Origin: a virus
Direction: 5' to 3' (one strand)
DNA length: 34,534 bases
IMG/VR virus record: IMGVR_UViG_3300028399_000023
Location: 1 to 34,534 of that record
Both the position numbers and the translations under genes were made by a program. The notes beneath the pieces were generated by a model, which worked only from the letters and a program-made list of their open reading frames with translations, made no database searches and was not told the origin of the DNA. Positions 1-34,534 of the stretch are shown here, piece after piece. Position 1 is the stretch's first letter. Each line of letters starts with the position of its first letter.

Positions 1-32
1 GCTAGAGAAAGATCTAGTACGGAGGATTGATG

Positions 33-389
33 ATGTGTATAGACTCTTGGTTGAAATCAGTCATCGTAATGGTATTTCTTCTCGTCCCAATAATGGGGAC
101 CGCCGGTGAGAAAGACTATGTGCTGCAGAATTGTTCTGGCATTGTGGAATATCGGCTGCCAGATCTAACTCGCGTGGACTGTCTCACTTTAGAGGTGGCG
201 TGGGAGTATGAATGGGCACAGAATTGGTATGAGGCTATTGGACAAGCATTGCACTATGCAATGTGGACTGGACGGGAAGGCGGAGTAGCGTTGATTACAG
301 CGCCGGAACAACAACGATTCGTTGAACGTGCTCGTCGGTTGATTGCACATTACCGTCTCCCACTTCGACTAAAGAGGATAGACAAATGA
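33..389 (+). CDS. Secreted PD-(D/E)XK-like small protein
   Basis: About 118 residues. A hydrophobic segment at residues 7-24 followed by GTAGE looks like a signal peptide. The body carries TRVDCLT, then AWEYEWA, then EAIGQALHYA. I recognise this order from a family of small secreted proteins with a PD-(D/E)XK nuclease-like fold (usual form D-x-LT ... AIEVDFA ... EAIGQSLHYA), so D49, E58 and Q71 are the candidate site residues. The start was chosen 7 bases after GGAGG (21-25); ATG at 30 and TTG at 27 are also in frame. It precedes the holin-like gene with a 4-base overlap. Nuclease activity is not established for this family. Its place in the lysis cassette suggests an exported accessory role. 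Confidence 0.6.
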   Translation: MCIDSWLKSVIVMVFLLVPIMGTAGEKDYVLQNCSGIVEYRLPDLTRVDCLTLEVAWEYEWAQNWYEAIGQALHYAMWTGREGGVALITAPEQQRFVERARRLIAHYRLPLRLKRIDK

Positions 390-571
390 AGGGTTACCGC
401 AAACTGGTATTGTTTCTGCTGGTAGAAACCTTTGCCTGTGCTGCGTTGTGGGCGGGAAAACTGCCACCAGAGGTCTGGGCTAGCTTTTCACAATGGGCTT
501 TTGCCGCCTTTGTTCTTGGCAACATTGGTGAGCATATGAAGAGTGCTTTTGTGGAGAAGAAAGATGTCTGA
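386..571 (+). CDS. Holin-like small membrane protein
   Basis: 61 residues with two hydrophobic segments (about 6-23 and 28-46) separated by a short GKLPPE turn, and a charged C-terminal tail ending EKKDV. The size, topology and position just before the spanin genes fit a class II-like holin or a pinholin, which would permeabilise the inner membrane and time lysis. The ATG overlaps the upstream stop (ATGA), so translation is probably coupled. No endolysin is visible in the window; it may lie left of base 1. The assignment rests on topology and context, not on a specific motif. Confidence 0.45.
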   Translation: MKGYRKLVLFLLVETFACAALWAGKLPPEVWASFSQWAFAAFVLGNIGEHMKSAFVEKKDV

Positions 572-1004
572 ACGACCTGAATTTACAACTCGGGCCGCCA
601 AGCGTGTCTTCCCCACAATCATTGTAGTATTGCTGCTGTGCTACCTGTTGTGGGGCTGGTCAGGCCCAGTTCTAGCGGTAGGGCTATTCTACGCTACCTG
701 GATTGTGTTTGTAGCGGTGATGGGGCTCAAGTGGACTCGAGACAGACACCAATCCAGAGGCCGCCCCATTCCTACCCCATTCAAGCTATTCGCTTGGCCG
801 GTGGTCTTTGTATTTGGGCTGATGGATGTGGCTTTCAATGTGGTGTACGGCACACTGTTCTTTCATGAACTGCCCAAGGAATGGCTATTCACGGAACGGG
901 TGAGCCGCTGGAATGACTTGAATACATGGCAGGGAGATCTGGCAAAGTGGCTGTGCTGGGCTTGGCTGGATCCGGCAGATCCTGATGGAGTGCACTGTTC
1001 TTAA
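564..1004 (+). CDS. Conserved phage membrane protein, function unknown
   Basis: 146 residues. There is a paired hydrophobic segment at about 16-47 and another at about 77-100 (WPVVFVFGLMDVAFNVVYGT), followed by a soluble tail ending in DPADPDGVHCS. Proteins with this tail (LDPxDPDGxHC) and a WP-x-VFGLMD-x-xN segment recur in proteobacterial phages near lysis or structural genes, but I know no proven function. The start at 564 has GGAG at 553-556 and overlaps the upstream gene by 8 bases. The in-frame ATG at 543 lies deep inside the previous gene and has no clear ribosome site. Confidence 0.6.
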   Translation: MSERPEFTTRAAKRVFPTIIVVLLLCYLLWGWSGPVLAVGLFYATWIVFVAVMGLKWTRDRHQSRGRPIPTPFKLFAWPVVFVFGLMDVAFNVVYGTLFFHELPKEWLFTERVSRWNDLNTWQGDLAKWLCWAWLDPADPDGVHCS

Positions 1005-1015
1005 ATCACAGTATT

Positions 1016-1078
1016 GGGGTGCTGGCTGTGCGACATCACAGAGATCCCCCGCCTCCTCTGTAGTGCGGTCGGCACCCC
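1016..1078 (+). promoter_or_regulatory. Structured leader before the spanin genes
   Basis: GGGGTGC (1016-1022) pairs with GCACCCC (1072-1078). Inside, ACAGAG pairs with CTCTGT across a C-rich loop, and CTGTG can alternatively pair with CACAG. There is no T-run after the 3' arm, so this is not a typical terminator. It lies 22 bases upstream of the Rz start and may adjust spanin expression or be an RNA processing site. Confidence 0.35.
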
Positions 1079-1099
1079 ACCTATTAAAGAGGTGATGCT

Positions 1100-1420
1100 A
1101 TGATTGGCTTTATATTGACATTCTTGAGAGCTCGAGCTAAACTCATTGGTATCATTGCTATCGTGGCTGGATTGGTGGGGGTGTATTATGCTGGCTACAG
1201 ACATGCCTCTCTGGGATGTGAAGCAAAAGTGTTGAAGGCCACTGCCAAATTGAGGGCACGACAGGATGAATTAATAAAGGAGCTGGAAGATGAACGGCAA
1301 AAGCGCAAGGTGGTTTATCGGGATCGTGTGCGGGTGGTGGAGAGGGTTGCGGACCCCACTGGCTGTATTGATCAGCCTCCCCCTGTTGACGTCGTGCGCG
1401 CTATTCGCGGCCAAGATTGA
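1100..1420 (+). CDS. Rz: Rz-like inner-membrane spanin subunit
   Basis: 106 residues: an N-terminal membrane anchor (about 14-31, LIGIIAIVAGLVGVYYAG), then a charged coiled-coil-like region (about 37-80, rich in K, E and R), and a C-terminal tail with GCIDQPPP and DVVRAIRG, typical of i-spanins. The protein would span the periplasm and work with the Rz1 lipoprotein to fuse inner and outer membranes in the last step of lysis. The start follows AAAGAGGTG. A second gene (Rz1) begins inside it in another frame, the classical embedded arrangement. Spanins imply a Gram-negative host. Confidence 0.85.
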   Translation: MIGFILTFLRARAKLIGIIAIVAGLVGVYYAGYRHASLGCEAKVLKATAKLRARQDELIKELEDERQKRKVVYRDRVRVVERVADPTGCIDQPPPVDVVRAIRGQD

Positions 1421-1574
1421 GTTGAATCCTGCGCTGGTACGCGACTGTGATAATCCGCAGTTGCCGACAGAGAATGTTGTGTGGCGGGATATTGCGGTGC
1501 TGGCGATTGAAAGAGGTGAGGCGCTGGAGGAGTGCACCTCCCGTATGCGTGCCATACGTGAAGCGGCCGACTAG
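1290..1574 (+). CDS. Rz1: Rz1-like outer-membrane spanin lipoprotein
   Basis: 94 residues read in a different frame from Rz and overlapping it by 131 bases. A signal peptide ends in a lipobox LTSC with the lipidated Cys at residue 36. The mature part is about 59 residues. The ATG has AAGGAG about 8 bases upstream, inside the Rz coding sequence. It would be lipid-anchored in the outer membrane and bind the C-terminus of Rz. The mature sequence is less proline-rich than lambda Rz1, but the architecture and position make the call secure. Confidence 0.85.
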   Translation: MNGKSARWFIGIVCGWWRGLRTPLAVLISLPLLTSCALFAAKIELNPALVRDCDNPQLPTENVVWRDIAVLAIERGEALEECTSRMRAIREAAD

Positions 1575-1576
1575 AT

Positions 1577-1628
1577 GAGGTGCTACATGTGGACATCGGG
1601 GAGTCAGGAGGTGCCACATGTGGACATC
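1577..1628 (+). repeat. Tandem 21-bp imperfect direct repeat
   Basis: Bases 1577-1597 and 1608-1628 match at 20 of 21 positions, with a 31-base period. Each copy contains GAGGTG, a short spacer and ATGTGGACATC, so a ribosome-site-plus-start-codon unit has been duplicated directly after the Rz1 stop. The second copy opens a 36-codon frame ending at 1728. It may be a remnant of a duplicated small gene or a protein/RNA binding site. Confidence 0.6.
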
Positions 1629-1842
1629 AGAAGAGGTCTCTGGCCTGGCTCGAAAAGGGAGAGGAGGCAGCCAGGAGAGGTCGGAGGAGCGGGGATCCCC
1701 TCTGTACCGGGCCACCCCTATCTACTAGGGTAAAAACTCGCCTCGAGAGGCCTGAAAATACGCCTACGAGAGCTACAGGAGAGCCGCGAGGAGCCGAGAA
1801 CAGAGAGAAGACGGTAGTGGGCTATAGGGGGCTTAGAGATCT

Positions 1843-1879
1843 CCCCTCCTCGAGACTGGAGAGGGCTCTCGAGGAGGGG
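1843..1879. repeat. 13-bp perfect inverted repeat (hairpin)
   Basis: CCCCTCCTCGAGA (1843-1855) is the exact reverse complement of 1867-1879, with an 11-base loop. It would form a very stable hairpin on either transcript where the two transcription units converge. It lacks a following T-run on either strand, so an intrinsic-terminator role is uncertain. It could block transcripts or protect 3' ends. Confidence 0.55.
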
Positions 1880-1975
1880 CATCGAGAAGGGTCCGAGAGG
1901 GGAGCGCTGCTGGCCCGGGTTGCTCTGGGGAGTGGTTCGACGTGAGGGGAGGGGAGTCTCTGTGCCAAGTGGTGG

Positions 1976-2092
1976 CTAGAACAGTTGAATTAAGGCGCCT
2001 AGTAGTAGCACACCAAGCAGAGCAACCCATCCAGCGATGATTGTAGTGTAGAGCACCATCAAAGCCAGTTCTTTCAATTCATCTTTGTTCAT
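1976..2092 (-). CDS. 38-residue membrane protein
   Basis: This gene is too short for usual ORF cut-offs. The translation begins MNKDELKEL and continues into one long hydrophobic segment (about residues 10-37) ending LIQLF. The start overlaps the end of the upstream gene by 14 bases and has AGAGGGA 6-8 bases before the ATG. It is the last gene of the long minus-strand series. With one membrane helix and a short charged N-terminus it could be an inhibitor or accessory membrane peptide; no family is recognised. Confidence 0.55.
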   Translation of the reverse strand: MNKDELKELALMVLYTTIIAGWVALLGVLLLGALIQLF

Positions 2093-2327
2093 TGTGTTCC
2101 CTCTTTAACTGCTCACGCTGTTGTTGAATAGAGCGCTGGTGTAGCACGGATAGCATAAACAAAGCAGGCCACAGCAATCCAGCTACGACAACATCCCCCG
2201 CTGTTTCCGGCTGCCAATCTGGGTCAACCAGATATACAAGCAAACAACCTGTACATGACCAGATTGCTATTGCTAGAAAGGCAGCCAGTACACTCAGAAT
2301 TATTTGCACTATTTCAACCATTAGCAC
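2079..2327 (-). CDS. Small two-helix membrane protein, unknown
   Basis: 82 residues with two hydrophobic segments (about 5-33, including CTGCLLVYLV, and about 45-63) and a long basic/Gln-rich C-terminal tail (QQQREQLKREHNEQR). No family is recognised. It overlaps the upstream gene by 7 bases and the downstream 38-residue membrane gene by 14, so the three small genes at the end of the early region are probably translated together. Neighbouring membrane genes suggest a membrane-associated role such as superinfection control, but that is only context. Confidence 0.55.
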   Translation of the reverse strand: MLMVEIVQIILSVLAAFLAIAIWSCTGCLLVYLVDPDWQPETAGDVVVAGLLWPALFMLSVLHQRSIQQQREQLKREHNEQR

Positions 2328-2557
2328 ATCCTCCTGTCTTTCTTAATCTTCTCAGTCGTTGCTGAGGATTGTTTGAGTGGGATGCCATCCCCTCGCATGC
2401 GCTTGTTATACTTGCGCAGGGTGCCCTTCAAATATTCCTCCACCTGTGCCTTGGTTCCACTGCGCCAGCCATTGATGGGAGAGAACTGATCACTGTCACT
2501 TGTGATCGTATAGTGCCATCCCCCATTTTCAAATTTGAATAGCTTGTATTTCATCAT
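2321..2557 (-). CDS. Hypothetical early protein
   Basis: 78 residues (77 if the second ATG is used); GAGGGA precedes the tandem ATGATG. The N-terminal half (MKYKLFKFENGGWHYTITSDS) looks like a small beta-rich domain and the C-terminal half is strongly basic (LRKYNKRMRGDG ... KIKKDRR). I do not recognise a family. The basic tail could bind nucleic acid. It is the first of three overlapping small genes at the distal end of the minus-strand region. Confidence 0.55.
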   Translation of the reverse strand: MMKYKLFKFENGGWHYTITSDSDQFSPINGWRSGTKAQVEEYLKGTLRKYNKRMRGDGIPLKQSSATTEKIKKDRRMC

Positions 2558-2642
2558 GTGTTGTCCCTCTTAATAGAAAATGCCCTACGCGGACGGCTGG
2601 GCTGCCGGGGAAGAGGGAACGGACCGCGCTTCCGTGAGGGGG

Positions 2643-3275
2643 TCAGAATTGCCAGGTGAGGCCGATCATCAGCACCTCGTTGGTGGTGTTGACTGTTCGG
2701 CGGGCATTGCCATAAACTGGTTTGGTTTCAACACACTCATGCCACTCATATTTAATGCATTCTTCACCCGTCTTTCTTCTACCAAAAAATTGGTAGTTGT
2801 GGTCTACACGCATTACACGCAACCAAAGGGCATCAGGCAACTGTTCATTATTGGAATGCAATGCACGACGCACTTCAACCCATCTACCTACGTCAGAAGG
2901 ATGATTGCCTGCTGACAACACAGGAACTCCGGCTACATTAACAAATGCCTTAGCTTTGCTGGTTGCATATTTACCAATTCCGCCAGAGAATGACCAGTTA
3001 TCATCTAATACCAGGCGCAGGAAAATTCCCACACCTTCCGTGGCCGCCATCAACACTTCTCCTCCAACATGCCACCCAAGATGCGGCGGCCCCATGCGAG
3101 GATCGATGTTGTGCACGACAGCGAAGCGCATGCCAATGTGGTTCTCTTCCAGTGAGAAGTCAGGTTCGCTGGTGGAAGTGCTGGTGTTCTGTGCAAACAT
3201 TCCAACCTCAGGTTCCACCGCATAGAGTGGACTGAATACGAAGATCAACATCAGTGTAATCAATAGGTTTTTCAT
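2643..3275 (-). CDS. Secreted protein with outer-membrane barrel-like C-terminus
   Basis: 210 residues. A clear signal peptide (KNLLITLMLIFVFSPLYA, cleavage likely after residue 19) starts the protein. The rest alternates polar and hydrophobic residues, and the chain ends VLMIGLTWQF; a terminal Phe after alternating hydrophobics is the sorting signal of outer-membrane beta-barrels. The length would suit a small, possibly eight-stranded barrel, as in phage Lom-like proteins. A phage-coded surface protein could mask receptors or alter the cell surface during infection. No specific family is recognised. It stands apart, with about 75-85-base gaps on both sides. Confidence 0.55.
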   Translation of the reverse strand: MKNLLITLMLIFVFSPLYAVEPEVGMFAQNTSTSTSEPDFSLEENHIGMRFAVVHNIDPRMGPPHLGWHVGGEVLMAATEGVGIFLRLVLDDNWSFSGGIGKYATSKAKAFVNVAGVPVLSAGNHPSDVGRWVEVRRALHSNNEQLPDALWLRVMRVDHNYQFFGRRKTGEECIKYEWHECVETKPVYGNARRTVNTTNEVLMIGLTWQF

Positions 3276-3349
3276 TGTTCATCCCTCCATCTAGTTTGTG
3301 CTTCCATTCATTAATTTGATCTGTTTCTCCATTTACAGACCAACTACAG

Positions 3350-3625
3350 TTACTTCCTATAGCCTAGTATCTTGAGCGCGGCAGACAACTCGACTTCGCG
3401 CTCTATGAATCCCTCGCCTTCACACTCTGGACAAGCAATTTCTTCGGGTTCTGATTCCATATAGTGTTCACGGATGTACTTTTGCATCTCTTCTTCTGAA
3501 GGTTTCTCTCCAGTTGCTGCCTCAGCAGCCATATACCACTCCCACAGTTCTTGCCAACAAGGGTTGGTAATCACTCCATTGGTACACGCTGTGCACCTCT
3601 TACGTTCTTTTACGAAAAAGGCCAT
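3350..3625 (-). CDS. Zinc-ribbon small protein
   Basis: 91 residues with two paired-cysteine motifs, CTAC near the N-terminus and CPEC near residue 72, the latter followed by EGEGFIERE. This resembles the CxxCxGxG knuckles of DnaJ. Between them lies a helical acidic stretch. GGAGGTG precedes the start. No enzyme motif is seen. It opens a run of small cysteine-pair proteins (3350-6020) that probably bind zinc; single members of such phage sets are often host-takeover or RNA/DNA-binding factors, but the role here is unknown. Confidence 0.6.
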   Translation of the reverse strand: MAFFVKERKRCTACTNGVITNPCWQELWEWYMAAEAATGEKPSEEEMQKYIREHYMESEPEEIACPECEGEGFIEREVELSAALKILGYRK

Positions 3626-3640
3626 TTCACACCTCCGATT

Positions 3641-3976
3641 TCATATTCGTTTGTTCCACTTTTCTATCGCCTTGTCATACCATCCTGGATCCTCATTATC
3701 TCGGCCGCCAGTCGAAACATCTGGACCATGAGCAAAACAATCTATGCAAAGGACCCACCCATGTTCCATTTCACGAGTATCATCCACTTCAAATACTAAA
3801 TCTTGACTACCACAGAATGGACAAGGCTTAGCTCTATCTGAACTGATAAACATGACTGAATTTGTACCCTCTTTTCGAATAACGAATTGTGTCAGGCAGT
3901 TGTTACAAACATATCTAGTTCCCAACCTTTCAACCACATCAAGCAGCCCACAACGTGGACAGGTATATCTACTCAC
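3641..3976 (-). CDS. Lar-like restriction-alleviation family protein
   Basis: 111 residues with a GTG start. The N-terminus has its own zinc ribbon (CPRC ... CNNC). The C-terminal half, from KPCPFCGS through CIDCFAHGP to AIEKWNKR, matches the Lar-type layout of two cysteine pairs followed by a helix with WNxR. Lar of the Rac prophage reduces EcoKI restriction by modulating the methylase, but most phage members are untested. The duplicated ribbon is unusual. The family call is good; an anti-restriction function is inferred. Confidence 0.65.
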   Translation of the reverse strand: MSRYTCPRCGLLDVVERLGTRYVCNNCLTQFVIRKEGTNSVMFISSDRAKPCPFCGSQDLVFEVDDTREMEHGWVLCIDCFAHGPDVSTGGRDNEDPGWYDKAIEKWNKRI

Positions 3977-3987
3977 AACACAATCCC

Positions 3988-4236
3988 TTATATAACCCGC
4001 AAATCTTGAAACTTCTCCTTAGAACACCACAGGGTTTTATCGTGACATATATCAATGTGGATGTCGCCATTTTCCCAGACATGGGGTTCCCCAAAGAGCG
4101 GACACCAGTCTCCACAATTGACTGGATATGCAGCATCACCAGGGGGAGAAAACGGGCAAAATTGCTCTTTCAGCTGGTTACCACGTTTTACACTCAGAAA
4201 TCCTCTTTCGCTAATTTGAATGTCGTATTCACTCAT
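3988..4236 (-). CDS. Cysteine-rich hypothetical protein
   Basis: 82 residues with CPFSPPG, then NCGDWCPLFGEP, then DICHDKTLWC. The CPFSP/CGDWCPLFG pattern recurs in small phage proteins of unknown function. Four or five cysteines plus a histidine suggest a zinc-binding fold. A strong GGAGGG site precedes the ATG. The neighbours on both sides also carry cysteine pairs. Confidence 0.6.
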   Translation of the reverse strand: MSEYDIQISERGFLSVKRGNQLKEQFCPFSPPGDAAYPVNCGDWCPLFGEPHVWENGDIHIDICHDKTLWCSKEKFQDLRVI

Positions 4237-4262
4237 CCCAACCCTCCTTCTGTTTTAATTGT

Positions 4263-4490
4263 CTACTCTATATCTGACCTAAATTGCGTTTCACCACAAA
4301 CTGCACAATAATACCACTCACCATGAAACATTCCCGGACCTGAATATTGCCAGTCATGGCCCATCTTTCCACACATCTCCCTCAGCTGCCGACGCTCTTC
4401 TAGTTGTGATTCATACACTTTCTTTCTTGCTTCTCGACACTCTTTATCGAGCTCTTCTATACGCGCACGAATCTCTTGTTTTGTGAGCAT
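4263..4490 (-). CDS. Coiled-coil plus zinc-ribbon small protein
   Basis: 75 residues. The first half is a highly charged helix (residues 3-38, rich in E, R and K, coiled-coil-like). The second half has MCGKMGHDWQYS, then YYCAVCGETQF, giving a possible Cys/His zinc site. The GHDWQ...C..CG layout is common in small phage proteins of unknown role. GAGGTG is 8 bases upstream of the ATG. It is the first coding gene downstream of the structured non-coding stretch at 4499-5132. Confidence 0.6.
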   Translation of the reverse strand: MLTKQEIRARIEELDKECREARKKVYESQLEERRQLREMCGKMGHDWQYSGPGMFHGEWYYCAVCGETQFRSDIE

Positions 4491-4511
4491 GTTCTGTTCA
4501 CCTCATGAAAA

Positions 4512-4802
4512 TGGTGGCAACCCCATCGACTGGCTGGATTTGAACCAGCTTGCACTAACCTATGCAACTTAGTGTCACTGATGGTCTTTGAATGTTCTAC
4601 CATTAAGCTATCAGTCCAGGTGCCTCCAGACCCCTGCCGGTAGGGTCTGGAAGCAATAGCTAATTACTTCAGGCGCCGGCATTGCCTCCCCTTCGTTAGA
4701 AGCCCCACAGGGGTATTAAATGCTGCCGCACAACAGCGGGGACGCTGTGCGACAGTTTCCCGGCTATAGGCCGGAAAACTGGTGGCAACCCCATCGACTG
4801 GC
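4512..4802. repeat. 23-bp perfect direct repeat pair
   Basis: Bases 4512-4534 and 4780-4802 are identical (core GGCAACCCCATCGACTGG). On the minus strand each copy ends TGCCACCA and can close a stem with an upstream GGCA: in copy 1 around tRNA-like element 1, in copy 2 around a GCCGG/CCGGC hairpin. The shared GATGGGG could form a long-range or kissing contact. This supports a common RNA module used twice. Confidence 0.6.
4526..4618 (-). ncRNA. tRNA-like element 1 (degenerate or atypical)
   Basis: Read on the minus strand, a canonical T-arm is present (GCTGG, loop TTCAAAT, CCAGC), closed by a 7-bp acceptor-like stem TGGACTG/CAGTCGA with one mismatch. AGCTTAATGGTAGAAC resembles a tRNA D-arm. 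The expected 5-bp/7-base anticodon arm is absent; instead CACTAA/TTAGTG encloses a 10-base loop. No CCA follows directly, though ACCA occurs 13 bases downstream. It is either a decayed tRNA gene or a tRNA-like domain of a larger RNA. Confidence 0.4.
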
Positions 4803-4938
4803 CGGTCGCTACTCCGGCTGCCTCACTTTTACGCTGGCCAGGCGATCCGCTCTGACGGAGGCGGGCGAGGATGGTGGTCCACCTAGTCCCGCGTGTCTGC
4901 TTTCCACGCCGCAGCCGACAGGGTCACCATAGCTAGAT

Positions 4939-5018
4939 GGGCATTGCGGGACTCGAACCCGCTCCGCTCACCACCGCTAGAGGCTAGCATAGCGGCAGCT
5001 ATTGCGGCGACACTGCCC
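4939..5018 (-). ncRNA. tRNA-like element 2 (degenerate or atypical)
   Basis: On the minus strand the T-arm is perfect (GCGGG, loop TTCGAGT, CCCGC). It is closed by GGGCAGT/AATGCCC, a 7-bp acceptor-like stem with one mismatch. No normal D-arm or anticodon arm is found; CCGCTA/TAGCGG encloses a 10-base loop, the same 6-bp, 10-base layout as element 1. The repetition of this odd arm argues against independent random decay. No 3' CCA is encoded. Confidence 0.4.
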
Positions 5019-5132
5019 CCGGCCAAGGGGCGCGGTCATGCCCATAAACTGGAGACACCCTCCTGACTGTTTTCTGCATTGGCTTCTGCCTAGCCCCAGC
5101 GCAATAAGCTGGGCGCAGCCAGGAGGATGTTA

Positions 5133-5396
5133 TTACAACTTTGCGCAAGTGATGCAAATCCACTCTTCCTCATTCCAAATTAAAGAACCAGATTCTCGTA
5201 CTCCGCAATTTGCACAATATGGATTGTCTGCCAGTTCAGTGACCCAAGAACCATCATACCAAACTCCTGAAATGGCCGTAAGTTTTTTAATAAGAGGATG
5301 CTGATCTGCCTTTTCTTTAGCTTCATCTCTCGACTCAGCAGGAACGAGAATGAGCACCCCGAAGTCAATTATTACATGATAAGACTTCATTGTCAA
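5133..5396 (-). CDS. Small protein with C-terminal zinc ribbon
   Basis: 87 residues. The first 60 look like a compact alpha/beta domain (YHVIIDFGVLILVPAESRDEAKEKA), reminiscent of short phage domains with a strand followed by a DEAxxxA helix. The end carries CANC ... CITC, a zinc ribbon. The ATG overlaps the stop of the upstream gene as ATGA, so this start was preferred to the Met two codons later. It is the last coding gene before the structured non-coding stretch. Confidence 0.6.
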   Translation of the reverse strand: MTMKSYHVIIDFGVLILVPAESRDEAKEKADQHPLIKKLTAISGVWYDGSWVTELADNPYCANCGVRESGSLIWNEEEWICITCAKL

Positions 5397-5584
5397 TCCT
5401 CCCCCGACCTCCCCATAACGAGTTGAACTACAACTCTATTTATGCCAGAACCGTCACACGCAGGACAGGTCCATGATTGTATCCAGATATCTCCTGGCCC
5501 TCCATCATCTATTTTGCCACGTCCTCTACATTTTGGACAGGCGATGGATTTGATTAAATTGTCTAGGTCTTCCCAAGTTATCAT
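5393..5584 (-). CDS. DnaJ-like zinc-knuckle small protein
   Basis: 63 residues with CPKCRGRGKI and CPACDGSGI, two CxxCxGxG knuckles as in the DnaJ central zinc domain, separated by about 20 residues. In DnaJ these fold against each other around zinc. Alone, such modules in phages are of unknown function. It overlaps the next gene by 4 bases. Confidence 0.6.
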   Translation of the reverse strand: MITWEDLDNLIKSIACPKCRGRGKIDDGGPGDIWIQSWTCPACDGSGINRVVVQLVMGRSGED

Positions 5585-5619
5585 TTCGTTTCACCATCGA
5601 AGGTTACGTTCGCACGAGA

Positions 5620-5808
5620 TCAGCCTTCCATAAATTTTAGCTTTTCTTCAATCGTCATGCTGTCAGCATCCGGGAAGATAGCATATTTGCCTTGCGTTGA
5701 AATGGATCGGTCCATACTGCAAATCTGTTTCTGCTCCCCCTCCGTTAGCTGGATGCAAATAGGCTGATCATCACTGTTATACCAGGTATCTCCAATTTTG
5801 ACACGCAT
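5620..5808 (-). CDS. Hypothetical early protein
   Basis: 62 residues: MRVKIGDTWYNSDDQPICIQLTEGEQKQI, then KYAIFPDADSMTIEEKLKFM. The WYxSDDQPICIxLxEGE segment is recurrent in small proteins of Gram-negative phages, with no known function to my knowledge. GGAG precedes the start. There are no cysteine pairs, unlike its neighbours. Confidence 0.6.
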   Translation of the reverse strand: MRVKIGDTWYNSDDQPICIQLTEGEQKQICSMDRSISTQGKYAIFPDADSMTIEEKLKFMEG

Positions 5809-5834
5809 ATCAACATCTCCACAACAATGTATAT

Positions 5835-6020
5835 CTAGAATAGACGAATCTCGCCAGTTCGCATATCAACATATTCGAACCTAGTCAATGGAACTATATG
5901 ACATCCTGGACAACTAAGCTCCCCATGAACTCGGGCAACGCTTATCGGGGATGCAACCCAACCACAATTCGGACAACGTCGTACAGCCCACGGGACCGGA
6001 AATCTAATCACTTTGCCCAT
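5835..6020 (-). CDS. Zinc-ribbon small protein
   Basis: 61 residues from the start MGKVIRFPVPW, which has AGAGGA 7-8 bases upstream. CPNC and CPGC pairs form a zinc ribbon, with ends resembling rubredoxin-like knuckles. An in-frame ATG at 6062 would add 14 residues and would overlap the stop of the upstream interrupted frame as ATGA, so coupled initiation there is also possible; its ribosome site is weaker. No function can be assigned. Confidence 0.6.
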   Translation of the reverse strand: MGKVIRFPVPWAVRRCPNCGWVASPISVARVHGELSCPGCHIVPLTRFEYVDMRTGEIRLF

Positions 6021-6058
6021 CGTTTGTCCTCTCATATTGTGCGTTTGATACATAGAAT

Positions 6059-6325
6059 TCATGGTTTGTAGGTTCCATCCCCAGAGTTCAATGCTTCGTC
6101 AAGATAGATATAATCTTTCTTGGCGATTTCTTTATCCAGCCATTCCTTGTACAAAGCGCAGGGCTTGATGAGAGTGTTATCTTCAAAAATCACACAACAA
6201 CACTCTAGAAAAATTCTATCTTCTTGACCTTTCTTGAACCGAGCATATCCATAATCATGCAGTCATGTACGCAACCGATTTTTCGAAAGCCGAGTCCACA
6301 AAGTCGGAAAGTCAGTGATCTTCAT
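6059..6325 (-). pseudogene. Small gene with one in-frame TGA
   Basis: The ATG at 6325 overlaps the upstream stop as ATGA, and the frame runs 89 codons to a TGA that itself overlaps the ATG at 6062, so both junctions look like a real gene. Codon 21 (6263-6265) is TGA, followed by C. Before it the product reads MKITDFPTLWTRLSKNRLRT; after it come 67 normal-looking residues including IFLECCCVIFEDNTLIKPC and YIYLDEAL. No ATG allows restart just after the TGA. Possible explanations are a nonsense mutation, a sequencing error (TGG or CGA), or leaky readthrough of a UGA-C context. No family is recognised. Confidence 0.55.
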
Positions 6326-6573
6326 TGTTTCTCCTCCAGTGCATCTATCAGTTTGCTCAACAAACAAACCATCTCTGGTACAGCGGCTATGAGCTCTGCA
6401 TCATTGTGATTGGGGAGATTGTCATCATCCTCAACATCACACCAACCTCCAGAATTCTTATACGCATAGCGCAGCACCCAGAATAAAGCCTCTTTAGACC
6501 AAGGGCCGGGAGTAGTCCCCTTCGCCAGTTGTAGCACTTCCCGTGCATGTTGAATTAGTGCTTCTGTGCTCAT
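6322..6573 (-). CDS. Ead/Ea22-like phage protein
   Basis: 83 residues. LAKGTTPGPW near the start and NDAELIAAVPEMVCLLSKLI near the end match the pattern (ATPGPW ... NDAxLIAAAPxMVxLL) seen in many phage proteins related to Ead/Ea22. Their function is unknown. AAGGA precedes the ATG. Its stop is coupled to the interrupted gene downstream. Confidence 0.65.
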   Translation of the reverse strand: MSTEALIQHAREVLQLAKGTTPGPWSKEALFWVLRYAYKNSGGWCDVEDDDNLPNHNDAELIAAVPEMVCLLSKLIDALEEKQ

Positions 6574-6584
6574 TGCTAATTCCT

Positions 6585-6797
6585 TTATCTGTAATAGATG
6601 GTTTTGATCTCTACTTTGGGGCTAAGATTGGCAAACTCTTTAAGGGCACGTTCATGTGTGATAATCCTTGGCCTATGTTTACTGTGTCCAGGTAAAACCC
6701 AGACATAAGGCTCTTCTACTGCTCCAGTTTCAGGATCAGTCAAAGGCACCAGTTCAACCCCATTATCCAGTATCAACCTGGGTTCTTTTTCTTTCAT
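6585..6797 (-). CDS. Hypothetical early protein
   Basis: 70 residues from MKEKEPRLILDNGVELVPL. The ORF is open 25 codons further upstream, but that part lies inside the DUF3310 gene, and AGGA lies 8 bases before the ATG at 6797, so the shorter form was chosen. It contains EEPYVWVLPGHSKHRPRIITHERAL and no known motif. The start is 5 bases from the upstream stop, so the two are probably co-translated. Confidence 0.6.
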   Translation of the reverse strand: MKEKEPRLILDNGVELVPLTDPETGAVEEPYVWVLPGHSKHRPRIITHERALKEFANLSPKVEIKTIYYR

Positions 6798-6801
6798 AGG
6801 A

Positions 6802-7059
6802 CTAGTCCTGATTTGTGTAACGAGAAGTTGCTTCTTCTCCTTCATCTTCAATAAAGCGCTGATGTACCTCAATGTATTTCTCGAGGAAGTGCTTGGCTTT
6901 TAACAAATCTTCTAGACCATTCTTGCGCTTCCAGCGAGTAATATATTTAGTGATCTGTCCTTGAAAATAATCCATCTTGTTAGCTGCAGCATAGTCCCAG
7001 TGTTGAATTTCCGCAGTTCTGTAATGATCACCACCCACTTGACGTTCATTAGCTCCCAT
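6802..7059 (-). CDS. DUF3310 family protein
   Basis: 85 residues. RQVGGDHY, IQHWDYAAANKMDYFQG, ITKYITRWKRKNGLEDLLKA and HFLEKYIE match DUF3310, a widespread family of small phage and prophage proteins (sometimes called SaV-like or nucleotide-kinase-like) with unproven biochemistry. The start MGANERQ was chosen because AGGAGG lies 7 bases upstream; earlier in-frame Met codons overlap that site. It follows the HD nucleotidase with an 11-base overlap, and in other phages this family often sits near nucleotide metabolism genes. Confidence 0.85.
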   Translation of the reverse strand: MGANERQVGGDHYRTAEIQHWDYAAANKMDYFQGQITKYITRWKRKNGLEDLLKAKHFLEKYIEVHQRFIEDEGEEATSRYTNQD

Positions 7060-7618
7060 AGACATTCCTCCTGTAACGCTCATCAAGTATATCCAGCCAA
7101 CTGTCCACTACCCGTTTGGCTTCAGAAGACAACGACTCGCTATTTTTTGTAGCATATTCCAGTGCACGTTCTGTGGTGCTGATTAACATTGGGTGTCGAT
7201 TGCCCCGTTCAATTTCTTCAATACAGAACATGCACAGTTCTAAACAATCTGAGATTTTGGCCAATTGTTTGACAATGGGGATGGAGCTCTCCTTGATCTC
7301 TGAGATATGGAAGGGAAGCGCAGCCCTAGACCAGCGTTCCTCCACCATCTTGATCACCCCGCTTAATTCTTCCTCTGACTTCAAATATGCTGGCAAATCT
7401 CCTGTGTACACCTCCTCAATATCATGATAAAGCAGGTATTCCATCACAGAACGACAGATCGCAATCCCCAACTTGGCCTGATTACACAACTCCCGTGCAA
7501 TCACCATTGCATTGTAGGTATGCTCCGCCACGTTATGTTCTCTTATGGTCGGCACAATATGCATCCGCTGCACCAACCCAGCATTTCTGCACAACCAGAT
7601 ATCATCCAGCCCATTCAT
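7049..7618 (-). CDS. HD-domain 5'-deoxynucleotidase, YfbR-like
   Basis: 189 residues. R18, H33 (EHNVAEHTYN), H65-D66 (YHDIEEVYTGD), E69 and D124 (KISDCLEL) line up with the metal and substrate residues of E. coli YfbR, a dNMP 5'-phosphatase. It would convert deoxynucleoside monophosphates to nucleosides. The ATG overlaps the last base of the thymidylate-synthase homologue stop (TAATG), so the two are co-translated; the longer in-frame start was rejected. Phages that replace thymine with hmdU commonly encode a dTMP-degrading enzyme, so I infer it clears dTMP so that hmdUTP is used instead. The substrate is not proven. Confidence 0.75.
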   Translation of the reverse strand: MNGLDDIWLCRNAGLVQRMHIVPTIREHNVAEHTYNAMVIARELCNQAKLGIAICRSVMEYLLYHDIEEVYTGDLPAYLKSEEELSGVIKMVEERWSRAALPFHISEIKESSIPIVKQLAKISDCLELCMFCIEEIERGNRHPMLISTTERALEYATKNSESLSSEAKRVVDSWLDILDERYRRNVYGS

Positions 7619-8601
7619 TATTCTCTCTCCTTCAGCCACTGAATTGCGGCGGCTCTCCAATCTTCTGCTGAGATCGCCTCCACCACCTCTAGTCCAGACC
7701 TAGTCAGCTTATGTATCGCCCAAGCATTAAACATTGGCACTGCGACATTCCTGAACCAGTTAGTCCGGAATTCAATTGGATCAACTACCTCAGTAAATTG
7801 AGTGAGGAGCATGAATGTTGTTAAATCTAGCCACCAGCAATTCATCTCCTCTTCGGTTTCAGCCAAGGCCAAGGGAGAAACCTCATACTTGTACGGATTG
7901 AAGTCACTATATGGCAGCTTGCGCAACCGCTCCCACTGGGGGTTGTTGGGGTACACATGGAAAGAGTCAGACATCTGCCGATACACCCCCACGTGAGCAC
8001 CAATGGAACGTGCGATAGCCTCCTGTAACATCGAGAACTGGACCACGTTAGCACCATAAGCACCCCAGATTACATCATTGCTACGATTGCACACCGTCAT
8101 GTCCAGCTCACGTCCACGCCGCAACTTAAAAAACACTGTGGTGTTGCAGGGCAGATCCTTGCTGTCGACATTCAAATCCAGAGCGGGATCCCAGATACCA
8201 ATCACCGCCCTTCTAGTGTCCGGCTCTCTCTTCAACAAATTGATTGTTTCCCGAATCTGGTCTAGCCCGAACGAACTGCGGATCCTCTTCCCATATGCCC
8301 CGTGAAAGGTCTCTCCATCATCAGAATATTCAGCCATGCGTTTGTTAAACCGCGCCAACCACGTTACATCATAGCGGCCAGCGAGAATCCACAGCGCCTC
8401 CATCAAGTGGAAGAAGGGATTAGCTCCACGCTCTGGAATCAAACACACCCGCTCCATGGGGCGGCGGTATATGGTTGTGACTGGCTCATCGAGCTCAATA
8501 TAAGGCTCTCCTCTAGAGACCCTGTGCACCCCACATTCATCAATCAAACGCAATGCAATGGGATAGGCTTCATTCACATTATCAACTGCTATGGTTTTCA
8601 T
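7618..8601 (-). CDS. Thymidylate-synthase family, probable dUMP hydroxymethylase
   Basis: 327 residues. The fold signature is complete: GANPFFHLMEALWILAG (E68), HGAYGKRIR (Y103), DTRRAVIGIWDP, the nucleophile in LPCNTTV (C152), R173 and D176 in NRSNDVIWG, N185, and DSFHVY (H215, Y217). N185 corresponds to the Asn that selects uracil, where dCMP hydroxymethylases have Asp. The conserved Trp of true synthases (before GPxYGxxWR) is replaced by an AEYSDDG segment, and the usual PCH is PCN. Together with its neighbours this favours hydroxymethylation of dUMP with methylene-THF, without the reduction to a methyl group. GGAGGG precedes the ATG. Confidence 0.8.
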   Translation of the reverse strand: MKTIAVDNVNEAYPIALRLIDECGVHRVSRGEPYIELDEPVTTIYRRPMERVCLIPERGANPFFHLMEALWILAGRYDVTWLARFNKRMAEYSDDGETFHGAYGKRIRSSFGLDQIRETINLLKREPDTRRAVIGIWDPALDLNVDSKDLPCNTTVFFKLRRGRELDMTVCNRSNDVIWGAYGANVVQFSMLQEAIARSIGAHVGVYRQMSDSFHVYPNNPQWERLRKLPYSDFNPYKYEVSPLALAETEEEMNCWWLDLTTFMLLTQFTEVVDPIEFRTNWFRNVAVPMFNAWAIHKLTRSGLEVVEAISAEDWRAAAIQWLKERE

Positions 8602-9478
8602 TGAACACCCTCCAGCACCAGTATTTGCTTTTTACAACCCCTTCTCCCAGCTTCAGCCTCATGTACTTGTCAAACTCACACAAGCTGTGTTCTACATCTC
8701 GCATCTCAAACTTCACGCCCTCAAACATCTTCAACCTTCCAAGCCTCTTTTGTATAATGAGCAGCAGCTTTCTCATCTCCTCTACATAGTCCACCCTTTC
8801 CTTGGAGGGCTTCTGAGCTGAACCAAATAACAGTCTATGGATACCTCGTTTGGCTCCAGGACCGGGATTGGCCCAGGTATAGAGGTCTTCAGCATTGCAG
8901 AGTACTGGGGTGTGGCGCAAATCTGTAGCAATCTCATATCCCACAAATGAGCCCACCATTGTATAGACAGACAGCGCCTCCGTGGTCCACTGCAGCGAAT
9001 TGTGTTGCTGTATTTTCGTCACCAGCTTGGGGGCATCTCGCCACATGGTTTGAATGGTCTGACAAGCCATGGCAATCTTGCCCCCGGTGCCTTCGCTACC
9101 ACTTCCAGTCATCATATAGGCGCCTGTGAATACCTTCTCACCTCGCTGTTGACGGGCAGTGAGCAGTTTTGTTGCTTTAGCTGCGCTCCATTTCCGAAGC
9201 AACCCAGCTTGTTCTAGTTCATAGTAGGTCTCAGCCCAGTTGAACATACGAAAAACCACAATGGTGTGGAATAGCTGTACTGGGTCAGAGATGTCCTTGT
9301 GTACTTGTCGCAACAGCTGTGTTTGTCTGTCGTTCTCTCGAAAGGGATTGGTAAACTTGTATTCTTGCAGTATGGGATCCTTGGTCCAGGGCCAGGGCTT
9401 TCCCTGTTCCTTTTTCAAGAAGATACTGTGGCGCTCCTTGATCCAGTATAGCAATTCCTTCAGTGCTTCTTCTTGCAT
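8582..9478 (-). CDS. Amino acid:DNA transferase-like protein (aGPT-PPlase family) 1
   Basis: 298 residues. The N-terminal segment PWPWTKDPIL, then YKFTNPFRENDRQT at about 29-53, is the hallmark I associate with the alpha-glutamyl/putrescinyl-thymine pyrophosphorylase families described in thymine-hypermodified phages. The rest is largely helical (VVFRMFNWAETY, GAYMMTGSG, LPGPGAKRG-like NPGPGAKRGIHRLL). These proteins displace the activated phosphate on 5-hmdU in DNA with an amino acid or amine. It overlaps the thymidylate-synthase homologue by 20 bases and the GNAT gene by 19. The family call is confident; its amino acid substrate is unknown. Confidence 0.75.
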   Translation of the reverse strand: MQEEALKELLYWIKERHSIFLKKEQGKPWPWTKDPILQEYKFTNPFRENDRQTQLLRQVHKDISDPVQLFHTIVVFRMFNWAETYYELEQAGLLRKWSAAKATKLLTARQQRGEKVFTGAYMMTGSGSEGTGGKIAMACQTIQTMWRDAPKLVTKIQQHNSLQWTTEALSVYTMVGSFVGYEIATDLRHTPVLCNAEDLYTWANPGPGAKRGIHRLLFGSAQKPSKERVDYVEEMRKLLLIIQKRLGRLKMFEGVKFEMRDVEHSLCEFDKYMRLKLGEGVVKSKYWCWRVFNENHSS

Positions 9479-9912
9479 ACTAATTTCTCCCGATTGATTT
9501 CAAAAGTTGTGTATTTATGGCCGCTCTTCCACTCACCTTGACCCACACGTTTGAATCCCAATGAACGATAGAACTTCAACGCTTCCTTGTTTTCATTATC
9601 CACATTCAACGAAATAGCTCCGAATGGGGAAGTTTGCATCGCCCAACAAATTAGTGCGCGTCCTATACCTCGTCCCTTGTATTCAGGAGCAACGACCACA
9701 TCATACACAACAGTCTTTTTCTTACGCACTGCATGGCGCAAACAGATCAAGCCCTTGATCTTCCCCCGCTCTTCAAACTTACCAATCCAGCCACGCTCAT
9801 ACATCTGCGGGCCGGAGTAGATTTGGTTGCTGAATGACTGTGTGTAGCGACTGGTACGTGCAATTCGAACTAGTTCTTGGTGGTCTTGAATGGATGCTGT
9901 TTTAACTGGCAC
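9460..9912 (-). CDS. GNAT-family N-acetyltransferase
   Basis: 150 residues with a GTG start preceded by GGAGGA. The acetyl-CoA loop is VVVAPEYKGRGIGRALI (residues 72-88), followed by the strand and helix SLNVDNENKEALKFYRSLGFKRVG typical of GNAT domains. It sits between the hmdU DNA kinase and a DNA transferase and overlaps both, so its substrate is probably an amino group on modified thymine. In the PaMx11-type pathway a GNAT enzyme acetylates 5-aminomethyl-dU. An unrelated acceptor cannot be excluded. Confidence 0.85.
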   Translation of the reverse strand: MPVKTASIQDHQELVRIARTSRYTQSFSNQIYSGPQMYERGWIGKFEERGKIKGLICLRHAVRKKKTVVYDVVVAPEYKGRGIGRALICWAMQTSPFGAISLNVDNENKEALKFYRSLGFKRVGQGEWKSGHKYTTFEINREKLVCKKKH

Positions 9913-10436
9913 AGTATTTCCTCCACGGCCCGATTACGAGAAACAACAATGTGGTTGGCTCCGTCCTCTTTACACCGTTCCCGCACCCGCTCTAACATCT
10001 TGGCCTTAGCAATTGTGTTTGTTGGGTCTAGTGGACGTGTGTCTCCTCTAGCTTTGCGCCTCTTTTCCACCATGCGAATACAGGTTTCAATGGAGGTCGA
10101 GAGAAACACAAAGAGGTAGGGTTGTTTCATCCTTTTCAGCATCTTGAAGTATGAGCCATAGCAGGAAGAAACAATCAACCCTTCAAACAACACATGACCT
10201 TTCTTGGCATACTTACGAATCCTGCGACGCACCTCTTTTTGAGAGGGGATAGTGTCGCAACCCCCACAAGGAGTCTCGTAACGACCAATGACGTACAAGT
10301 CTCCCCAAGGAGTCTCCACCCTATAATCCTGTACCTTCTTGCCTTGCATGATGGGGGTGGTGGGGAATTTGCGCATTATTTTGCGCACAACAGTGCTCTT
10401 GCCGGAACCGCTTGTACCAGAGATGTTGATAATCAT
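9870..10436 (-). CDS. 5-hydroxymethyl-dU DNA kinase (P-loop)
   Basis: 188 residues from MIINISG; GGAG is 8 bases before this ATG, whereas the in-frame GTG at 10445 overlaps that site. Walker A GTSGSGKST lies at 7-15. GRYETPCGGCDTIPSQ at 51-66 is the signature I associate with the P-loop kinases of thymine-hypermodified phages (5-HMUDK). An LID-like basic segment KRRKARGDTRPLDP follows. The enzyme would phosphorylate the hydroxymethyl group of hmdU in DNA to make a leaving group for the transferases. It overlaps the GNAT gene by 43 bases and is coupled to the flavoprotein gene. Confidence 0.8.
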   Translation of the reverse strand: MIINISGTSGSGKSTVVRKIMRKFPTTPIMQGKKVQDYRVETPWGDLYVIGRYETPCGGCDTIPSQKEVRRRIRKYAKKGHVLFEGLIVSSCYGSYFKMLKRMKQPYLFVFLSTSIETCIRMVEKRRKARGDTRPLDPTNTIAKAKMLERVRERCKEDGANHIVVSRNRAVEEILCQLKQHPFKTTKN

Positions 10437-11251
10437 TCCAAACACTCCAAAAACTGTTGCGCCTGCAGCGCAGCCTGTATAGTGCCGTTCTTGGCACCGC
10501 CAGAGGAGACCCAGGTGCGCTTGTATACCTGTTCAAAATACCCAAGTTGCTTGGGAATGGCTGGGCGATATCCCACAACCCAGTTATACGGCGAAGTCAG
10601 ACTGACATACTTCTTGGCGCGTTCAGTAGACTGTCTCAATCGTTCTTGTTCATCAAAGTTTTTGTGCTGGATGGAGGTGCCGTCTCCAAACCAGATACGC
10701 TTGGGACCGATGTTAAAAGCCACCACCTGTTTATAGGGCGCCCACACAGTAATTGAAGGTTTGACAGTGCCTTTGAAGTACAGCGCAATGCCAGCCAGTG
10801 CCCGCTGCTTTTGCATTGGCACCAGCAACTCACTCCAGATCCCTGCAGCAACTAGCACAAAGCCTTCATACCGCTCTCCGCCCTTGGTTTCCACCCAGCC
10901 ATCTCCAACCGCTACCACCTTGTCCCTGACAATACGATTGCTGGGCAGTAGGATACGTCCCGGGTTCACATGGTACACCTGAGCCTTTTTCAGTCGATTG
11001 ACTGTAAACTCAATAAGGCGTAGTCCATACAATGCATCTAGTAATTCCAGCCCTTGATCGATCTCAGCCCTACTCAGGGCAGACATCCAGCTAGGTTTGA
11101 GAAGACAAGCCGCAGGCTTACTGCCAGCACGAGGCTCGCGGCTGTCTATAACAATCACCTCGAACCCATTGCGCTCACAGAGCTCTGCCGCAATAGACCC
11201 AAATAGCCCAGCGCCTACGATGACCACTGTTCTCGATTTACGACGTGGCAT
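10433..11251 (-). CDS. FAD-dependent glycine-oxidase-like (DAO family) enzyme
   Basis: 272 residues. A Rossmann start VVIVGAGLFGS (GxGxxG at 13-18) with D36 at the end of the second strand binds FAD. Later parts (GRILLPSNRIVRDKV, VLVAAGIWSELL, WFGDGTSIQ, YRPAIPK) follow the D-amino-acid/glycine oxidase layout, though the protein is shorter than ThiO (about 360). In the hypermodification cluster it probably oxidises the glycine adduct on thymine, releasing glyoxylate and leaving 5-aminomethyl-dU. GGAGGA precedes the ATG. It overlaps the kinase by 4 bases and the second transferase by 37. Confidence 0.75.
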   Translation of the reverse strand: MPRRKSRTVVIVGAGLFGSIAAELCERNGFEVIVIDSREPRAGSKPAACLLKPSWMSALSRAEIDQGLELLDALYGLRLIEFTVNRLKKAQVYHVNPGRILLPSNRIVRDKVVAVGDGWVETKGGERYEGFVLVAAGIWSELLVPMQKQRALAGIALYFKGTVKPSITVWAPYKQVVAFNIGPKRIWFGDGTSIQHKNFDEQERLRQSTERAKKYVSLTSPYNWVVGYRPAIPKQLGYFEQVYKRTWVSSGGAKNGTIQAALQAQQFLECLE

Positions 11252-12009
11252 CTCAATTCCTCCGCCAAATCACCCCAACCCTCTAATGCTTCATAGATCT
11301 CACGTGAGTCCTTGAACAGAGGATAGCGGCCTTTGTAGTGAGACTTGTACTTACACAATATGGTCTCCACTTCCATCACCCCCACAGGACGTTTATAGAA
11401 GGGAGGAGCCAGGTAGTTTTTGAATTGTCGTTGTAGCTTGTTCACCACTCGCTGCAGTTCCTTATCTGTAATGGGGGCTCTCCAGTCTCCATGGAGAATC
11501 AATGCAGCACCCTGTCTTGGATCCTTGTAAATCCCCAACGTACAATCACTGTAGTCCACATCCAGCCCAAACACTGAATGAGCCATGTCTGCAATCTTGA
11601 ATGCAATCCAGGGACCGAATCCACTAAATTCCTTCACCCGCTCAGTAATGCCTGAGAAGGTGCAGGGCTCCAACATGTACTCCACCACCTTCTCCGGCGA
11701 ACCAAACTTGTGTAGACAGTCGATGCCATTTGCAGAGGTTCGTCCTCTGAAGTGTCTGCGCTCTGCTCCACGTGGCCAGCGTTGTCTATCTGCCTGCTTC
11801 ATCAATCTGTAGAACTGGCGGGGAGAAGCCTCCGCAATACGGGAGGCCACCCCAACATGATAGAAGCACCAATAGGCTAGACACCAACGCTGGAGACGGG
11901 GAGGATCTCGGTGTAGACCAGACTCGACGAGCATGATATACACCGGATCCAGATCCCCCGTTTCCAACAGGTGCTGCCCAAACTTGCGATAGGACAGCAC
12001 CCCGCTCAT
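11215..12009 (-). CDS. Amino acid:DNA transferase-like protein (aGPT-PPlase2 family) 2
   Basis: 264 residues. LDPVY (20-24), WCLAYWCFYHVGVAS (42-56), WPRGAERRHFRG (78-89) and FSGFGPWIAFKIADMA (128-143) followed by acidic D150 and D152 match the aGPT-PPlase2 group. The FSGFGPWIAFK helix-hairpin-helix recalls DNA glycosylases, consistent with acting on a base in DNA. It is distinct in sequence from the protein at 8582-9478. The ATG overlaps the helicase stop as ATGA. Two different transferases in one cluster could mean a heterodimer, two sequential steps, or two different modifications. Confidence 0.75.
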   Translation of the reverse strand: MSGVLSYRKFGQHLLETGDLDPVYIMLVESGLHRDPPRLQRWCLAYWCFYHVGVASRIAEASPRQFYRLMKQADRQRWPRGAERRHFRGRTSANGIDCLHKFGSPEKVVEYMLEPCTFSGITERVKEFSGFGPWIAFKIADMAHSVFGLDVDYSDCTLGIYKDPRQGAALILHGDWRAPITDKELQRVVNKLQRQFKNYLAPPFYKRPVGVMEVETILCKYKSHYKGRYPLFKDSREIYEALEGWGDLAEELRCHVVNREQWSS

Positions 12010-14252
12010 GCCTTGAACACCCCTCCGCCCAGAGATTGGACCTTGACTCCACTGGCACGCAAGGAGCCAATCATGGACCTGATGTTGGCGGGGGAAGAGT
12101 CAAGACGCTCAGCGGCCTCTTCCACCGAGACCCCGGACGCACGCTTCAGCATTGACAGCAACTGATCCTTCTTGCTGCTGTTGCTGCTTCGTACCGCCGA
12201 CTTCTTGGGAGCCGCTGTCTTCTTCTTTTTGGCTGCGGTCTTCTTGGTCGGTACCTTCTTCTTTGGAGTCGCTGCCTTTTTCTTGGCGGTGCTCTTCTTG
12301 CTTGTGGTGCTGCTCTTTTTGCTTGCAAACTTGCTACTCATTGACTTGCTCTCCTGCTTGGTTTTTGATGACTTCGATTTACGACGAACGGTTTTCTTGG
12401 TACTGCCTGTTGAAGACTCACCACCTCCTGTTGTAGCCCTTGGTTCAAATGAAAGATAATCCGGTAGCTTGCTTGGAATAGGAGCACGCTCTACCACCTT
12501 GCGTGCCAACGGAACCAGCAGTTCAGGATCTTCTGGCTCCAGGGTTTCAGTATTCACTTTCAGAGCTGGCAACAACACTGCTCTGCTCTTCCTGTACAGA
12601 CTAATGAGTTCTCTGTCTGTGGCCTCCTTCCCGATAGTATTCAACAAGAACTTGCGATGGGCATCATGCGACCAGTTAGCAAGGATGTTCAACAACTCTT
12701 CCACACACCCTTGAGGATAGTTGCGCCCCAACACTGGGAGACTGATGCCCTGTTCTTGTGTTATTTCTATGAACTGTTCGATGACATTCATTTTCACCTC
12801 ACTTGTTCCCAGGTAGTGATGTTTCAAATAGTCCAACAATGAAGTCTGTGCCTTGTTCTTGTCCTTCAACAACTTCTCTATCGCAACATCGATAGTATCC
12901 TCCGCAATCAGGTTGAACACAGTGACCGGAGAAGTCTGTCCTTGGCGCCACAACCTCTGAATCAGCTGGTCGTAATCTTCTAGATTGTCTGTCAGACTGT
13001 ACACAATAATTGTTGAGCCAGATTCCTGCAAATTCAGTCCATGAGCAATAGAGCTAATCTGCCCCAACAACACTGGAATCTCCCCGCGATTCCAGCGCTG
13101 TTCTATCTCTCGCCCCTCTTTGGGGGAGACTCCGCCACCGATATATGGGGCTCCTGGAAATGCCTTTCTTAACTTGTCTAGTTCGTGGCGATAGTTGTAG
13201 GCGATGAGGCATGGATTTCCCTGTAACTCCTCCACCAGTTCAATACATTCTTCGACCTTTTCGTCATGAATGTCAATCACATGCCGATTGTTATGTCCTT
13301 CTTGCTGTAACAGCGATTCTATGTTAGTTCCATACACCGCTCCACTAGCAATCTGTCTTAACTTAGCAGTCTTGCTGCCGGCATTAGATGCATTAATCAC
13401 TCCCTGCTCTAGCTCTGCCACGAACTCTTCTTCCACACAGCGATAGACTCTCATCGCCTCTTCTGGCAAAATGATACGTCGTGAAACAATCTCCAGTGGG
13501 GGCAGCTCTAGCAATTCTTTGGGTAGATACAAGGTTTTACGTGCCAAAGCTGCATAGATCTCTTCTTCTTTGCCCGGAATAACCTTCCAGTCGTAACCTT
13601 GATAGCCGGAAGGATAGAAATAGTTCATGCGGAATTCTGTAATGTACTCTCCAAATGTCTCCCCCAGATCAACGAAGTACATCTGCCCAAACAAATCAAG
13701 CAGATTGCGAGGAGAAGGGGTGCCAGTTAGGATGTACCGCCGCTTGAACTTACGCAATATCTTGCGCAGGGCCTTAAATCGTTTAGTGTTGGTATGCTTG
13801 ATCTTGGTGGATTCATCTGCTACTGCAATGTCAAACTTGTTTGCATACCGCGGCTGGCGCATCTTACGCTCAAGCCACTGCAACCCATCATAGTTAATCA
13901 GGTACAAGTCTGCTTCTTCATCTATACGTTTGTCTTTATTAGGGCCATGCAGAATGACCACCTTCAATGGCAGCCCCCACTTCTCAACCTCCCCCGGCCA
14001 GACAGAATAGCAGATGCGCATCTTTGCCATCACCAGCATATTGCGCACCAACCCTTGCGCCTTCATTTTCATGAAAGCGTCAAGGACCATTAAAGTCTTG
14101 CCCAGGCCTGGTGCTGCGATCAATCCCCCACACTCATTCTGGATCAAGTATTTGACCGCTGGCTTCTGATATTTCTTTAGTTTGTACTTTGCGGCACTCT
14201 TCTTCAACCGCCTCCCAGGCTTCTTCGACCGTGCGGCAGACGTAAACGGCAT
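12006..14252 (-). CDS. SNF2-type helicase/ATPase with histone-like tail
   Basis: 748 residues. Motif I GLGKT (49-53), a DESTK box (146-150) as motif II, LTGTPSPRNLLDLFGQ as motif III and QLIQRLWRQGQ as motif VI mark a SWI2/SNF2-like superfamily 2 ATPase of the phage type. Residues about 618-693 are a Lys/Ser/Thr/Ala-rich linker (AKKKAATPKKK-type repeats) like histone H1 tails. The last 55 residues form a winged-helix-like domain (VSVEEAAERLDSSPANIRSMIGSLR). It likely remodels or unwinds DNA at replication or recombination. The start overlaps the VRR-NUC gene by 119 bases; GGGAG supports it, but a shorter start cannot be excluded. Confidence 0.85.
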   Translation of the reverse strand: MPFTSAARSKKPGRRLKKSAAKYKLKKYQKPAVKYLIQNECGGLIAAPGLGKTLMVLDAFMKMKAQGLVRNMLVMAKMRICYSVWPGEVEKWGLPLKVVILHGPNKDKRIDEEADLYLINYDGLQWLERKMRQPRYANKFDIAVADESTKIKHTNTKRFKALRKILRKFKRRYILTGTPSPRNLLDLFGQMYFVDLGETFGEYITEFRMNYFYPSGYQGYDWKVIPGKEEEIYAALARKTLYLPKELLELPPLEIVSRRIILPEEAMRVYRCVEEEFVAELEQGVINASNAGSKTAKLRQIASGAVYGTNIESLLQQEGHNNRHVIDIHDEKVEECIELVEELQGNPCLIAYNYRHELDKLRKAFPGAPYIGGGVSPKEGREIEQRWNRGEIPVLLGQISSIAHGLNLQESGSTIIVYSLTDNLEDYDQLIQRLWRQGQTSPVTVFNLIAEDTIDVAIEKLLKDKNKAQTSLLDYLKHHYLGTSEVKMNVIEQFIEITQEQGISLPVLGRNYPQGCVEELLNILANWSHDAHRKFLLNTIGKEATDRELISLYRKSRAVLLPALKVNTETLEPEDPELLVPLARKVVERAPIPSKLPDYLSFEPRATTGGGESSTGSTKKTVRRKSKSSKTKQESKSMSSKFASKKSSTTSKKSTAKKKAATPKKKVPTKKTAAKKKKTAAPKKSAVRSSNSSKKDQLLSMLKRASGVSVEEAAERLDSSPANIRSMIGSLRASGVKVQSLGGGVFKA

Positions 14253-14472
14253 GCCCCATCTCCCTCAACTTTTGAACAACCAGCTTTTGCTGAGTGCGTA
14301 GAAACGTGTTTTGTCGTTTGAATTCTATAAATAAGTGCACTCCTCCCGGCATCAACACTAATCTGTCTGGAAGTCCGCGCAACCCAGGCACTTGCATCTT
14401 CAGCGCTATCCCGCCCTGTTCCTCTACAATCTTTACAAACTTGCGCTCAACCACCGCCTCAACGGGTGTCAT
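14134..14472 (-). CDS. VRR-NUC domain nuclease
   Basis: 112 residues. GLPDRLVLMPGGVHLFIEFKR gives the PD-(D/E)XK site D36, E50, K52, with Q61 in the following helix (LRTQQKLV). This stand-alone VRR-NUC form is common in phages beside SNF2-type helicases, where the pair may act as a structure-specific or Holliday-junction nuclease. It overlaps its upstream neighbour by 14 bases and the helicase by 119, suggesting joint expression. Confidence 0.85.
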   Translation of the reverse strand: MTPVEAVVERKFVKIVEEQGGIALKMQVPGLRGLPDRLVLMPGGVHLFIEFKRQNTFLRTQQKLVVQKLREMGHAVYVCRTVEEAWEAVEEECRKVQTKEISEASGQILDPE

Positions 14473-14650
14473 CGTCTCTCTCCTCTACCCCAGCAAGCAG
14501 CCCCTCCTTCAATAATTCTTCAAACAAATCTTCTTCCACCCAGACAGGATAATTATGGAATGAAGTGCTGATCTCTAATTCAATCTGTCTGTGCGGGTAT
14601 ACCAAAACAATTTTCTCTGGTGAACGCAAAGCCGCTAATTTTTTACTCAT
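14459..14650 (-). CDS. Hypothetical small protein
   Basis: 63 residues: a strand-rich first half (KIVLVYPHRQIELEISTSF) and an acidic second half (EEDLFEELLKEGLLAGVEERDDDTR). No family is recognised. It lies between the Cas4-like nuclease (1-base junction, GGAG before the ATG) and the VRR-NUC gene (14-base overlap), so it is probably an accessory of the recombination module. Confidence 0.55.
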   Translation of the reverse strand: MSKKLAALRSPEKIVLVYPHRQIELEISTSFHNYPVWVEEDLFEELLKEGLLAGVEERDDDTR

Positions 14651-15304
14651 TTATTGATCTCCTGCCGGGCATTGATCTGCAAACTGACACCACCGACAAT
14701 GATTGCCTGGGCGCGGAATGAATTCAACATCACTCATCATCGGCTTCACTGCCTTTTCCCAGTACTTTTGCATCTGCTTCTGTTCCGCACGACGGAACTT
14801 GTAGGGCTCTACATGGCCGTCCTGGTCAAAATACCAGAATTCTACCAGCACAGTCTTACACTGGGGAAAGTGCGACATGCACTGAGTGGCGTACAAGTGG
14901 GCCTGATCCTTGTGTGAATCATAAATCTTGCCTGTCTTGTAGTCAATTATGACCAGCTCTTCGCCCAGGTTAACAATGGCATCAGCATTTCCACGACACC
15001 ACACATTGTTCCAATCATCATAAGTGGTGGGGCTCCAATCTCTGGTCACAGACAAGTCCACTTCAGTTAGTGCCTTCGCCTTCCTCAGCTCTTTCAGCTC
15101 ATGCCCGAAAACCTTCAATTCTTTTGGAATGCCCTTCAACTTGCCCCGCACCATCTGTTCCGCTTTGGCGTGCAGCACATTGCCCCGTTCTGCGGCCCAA
15201 CTGGTCTCTTCCTGCAGCTTGTCAATGACCTTGAACTTGAATTTGCGCGGGCAGGTCTCGTACAGCGCCCACCGAGTGTATGACCATGCAGTGACTTTGC
15301 CCAT
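14651..15304 (-). CDS. Cas4/RecB-like PD-(D/E)XK exonuclease with Fe-S cysteines
   Basis: 217 residues. SYTRWALYETCPRKF (C18), RGNVLHAKAE (H45), D108, IIDYKTGK (D121, K123) and DQAHLYA form the RecB-nuclease-like site. The end carries CRWCQFADQC (C203, C206, C212); with C18 this gives the four ligands of a 4Fe-4S cluster, as in Cas4 and AddB. It probably processes DNA ends in recombination or replication. GAGGA precedes the ATG, 3 bases after the polymerase stop. No CRISPR array or cas1/cas2 is present, so a CRISPR role is unlikely. Confidence 0.85.
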   Translation of the reverse strand: MGKVTAWSYTRWALYETCPRKFKFKVIDKLQEETSWAAERGNVLHAKAEQMVRGKLKGIPKELKVFGHELKELRKAKALTEVDLSVTRDWSPTTYDDWNNVWCRGNADAIVNLGEELVIIDYKTGKIYDSHKDQAHLYATQCMSHFPQCKTVLVEFWYFDQDGHVEPYKFRRAEQKQMQKYWEKAVKPMMSDVEFIPRPGNHCRWCQFADQCPAGDQ

Positions 15305-15307
15305 TCT

Positions 15308-17140
15308 TCATCCTCTCTTGTCTTTATACTTGACCGCTTGCCCCCAGGAGCGCTTCCCCACCTTTCCATCTGAAAGCATCGGCACGTCAAACTCAACGCT
15401 CTCCATTGCTTCTCGCAACACCCTCATCCCCTCATCAATTTTGTCAAGTGGAACCTCCGCCACAATTTCATCATACACCTGAAGCACAATACGGCCACCC
15501 AACTTACGCAAGGGCTTATCTGCACGAATCATTGCTTCCTTAGTACAATCTGCAGCACTGCCCTGAATGAGATAATTCAGCAGCTTGTAGTGGAAGTCAC
15601 GCTTCCTACCTTTAACAATCTTGGGTGGCTCCGCATAGTACTCACGTCCACCCCAGGTGTAGATGGGATCTCCTCGCTTGCTGTGACGCTGAATGTCCTG
15701 GGAGAGCTGTTTCACCCCTGGCAGCGCCTTTGCGTGCGCGTTTAATAGTTCTGCTGCATCCTTCATTGAACCTTCAATCTTGTACGCCACGCCTTCACGC
15801 CCCATTCCATAAATTACCCCGAAGTTCACTGTCTTGACATGTCCACGTGGATACTCACGTCCCACAACTGATCTGATCTTGGCTTTAACCAAGTCATGCG
15901 CATCCGTGGTGGGATCGGTAAGGTAGGCGTGGAATAACTCGCCTTCCTCGAAGTGGGCGAGGATGCGCAACTCTTGCTGATTGTAGTCCCTGATGATGAA
16001 GGCCATCCCCTCGCTGGGGATCAGGTAGTCTCGCATATTGGGCAGCGCCTCGTCTTCCTGATTGCGTGGAATGTTCAGGAAGTTCGGATTGAAACTAGAG
16101 GGTCTGCCGGTGCGAGTCCCTCCACCGCCCCTGCCGTGTTCCTCTGGGGAGCGCACCTGATTGAATGAGGGAAACACGCGACCATACTTTTCACCATATT
16201 CTAGCCAGGGCTTGGCAAAGGTATTGATGTAGGTCTCCATCACGTTGTAGCGAGAGAGCTCTCTGACCAGCTCAGGATCATTGCAGTTACGCACCAGAGA
16301 CTCTCGCTTGGTGCTGCGATTTCCCTTCTCTGTCTTCTCCCAGTAATCCATCTTGCCTGCACGGTCTAGCGCTTCCGCCAACTGTGCACTGGAATTGATG
16401 TTCCAGTCTTCATCCTTAATCTTCAGCCGCTTTTTAATCCACTCCAATCGTTCCTGTTGTTGCTGCTCCCACTTCTTCAGATCACGCTTCAACCGCTTTA
16501 CTGCGACACGGATCCCTGTCTCACTCATGTGCTCGAACACAGGCATTACCGCCAGCTCACGCTGGTAAGCCCCCAGCATTCCACGCTCCTCAATGGAGGG
16601 GTAGAACAGCTTGAATAGCAGCTCAGTGCGCTTTACGTCACCGACTGCATACTTGCCCACCAGATCCCCTGGCGCTTCCCAGATGTGAGCACCCCAAGGA
16701 TCCTTCTTGGTGTTCTTGCAATCAGTGTTTTCCAGAATCCATTGCTTTAGCTCTTCCTGCTCTTCAGGCGGCAAATCCAGGTACTTGTCGGCCAATGGCT
16801 TCAGACTCAGATTCGGTTCTCGTGGATCATTCAAATAGGCCAGAAAGAGCGTGTCGTGGTATCCATTCTTGGGGAATGGCAGCCCCAGTTTATGCGTGGC
16901 AACACTGATGTCAAATGCACTGTTGTGAAATAGTGGCACATGCTTGGTGAAGATTTCCCGCAAAATTTTCCTAGCTTCAGTCTTAGTGCTATTATTATTG
17001 GTGGGGTGCCCCCACGCCAGATAGCGCCAGCGACCATTCCATTTCAATGCCACACCCACAGGCTCCGGTGGATACTCTGGTCGATTTTGTATGCTCTTGG
17101 TTTCAAAGTCAACCGGAATCACCTTTTTGCCTTGTGGCAT
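15308..17140 (-). CDS. Family A DNA polymerase (Pol I/T7-like)
   Basis: 610 residues. The 3'-5' proofreading domain has VDFETKS (D11, E13), HNSAFD (D77) and YAVGDVKRT (D168). The polymerase domain has motif A RDYNQQELR (D385), motif B RGHVKTVNFGVIYG (R432, K436, F440, Y444) and motif C LQVYDEIV (D557, E558). F440 matches E. coli F762, as in enzymes that reject dideoxynucleotides. The motif C residue before DE is Tyr, where Pol I and T7 have His. There is no 5' nuclease domain. It is the replicative polymerase and would incorporate hmdUTP if the modification pathway is as inferred. Confidence 0.95.
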   Translation of the reverse strand: MPQGKKVIPVDFETKSIQNRPEYPPEPVGVALKWNGRWRYLAWGHPTNNNSTKTEARKILREIFTKHVPLFHNSAFDISVATHKLGLPFPKNGYHDTLFLAYLNDPREPNLSLKPLADKYLDLPPEEQEELKQWILENTDCKNTKKDPWGAHIWEAPGDLVGKYAVGDVKRTELLFKLFYPSIEERGMLGAYQRELAVMPVFEHMSETGIRVAVKRLKRDLKKWEQQQQERLEWIKKRLKIKDEDWNINSSAQLAEALDRAGKMDYWEKTEKGNRSTKRESLVRNCNDPELVRELSRYNVMETYINTFAKPWLEYGEKYGRVFPSFNQVRSPEEHGRGGGGTRTGRPSSFNPNFLNIPRNQEDEALPNMRDYLIPSEGMAFIIRDYNQQELRILAHFEEGELFHAYLTDPTTDAHDLVKAKIRSVVGREYPRGHVKTVNFGVIYGMGREGVAYKIEGSMKDAAELLNAHAKALPGVKQLSQDIQRHSKRGDPIYTWGGREYYAEPPKIVKGRKRDFHYKLLNYLIQGSAADCTKEAMIRADKPLRKLGGRIVLQVYDEIVAEVPLDKIDEGMRVLREAMESVEFDVPMLSDGKVGKRSWGQAVKYKDKRG

Positions 17141-17328
17141 AGCTGCTCCGCCTCCTCAATTGCTTCTAGTCGTTTCAGCTCCGCGTAGCGTGCAATAATG
17201 CGTGTGATGAAACTTCGTCGTCTTTGTCCTTTGCATTCTGCTTTTAGGATTGCCCAAACCTCTTTTGAGCTATTGTACTCCATTAGCTTGCGTGCCATAG
17301 AGTGGTAATCAGTTTCTAGAATGTCCAT
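17119..17328 (-). CDS. Hypothetical small helical protein
   Basis: 69 residues from MDILETDYHSMARKL. Mostly helical and charged (SSKEVWAILKAECKGQRRRSFITRIIARYAELKRLEAIEEAEQL). No family is recognised. An in-frame GTG seven codons upstream directly abuts GAGGA and is unlikely to be used. The gene overlaps the polymerase start by 22 bases and is the first gene after the terminator at 17355-17407. It might be a polymerase accessory, but only context suggests this. Confidence 0.5.
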   Translation of the reverse strand: MDILETDYHSMARKLMEYNSSKEVWAILKAECKGQRRRSFITRIIARYAELKRLEAIEEAEQLCHKAKR

Positions 17329-17354
17329 TGGTTTACCCGCCGTTTCCACTCCTC

Positions 17355-17407
17355 AATAAAAAGGGTCGCCACCCAAAGTTCAATGCCCTGCCTGCTGGGT
17401 GGCGACC
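17355..17407 (-). terminator. Intrinsic terminator, minus strand, with a long loop
   Basis: GGTCGCCACCCA (17364-17375) and its exact reverse complement (17396-17407) form a 12-bp stem with a 20-base loop. On the minus strand the stem is followed by CCTTTTTATT. It lies directly after the ssDNA-binding candidate gene (stop at 17418), separating it from the polymerase genes. The long loop is unusual; leaky read-through would reduce polymerase expression relative to the ssDNA-binding candidate. Confidence 0.75.
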
Positions 17408-17417
17408 AAACCCCAGC

Positions 17418-18239
17418 CTACCGACTGAATTTACTACCCTTCTTGCGAGGCGCAGCCTTCTTCTTGGTGACGATCTTTTTCTTGCGCCCACCCTTGCTGG
17501 AATCTGTCTCGCCCTTGTACAACAGAGGGTCGTAATCCTGGCGCAGATCTTCATGCACCTGCTCTCGCAGCGTCAGTACCTTTTGCAAATGCTCAGGGTT
17601 AGCGATAGGTTCCGCTGCAGCGAACAGCAGCATTTCATAGTCCGCCTCTTCATCAAACCGAATTGTGGAGATGATTCCGTGTGTCGGCCGCTTGAGCACC
17701 TTGCGCACTCCATTGGCAAACTTGTCAAAGTTTCGACAAGAGGTCGGTGGGGTGCGCAGGAATACCACCTCGATGTCTTCCAGCGGATCATCCAGCTGGG
17801 CGGAAGAGATCAGCGCCAGCCGCCGTGCATCTCGGCAGGCCTTGCCACGACCATTCTCCGATGAGCCCCAGGCATTGGCCCAGCAAGAGCCACAGTCCTC
17901 ACTCTGCTTCTTGACCGACACGTCAGAAGGAATTAGATCCTGCGGCTTCACATCCCCAAGTGCCCAGCAGGCTGGAGCTGAGGGGTCATCTGCATTGTAG
18001 GGCACATCAAAGTATGCCTTCTCATTGGTCCAGTCGATGATGACCACCTCTAGCTCCTCGCCCAGATCCGCACCCTGGAACACGAAACTCTTGCCCTTGA
18101 TGGACAAATACTGGCCGCCACCACTTTGGGTCTTCTCTGCTTCCTGCTCAGCCTGCTCCATCAGCTGACGTTCCAGTTCCTGCATAGAGACCATGGATTT
18201 GGAACGAGTGCGACGAACCGCCTTTTTCTTTGCTGCCAT
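17418..18239 (-). CDS. Candidate ssDNA-binding protein with basic tails
   Basis: 273 residues. Basic ends (AAKKKAVRRTRSKS at the N-terminus, GGRKKKIVTKKKAAPRKKGSK at the C-terminus) flank a central domain with YLSIKGKSFVFQGADLG, CGSCWANAWGSSENGRGKACRDARRLAL and a strand-rich following part. The C-x2-C ... GKGxxC-x3-R layout is common in phage proteins encoded beside family A polymerases, and I believe these are T7 gp2.5-like or OB-fold DNA binders. The exact function is inferred from location and composition. The usual acidic tail of ssDNA-binding proteins is absent. A strong terminator follows the gene. Confidence 0.5.
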   Translation of the reverse strand: MAAKKKAVRRTRSKSMVSMQELERQLMEQAEQEAEKTQSGGGQYLSIKGKSFVFQGADLGEELEVVIIDWTNEKAYFDVPYNADDPSAPACWALGDVKPQDLIPSDVSVKKQSEDCGSCWANAWGSSENGRGKACRDARRLALISSAQLDDPLEDIEVVFLRTPPTSCRNFDKFANGVRKVLKRPTHGIISTIRFDEEADYEMLLFAAAEPIANPEHLQKVLTLREQVHEDLRQDYDPLLYKGETDSSKGGRKKKIVTKKKAAPRKKGSKFSR

Positions 18240-18257
18240 GTAATCACTCCTCTTTGG

Positions 18258-18653
18258 TTACTTGCTGACTGGGGTAAAGCGTAGGGTGCGCAGAGTAGTC
18301 AGCTCAATCCCTGGCACCTTCTTACCAGCTTCAAGCCGCTCTCGCACGGCCTTGGTATTAATTCGCTTGGTGAGCAAATCAAATGCCCGATTCCGTGCCA
18401 CGTAACGATAGAACACGGTTGGGTCCTGCAGCTTGTACTCAGTACGATGGACCACCTGAACTGTGCCGAGAGAATCTAGCTTCGCATTCTTCATCCCAGC
18501 CTTGTTCATAATGCCCAGCACCTTGGCACGCTGCTCCTCATACACCTCACGCACCTTTCTCAGCTCCGCCTCCACCTTTTCCTTCTTGCGGTGCAGCTCC
18601 GCCAGGCGCTTGACCTCACGCTGCAGTGTTCGTTCAGTTGTTGCTGTCATCAT
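18258..18653 (-). CDS. Coiled-coil hypothetical protein
   Basis: 131 residues from the first ATG; AAGGAG lies just upstream and the adjacent ATG at 18650 is equally placed. Residues about 7-50 form a charged coiled coil (REVKRLAELHRKKEKVEAELRKV). The second half has KLDSLGTVQVVHRTEYKL, VFYRYVARNRAFDLLTKRINTKAVRERL and VPGIELTTLRTLRF, a pattern seen in phage proteins of unknown function near replication genes. It may act with the ssDNA-binding candidate immediately downstream. Confidence 0.55.
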   Translation of the reverse strand: MMTATTERTLQREVKRLAELHRKKEKVEAELRKVREVYEEQRAKVLGIMNKAGMKNAKLDSLGTVQVVHRTEYKLQDPTVFYRYVARNRAFDLLTKRINTKAVRERLEAGKKVPGIELTTLRTLRFTPVSK

Positions 18654-18879
18654 CAACTCCTTCCTGCTCTGACACTGTTATCGGAGTGGCATTCTCCTCC
18701 AGCCATCTGGCCGGAAGCACACAACACTGCTCCGTCACCTCGCCACTCTTCCAATAGGTTTTCTTGCACAAACGCACCCATTCAACCCCGTTTTGGTCGG
18801 TGCGTCTCCAAGAGACCTCACCTACCCAGTATTGGAAGGGTGCGTCCACGTAGGGCACTCTGTAGGCAACAATCTTCAT
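18634..18879 (-). CDS. Hypothetical protein
   Basis: 81 residues. The sequence is beta-rich with aromatic residues (YRVPYVDAPFQYWVGEVSWRR, CKKTYWKSGEVTEQCCVLPARWL) and an acidic end (EQEGVDDDSNN). No family is recognised. The start overlaps the upstream stop by 4 bases and has no strong ribosome site, which suggests translational coupling. Confidence 0.55.
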   Translation of the reverse strand: MKIVAYRVPYVDAPFQYWVGEVSWRRTDQNGVEWVRLCKKTYWKSGEVTEQCCVLPARWLEENATPITVSEQEGVDDDSNN

Positions 18880-19322
18880 GCTAGCAGAGGGTCTACGATC
18901 AGGTAGACCCCTCCCTCCCGTTCCTCTAATCGGCCCCAGTCCTCGAATCGTGCCTCTTCCAGCAACTGATCCCAGGCGCCGTAGTAATCAGAATTGTTTG
19001 GCCCTTCGAGCAGGGTCTGGAGCAGCACCTCCCACTCTTCCTCTCGTCCCAGTCCCAGATGCAGCGCCAGTCCCTGATCCTGAATGACCTGCTCCGCAAA
19101 CTTTTGCGGCACCCGCTCTGGCTCCAGATCTGTGGTGCTGAAGATCAGATCCTCATAGATCCGGACACCATTCTGGGCCAACTCTCGAATGCCCAGGTTG
19201 AGCTCATCGCATTCCAGTCCATGCACCGAAAGCAGTTCAATCGCCTCATCCAGTGCCAACCCCTCTGTTCCAGCAATCTGAGCCACCTGTGCAACCACCT
19301 CATTCACCTTGTTGATGTTCAT
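18876..19322 (-). CDS. Acidic hypothetical protein
   Basis: 148 residues, strongly acidic and mostly helical. The first 60 residues (NKVNEVVAQVAQIAGTEGLALDEAIELLSVHGLECDELNLGIRELAQNGVRIYEDLI) look like an HTH-type or small helical domain; the rest contains DWGRLEEREGGVYLIVDPLL. No known family. GAGGGG precedes the ATG. It follows a small zinc-finger gene and overlaps the next gene by 4 bases. Confidence 0.55.
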   Translation of the reverse strand: MNINKVNEVVAQVAQIAGTEGLALDEAIELLSVHGLECDELNLGIRELAQNGVRIYEDLIFSTTDLEPERVPQKFAEQVIQDQGLALHLGLGREEEWEVLLQTLLEGPNNSDYYGAWDQLLEEARFEDWGRLEEREGGVYLIVDPLLA

Positions 19323-19334
19323 TGGCTTACCCCT

Positions 19335-19505
19335 CTATTCATAGTGAAGTGCAGAATCATGCAGACACTGTTCACTGCAATAGACCCGATCCCGCCACGG
19401 CCAGGGAGTACGGTGATCAGGCTTGAACTGTCTGCTACACCAGTCACAAACTAGCAGCGGAACTTCCTTGTCCCGCTGTTGTTCACGCTGTTCTTCCCTG
19501 TTCAT
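19335..19505 (-). CDS. 56-residue zinc-finger protein
   Basis: This small gene fills what would otherwise be a gap. The product begins MNREEQREQQRDKEV and has VCDWC (C20, C23) and YCSEQC (C43, C47), a likely four-cysteine zinc site resembling HNH or treble-clef knuckles without catalytic residues. RTPWPWRDRVYCS between the pairs is like small zinc-finger inserts. The ATG overlaps the upstream stop as ATGA. The function is unknown. Confidence 0.6.
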   Translation of the reverse strand: MNREEQREQQRDKEVPLLVCDWCSRQFKPDHRTPWPWRDRVYCSEQCLHDSALHYE

Positions 19506-20068
19506 GACAGTGTCTCCTTCAGCTGTTTCAGCTTGTTTTCTGCCTTCTGAGCTCTTCCCCGCACCGCCTGAAGCTGTGCCTTCAACTGCTCATTTTCCTG
19601 CACAATCAGGCTGACACAGGCATTCAGCTCTTCCATTAACTGATTCAGCCTGTGCACCGGATGGGAGGCCAGTTCATTGTCCACCACACTCACCAGACGG
19701 TTCTGGTTCAGCACCAGCTTGCCCCGCTGCCGCAACTCACGCACCGCGGAATAACCACTGGTGATGCTCTTCATCTGACGGATCTTCACCAGCGCCTCGA
19801 CCAGATCCTTCAGAGGCAGCCTATTGTTCGGCGCATATTTCAGCACCTTGTCTACCACCTCTTCACTCCAGTCACGTGGCATAATCCGGGGCTCTTCCCG
19901 ATAAGCAACCTTCCCCTGCGAGATCACCAAGTGTGGACTCACCGAAACCACATCCCGTACCACCTCTTCAGGCACCTCCAGCACCTGCGCCACCTCCTTG
20001 ATGGGGGTCAACTTGTTCTGACCATTCAAGAATCCATGCAGCATTGAATACATTTCAACGAAGTTCAT
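19502..20068 (-). CDS. Winged-helix and coiled-coil hypothetical protein
   Basis: 188 residues. The first 60 (NKLTPIKEVAQVLEVPEEVVRDVVSVSPHLVISQGKVAY) resemble a winged-helix domain with a wing-like hairpin. A second helical part (DKVLKYAPNNRLPLKDLVEAL ... GYSAVRELRQRGKLVL) may be another one. Residues about 140-186 form a coiled coil (LNQLMEELNACVSLIVQENEQLKAQL). A dimeric DNA-binding protein is plausible. No named family is recognised. GGAG precedes the start. Confidence 0.5.
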   Translation of the reverse strand: MNFVEMYSMLHGFLNGQNKLTPIKEVAQVLEVPEEVVRDVVSVSPHLVISQGKVAYREEPRIMPRDWSEEVVDKVLKYAPNNRLPLKDLVEALVKIRQMKSITSGYSAVRELRQRGKLVLNQNRLVSVVDNELASHPVHRLNQLMEELNACVSLIVQENEQLKAQLQAVRGRAQKAENKLKQLKETLS

Positions 20069-20072
20069 TGCA

Positions 20073-20555
20073 TCACTCCTCTATCGGCAATTCCAGTATT
20101 GCCTCGTCTAGCACCAACCTGAATGCAGGCACGAGCTCTAGCGCCACCCGCAGCGCCCGACCCTCCTGACAACGCTCCAGGTTAAGGTCGAACAGCTCTT
20201 CATTCAGGTCCAGCTCAGAAGGCTCTGCACTGATCAGCCTTGCAATGTGCTCACGGGCATAAGTACCGGCCAGCCAGCAAGGATCAAACATGACCAGCGG
20301 TCGCTTGTTCTCTGGAAGCCAAACGTATCTGTGAATGCAATAGCCGCTAGCTTCGATCTCATTCATCACTGCATGGATCTGGTGTAGCTCCGTTTTATCA
20401 TCGATTGCAAACAGCAACCGCTGCACCCCACACGACTCATCCAGCGTGTTGGCGACCAGCAGGACTCTCTTCTTGGCAAATTCTGCACGTGGCGGAGCCA
20501 GAGGGGGAGTGGTGTTCTTCACCTGCAACTGCACTTCAATATAGTATATGCTCAT
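20073..20555 (-). CDS. Hypothetical protein
   Basis: 160 residues from MSIYYIEVQLQVKN; GAGGA is 8 bases upstream, and the 90 codons further upstream belong to a spurious extension antisense-like in composition and overlapping another gene. The protein mixes strands and helices (KKRVLLVANTLDESCGVQRLLFAID, HRYVWLPENKRPLVMFDPCWLAG, RLISAEPSELDLNEELFDLNLE) and ends acidic. No family is recognised. It is followed by the winged-helix candidate. Confidence 0.55.
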   Translation of the reverse strand: MSIYYIEVQLQVKNTTPPLAPPRAEFAKKRVLLVANTLDESCGVQRLLFAIDDKTELHQIHAVMNEIEASGYCIHRYVWLPENKRPLVMFDPCWLAGTYAREHIARLISAEPSELDLNEELFDLNLERCQEGRALRVALELVPAFRLVLDEAILELPIEE

Positions 20556-20634
20556 GTGAATGTCCTCTGTTGGTGGTTGTTGATAAGTCCACCCCAGCCC
20601 CGCAATGGGGCCAGGGCTGACTGTGGGAGAGGGC

Positions 20635-21174
20635 CTACTGAATCGGCCCGATCTGCGGGGCCTGTTCCAGGTTGAGCCGCATCCATTCATCCTTGTGCTG
20701 CTGTACCTCCTGGACACAGGCCTCCCTGTTGAGCGGATTGAGTTTAACCCGGAGACACTGCTCTTCCGAATCGGATTCGATCGTGTCCGGCAGCAGCATG
20801 GTGCTCTTCTGGTCGTTGCTGCCAAAGAACAACACCACCAGATCCTTCGGATCCGCCTCCTTCTCGTCCTGTTCGGAGATCTGCATCAGTCCCGCGATGA
20901 TCAGCTCAGCCACCTCTCCGTGCCCTGCCGGCAGAAACTTCTCCGGCACCAGGGCCAGTGAAAGGCACTCGAGGGCGCCCAAAGTCCCGTCAGGCAGGTT
21001 GCCGCTGATCACCCCGCGCCCCACCATCTGCGGCACCAAGGTGCCCAGCTCTTCCAGCCCATTGACCTCGAACTGGATCTTGATGTTCAGCAGCTTGCTG
21101 ACCGTCGCGAGCGTTATCAGCTCTCCCGCATTGAACACCGCATGGTCCAGCTTCTTGATGAGTTTACCAGCCAT
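20635..21174 (-). CDS. Hypothetical acidic protein
   Basis: 179 residues. Helical N-terminus (MAGKLIKKLDHAVFNAGELITLATVSKLL), then a mixed region (ELGTLVPQMVGRGVISGNLPDGTLGALECLSLALVP) and an acidic stretch EQDEKEADPKDLVVLFFG. The end QQHKDEWMRLNLEQAPQIGPIQ has no known motif. GAGGAGGTG precedes the ATG. A variant of the repeated leader seen at 21778 and 22111 lies just upstream. Confidence 0.55.
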   Translation of the reverse strand: MAGKLIKKLDHAVFNAGELITLATVSKLLNIKIQFEVNGLEELGTLVPQMVGRGVISGNLPDGTLGALECLSLALVPEKFLPAGHGEVAELIIAGLMQISEQDEKEADPKDLVVLFFGSNDQKSTMLLPDTIESDSEEQCLRVKLNPLNREACVQEVQQHKDEWMRLNLEQAPQIGPIQ

Positions 21175-21236
21175 GATTCACCTCCTCTAGTTGGTTGGCG
21201 TTGGTTGCAGCCATCCCTGGCTATGCGGAACAGTCC

Positions 21237-21506
21237 TCAGCCGTCGACTGGCTGATCTGACTGCACCTCCTCCAGCTTCACACGATAAAGAAAGACGTTT
21301 TCTCCAGCTTGGTAGGTGTGGGGCTCAGTGTACACCGGCCGCTCCAGCAAGACCGACGCTGCACAGTAATCATCTCTGTGCAACCCCCAGTGGACTCCGT
21401 CAGGGCCGCAGATCCCCGGCACGGTCTCCACCACCTGCCCCACCAGCTGGTCCCGGTACTGGAAGAATCCGTCTTCCTCATGCACGTCCGCGATCTTCAC
21501 CTTCAT
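21237..21506 (-). CDS. Hypothetical small protein
   Basis: 89 residues, beta-rich (MKVKIADVHEEDGFFQYRDQLVGQVVETVPG ... GLHRDDYCAASVLLERP ... GENVFLYRVKLEEV). The pattern resembles small barrel domains but no family is recognised. It stands between two genes that carry a repeated leader. AGGGGGTG precedes the ATG. Confidence 0.55.
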   Translation of the reverse strand: MKVKIADVHEEDGFFQYRDQLVGQVVETVPGICGPDGVHWGLHRDDYCAASVLLERPVYTEPHTYQAGENVFLYRVKLEEVQSDQPVDG

Positions 21507-21521
21507 TACACACCCCCTTCG

Positions 21522-21776
21522 TTAGAGAAGTTCCTTCAGGTTGTTCAGGGATTCCACCGCCTGACGCGAACTGGCATCCAGGAACACCACCCCCAGGAAC
21601 TCACTGTTCTTTCCGATGACATCCACGCGCAGGGCAGGGATTTCTACAGAGACCACCAGCATGTTGTCACGGGCAGTGGGAATCAGAACGGCTTCACCCT
21701 CAATCGACTCGTGGTCCTCAACGTATTCCGCCGCACCACGAACGTTACTAGCAATGTTTTTCAGATACTCAGACAT
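21522..21776 (-). CDS. Hypothetical small protein (paralogue A?)
   Basis: 84 residues from MSEYLKNIASN; GAGGTG lies 6 bases upstream in a 28-bp leader that recurs before the next gene. The product has GAAEYVEDHESIEGEAVLIP, which loosely matches GEAEYFDEQGSTEVEYLPAL in the neighbouring protein, so the two may be diverged duplicates. No family is recognised. The in-frame GTG three codons earlier lies within the ribosome site. Confidence 0.55.
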   Translation of the reverse strand: MSEYLKNIASNVRGAAEYVEDHESIEGEAVLIPTARDNMLVVSVEIPALRVDVIGKNSEFLGVVFLDASSRQAVESLNNLKELL

Positions 21777-21777
21777 G

Positions 21778-22138
21778 GCAATCACCTCTGTTGGTTGGTG
21801 TTGGTTAAGCCCTCCCTGGCAACAATGTCCTTAGCTGCTCACATATTCATACAGAGCAGCAAACTTGTAGGCCACTTCAGCCTCTTCCTTCCGCGGAAAC
21901 ACAAATCGCGACTCGTTGTGTATTGCGTCGTAGGCTTCCAGTGTCAACTGCTGATTGTCATTGTAGTACAGCGCAACAAACGAACCGTTGTTGCTGTAGG
22001 CAACCAGTGCAGGCAGATATTCGACCTCAGTGCTTCCTTGCTCATCAAAATACTCTGCCTCACCATTAACCTCGTCATTAACACGATTCATATAGTGCAG
22101 CAGTTCCATAGCAATCACCTCTGTTGGTTGGTGTTGGT
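21778..22138. repeat. 28-bp repeated gene leader
   Basis: Bases 21778-21805 and 22111-22138 are identical and sit directly before the starts at 21776 and 22109. On the minus strand each reads ACCAACACCAACCAACAGAG and on into the GAGGTG ribosome site. Degenerate copies precede the genes at 21174 (near 21187-21210) and 20555 (near 20564-20585). A shared translation enhancer, an RNA-binding site, or the trace of tandem gene duplication could explain it. Confidence 0.65.
21831..22109 (-). CDS. Hypothetical small protein (paralogue B?)
   Basis: 92 residues from MELLHYMNRVNDEVNGEAEYF. The ORF is open 20 codons further, but that part is the leader with the repeated GAGGTG sequence, so the later ATG was chosen. 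It is a mixed strand/helix acidic protein (SNNGSFVALYYNDNQQLTLEAYDAI, FPRKEEAEVAYKFAALYEYVSS), possibly a diverged copy of the protein at 21522-21776. It is the first gene after the 0.7-kb non-coding stretch. Confidence 0.55.
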   Translation of the reverse strand: MELLHYMNRVNDEVNGEAEYFDEQGSTEVEYLPALVAYSNNGSFVALYYNDNQQLTLEAYDAIHNESRFVFPRKEEAEVAYKFAALYEYVSS

Positions 22139-22637
22139 AGTACGGATGGACACTCCACAGAATGCCCATCCCACTACCACCTGGGGCGCCACTCCCAGGA
22201 AGTAGCGGGGCCAGCCTTACGCCTGCAGTTATTGCGTGGGGTGGGATCTGACAACCAGGAAAGGAAGCTGTTGTTCTTGGACCGACCGCACTAAAACCGA
22301 GTTACTTGCTGCGTGGCAGAGCAACCCGCTCCCTTCCCCGGCCAGTTATCCCCTGCCGTGCAATCTGGCACAGGCTTTCTGGCCCATCCCGAATATAGCG
22401 CCGGGTTCGCTTCAGGCTTGGGCAGCTGATGCGTCGCGCATCCTGGCACCCATCGCATCTCTGCGGCCTGCCTACTCATCGCGTGTCGGGTTCACCAGCG
22501 GCTCCCACATTGCGCCCAGTAGGCACCCCGTTCCCGAGGATTCGCCGGTAACAGCCCCATATAATAGGTGGCTCCGGCTGGCGTCCCTCCAGAGGCCTGA
22601 GCCCATAGCTGCTAGGCTTGGAGGCGGGGGGCTTTCC

Positions 22638-22655
22638 TATATATATATATATATA
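22638..22655. repeat. (TA)9 dinucleotide tract
   Basis: Eighteen bases of perfect alternating TA in an otherwise GC-rich stretch. It would melt easily or extrude a cruciform, fitting a DNA-unwinding element. It also contains TATATA promoter-like words. It lies 190 bases from the end of the primase-helicase gene. Confidence 0.7.
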
Positions 22656-22705
22656 AGGTAGCGACATCCCCATTGGCCCGTATCATATGGCACTATGGCC
22701 CCCGG

Positions 22706-22741
22706 AACAACAACTTAATTTTCAAAGAAAACAACAACTTA
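22706..22741. repeat. Two 12-bp direct repeats (iteron-like)
   Basis: AACAACAACTTA occurs at 22706-22717 and 22730-22741, a 24-base period, separated by an AT-rich ATTTTCAAAGAA segment. Spacing near two helical turns would place both on the same DNA face for a binding protein. Only two copies are present. Confidence 0.5.
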
Positions 22742-22773
22742 CACACGCTCTCTCGCCCCCTCTCGCCGCCGCC

Positions 22774-22790
22774 CCTGGCCCGGGGCCAGG
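22774..22790. repeat. GC-rich hairpin
   Basis: CCTGGCC (22774-22780) pairs with GGCCAGG (22784-22790) over a CGG loop. On the minus strand it follows the primase stop by about 55 bases, but a T-run is lacking directly after it. It may stabilise the 3' end of the primase transcript or belong to the origin-like region. Confidence 0.5.
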
Positions 22791-22817
22791 AGAGCGCCAG
22801 GGAGGGCCGGAACCCCG

Positions 22818-22846
22818 CTAGAAGCCCCTGCGAGGGGCTCCTCTAG
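22818..22846 (-). terminator. Hairpin over the primase stop codon
   Basis: AGCCCCT/AGGGGCT (22823-22829, 22833-22839) with a 3-base loop is extended by CTAGA/TCTAG (22818-22822, 22842-22846). The outer arm includes the primase-helicase stop codon. No T-run follows on the minus strand, so factor-independent termination is doubtful; it could pause ribosomes or protect mRNA. Confidence 0.4.
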
Positions 22847-24837
22847 TCCTCTCCGCGCCGGTACTTGGGGCGCCGGAGCGCGGCCACCTTGGGGTGGATC
22901 ATGTCCCGCTTGTACTCAGCCGCCCACTGAGCCGGACGCCGCTTCTGCCAGTACTCGATGTTGCGCACCACATACAGCACCTTGGTGCGCCCATCCACGC
23001 TAACGCGCCGACTGACCACCCCGGCCTCATGCAGCACTGTGCCCAGGCTAGTGATCTGCTCGATGTTCTTGTCATAGTGGCGCGCAAAGAGCTCCTTCAG
23101 CTCCTGCATTGAGTAGATGTCCCGCACCAGCGGGATGTTGTCGATATTCAGAATCTCGTCCGGGTACTTGACCAGGGTGTGGGCAAAGTCCTGCTTCTCG
23201 CTGCGCCCCACCTTGATCATCTGCTCCTTGTGTTCATTCATCGGTGCCGGACGGTTGGCGTCGAAGTCAGAACAGTCCACATGATGCAGCAGGTAGTAGT
23301 GAAGATAGGCCGCCCCACCCTCCTTGCGCCAGCGGTCGACCGCCTTGTACACCTCGAACTCCGCCGGTCCACGCACGTTATAGATTGCAAAGCGGCGATC
23401 ATGCTCTTCCAGGTACAGCGCATTGGGGTGGTTGGAGGTCAGCAGATAGTTGATGGTGTCCTGCACTGTGAACTCAGGTACATACTTCTGGTTGATAGTG
23501 ACGGTTTCCTGTGTAATCAGCGATTTCAGGTGGTCCGCCTCCTTGCGTCCACCGAGACCAGTCAGCTCTTCCCCCATGATAAAACTCTTGTTCAGCATCC
23601 AGGTATTGAACTGGCTGTGCAGTTCACGTTCTCCAATCACCTTTCCGTGTTCGCCATAGATGTCCTTCATGATATAGCCCACGAACGACTTCCCAGTTCC
23701 ATGCTGCACTGACCACAACAACACTGCCTGTTTCATTTTGGTTCCAGGATTCTGTATGGGGTAGGCTAGCCACTTCAGGAACCACTCACGGAACCGTTCA
23801 TCCGGAATCATGTGGCGCAGCATGGTTATAAATGGTTTCACCTCTCCTCGCTGTGGTTCCGCCCCCCACCCCTTCCAAGTGTTGACGTATTTTCCTTCTA
23901 CCACCGTGGGCTGCTCTGGGGCATATATGATTCCTTTATACTCCGCTCTTCCCGGCCACTTCAGCCATTCATTGAATGCGCTATATTCACGTGTTCGGTC
24001 CCCGGCGTTCTCAGTAAAAGTCAGGGGTGCGAACAACGTAGAGGCCCAATCCTTACTGACCATTACTCCATTTTCTATATCATAAAAGGTAGGGGGGTTG
24101 GCGAGGACACACAAGCGGCTGTTGATCTCATTCAGAGCAATTCCTCGCAGGGAGGCGGTGACGACCAGCTCTGACAGACTGTTGCCTGCAGCCAGATAGT
24201 CATCCAAGCCCTGCTTCCCGCCATCCTCTGCTGGTGGGATGTTGCCGGTGTAAACCTCTGCACCTAGATTGATCAGTTCACGAGAGAGGGCCAGCATGGC
24301 CTTAATTACATTGCTGTTAGTGACGGTGTCAGAGTCAAAGACAATGAACACCTCTCGATCAGCCCACTCAATCTCATAGAACTCAGGCAGCAAGGAAAGA
24401 GAATGCTTAATCGCACGCCAGCTCCAGACCCCACCCAGTCCAATACAGGGAGTGTCCGCTAGCAGAACTGCGGCGGCGGCCTTCTTCTCGCCTTCTGTGA
24501 TTAGCAGTGAATATTCTGGATCGCGGGCAATTTCTTGCCAGTCCAGAACTGGAGGGAAGTAGAGGTGGGGGCGCTCGCCCTTTGGCTGGACATAGCGCTG
24601 ACCTTTCTTGGCATTACCCTTGGCGAAACTCTTGGGCTCCCCTAACAGGCGGATGCGATAGAAGTCTGTGAGGTTGCCATTGAGGTCGAAGTAGGGGATG
24701 AGGTAGCCGGGACTTTTTCTACTACAACGGGCATAGACGGCGGATTCAGTTAATGGCTTCAGTTTCAGTTCTTGTGCATGTTTCTCAGTCAATCCAGAAC
24801 GGGCAAGATCCTCGAGCATCAACTGTTTTACTGACAT
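22843..24837 (-). CDS. Primase-helicase (DUF3854 Toprim-like plus SF3-like ATPase)
   Basis: 664 residues. The N-terminal half resembles DUF3854: GYLIPYFDLNGNLTDFYRIRL, LLITEGEKKAAAA (E115), FIVFDSD (D168, D170) and a GLDDYLAAG element. The C-terminal half is a DUF5906/SF3-like helicase: WSVQHGTGKSFVG (Walker A at 380-384), IMGEEL as Walker B, then LLTSNHPNALYLEEHDRRFAIYNV with the sensor Asn and arginine finger region. It would prime and unwind DNA at the phage origin. It overlaps the upstream gene by 10 bases. A winged-helix-like end (LGTVLHEAGVVSRRVSVDGR) follows. Confidence 0.85.
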   Translation of the reverse strand: MSVKQLMLEDLARSGLTEKHAQELKLKPLTESAVYARCSRKSPGYLIPYFDLNGNLTDFYRIRLLGEPKSFAKGNAKKGQRYVQPKGERPHLYFPPVLDWQEIARDPEYSLLITEGEKKAAAAVLLADTPCIGLGGVWSWRAIKHSLSLLPEFYEIEWADREVFIVFDSDTVTNSNVIKAMLALSRELINLGAEVYTGNIPPAEDGGKQGLDDYLAAGNSLSELVVTASLRGIALNEINSRLCVLANPPTFYDIENGVMVSKDWASTLFAPLTFTENAGDRTREYSAFNEWLKWPGRAEYKGIIYAPEQPTVVEGKYVNTWKGWGAEPQRGEVKPFITMLRHMIPDERFREWFLKWLAYPIQNPGTKMKQAVLLWSVQHGTGKSFVGYIMKDIYGEHGKVIGERELHSQFNTWMLNKSFIMGEELTGLGGRKEADHLKSLITQETVTINQKYVPEFTVQDTINYLLTSNHPNALYLEEHDRRFAIYNVRGPAEFEVYKAVDRWRKEGGAAYLHYYLLHHVDCSDFDANRPAPMNEHKEQMIKVGRSEKQDFAHTLVKYPDEILNIDNIPLVRDIYSMQELKELFARHYDKNIEQITSLGTVLHEAGVVSRRVSVDGRTKVLYVVRNIEYWQKRRPAQWAAEYKRDMIHPKVAALRRPKYRRGED

Positions 24838-25118
24838 TGTTTTTCTCCCCTCTCCAGCTCAATTGAATCCAGCTTCATCCGAATGCATTCCTCAAGGAAC
24901 TGCGCTCTGGTGTAGCGGGTGGGAGGGGCGGTCGGTTTCTTAATTCCTTTGCGTAACAGCTTGGGTTTGGCCTGATCTTGCTCATATTCGGCAAGGGATT
25001 TCATGTAGTCCTTCATAGCTTTTTTACAATAATTATTGCGCTCTTCAATGTAGGCTTCCATTCGTTCGAACAGCTCGACATCTAGGGAGAAGTTGCTGAC
25101 AAGAGCCTTTGCTTTCAT
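24828..25118 (-). CDS. Ribbon-helix-helix-like regulator (first early gene)
   Basis: 96 residues from MKAKALVSNFSLDVELFERME; GGAGGG lies 9 bases upstream. The strand-helix ALVSNFSLDVELFERMEAYIEE and the later helix TRAQFLEECIRMKLDSIE resemble the two halves of an RHH (Arc/MetJ-like) fold separated by a basic 40-residue insert. An in-frame ATG at 25202 would add 28 residues but has no ribosome site and lies in the loop of an inverted repeat. The gene is first behind the early promoter at 25255-25283, so it may autoregulate by binding the inverted repeats there. The family call is tentative. Confidence 0.5.
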   Translation of the reverse strand: MKAKALVSNFSLDVELFERMEAYIEERNNYCKKAMKDYMKSLAEYEQDQAKPKLLRKGIKKPTAPPTRYTRAQFLEECIRMKLDSIELERGEKQCQ

Positions 25119-25165
25119 GGACTCAGCCCTCCAGGGATCTTCAATTGGTATAGTCTCGAAGGGGG

Positions 25166-25230
25166 TAAGTTTAGATTTTACAGCGTCAGAGTCTTCAAAC
25201 ATTGAAGAAAAACACTGAAATCTAAACTTA
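25166..25230. promoter_or_regulatory. Nested inverted repeats in the early leader
   Basis: TAAGTTTAGATTT (25166-25178) is the exact reverse complement of 25218-25230. The 39-base loop contains a further perfect hairpin CTTCAA/TTGAAG (25193-25207). It lies between the early promoter and the first early gene on the minus strand. It may be an operator for a dimeric regulator or an RNA attenuator. Confidence 0.65.
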
Positions 25231-25248
25231 GGGTGCAGGCACGCCTGG

Positions 25249-25283
25249 CATACGATTATAACGTATGGTGCTGTAAGTGGAAA
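25249..25283 (-). promoter_or_regulatory. Early promoter with palindromic -10 region
   Basis: On the minus strand TATAAT (25260-25255) is a perfect -10 box. TTTCCA (25283-25278) stands 17 bases upstream as a weaker -35 box. The -10 lies inside the inverted repeat CATACG/CGTATG (25249-25254, 25262-25267), a likely operator. Transcription would begin near 25247 and drive the minus-strand early region. A phage or host sigma-70-type polymerase would read it. Confidence 0.6.
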
Positions 25284-25340
25284 CTTACCTGCTAAAGCTG
25301 CATCCAACAGCGTTTGCAGTCGTCAACGTTTTATGCAAAT

Positions 25341-25542
25341 CTTCAAATTATTACCGTTATTTTTTAAGGGGGGTAGCTCTTTCTCTCTCTCTTCTCTATC
25401 TCTTCTTTTTCTCCCCTTCTTTATTCTTCTTTCCAACTTGAAAAATAGAAATTCAGTAATAATTCTGAACTAAGTTCCTAATTTCTTGCAATTATTACTA
25501 AGATATTACTGCGAGAGGCCCTTTTTACGGTAATTTTTGAAG
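25341..25542. repeat. Inverted pair of CTTCAAA...ATTACCGT boxes
   Basis: CTTCAAATTATTACCGT begins at 25341 on the plus strand. CTTCAAAAATTACCGT begins at 25542 on the minus strand. The pair thus flanks the divergent region in opposite orientation, and each is followed by an A/T run and G/C. They look like matched regulatory boxes or phage-specific promoter elements for the two directions. Confidence 0.55.
25377..25434 (+). repeat. Polypyrimidine tract
   Basis: Fifty-six of 58 bases on the plus strand are C or T (only 25398 and 25423 are A). Such asymmetric tracts can form triplex or unpaired structures and act as replication or recombination hot spots, or bind proteins. No coding function is likely. 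Confidence 0.6.
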
Positions 25543-25659
25543 AAAACACTTGCCTTGCAACTAAAAATATAGTAAAGGCCCGGCGCCGCTTCTCCACCCT
25601 CCCATTTGTCACGAAAACTGGGCTGAGATATACAGGGCGCAGCACATAGAGAGGTTGTC

Positions 25660-26106
25660 ATGGCACGCACCAAGAGGTCCACAACAAGCAGCAAGGAATC
25701 ACAACTGGCGCGGGTGATCAACACCTCCCATGAGGTGATGCGGCGTCAGTTGGATGGGCTGCAATTGATTGAAGAGCTAGAGCAGTGTGCACAGAAGTAC
25801 ATTACTATTGAGGAGGAGCTGTGTTCAATTGCGTCTTTGATGAAGCGTACCAAGGACCGCAATGCGCTGAGCAAAATGAAGCATCGTGTGTCAGTGCTCA
25901 AGGCCAGGGCTGATGTTGTTGACCGCGAGGCCTCCCTTCATTTGCGTCGGTTGCGTTTTGTGTTGCCTGAGTACCAGGCAGTCAAGTATGAGGAGCGTGA
26001 TGGTGCAGCCATGAAGAAGAAGGAGCACACTGACAAGGTGATTGATGAGGCACGCAATTTGCTTGAATTGGTGGCTGTGAAACGAGGCGAAATTGCAAAG
26101 CACTAA
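25660..26106 (+). CDS. Probable terminase small subunit
   Basis: 148 residues, highly charged and mostly helical. The N-terminus is basic (MARTKRSTTSSKESQLARVIN) and is followed by helices (HEVMRRQLDGLQLIEELEQ, TIEEELCSIASLMKRTKDRNALSKMKHRVSVLKARADVVDREASLHL). It lies directly before the large terminase subunit and overlaps it by 14 bases, as small subunits usually do. It would recognise the packaging site and feed DNA to TerL. No HTH motif is certain, so the call rests mainly on position and helical character. AGAGAGG precedes the ATG. Confidence 0.6.
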   Translation: MARTKRSTTSSKESQLARVINTSHEVMRRQLDGLQLIEELEQCAQKYITIEEELCSIASLMKRTKDRNALSKMKHRVSVLKARADVVDREASLHLRRLRFVLPEYQAVKYEERDGAAMKKKEHTDKVIDEARNLLELVAVKRGEIAKH

Positions 26107-27430
26107 ACAGGTTTTTGGCTTCCTGGAGAAAGTCCCAGACCTCCCTTCCCATCTCCAGGAAGCATTTTTATATCGCCTGCGTTGGATGGAATCAGCGCGG
26201 GATAACCAACTTCCCCCCTCTGACAACTATCAGACTTGGTTGATCCTTGCTGGTCGTGGATTTGGTAAGACTCGCACCGGAGCTGAGGAATCTGTGTTTC
26301 ATGCAATCTGGAATCCCGGCATCCGTTGTGCGGTTGTTGCTCCGACAATTGGAGATGTACGTGACATTTGTTTTGAGGGGGAGTCCGGCATATTGAATTG
26401 TTTGCCAGAGTCGATGGTGGTGAACTGGAATCGTTCATTACAGGAGCTGACTCTGGTCAATGGCTCTCGCATCAAGGGCTACACGGCTGAGCGTCCGGAT
26501 CGGTTGCGCGGCCCCCAGCACCACTTTGCCTGGGCGGATGAGTTGGCGAGCTGGCAGTATCCAGAGGCCTGGGACCAGCTATTGTTTGGGTTGCGGTTGA
26601 AGTATCCGGACGGACGGGATCCTGCAGTTGTGATTAGCACCACTCCGCGCCCCATTAAGATCATCAAGGATTTGGTTGCTCAAGCCAAGAAGAGCAAGAG
26701 AGTGTTCTTGACTACCGGCTCCACGTTTGAAAACGCTGAGAACCTCTCTCCCGCCATGCTGGAGACATTGAAGCGTCGTTATGAGAATACTCGGTTGGGC
26801 CGACAGGAGTTGTATGCAGAGATTTTGGATGAAGTGGTTGGTGCGTTGTGGACGCACGAGCTATTGGACCGTTTCCGTATGGGGGTTGAGGAGTACAAAA
26901 AGATTGAAGTCGGCCGGACTGTGGTTGGGGTAGACCCTGCAGTGAGTGTGAGTGATCAGAGTGATGAGACTGGCATTGTTGTTGTTTCTAGTGATGTGAT
27001 GCAACTGAATGCGTTTGTGCTGAAGGATGGTTCTGTGAAAGAGAGCCCAGCGCGGTGGGCGGCGCGGGCAGTAGAGCTGTTCTATACTTATAGAGCGGAT
27101 TGCATCGTGGCTGAAGTGAATAATGGTGGGGATTTGGTGGAGCAGGCCATTCGCACGGTGGATCCGAATGTGCCTGTTCGCAAGGTGTGGGCCAGCCGTG
27201 GTAAGCACAAGAGGGCAGAGCCAGTGGCTGCATTGTATGAGCAGGGACGAGTTCACCACGTTGGTGTGTTTCCGACTATGGAAGAGCAGATGTGTGCGAC
27301 CACGACGGAGGGGTTCCAGGGCGAGGGTTCGCCGGACCGAATGGACGCTGCGGTGTGGGCGATTACTGAACTGCTGCTGCCCAAGCTGGAAGACAAGCCG
27401 AAGCCAAGAGTGAGGATTGCATATGTTTAA
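26093..27430 (+). CDS. terL: Terminase large subunit
   Basis: 445 residues with a TTG start and GAGG six bases upstream. The ATPase has AGRGFGKTRTGAE (Walker A, 54-60), HHFAWADELASW (D149-E150) and a coupling motif VISTTPRP. The C-terminal RNase H-like nuclease has VVGVDPAVS (D281), VAEVNNGGD (E341) and DRMDAAVW (near D413). It cuts concatemeric DNA and pumps it into the prohead. The family corresponds to the Terminase_6 type. The only ATG inside the frame comes too late to be the start. Confidence 0.95.
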   Translation: MQSTKQVFGFLEKVPDLPSHLQEAFLYRLRWMESARDNQLPPSDNYQTWLILAGRGFGKTRTGAEESVFHAIWNPGIRCAVVAPTIGDVRDICFEGESGILNCLPESMVVNWNRSLQELTLVNGSRIKGYTAERPDRLRGPQHHFAWADELASWQYPEAWDQLLFGLRLKYPDGRDPAVVISTTPRPIKIIKDLVAQAKKSKRVFLTTGSTFENAENLSPAMLETLKRRYENTRLGRQELYAEILDEVVGALWTHELLDRFRMGVEEYKKIEVGRTVVGVDPAVSVSDQSDETGIVVVSSDVMQLNAFVLKDGSVKESPARWAARAVELFYTYRADCIVAEVNNGGDLVEQAIRTVDPNVPVRKVWASRGKHKRAEPVAALYEQGRVHHVGVFPTMEEQMCATTTEGFQGEGSPDRMDAAVWAITELLLPKLEDKPKPRVRIAYV

Positions 27431-28727
27431 GTGGATGCGTCGCAAAGCAAGTCGTGCACTGGGGCTGTTGTTGTCTCCCTATAGCGGTGCGGTCTGGCCT
27501 AAGCGCAATGTGCGTCGGCTGATTATGGAGGGCTATGAGCGCAACGTCATTGTGTTCCGTTGTATTGAAGAGGTTTCCAAGGCGGTCGCTAGTGTGCCGG
27601 TGGAAGTGTATCGGGAAGACGAACCTGCGAATATTCCCGAGTTGACCACTCTGTTGCAGCGCCCCAATTATCAGACTTCACTGAGTATGTTGGTGCGCGA
27701 ACTGATAACGGATCTGCTAACCACAGGGGATTTGTACATTGAACGAGTGCGGCCAGGAGAGCGGCGCCCACCGACAGAACTGTGGCCTTTGCGACCGATG
27801 TATATGCGCCCCATTGTCAATGGTGGTCGCATTACGGGGTATGAGTATTCGGTCAATGGAAATAAGACTACTTGGGAAGTTGACACTGTTACTGGTAAGT
27901 CTGATATTCTGCATTTACGTACTGCCAATCCACTTGATAGTATGCATGGTCTCCCGCCCATTCAGGTTGCTGCAGCTAATATTGATCAGCATAATGAGGG
28001 GGATCTATGGAATTACTCGCTGCTCAAGAACGGGGCTGCGCTGTCAGGCATTTTGTATACCGAAGGTCAGTTAGATGACCAGCAATTTGCCAATGTGCAG
28101 CAGATGCTTAAAGAGACTTGGGGTGGTGGACGTAATGCTGGAGGCATTCCTGTTTTGGAAGGAGGTCTGAAGTTTCAAGAGACTATGATGCGGCCGAGTG
28201 ATATGGCCTGGCTGGACAACAAGGACATGACTGCGCGGTTTATCTGTCAGGCTTTTGGTGTACCACCCCATTTGTTGGGGTTGGCACAGGGCAGCACTTT
28301 CAATAATGTGCAGGAAGCGCGCATCTATTTTTGGGACACTACTGTGGTGCCGATGGCTAAGTGGTTGTGGGAAGAGGTGGGCAATTGGCTGGCGCAGGAC
28401 TGGGAGGGGATTTCTATCGTGCCTGACTTTGATCAGGTGCCGGCACTAGAGTCTCGCCGCGAGCAACGCTGGGAACGGTTGCAGAAGGCAGAGTTCTTAA
28501 CCATTAATGAAAAGCGTGAGGCGCTGGGCTATCCCCCAGTTGAGGGTGGTGATGTGCTGTACATGCCAGCTACAATGATCCCGGTGGGTAGTGAGCCAGA
28601 GGATGCGGAAGAGGCAGCTAAGGATTTGGATCTGTCGCCAGAAGAGTATGAACGGTGGTTGCGGGAGCAGGGAGTGGCGCCGCTGCGAGCCAAGAGTCTA
28701 ACCAAGCTGGCTTATGGGGAGGAGTGA
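27423..28727 (+). CDS. Portal protein (HK97 family)
   Basis: 434 residues from MFKWMRRKASRALG; GAGGA is 7 bases upstream and the gene overlaps the terL stop by 8. NVIVFRCIEEVSKAVASVPVEVY, LLQRPNYQTSLSMLVRELITDLLTTGDLYIE, WPLRPMYMRPI, ILHLRTANPLDSMHGLPPIQVA and GVPPHLLGLAQGSTFNNVQEARIYFWDTTVVPMAKWLWEEVGNWL are the standard blocks of Phage_portal proteins. A dodecamer of it forms the DNA entry channel at one capsid vertex. The length is usual. Confidence 0.95.
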   Translation: MFKWMRRKASRALGLLLSPYSGAVWPKRNVRRLIMEGYERNVIVFRCIEEVSKAVASVPVEVYREDEPANIPELTTLLQRPNYQTSLSMLVRELITDLLTTGDLYIERVRPGERRPPTELWPLRPMYMRPIVNGGRITGYEYSVNGNKTTWEVDTVTGKSDILHLRTANPLDSMHGLPPIQVAAANIDQHNEGDLWNYSLLKNGAALSGILYTEGQLDDQQFANVQQMLKETWGGGRNAGGIPVLEGGLKFQETMMRPSDMAWLDNKDMTARFICQAFGVPPHLLGLAQGSTFNNVQEARIYFWDTTVVPMAKWLWEEVGNWLAQDWEGISIVPDFDQVPALESRREQRWERLQKAEFLTINEKREALGYPPVEGGDVLYMPATMIPVGSEPEDAEEAAKDLDLSPEEYERWLREQGVAPLRAKSLTKLAYGEE

Positions 28728-28728
28728 C

Positions 28729-28968
28729 ATGCAACTGTCAATTGAAATCAAAGATGATGAGGGTCGTGTGATTTTTCAGGGAGATGAAGAGACTGCACGC
28801 CAGTTGTGGCGTAAGTTGCAAGAGATCTTTTCTGAGCCACAGCCTTATGTGCCGGTGCCTATTCCGACGCCACAGCCGCTGCCGTGGTCTCCTATCTACT
28901 ACACTCAGCCGTGCTCAAGCACATGTGATTGTAGGGAAGAAGATGTTGTTGGGGTCTGTGTGTCATGA
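28729..28968 (+). CDS. Small proline-rich hypothetical protein
   Basis: 79 residues from MQLSIEIKDDEGRVIFQGDEETARQLWRKLQEIF, an alpha/beta start. Then comes a proline-rich stretch (PVPIPTPQPLPWSP) and a cysteine cluster (CSSTCDCREEDVVGVC). GGAGGA precedes the ATG. It lies between portal and head morphogenesis genes, a place where small unknown genes are common. No family is recognised. Confidence 0.6.
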   Translation: MQLSIEIKDDEGRVIFQGDEETARQLWRKLQEIFSEPQPYVPVPIPTPQPLPWSPIYYTQPCSSTCDCREEDVVGVCVS

Positions 28969-29147
28969 GCAACAATAAAAACGCGCTGGAGTTGATGGTG
29001 GACAGGATAGCGGCATTAGAGCAGGTCATGCTTGGGGTTGCGGAAGCGGTACGTGTTGCGCTGCCCTACACACAGCCACAGATTGACCGTACACTGGCTG
29101 ATTGGAATGCTAAGTTGCAGCAGCTTATGAAAGACGCGGAGAGTTGA
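28965..29147 (+). CDS. Small helical hypothetical protein
   Basis: 60 residues, helical (ALELMVDRIAALEQVMLGVAEAVRVAL ... DRTLADWNAKLQQLMKDAES). The ATG overlaps the upstream stop as ATGA and its stop abuts the GTG of the head protein gene. Coupled translation is likely; it may be a minor head or scaffold accessory. No family is recognised. Confidence 0.55.
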   Translation: MSNNKNALELMVDRIAALEQVMLGVAEAVRVALPYTQPQIDRTLADWNAKLQQLMKDAES

Positions 29148-30761
29148 GTGTTTGTTCTGGCTGAAGGCAGTGAGCAAGAGCAAAGACGCAATATTGCGCG
29201 CACACTGCGGCTGCGAGCTAGGTTGGAACGTGGGGTGCGGCGACGTATTGCTAAGTTTTTGCGTCAGCAGGGAGAGCGTATGTTGGAGGCATTGACCAGC
29301 GCTCCGACGGTGGAGGAAGGAGAGTATCGAGCAATGCAGGAGCTGCAGCAGAGTCTGTCGGCACTGACTCGTGTGGTGCGTGGAGTGCAGAGCGCTACCA
29401 TTGAAGTGTTTGGACGCCAGGCCATGGAGGAGGTAGGCAAGAGTGCGATGGTGAGATTGGTGCACAAGGATGCAGATACTAGCTTTGCTGCATTGCGTGA
29501 TCGCTATGTGCAGGAGCAGGGGCTGGTCAAGGCTAAGGCGATTAATGAGACCACGCGCGAGCGCTGGCGGCGACGCATTCGGGGTGTGTTGCGTGAGGGT
29601 GGGGGAGAGCGCGAGGTGGTACAGGAGTTGCGCAAGCTGATCACTGGGGCGCGTAACCGTCGTCGTGCCTGGACTATTGCTCGCACTGAGGTGCATGCTG
29701 CCAGTGTGTTTGCGGTGCATGCGGGGCTGAAGGCTACTGGATTTCGGCCGGACAAGAAGTGGAGCACAACGCTGGATGGGCGGGAGCGGGCCAGCCATCG
29801 TGCGGCCAATGCTCAGATTGTGAAGTTTGATGAGGATTTCATAATCGAGGGGGAGCGGTTGGCCTATCCTGGAGATCCGCGAGGCAGTGCACGCAATGTG
29901 GTGAACTGTCGTTGTATGGTGATGTATGTGCCGCCACAGGTTAAGCCGCGAGTGGTGGTGCCGCAAGAGCGTCCTGTGGTGGCGGCCCCGCAAGAAGGCA
30001 ATTTGCCACCGGACATTGCTGAGAACCTGGACTTTGAATGGCGCATGACCTTCTCTGAAAGCATAGGGGTTGAAGAAGCGCGCAAGAGGGTGGAGAAGGC
30101 AATACAGGATTTCATGGATAAGAATCCAGACATCTATCGCACCACCAACTTTGGTACGTTGTTGAAGGTGCTGGATGAGGGTCGGTTTAAGTCTCAGTTT
30201 GAGACCAACATCTCTAGTGGAGTGTTGGCCCCCGAATTTCGGCGCAAGGTGGAAAGCAAGGTGTTGGGAGTGGCAGACGATATTCCGGTTGAACAACGAC
30301 CGATTTATGGGTTTATGTCGACCGACCCATTCAGAGAACGGAGTGCGTTGAATTACGGCGGTGGAGATGGTTCAGTGCCGTATAAGGTGGTGGTGAAGTT
30401 TAAGAAGGATGTGTCTAAGCGCACGACGTACACTATAGGGGATTCGTTGGACTCTAGTGGTTTGTATGACAAACAAACTCCTTCTTTGCGTGCAGCTCCA
30501 GTCGGGACGCCCCGTTGGTATACGGCGGAATCTCGTGTGGCTAATGCGGTAATAGAGAACGAGATTGATTTTGATGATATTGACAAACGAATCAACAAAT
30601 ACATTAGCTATATTGAAGTGCAAATCCATGGTGGAGTGACTGTGGATGACATTGCGGAAGTGTTGATTCCGAAACGTATGCGTCAGAGCATGTTGGGTAG
30701 CATGCTCACTCGCAAATTAAATCAATTGGGGATTCCATACAGGTTTGTGGGTAGCGTATGA
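29148..30761 (+). CDS. SPP1 gp7-like head protein fused to ART-like domain
   Basis: 537 residues, GTG start directly after the upstream stop. Residues about 120-262 carry RTEVHAASVFAVHAGLKATGF, KKWSTTLDGRERASHR, ERLAYPGDPRGSARNVVNCRC, the Mu F/SPP1 gp7 minor head signature. A proline-rich linker (263-287) leads to a C-terminal domain (about 300-537) with RPIYGFMSTDP, LNYGGGDG, VVVKFKKDVSKRTTYTIGDSL and EVQIHGGVTVDDIAEVLIP. This pattern resembles ADP-ribosyltransferase-fold phage domains (RPxYG ... R-T-x-T-x-GDS). The head part connects to the portal; an injected enzyme is possible for the second part, but activity is not shown. Confidence 0.8.
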   Translation: MFVLAEGSEQEQRRNIARTLRLRARLERGVRRRIAKFLRQQGERMLEALTSAPTVEEGEYRAMQELQQSLSALTRVVRGVQSATIEVFGRQAMEEVGKSAMVRLVHKDADTSFAALRDRYVQEQGLVKAKAINETTRERWRRRIRGVLREGGGEREVVQELRKLITGARNRRRAWTIARTEVHAASVFAVHAGLKATGFRPDKKWSTTLDGRERASHRAANAQIVKFDEDFIIEGERLAYPGDPRGSARNVVNCRCMVMYVPPQVKPRVVVPQERPVVAAPQEGNLPPDIAENLDFEWRMTFSESIGVEEARKRVEKAIQDFMDKNPDIYRTTNFGTLLKVLDEGRFKSQFETNISSGVLAPEFRRKVESKVLGVADDIPVEQRPIYGFMSTDPFRERSALNYGGGDGSVPYKVVVKFKKDVSKRTTYTIGDSLDSSGLYDKQTPSLRAAPVGTPRWYTAESRVANAVIENEIDFDDIDKRINKYISYIEVQIHGGVTVDDIAEVLIPKRMRQSMLGSMLTRKLNQLGIPYRFVGSV

Positions 30762-30982
30762 GCATTCGTATAATTGCAACGACTCCTCCCCTGCCTGACG
30801 GCACCATTGAATCTGCGCTGGTGCAGACTGGTCCGCGCGTGGGGTTCATTCTGAATCTGATTGACAAGACTAGGTCGGAAGAAGTGTCGTTGCCAGGGTT
30901 GGCGCGGTGGGCAGAGTGGACATATGAGCCTACAGAGGAGGAGCGGAGGCGGATTCGAGAGGTATTGAACGAGGTTGTGTAG
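30758..30982 (+). CDS. Hypothetical small protein
   Basis: 74 residues: IRIIATTPPLPDGTIESALVQTGPRVGFILNLIDKT (beta-rich), LARWAEWTYEPTEEERRRIREVLNEVV (helical). The ATG overlaps the upstream stop as ATGA. No family is recognised. A hairpin overlaps its stop codon. Confidence 0.55.
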   Translation: MSIRIIATTPPLPDGTIESALVQTGPRVGFILNLIDKTRSEEVSLPGLARWAEWTYEPTEEERRRIREVLNEVV

Positions 30983-30999
30983 GCCGAAAGCCTGGCCTA
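30980..30999 (+). other. Small hairpin over the stop codon before the protease gene
   Basis: TAGGCC (30980-30985, including the stop codon) pairs with GGCCTA (30994-30999). No T-run follows. The 85-base gap to the protease start is the largest in the head module; TATAAA near 31025 could be a promoter -10 element, but no good -35 box was seen. Confidence 0.35.
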
Positions 31000-31067
31000 T
31001 ACTTGGGATAACTGCCCGATCAACTATAAATAGAACAACGTCGGCAAGTGACACGACGAGGGCAGCG

Positions 31068-32135
31068 ATGTTGAAGAAACAGATTGACGTACCCCTGGAA
31101 GTGAAGGAGCTGTCTGAGGACGGCACCTTTTCTGGTTATGCCAGTGTGTATGGTGTGGAAGATCTTGATGGCGACGTGATTGAGCACGGTGCCTTCAAGG
31201 ACGCCAAACCTGGCATCCCCATGTTGTGGCAACATAACCCCACCAACCCCATTGGGGTCTATCCGGTTTTGAAGAATGATGACAAGGGGTTGTATGTAGA
31301 GGGCAAGTTGGTGCTAGAGGTGCAGCAGGCCAAGGAAGCCTATGCACTGATGAAAGCTGGTGTGCCTTTGGCTCTGTCTGTGGGGTTCTCAGTGCCGCCG
31401 GGAGGGATAGAGTGGGACGACAAAAAGAAGGTTCGGCGGATCAAGACGGCTGAACTGTGGGAGGCTTCTGTTGTCACCTTCCCGGCCAATCCTCAGGCCA
31501 AGATTCTGTCAGTAAAACGTGCCACTCGGTTCCGAGATCTACCACTCGCCCCACGAGACCGTGCATGGGATCGGGCAGCAGCGGAACGGCGAGTACGTCG
31601 ATGGGCTGGCGCGGAAGATGAACCGAATGAACGCTATCGTCAGGCTTTTTTCTGGTATGATGACAGTGAGCCTGAGAACTTTGGCAGCTACAAGTTGATG
31701 TTTGCTGATGTGGTGGACGGTGAGTTGCGCGCAGTGCCGCGAGGAGTGTTTGCTGCCGCTGCCGCCATTGAGGGGGCGCGTGGTGGAGTGAACTTGCCTT
31801 CGGGAGATGTTCCTGCAGTGCGGCGACACATTGCGCGCTATTACGCCAAGATGAGTGATGAGTGGGGTGAAGAGCTGTTGCCGCCATGGGAGAAGAGTGC
31901 TGGGGAGGCTTTTGCTGATTTGCTGGCGGCACAGGCGGATCTTATCGAGCGCCCCAAGGAATTTGAAGCCTTTTTGCGTGATGCAGGCTTTCACCGTGAC
32001 CAGGCGAAGGCGATTGCCACTCGCTATAAGGATGCGGTGATGAAGACTCGGCGTGATGCTGAAGATGAGGATGCGGATGAGCTGATTCAGTTGATGGAGC
32101 GCATCCGTAAGTCAATGGGTACTACACAGGAGTGA
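31068..32135 (+). CDS. HK97-type prohead protease with C-terminal extension
   Basis: 355 residues from MLKKQIDVPLEVKEL; GAGG is 7 bases upstream, and the 31 upstream codons lie in the non-coding gap. The protease part (1-150) has FSGYASVYGVEDLDGDVIEHGAF, MLWQHNPTNPIG (catalytic H56), LALSVGFSV (Ser104) and ELWEASVVTFPANPQAKI, as in Peptidase S78 proteins. The rest (about 155-290) has DLPLAPRDRAWDRAAAERRVRRWAG, ERYRQAFFWYD, FGSYKLMFADVVDGELRAVPRGVF and VRRHIARYYAKM. This second domain is often fused to or encoded with the protease and may act as scaffold. It processes the prohead before packaging. Confidence 0.9.
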   Translation: MLKKQIDVPLEVKELSEDGTFSGYASVYGVEDLDGDVIEHGAFKDAKPGIPMLWQHNPTNPIGVYPVLKNDDKGLYVEGKLVLEVQQAKEAYALMKAGVPLALSVGFSVPPGGIEWDDKKKVRRIKTAELWEASVVTFPANPQAKILSVKRATRFRDLPLAPRDRAWDRAAAERRVRRWAGAEDEPNERYRQAFFWYDDSEPENFGSYKLMFADVVDGELRAVPRGVFAAAAAIEGARGGVNLPSGDVPAVRRHIARYYAKMSDEWGEELLPPWEKSAGEAFADLLAAQADLIERPKEFEAFLRDAGFHRDQAKAIATRYKDAVMKTRRDAEDEDADELIQLMERIRKSMGTTQE

Positions 32136-32139
32136 TGAA

Positions 32140-33423
32140 ATGGCTACTGAAGTGAAAGAGATGGTGGAGAAGTTTCTCCGTGATTGGGAGGAATACAAAG
32201 CCACCAACGAAGAGCGGCTGAAGCAGATCGAGGAGAAGGGTCGTGCTGATCCTCTGATTGAGGAAAAGCTGGCTAAGATGGACGAGGCTTTCGATGGATA
32301 TGAAAGCAAGCTGGAGGAGGTGCGCAAGGAGCTGGACAAGGTGGCCACGGCCATGAATCGTCCGCAGCATCATGGAGGTGGTGGCGTCGATGAAGAGACC
32401 AAGCACGCTGAGCAGTTCTATAAGATCAAGTCTGCTCTGTCTGGCAAGCGGTTTGATCCTGAGCAGGTGAACACCGAAGAGTTTGATCAGTTCAAGTCTG
32501 CCTTCGGTGAGTATCTGCGCAAGGAGACCAATGCGCTTTCGCCGGAAGTGCTCAAGGCTCTGTCGGTTGGCTCCAATCCGGACGGTGGTTACACGGTAAT
32601 GCCGCAGATGTCCAACCGCATCGTGGAGTACCGTTTCGAGTCCAGTCCGCTGCGTGAGCTGGCCACGGTGGAGACCATCACCTCTTCCAGCTATGAGATT
32701 CTGGTGGATGCTGACGAGTTCGATGCTGGATGGGTGTCTGAGACGGGCAATCGTGCAGACACCAACAATGCGCAGTTGAAGAAGATCGAAATTACTGCGC
32801 ATGAGATCTACGCTCAGCCCACTGCGACTCAGAAGATGCTGGATGATAGCATGTGGGATGTTGAGGCCTGGATCGTGCGCAAAGCTGGTCGCAAGATGGG
32901 GCGCGTGGAGGCTACTGCCTTTGTGACTGGTGATGGCGTGGAGAAGCCTCGCGGCATCCTGACCTACAGCGCTGGCACTTCGTTTGGTCAGATTGAGCAG
33001 ATCAATTCTGCCAATGCTGGTGCTCTGGGTGCGGATGATCTCATTGATCTGGAAACGGCGCTTAAGGAGGACTATCGCGGCAATGCTGTGTTCCTCATGA
33101 ACCGCACCACGGTTGGGGTTATCCGCAAGCTGAAGGACAGCAATGGTCAGTACCTGTGGCAGCCTGGACTGGCTAATGCGGTTCCGGCCACGCTGTTGGG
33201 CTACCCGTATCGGGTTGGTTCGGACATGCCGCAGGTGGCGAACAATGCACTGGCGGTGGCGTTTGGTGACTTCCGTGAAGCCTACACCATCGTGGATCGG
33301 GCAGACATTCGCCTGCTGCGTGACCCCTACACCGCTAAGCCGTATGTGCGGTTCTATATGACTGCGCGTGTTGGTGGTGCTGTGACCAACTTCGAAGCGC
33401 TGAAGCTGCTGAAGATCAGCTAA
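32140..33423 (+). CDS. Major capsid protein (HK97 fold)
   Basis: 427 residues. Residues about 1-75 form an acidic coiled coil (EVKEMVEKFLRDWEEYKATNEERLKQIEEKG), the scaffold-like delta domain that the protease removes. The body has LSVGSNPDGGYTVMPQMSNRIVEY, GWVSETGNRADTNNAQLKKIEI, GDGVEKPRGILTY and LLGYPYRVGSDMPQVANNALAVAFGDFREAYTIVDRADIRLLRDPYTAKPYVRFYMTARVGGAVTNFEALKLLKIS, standard Phage_capsid blocks. AGGAG precedes the ATG. Codon use is more GC-rich at third positions than in the flanking genes, as expected for a highly expressed gene. Confidence 0.97.
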   Translation: MATEVKEMVEKFLRDWEEYKATNEERLKQIEEKGRADPLIEEKLAKMDEAFDGYESKLEEVRKELDKVATAMNRPQHHGGGGVDEETKHAEQFYKIKSALSGKRFDPEQVNTEEFDQFKSAFGEYLRKETNALSPEVLKALSVGSNPDGGYTVMPQMSNRIVEYRFESSPLRELATVETITSSSYEILVDADEFDAGWVSETGNRADTNNAQLKKIEITAHEIYAQPTATQKMLDDSMWDVEAWIVRKAGRKMGRVEATAFVTGDGVEKPRGILTYSAGTSFGQIEQINSANAGALGADDLIDLETALKEDYRGNAVFLMNRTTVGVIRKLKDSNGQYLWQPGLANAVPATLLGYPYRVGSDMPQVANNALAVAFGDFREAYTIVDRADIRLLRDPYTAKPYVRFYMTARVGGAVTNFEALKLLKIS

Positions 33424-33438
33424 GAGGAGGACTAAACA

Positions 33439-33825
33439 ATGGCGAACTTTGACCAGGCTAATGACCTCAGTCCGGCGCAGTCTCTGGTCCCTGCTGCTTA
33501 CACCGCCAATGCCAATGGCACTGGGGTGGATCTGCAGGGGTTTGAGGCCGCGACGGTGATCGTGGATGTGGGGGCTATCACTGATGGCACTCACGTTGTG
33601 TCGCTGGAGGAGTCTGACGACGACAGCACCTACTCTGCTGTGGCGGCGGCAGATCTGCTGGGTTCTTTCCCGGCCTCGCTGTCTGCCAACAGCGTGTACA
33701 AGGTGGGCTATCGTGGCAGCAAGCGGTATATCCGTGCAGTCACTGCGGTCTCTGGCGCTACGAATGGAGCCGTGTATGGTGCCAGCATTGTGCGTGGTCG
33801 TCCGCAGGTGATGCCTGCAGCCTAA
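33439..33825 (+). CDS. Probable capsid decoration/head-stabilising protein
   Basis: 128 residues, with few charged residues and beta-rich: FEAATVIVDVGAITDGTHVVSLEESDDDSTYSAV, then VYKVGYRGSKRYIRAVTAVSGATNGAVYGASIVRG. This pattern is seen in small proteins encoded next to HK97-type capsid genes. GAGGAGG precedes the ATG, 15 bases after the capsid stop, and a strong terminator follows. High expression with the capsid gene suits a capsid surface protein. The assignment is by position and pattern; no decoration family is matched with certainty. Confidence 0.65.
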   Translation: MANFDQANDLSPAQSLVPAAYTANANGTGVDLQGFEAATVIVDVGAITDGTHVVSLEESDDDSTYSAVAAADLLGSFPASLSANSVYKVGYRGSKRYIRAVTAVSGATNGAVYGASIVRGRPQVMPAA

Positions 33826-33832
33826 TGAGGAT

Positions 33833-33868
33833 GGGTGGGGGCTGACCGTGGCCTCCACCCTTCTTTTT
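33833..33868 (+). terminator. Intrinsic terminator after capsid genes
   Basis: GGGTGGGGGC (33833-33842) pairs over 10 bp, with one G-U, to GCCTCCACCC (33851-33860) across an 8-base loop, followed directly by TTCTTTTT (33861-33868). This is a textbook rho-independent terminator inside the late operon, so genes further right need either partial read-through, antitermination or their own promoter. Confidence 0.9.
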
Positions 33869-33884
33869 ATAGAGGAGCAAAGAC

Positions 33885-34106
33885 ATGAGCAAAGTTCGTG
33901 TGAAAGAGAATGTGCGGTTTGCTTTTGGGGGCATTCATGTGGTTGATCTTAAAAAGGGTATAATGGATTTGCCTGATTCCAGGGCAGCTGAACTGATTCA
34001 GGCGGGGTATGCGGATCCGGTGGAGGAGAAGGAAGAGAAGAGTCGTGGCGAGGCGCCGCGCAATAAGGCACGTGGTGGTGCTCCGCAAAACAAAAGTGAG
34101 GAATAG
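33885..34106 (+). CDS. Hypothetical small structural-region protein
   Basis: 73 residues. The first 45 (VRVKENVRFAFGGIHVVDLKKGIMDLPDSRAAELIQAGYADP) resemble small phage proteins with a beta hairpin and an AAELIxAGYA helix found next to head-completion genes. The tail is highly charged and repetitive (two RG-A-PxNK units). AGAGGAG precedes the ATG. It is the first gene after the terminator. A head-tail joining role is possible from position only. Confidence 0.6.
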   Translation: MSKVRVKENVRFAFGGIHVVDLKKGIMDLPDSRAAELIQAGYADPVEEKEEKSRGEAPRNKARGGAPQNKSEE

Positions 34107-34108
34107 CA

Positions 34109-34519
34109 ATGGGCATTCTTGTTTCTAGTGCACCAAGTCAGCCTGCATTGACCTTTGATCGATTGCAGGTTGATGCTTATGTGGTGCGTGTGGCCCGTAA
34201 AGCACCCTATGCCTATCGTGTAGAGATGTCTATGGATTACTATGCGTTGGATGGTTCAGGTAACAGGGTGTATGCGAATCAGTCTTTTGTGCTGTCTAGT
34301 CAGGATTTCAATGTAGATTTTGCGCAATGGGCAATCGCTAACGGGTACGCCACTGATGAGGCGGATGTGCAATCCAAGGTGCAGCAGGCTGAGTCTGAGG
34401 TCAACACTGAATACAGCAATGGAACGATTGATCCATTCAAGTTGATGGCCTATTTCAAGTTGGGCATTGGGTTCCAAGTGAAGATCAAACAGACCAATGA
34501 TCTTGCGGGACTCGGTTAA
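34109..34519 (+). CDS. Hypothetical structural-region protein
   Basis: 136 residues. It contains LTFDRLQVDAYVVRVARKAPYAYRVEMSMDYYALDGSGNRVYANQSFVLSSQDFNVDFAQWAIANG (beta-rich), then acidic helices (DEADVQSKVQQAESEVNTEY) and KLMAYFKLGIGFQVKI. No family is recognised. It starts 2 bases after the upstream stop. It lies where connector, head-completion or tail genes would be expected; the window ends 15 bases after it. Confidence 0.6.
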   Translation: MGILVSSAPSQPALTFDRLQVDAYVVRVARKAPYAYRVEMSMDYYALDGSGNRVYANQSFVLSSQDFNVDFAQWAIANGYATDEADVQSKVQQAESEVNTEYSNGTIDPFKLMAYFKLGIGFQVKIKQTNDLAGLG

Positions 34520-34534
34520 AGTCATTGGATTGTG

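Follow-up and report, generated by a model that had tools for sequence, protein, structure and literature searches.

A divergent relative of the PaMx11 thymidine hypermodification cluster in a viral contig, with 5-acetylaminomethyl-dU as its predicted product

The window, a stretch of 34,534 nucleotides of an uncultivated phage (IMG/VR record IMGVR_UViG_3300028399_000023), carries seven minus-strand genes with head-to-tail overlaps at positions 7049–12009, and a check of the open reading frames upheld the positions, strand and overlaps given in the original prediction. These genes and the helicase gene that flanks them are listed here with their predicted functions, in the order of transcription for the cluster:

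11215–12009, minus strand: amino acid:DNA transferase (ADDT, formerly aGPT-Pplase2)
10433–11251, minus strand: flavin-dependent lyase (FDL) with a DAO fold
9870–10436, minus strand: P-loop 5-hmdU DNA kinase
9460–9912, minus strand: GNAT N-acetyltransferase
8582–9478, minus strand: HEL (HMUDK_hel, formerly aGPT-Pplase1)
7618–8601, minus strand: thymidylate synthase (TS) homologue of the dUMP 5-hydroxymethylase group
7049–7618, minus strand: HD-domain 5′-nucleotidase-like protein of the YfbR family
12006–14252, minus strand: SNF2-type helicase, flanking the cassette

All seven reading frames of the cluster are open, start/stop overlaps of the ATGA/TGATG type occur between them, and each gene has a purine-rich ribosome-binding site (Shine-Dalgarno) upstream. 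The listed kinase frame begins at GTG 10445, and a better start is ATG 10436, which overlaps the FDL stop as ATGA; the HD protein is likewise better started at ATG 7618, overlapping the TS stop. Conserved positions are retained at 41/43 in ADDT, 24/24 in FDL, 12/13 in the kinase, 14/15 in the GNAT, 25/26 in HEL, 55/61 in the TS homologue and 13/13 in the HD protein (including the HD motif, H79 and D80). Every gene has an orthologue in gp46–gp52 of the Pseudomonas phage PaMx11 (NC_028770; Abidjanvirus), at pairwise identities of 24–42%, and there too the seven genes form an operon-like block beside replication genes. Since the same seven-gene set stands as a single block in PaMx11 and in many viral contigs, the cluster is not a chance grouping. 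The SNF2-type helicase (PF00176, 5.2e-19) is a conserved backbone component that lies outside the modification pathway.

The transferase and the flavoprotein give the closest links to solved structures. ADDT matches the ADDT profile PF18724 (8.8e-23) and, among the closest solved structures, PDB 8z2m, named “Glycinyltransferase”, which is PaMx11 gp46 (4.6e-53; 39% identity); a further entry, 8z2n, is titled “5-PmdU glycinyltransferase gp46”. ADDT is predicted to place glycine onto 5-phosphomethyl-dU in DNA. In the ADDT tree, the window enzyme falls in its own clade with those of four other contigs (L056, L057, L059 and L061), while the PaMx11 enzyme clusters with that of phage M6. Because the tree separates the window from PaMx11 in this way, the case for glycine as the donor rests on the lyase partner. 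An attempt to read the donor amino acid from the tree itself failed, as lyase and PLP/radical SAM partners are intermixed along it, with 30 changes. The flavoprotein matches PF01266 (DAO, 6.3e-13) and has PDB 8z79 and 8z2o, both named “Flavin-dependent lyase”, among its closest solved structures (3–4e-45). It is predicted to convert glycinyl-thymine to 5-aminomethyl-dU; the step earlier worded as a flavin-dependent oxidation is better described as that of a lyase oxidatively removing the carboxymethyl part of glycine.

The kinase matches PF18748 (HMUDK_HMUD1, 4.3e-9) and is 37% identical to PaMx11 gp49, including YET.CGGCDTIPS; the YETPCGGCDTI motif first noticed in this P-loop kinase is present. 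The GNAT matches PF00583 (6.5e-13) and PaMx11 gp48 (41% identity across 124 aa), and is predicted from this likeness to acetylate the aminomethyl group. In our survey of viral contigs the GNAT was confined to FDL loci, being present at 19 of 61 loci with the lyase versus 0 of 42 (p = 1.2e-5). The sole local difference from the PaMx11 block is gene order, with the kinase before the GNAT, an arrangement also seen in four other IMG/VR contigs (L022, L008, L056 and L057), and the GNAT tree and the gene order agree. The differing position had prompted the idea that the window lineage recruited its GNAT independently, which found no support: the cluster GNATs are one family, and 15 of the 16 phage records bearing a GNAT of the window type are PaMx11-like FDL clusters.

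Precursor supply is represented by the last two genes. The TS homologue matches PF00303 (1.4e-20) and falls with phrog_5131 (2e-107) rather than phrog_160 (2.8e-30); its top PDB match is the CMP 5-hydroxymethylase 5b6d (5e-25), against 7e-12 for true TS. It has the catalytic C152 and a uracil-type N185, which lies opposite an Asp of 5b6d and is Asn in 77/77 homologues, so the uracil-type Asn of the original prediction is real. The protein appears to belong to the dUMP-hydroxymethylase type, a class that sequence does not separate with certainty from true TS, a caution also raised in the literature (PMC5977210). The HD protein matches the YfbR-like PF12917 (1.9e-14) and probably clears competing dTMP. 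The ORFs tested in the 34.5 kb fragment yielded no hmdUMP kinase, so the nucleotide supply may be incomplete. Taken over the cluster, Pfam and PHROG profile matches sustained the family calls first made from the sequence alone for the HD protein, TS homologue, GNAT, P-loop kinase and DAO-type flavoprotein, and the profile check that had been proposed placed the kinase, HEL and the transferase in the HMUDK_HMUD1, HMUDK_hel and ADDT families.

In PaMx11 these seven genes are believed to add an acetylated aminomethyl group to thymines of the phage DNA, probably as a shield against host restriction enzymes. The PaMx11 transferase, lyase and acetyltransferase steps are known from PDB entry names and, reportedly, from the work of Lee and colleagues in 2021 and Wen and colleagues in 2024. 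With orthologues of all seven genes, and with transferase and flavoprotein matching PaMx11 PDB entries at E values of about 1e-45 or better, the PaMx11-type assignment made at the outset is strongly supported. We consider it highly probable that the block encodes a thymidine hypermodification pathway of this type, with 5-acetylaminomethyl-dU as the predicted product; the cluster is a remote relative of the known PaMx11 system, not a new one.

In the proposed scheme, the TS homologue would convert dUMP to 5-hydroxymethyl-dUMP, and the HD protein would probably deplete dTMP, allowing the family A polymerase of the phage to build hmdU into DNA. The P-loop kinase, with HEL as its base-presenting partner, would then phosphorylate the hydroxymethyl group on DNA, in keeping with the order of hmdU, DNA kinase and further transfer described previously (PMC6449724). 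ADDT would swap the phosphate for glycine, attached through its nitrogen, and FDL would oxidatively strip the carboxymethyl part of the glycine to leave 5-aminomethyl-dU; a parallel is known from tRNA, where a carboxymethyl part is cleaved and the aminomethyl is left (PMC9626948). Finally, the GNAT would yield 5-acetylaminomethyl-dU, masking the charge of the amine. For the window phage we infer the same chemistry, and equally which amino acid is donated, what HEL and the HD protein do, and a shielding of the DNA from restriction.

The original prediction had counted two aGPT-PPlase-type proteins, which is correct in the old nomenclature, and had taken the second as a transferase that suggests a variation on the scheme. 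HEL matches PF18723 across the whole protein (3.9e-59; 200.8 bits versus a curated cut-off of 25), a family that Pfam labels a kinase helical domain, and its structure model (pLDDT 93) matches 3fhf and 8z2n in Foldseek (8z2n, prob 0.77). The model also matches a viral ADDT fold (prob 1.00, TM 0.56), and profile comparison with deeper alignments gave a weak, collinear match between HEL and ADDT (P = 1.3e-4 over 134 columns). Judging from the model, the two share a DNA-glycosylase-like fold and are remotely akin, and HEL also occurs without kinase or ADDT in glycosyltransferase-bearing phages, among them L172, the closest relative of the window, and it may have an activity of its own. Both points would suit a reading of HEL (8582–9478) as a second, functionally distinct transferase giving a different or doubly decorated base. 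We regard this as improbable: in the profile search HEL matched PF18723 only, with no match to the ADDT profile PF18724; phrog_800 unites HEL and kinase on one polypeptide; and HEL matches half of a 637-aa SP10 protein named “5-hmdU DNA kinase”. As HEL is present in PaMx11, M6, a ViI-type phage and 63 of the 72 surveyed viral loci with kinase and ADDT, it is a standard component that cannot alone signal variation. In the ViI-type phage a search for a kinase domain fused to HEL found none, HEL and kinase being separate genes there. HEL is thus best read, from profiles and fold, as a putative kinase partner rather than a further amino-acid transferase.

A similar, though not identical, base could also arise if the GNAT used another acyl-CoA, or ADDT another amino acid later cut by the lyase. 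The window ADDT and GNAT do lie in deep separate clades, they are just 35–40% identical to characterised enzymes, and tailoring genes recombine freely among viruses. Against this, all conserved FDL positions are retained, the GNAT family keeps to FDL loci, and whatever the amino acid, a lyase cut to the aminomethyl gives an identical core, which leaves such a cap unlikely, if somewhat less so than a transferase role for HEL. Least probable is that the genes are decayed or serve salvage only, with ordinary thymine or plain hmdU in virion DNA: TS, HD and kinase folds are also found in nucleotide metabolism, but the frames are open and coupled by overlaps, with ribosome sites and conserved catalytic positions in place, and we know of no salvage role for ADDT, FDL or HEL. 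The 5-acetylaminomethyl-dU pathway remains the preferred reading.

In clusters of the M6/ViI type, which give 5-NedU and 5-NeOmdU, the tailoring genes encode a PLP enzyme, a radical SAM protein or both. Pseudomonas phage M6 (Yuavirus, gp51–gp59) shares ADDT, kinase, HEL, TS homologue and HD protein with the window, but has a PLP enzyme and radical SAM instead of lyase and GNAT, as well as an Nmad-type gene (cassette, PMC9476957; base 5-NedU, PMC6449724). HMMs of its tailoring genes gp52/gp53 found no match in the window. PaMx11 shares the glycinyltransferase, lyase and GNAT, yet belongs to another phage lineage. DNA searches for close isolates returned only short matches (69–83%). Of the four contigs with the window's kinase–GNAT order, all uncultivated, L022 is nearest (kinase 63%, TS 58%, GNAT 55%), whereas L057 differs in having the GNAT after HEL. 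The nearest replication backbone is that of L172, a 54 kb IMG/VR contig (polymerase 57%, HEL 55%, TS 49%, SNF2 48%), which has no kinase or ADDT in its entire record and carries glycosyltransferase-like and radical SAM/SPASM genes in their place.

These comparisons allow a tentative joint reading, to which we give somewhat less than even chances. HEL would be a general hmdU-DNA factor that presents the base to any tailoring enzyme, within a constant core of SNF2, HEL, TS, HD and polymerase. The cassettes around that core would be swapped, kinase/amino-acid/lyase/acetyl in the window versus glycosyltransferase/radical SAM in L172, and either a GNAT or an amidoligase would cap the aminomethyl. 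The survey predicts that HEL serves hmdU pathways of both the phosphorylation and the glycosylation kind. A glutamine-synthetase-fold amidoligase was present in 22 other lyase loci among the surveyed viral contigs, never together with the GNAT, which is itself confined to lyase loci; the two therefore look like alternative caps, predicted to act on the same amine. The PaMx11 scheme extends far beyond the Pseudomonas phages of its discovery, in at least two deep lineages with differing gene order, and the cluster offers divergent enzymes for aminomethyl- and acylaminomethyl-dU in DNA. Among genome contigs, a single relative of the lyase was found, on a Gammaproteobacteria MAG contig (L131) with a cluster of its own.

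Positions 7049-12009 of the window, an IMG/VR virus record of 34,534 bases, hold seven minus-strand genes that overlap head to tail, each preceded by a ribosome-binding site. For the kinase and HD genes, the better-fitting start is an ATG that overlaps the stop codon of the preceding gene (ATGA and TGATG).

Genes of the cluster in reading order, with amino acid identity to the Pseudomonas phage PaMx11 counterpart
11215-12009, minus strand: amino acid:DNA transferase (ADDT), first, 39%
10433-11251, minus strand: FAD lyase, second, 37%
9870-10436, minus strand: P-loop kinase, third, 37%
9460-9912, minus strand: GNAT acetyltransferase, fourth, 41% over 124 aa
8582-9478, minus strand: HEL, fifth, 33%
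7618-8601, minus strand: thymidylate synthase (TS) homologue, sixth, 42%
7049-7618, minus strand: HD protein, seventh, 24%

Upstream of the cluster, an SNF2-type helicase is followed by a PD-(D/E)XK nuclease and a family A DNA polymerase. The opposite strand to the right encodes terminase, portal, head protease and capsid proteins, which identify a tailed phage. An unknown protein adjoining the polymerase (17418-18239, phrog_27714) is conserved in the survey contigs L172, L183, L056 and L059, and a primase/helicase-like protein (22843-24837, DUF3854 and DUF5906) has few relatives among the fetched loci.

All seven cluster genes were placed by Pfam and PHROGs. Against the PDB, the transferase matched 8z2m “Glycinyltransferase” (4.6e-53) and the flavoprotein matched 8z79/8z2o “Flavin-dependent lyase” (3-4e-45); the aligned sequences are PaMx11 gp46 and gp47, and entry 8z2n is titled “5-phosphomethyl-2′-deoxyuridine (5-PmdU) glycinyltransferase gp46”. 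The TS homologue falls in phrog_5131 rather than among ordinary thymidylate synthases, and its best solved match is CMP 5-hydroxymethylase. It keeps the catalytic Cys152 and a uracil-type Asn185, where the CMP enzyme has Asp. Across the families (18-93 homologues each), the window keeps nearly all positions that at least 90% of the members share. The cluster is a real, intact and divergent member of the known PaMx11-type group. The PaMx11 order is ADDT, lyase, acetyltransferase, kinase, HEL, TS and HD, whereas in the window the kinase precedes the GNAT. Pseudomonas phage M6 shares this backbone but carries a PLP enzyme and a radical SAM protein in place of the lyase and GNAT (PMC9476957). In public records the 5-hmdU DNA kinase is labelled “terminase small subunit”, an evident misannotation found in PaMx11 (NC_028770 gp49, L002:5218-5787), M6 (NC_007809 gp054, L003:4686-5249), other records and phrog_800.

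The glycine and lyase steps of PaMx11 are named in PDB entries, and Lee et al. in 2021 and Wen et al. in 2024 reportedly described its glycine, lyase and acetyl steps. 5-hydroxymethyl-dU is phosphorylated on DNA and then modified further (PMC6449724), and in a parallel from tRNA modification the carboxymethyl part is cleaved to leave an aminomethyl group (PMC9626948). The product in this phage would be 5-acetylaminomethyl-dU, as in PaMx11, with the HD protein probably controlling the nucleotide pool and the modified base probably protecting from restriction.

The original prediction read HEL as a second transferase that hinted at a variation on the scheme. HEL is instead PF18723, which Pfam lists as the 5-hmdU DNA kinase helical domain. 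PaMx11, M6 and the ViI-type phage allotria all have it, allotria with one gene each for kinase, ADDT and HEL, as do 63 of the 72 surveyed loci with both kinase and ADDT. Moreover, phrog_800 spans both parts, with the window kinase aligning to positions 34-207 and HEL to 324-472, and the HEL AlphaFold model (pLDDT 93) resembles the SP10 “5-hmdU DNA kinase” (637 residues) over half of its length, as would be expected of a fusion. This makes HEL a normal part of such clusters. The resemblance to the transferase that the prediction pointed to is nonetheless genuine: the HEL model matches a viral ADDT model with probability 1.00, the deep profiles align collinearly (P = 1.3e-4), and its best PDB matches, though weak (E 0.4-0.9), are archaeal 8-oxoguanine DNA glycosylases and the PaMx11 glycinyltransferase. 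Both HEL and ADDT may extrude the base from the helix much as a glycosylase does.

While the cluster itself is ordinary as a discovery, its relatives offer two useful leads, a wider role for HEL and alternative caps. We surveyed 251 sequences, comprising annotated phages and viral contigs scanned with lyase, ADDT, GNAT, amidoligase and HEL. The kinase was not found nearby in 20 of 85 HEL clusters (clustered at 60% identity). Full-length search of 18 HEL contigs of up to 99 kb found neither kinase nor ADDT in 17, whose records may be incomplete, and both in the remaining one, a positive control. Many kinase-less HEL contigs carry TET-associated or beta-glucosyl-HMC-alpha-glucosyltransferase-type genes, or radical SAM/SPASM proteins. 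Among those lacking kinase and ADDT is L172, the window's closest relative in polymerase, HEL and SNF2. The two share an SNF2/HEL/TS/HD backbone (L172:5828-13281; window:7049-14252) but differ in the inserted tailoring set, as if related phages had swapped a cassette. The HEL contigs without kinase suggest that tailoring genes are interchangeable around a constant core, and that HEL has a broader role than its current name implies. L172, L175, L178, L191, L199, L225 and relatives combine HEL with a hydroxymethylase-type TS, without kinase or ADDT in these possibly incomplete records, beside TAGT/glucosyltransferase and radical SAM/SPASM genes.

The window's kinase-before-GNAT order is shared by L008, L022 and L056 and, in variant form, by L057, whereas GNAT precedes the kinase in all fourteen other GNAT loci. 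Since the window, L022, L056 and L057 group together in the GNAT tree (support 86/91), the order is most simply explained by a single rearrangement within one GNAT family. In the ADDT tree, the window groups with L056, L057, L059 and L061, all lyase-bearing, whereas the PaMx11 and M6 enzymes group together elsewhere. The donor amino acid must therefore be deduced from the accompanying lyase and not from where the transferase falls in the tree.

Of 61 lyase loci, 19 have GNAT, against none of the 42 lyase-less kinase loci (p = 1.2e-5), and 22 have a putative amidoligase, never together with GNAT (p = 2.3e-5); both p-values are indicative only, as the loci are mutually related and many were fetched with the lyase as bait. 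The amidoligase has a glutamine-synthetase/gamma-glutamylcysteine-ligase fold, is PF12224-like in 7 of 9 members, and is often accompanied by a low-molecular-weight phosphatase-like protein; its AlphaFold model (pLDDT 84) matches glutamine synthetase, GshAB, GshA and YbdK. Most simply, GNAT and amidoligase would cap the same aminomethyl group, each as an alternative to the other. GNAT-less lyase clusters often have the amidoligase-like and phosphatase-like genes between lyase and kinase (L006, L009-L013, L019, L023, L026, L028, L042, L110 and others). An amidoligase-like gene also occurs in PLP/radical SAM clusters (L174, L158, L103 and L127), and the enzyme may thus cap other amines too.
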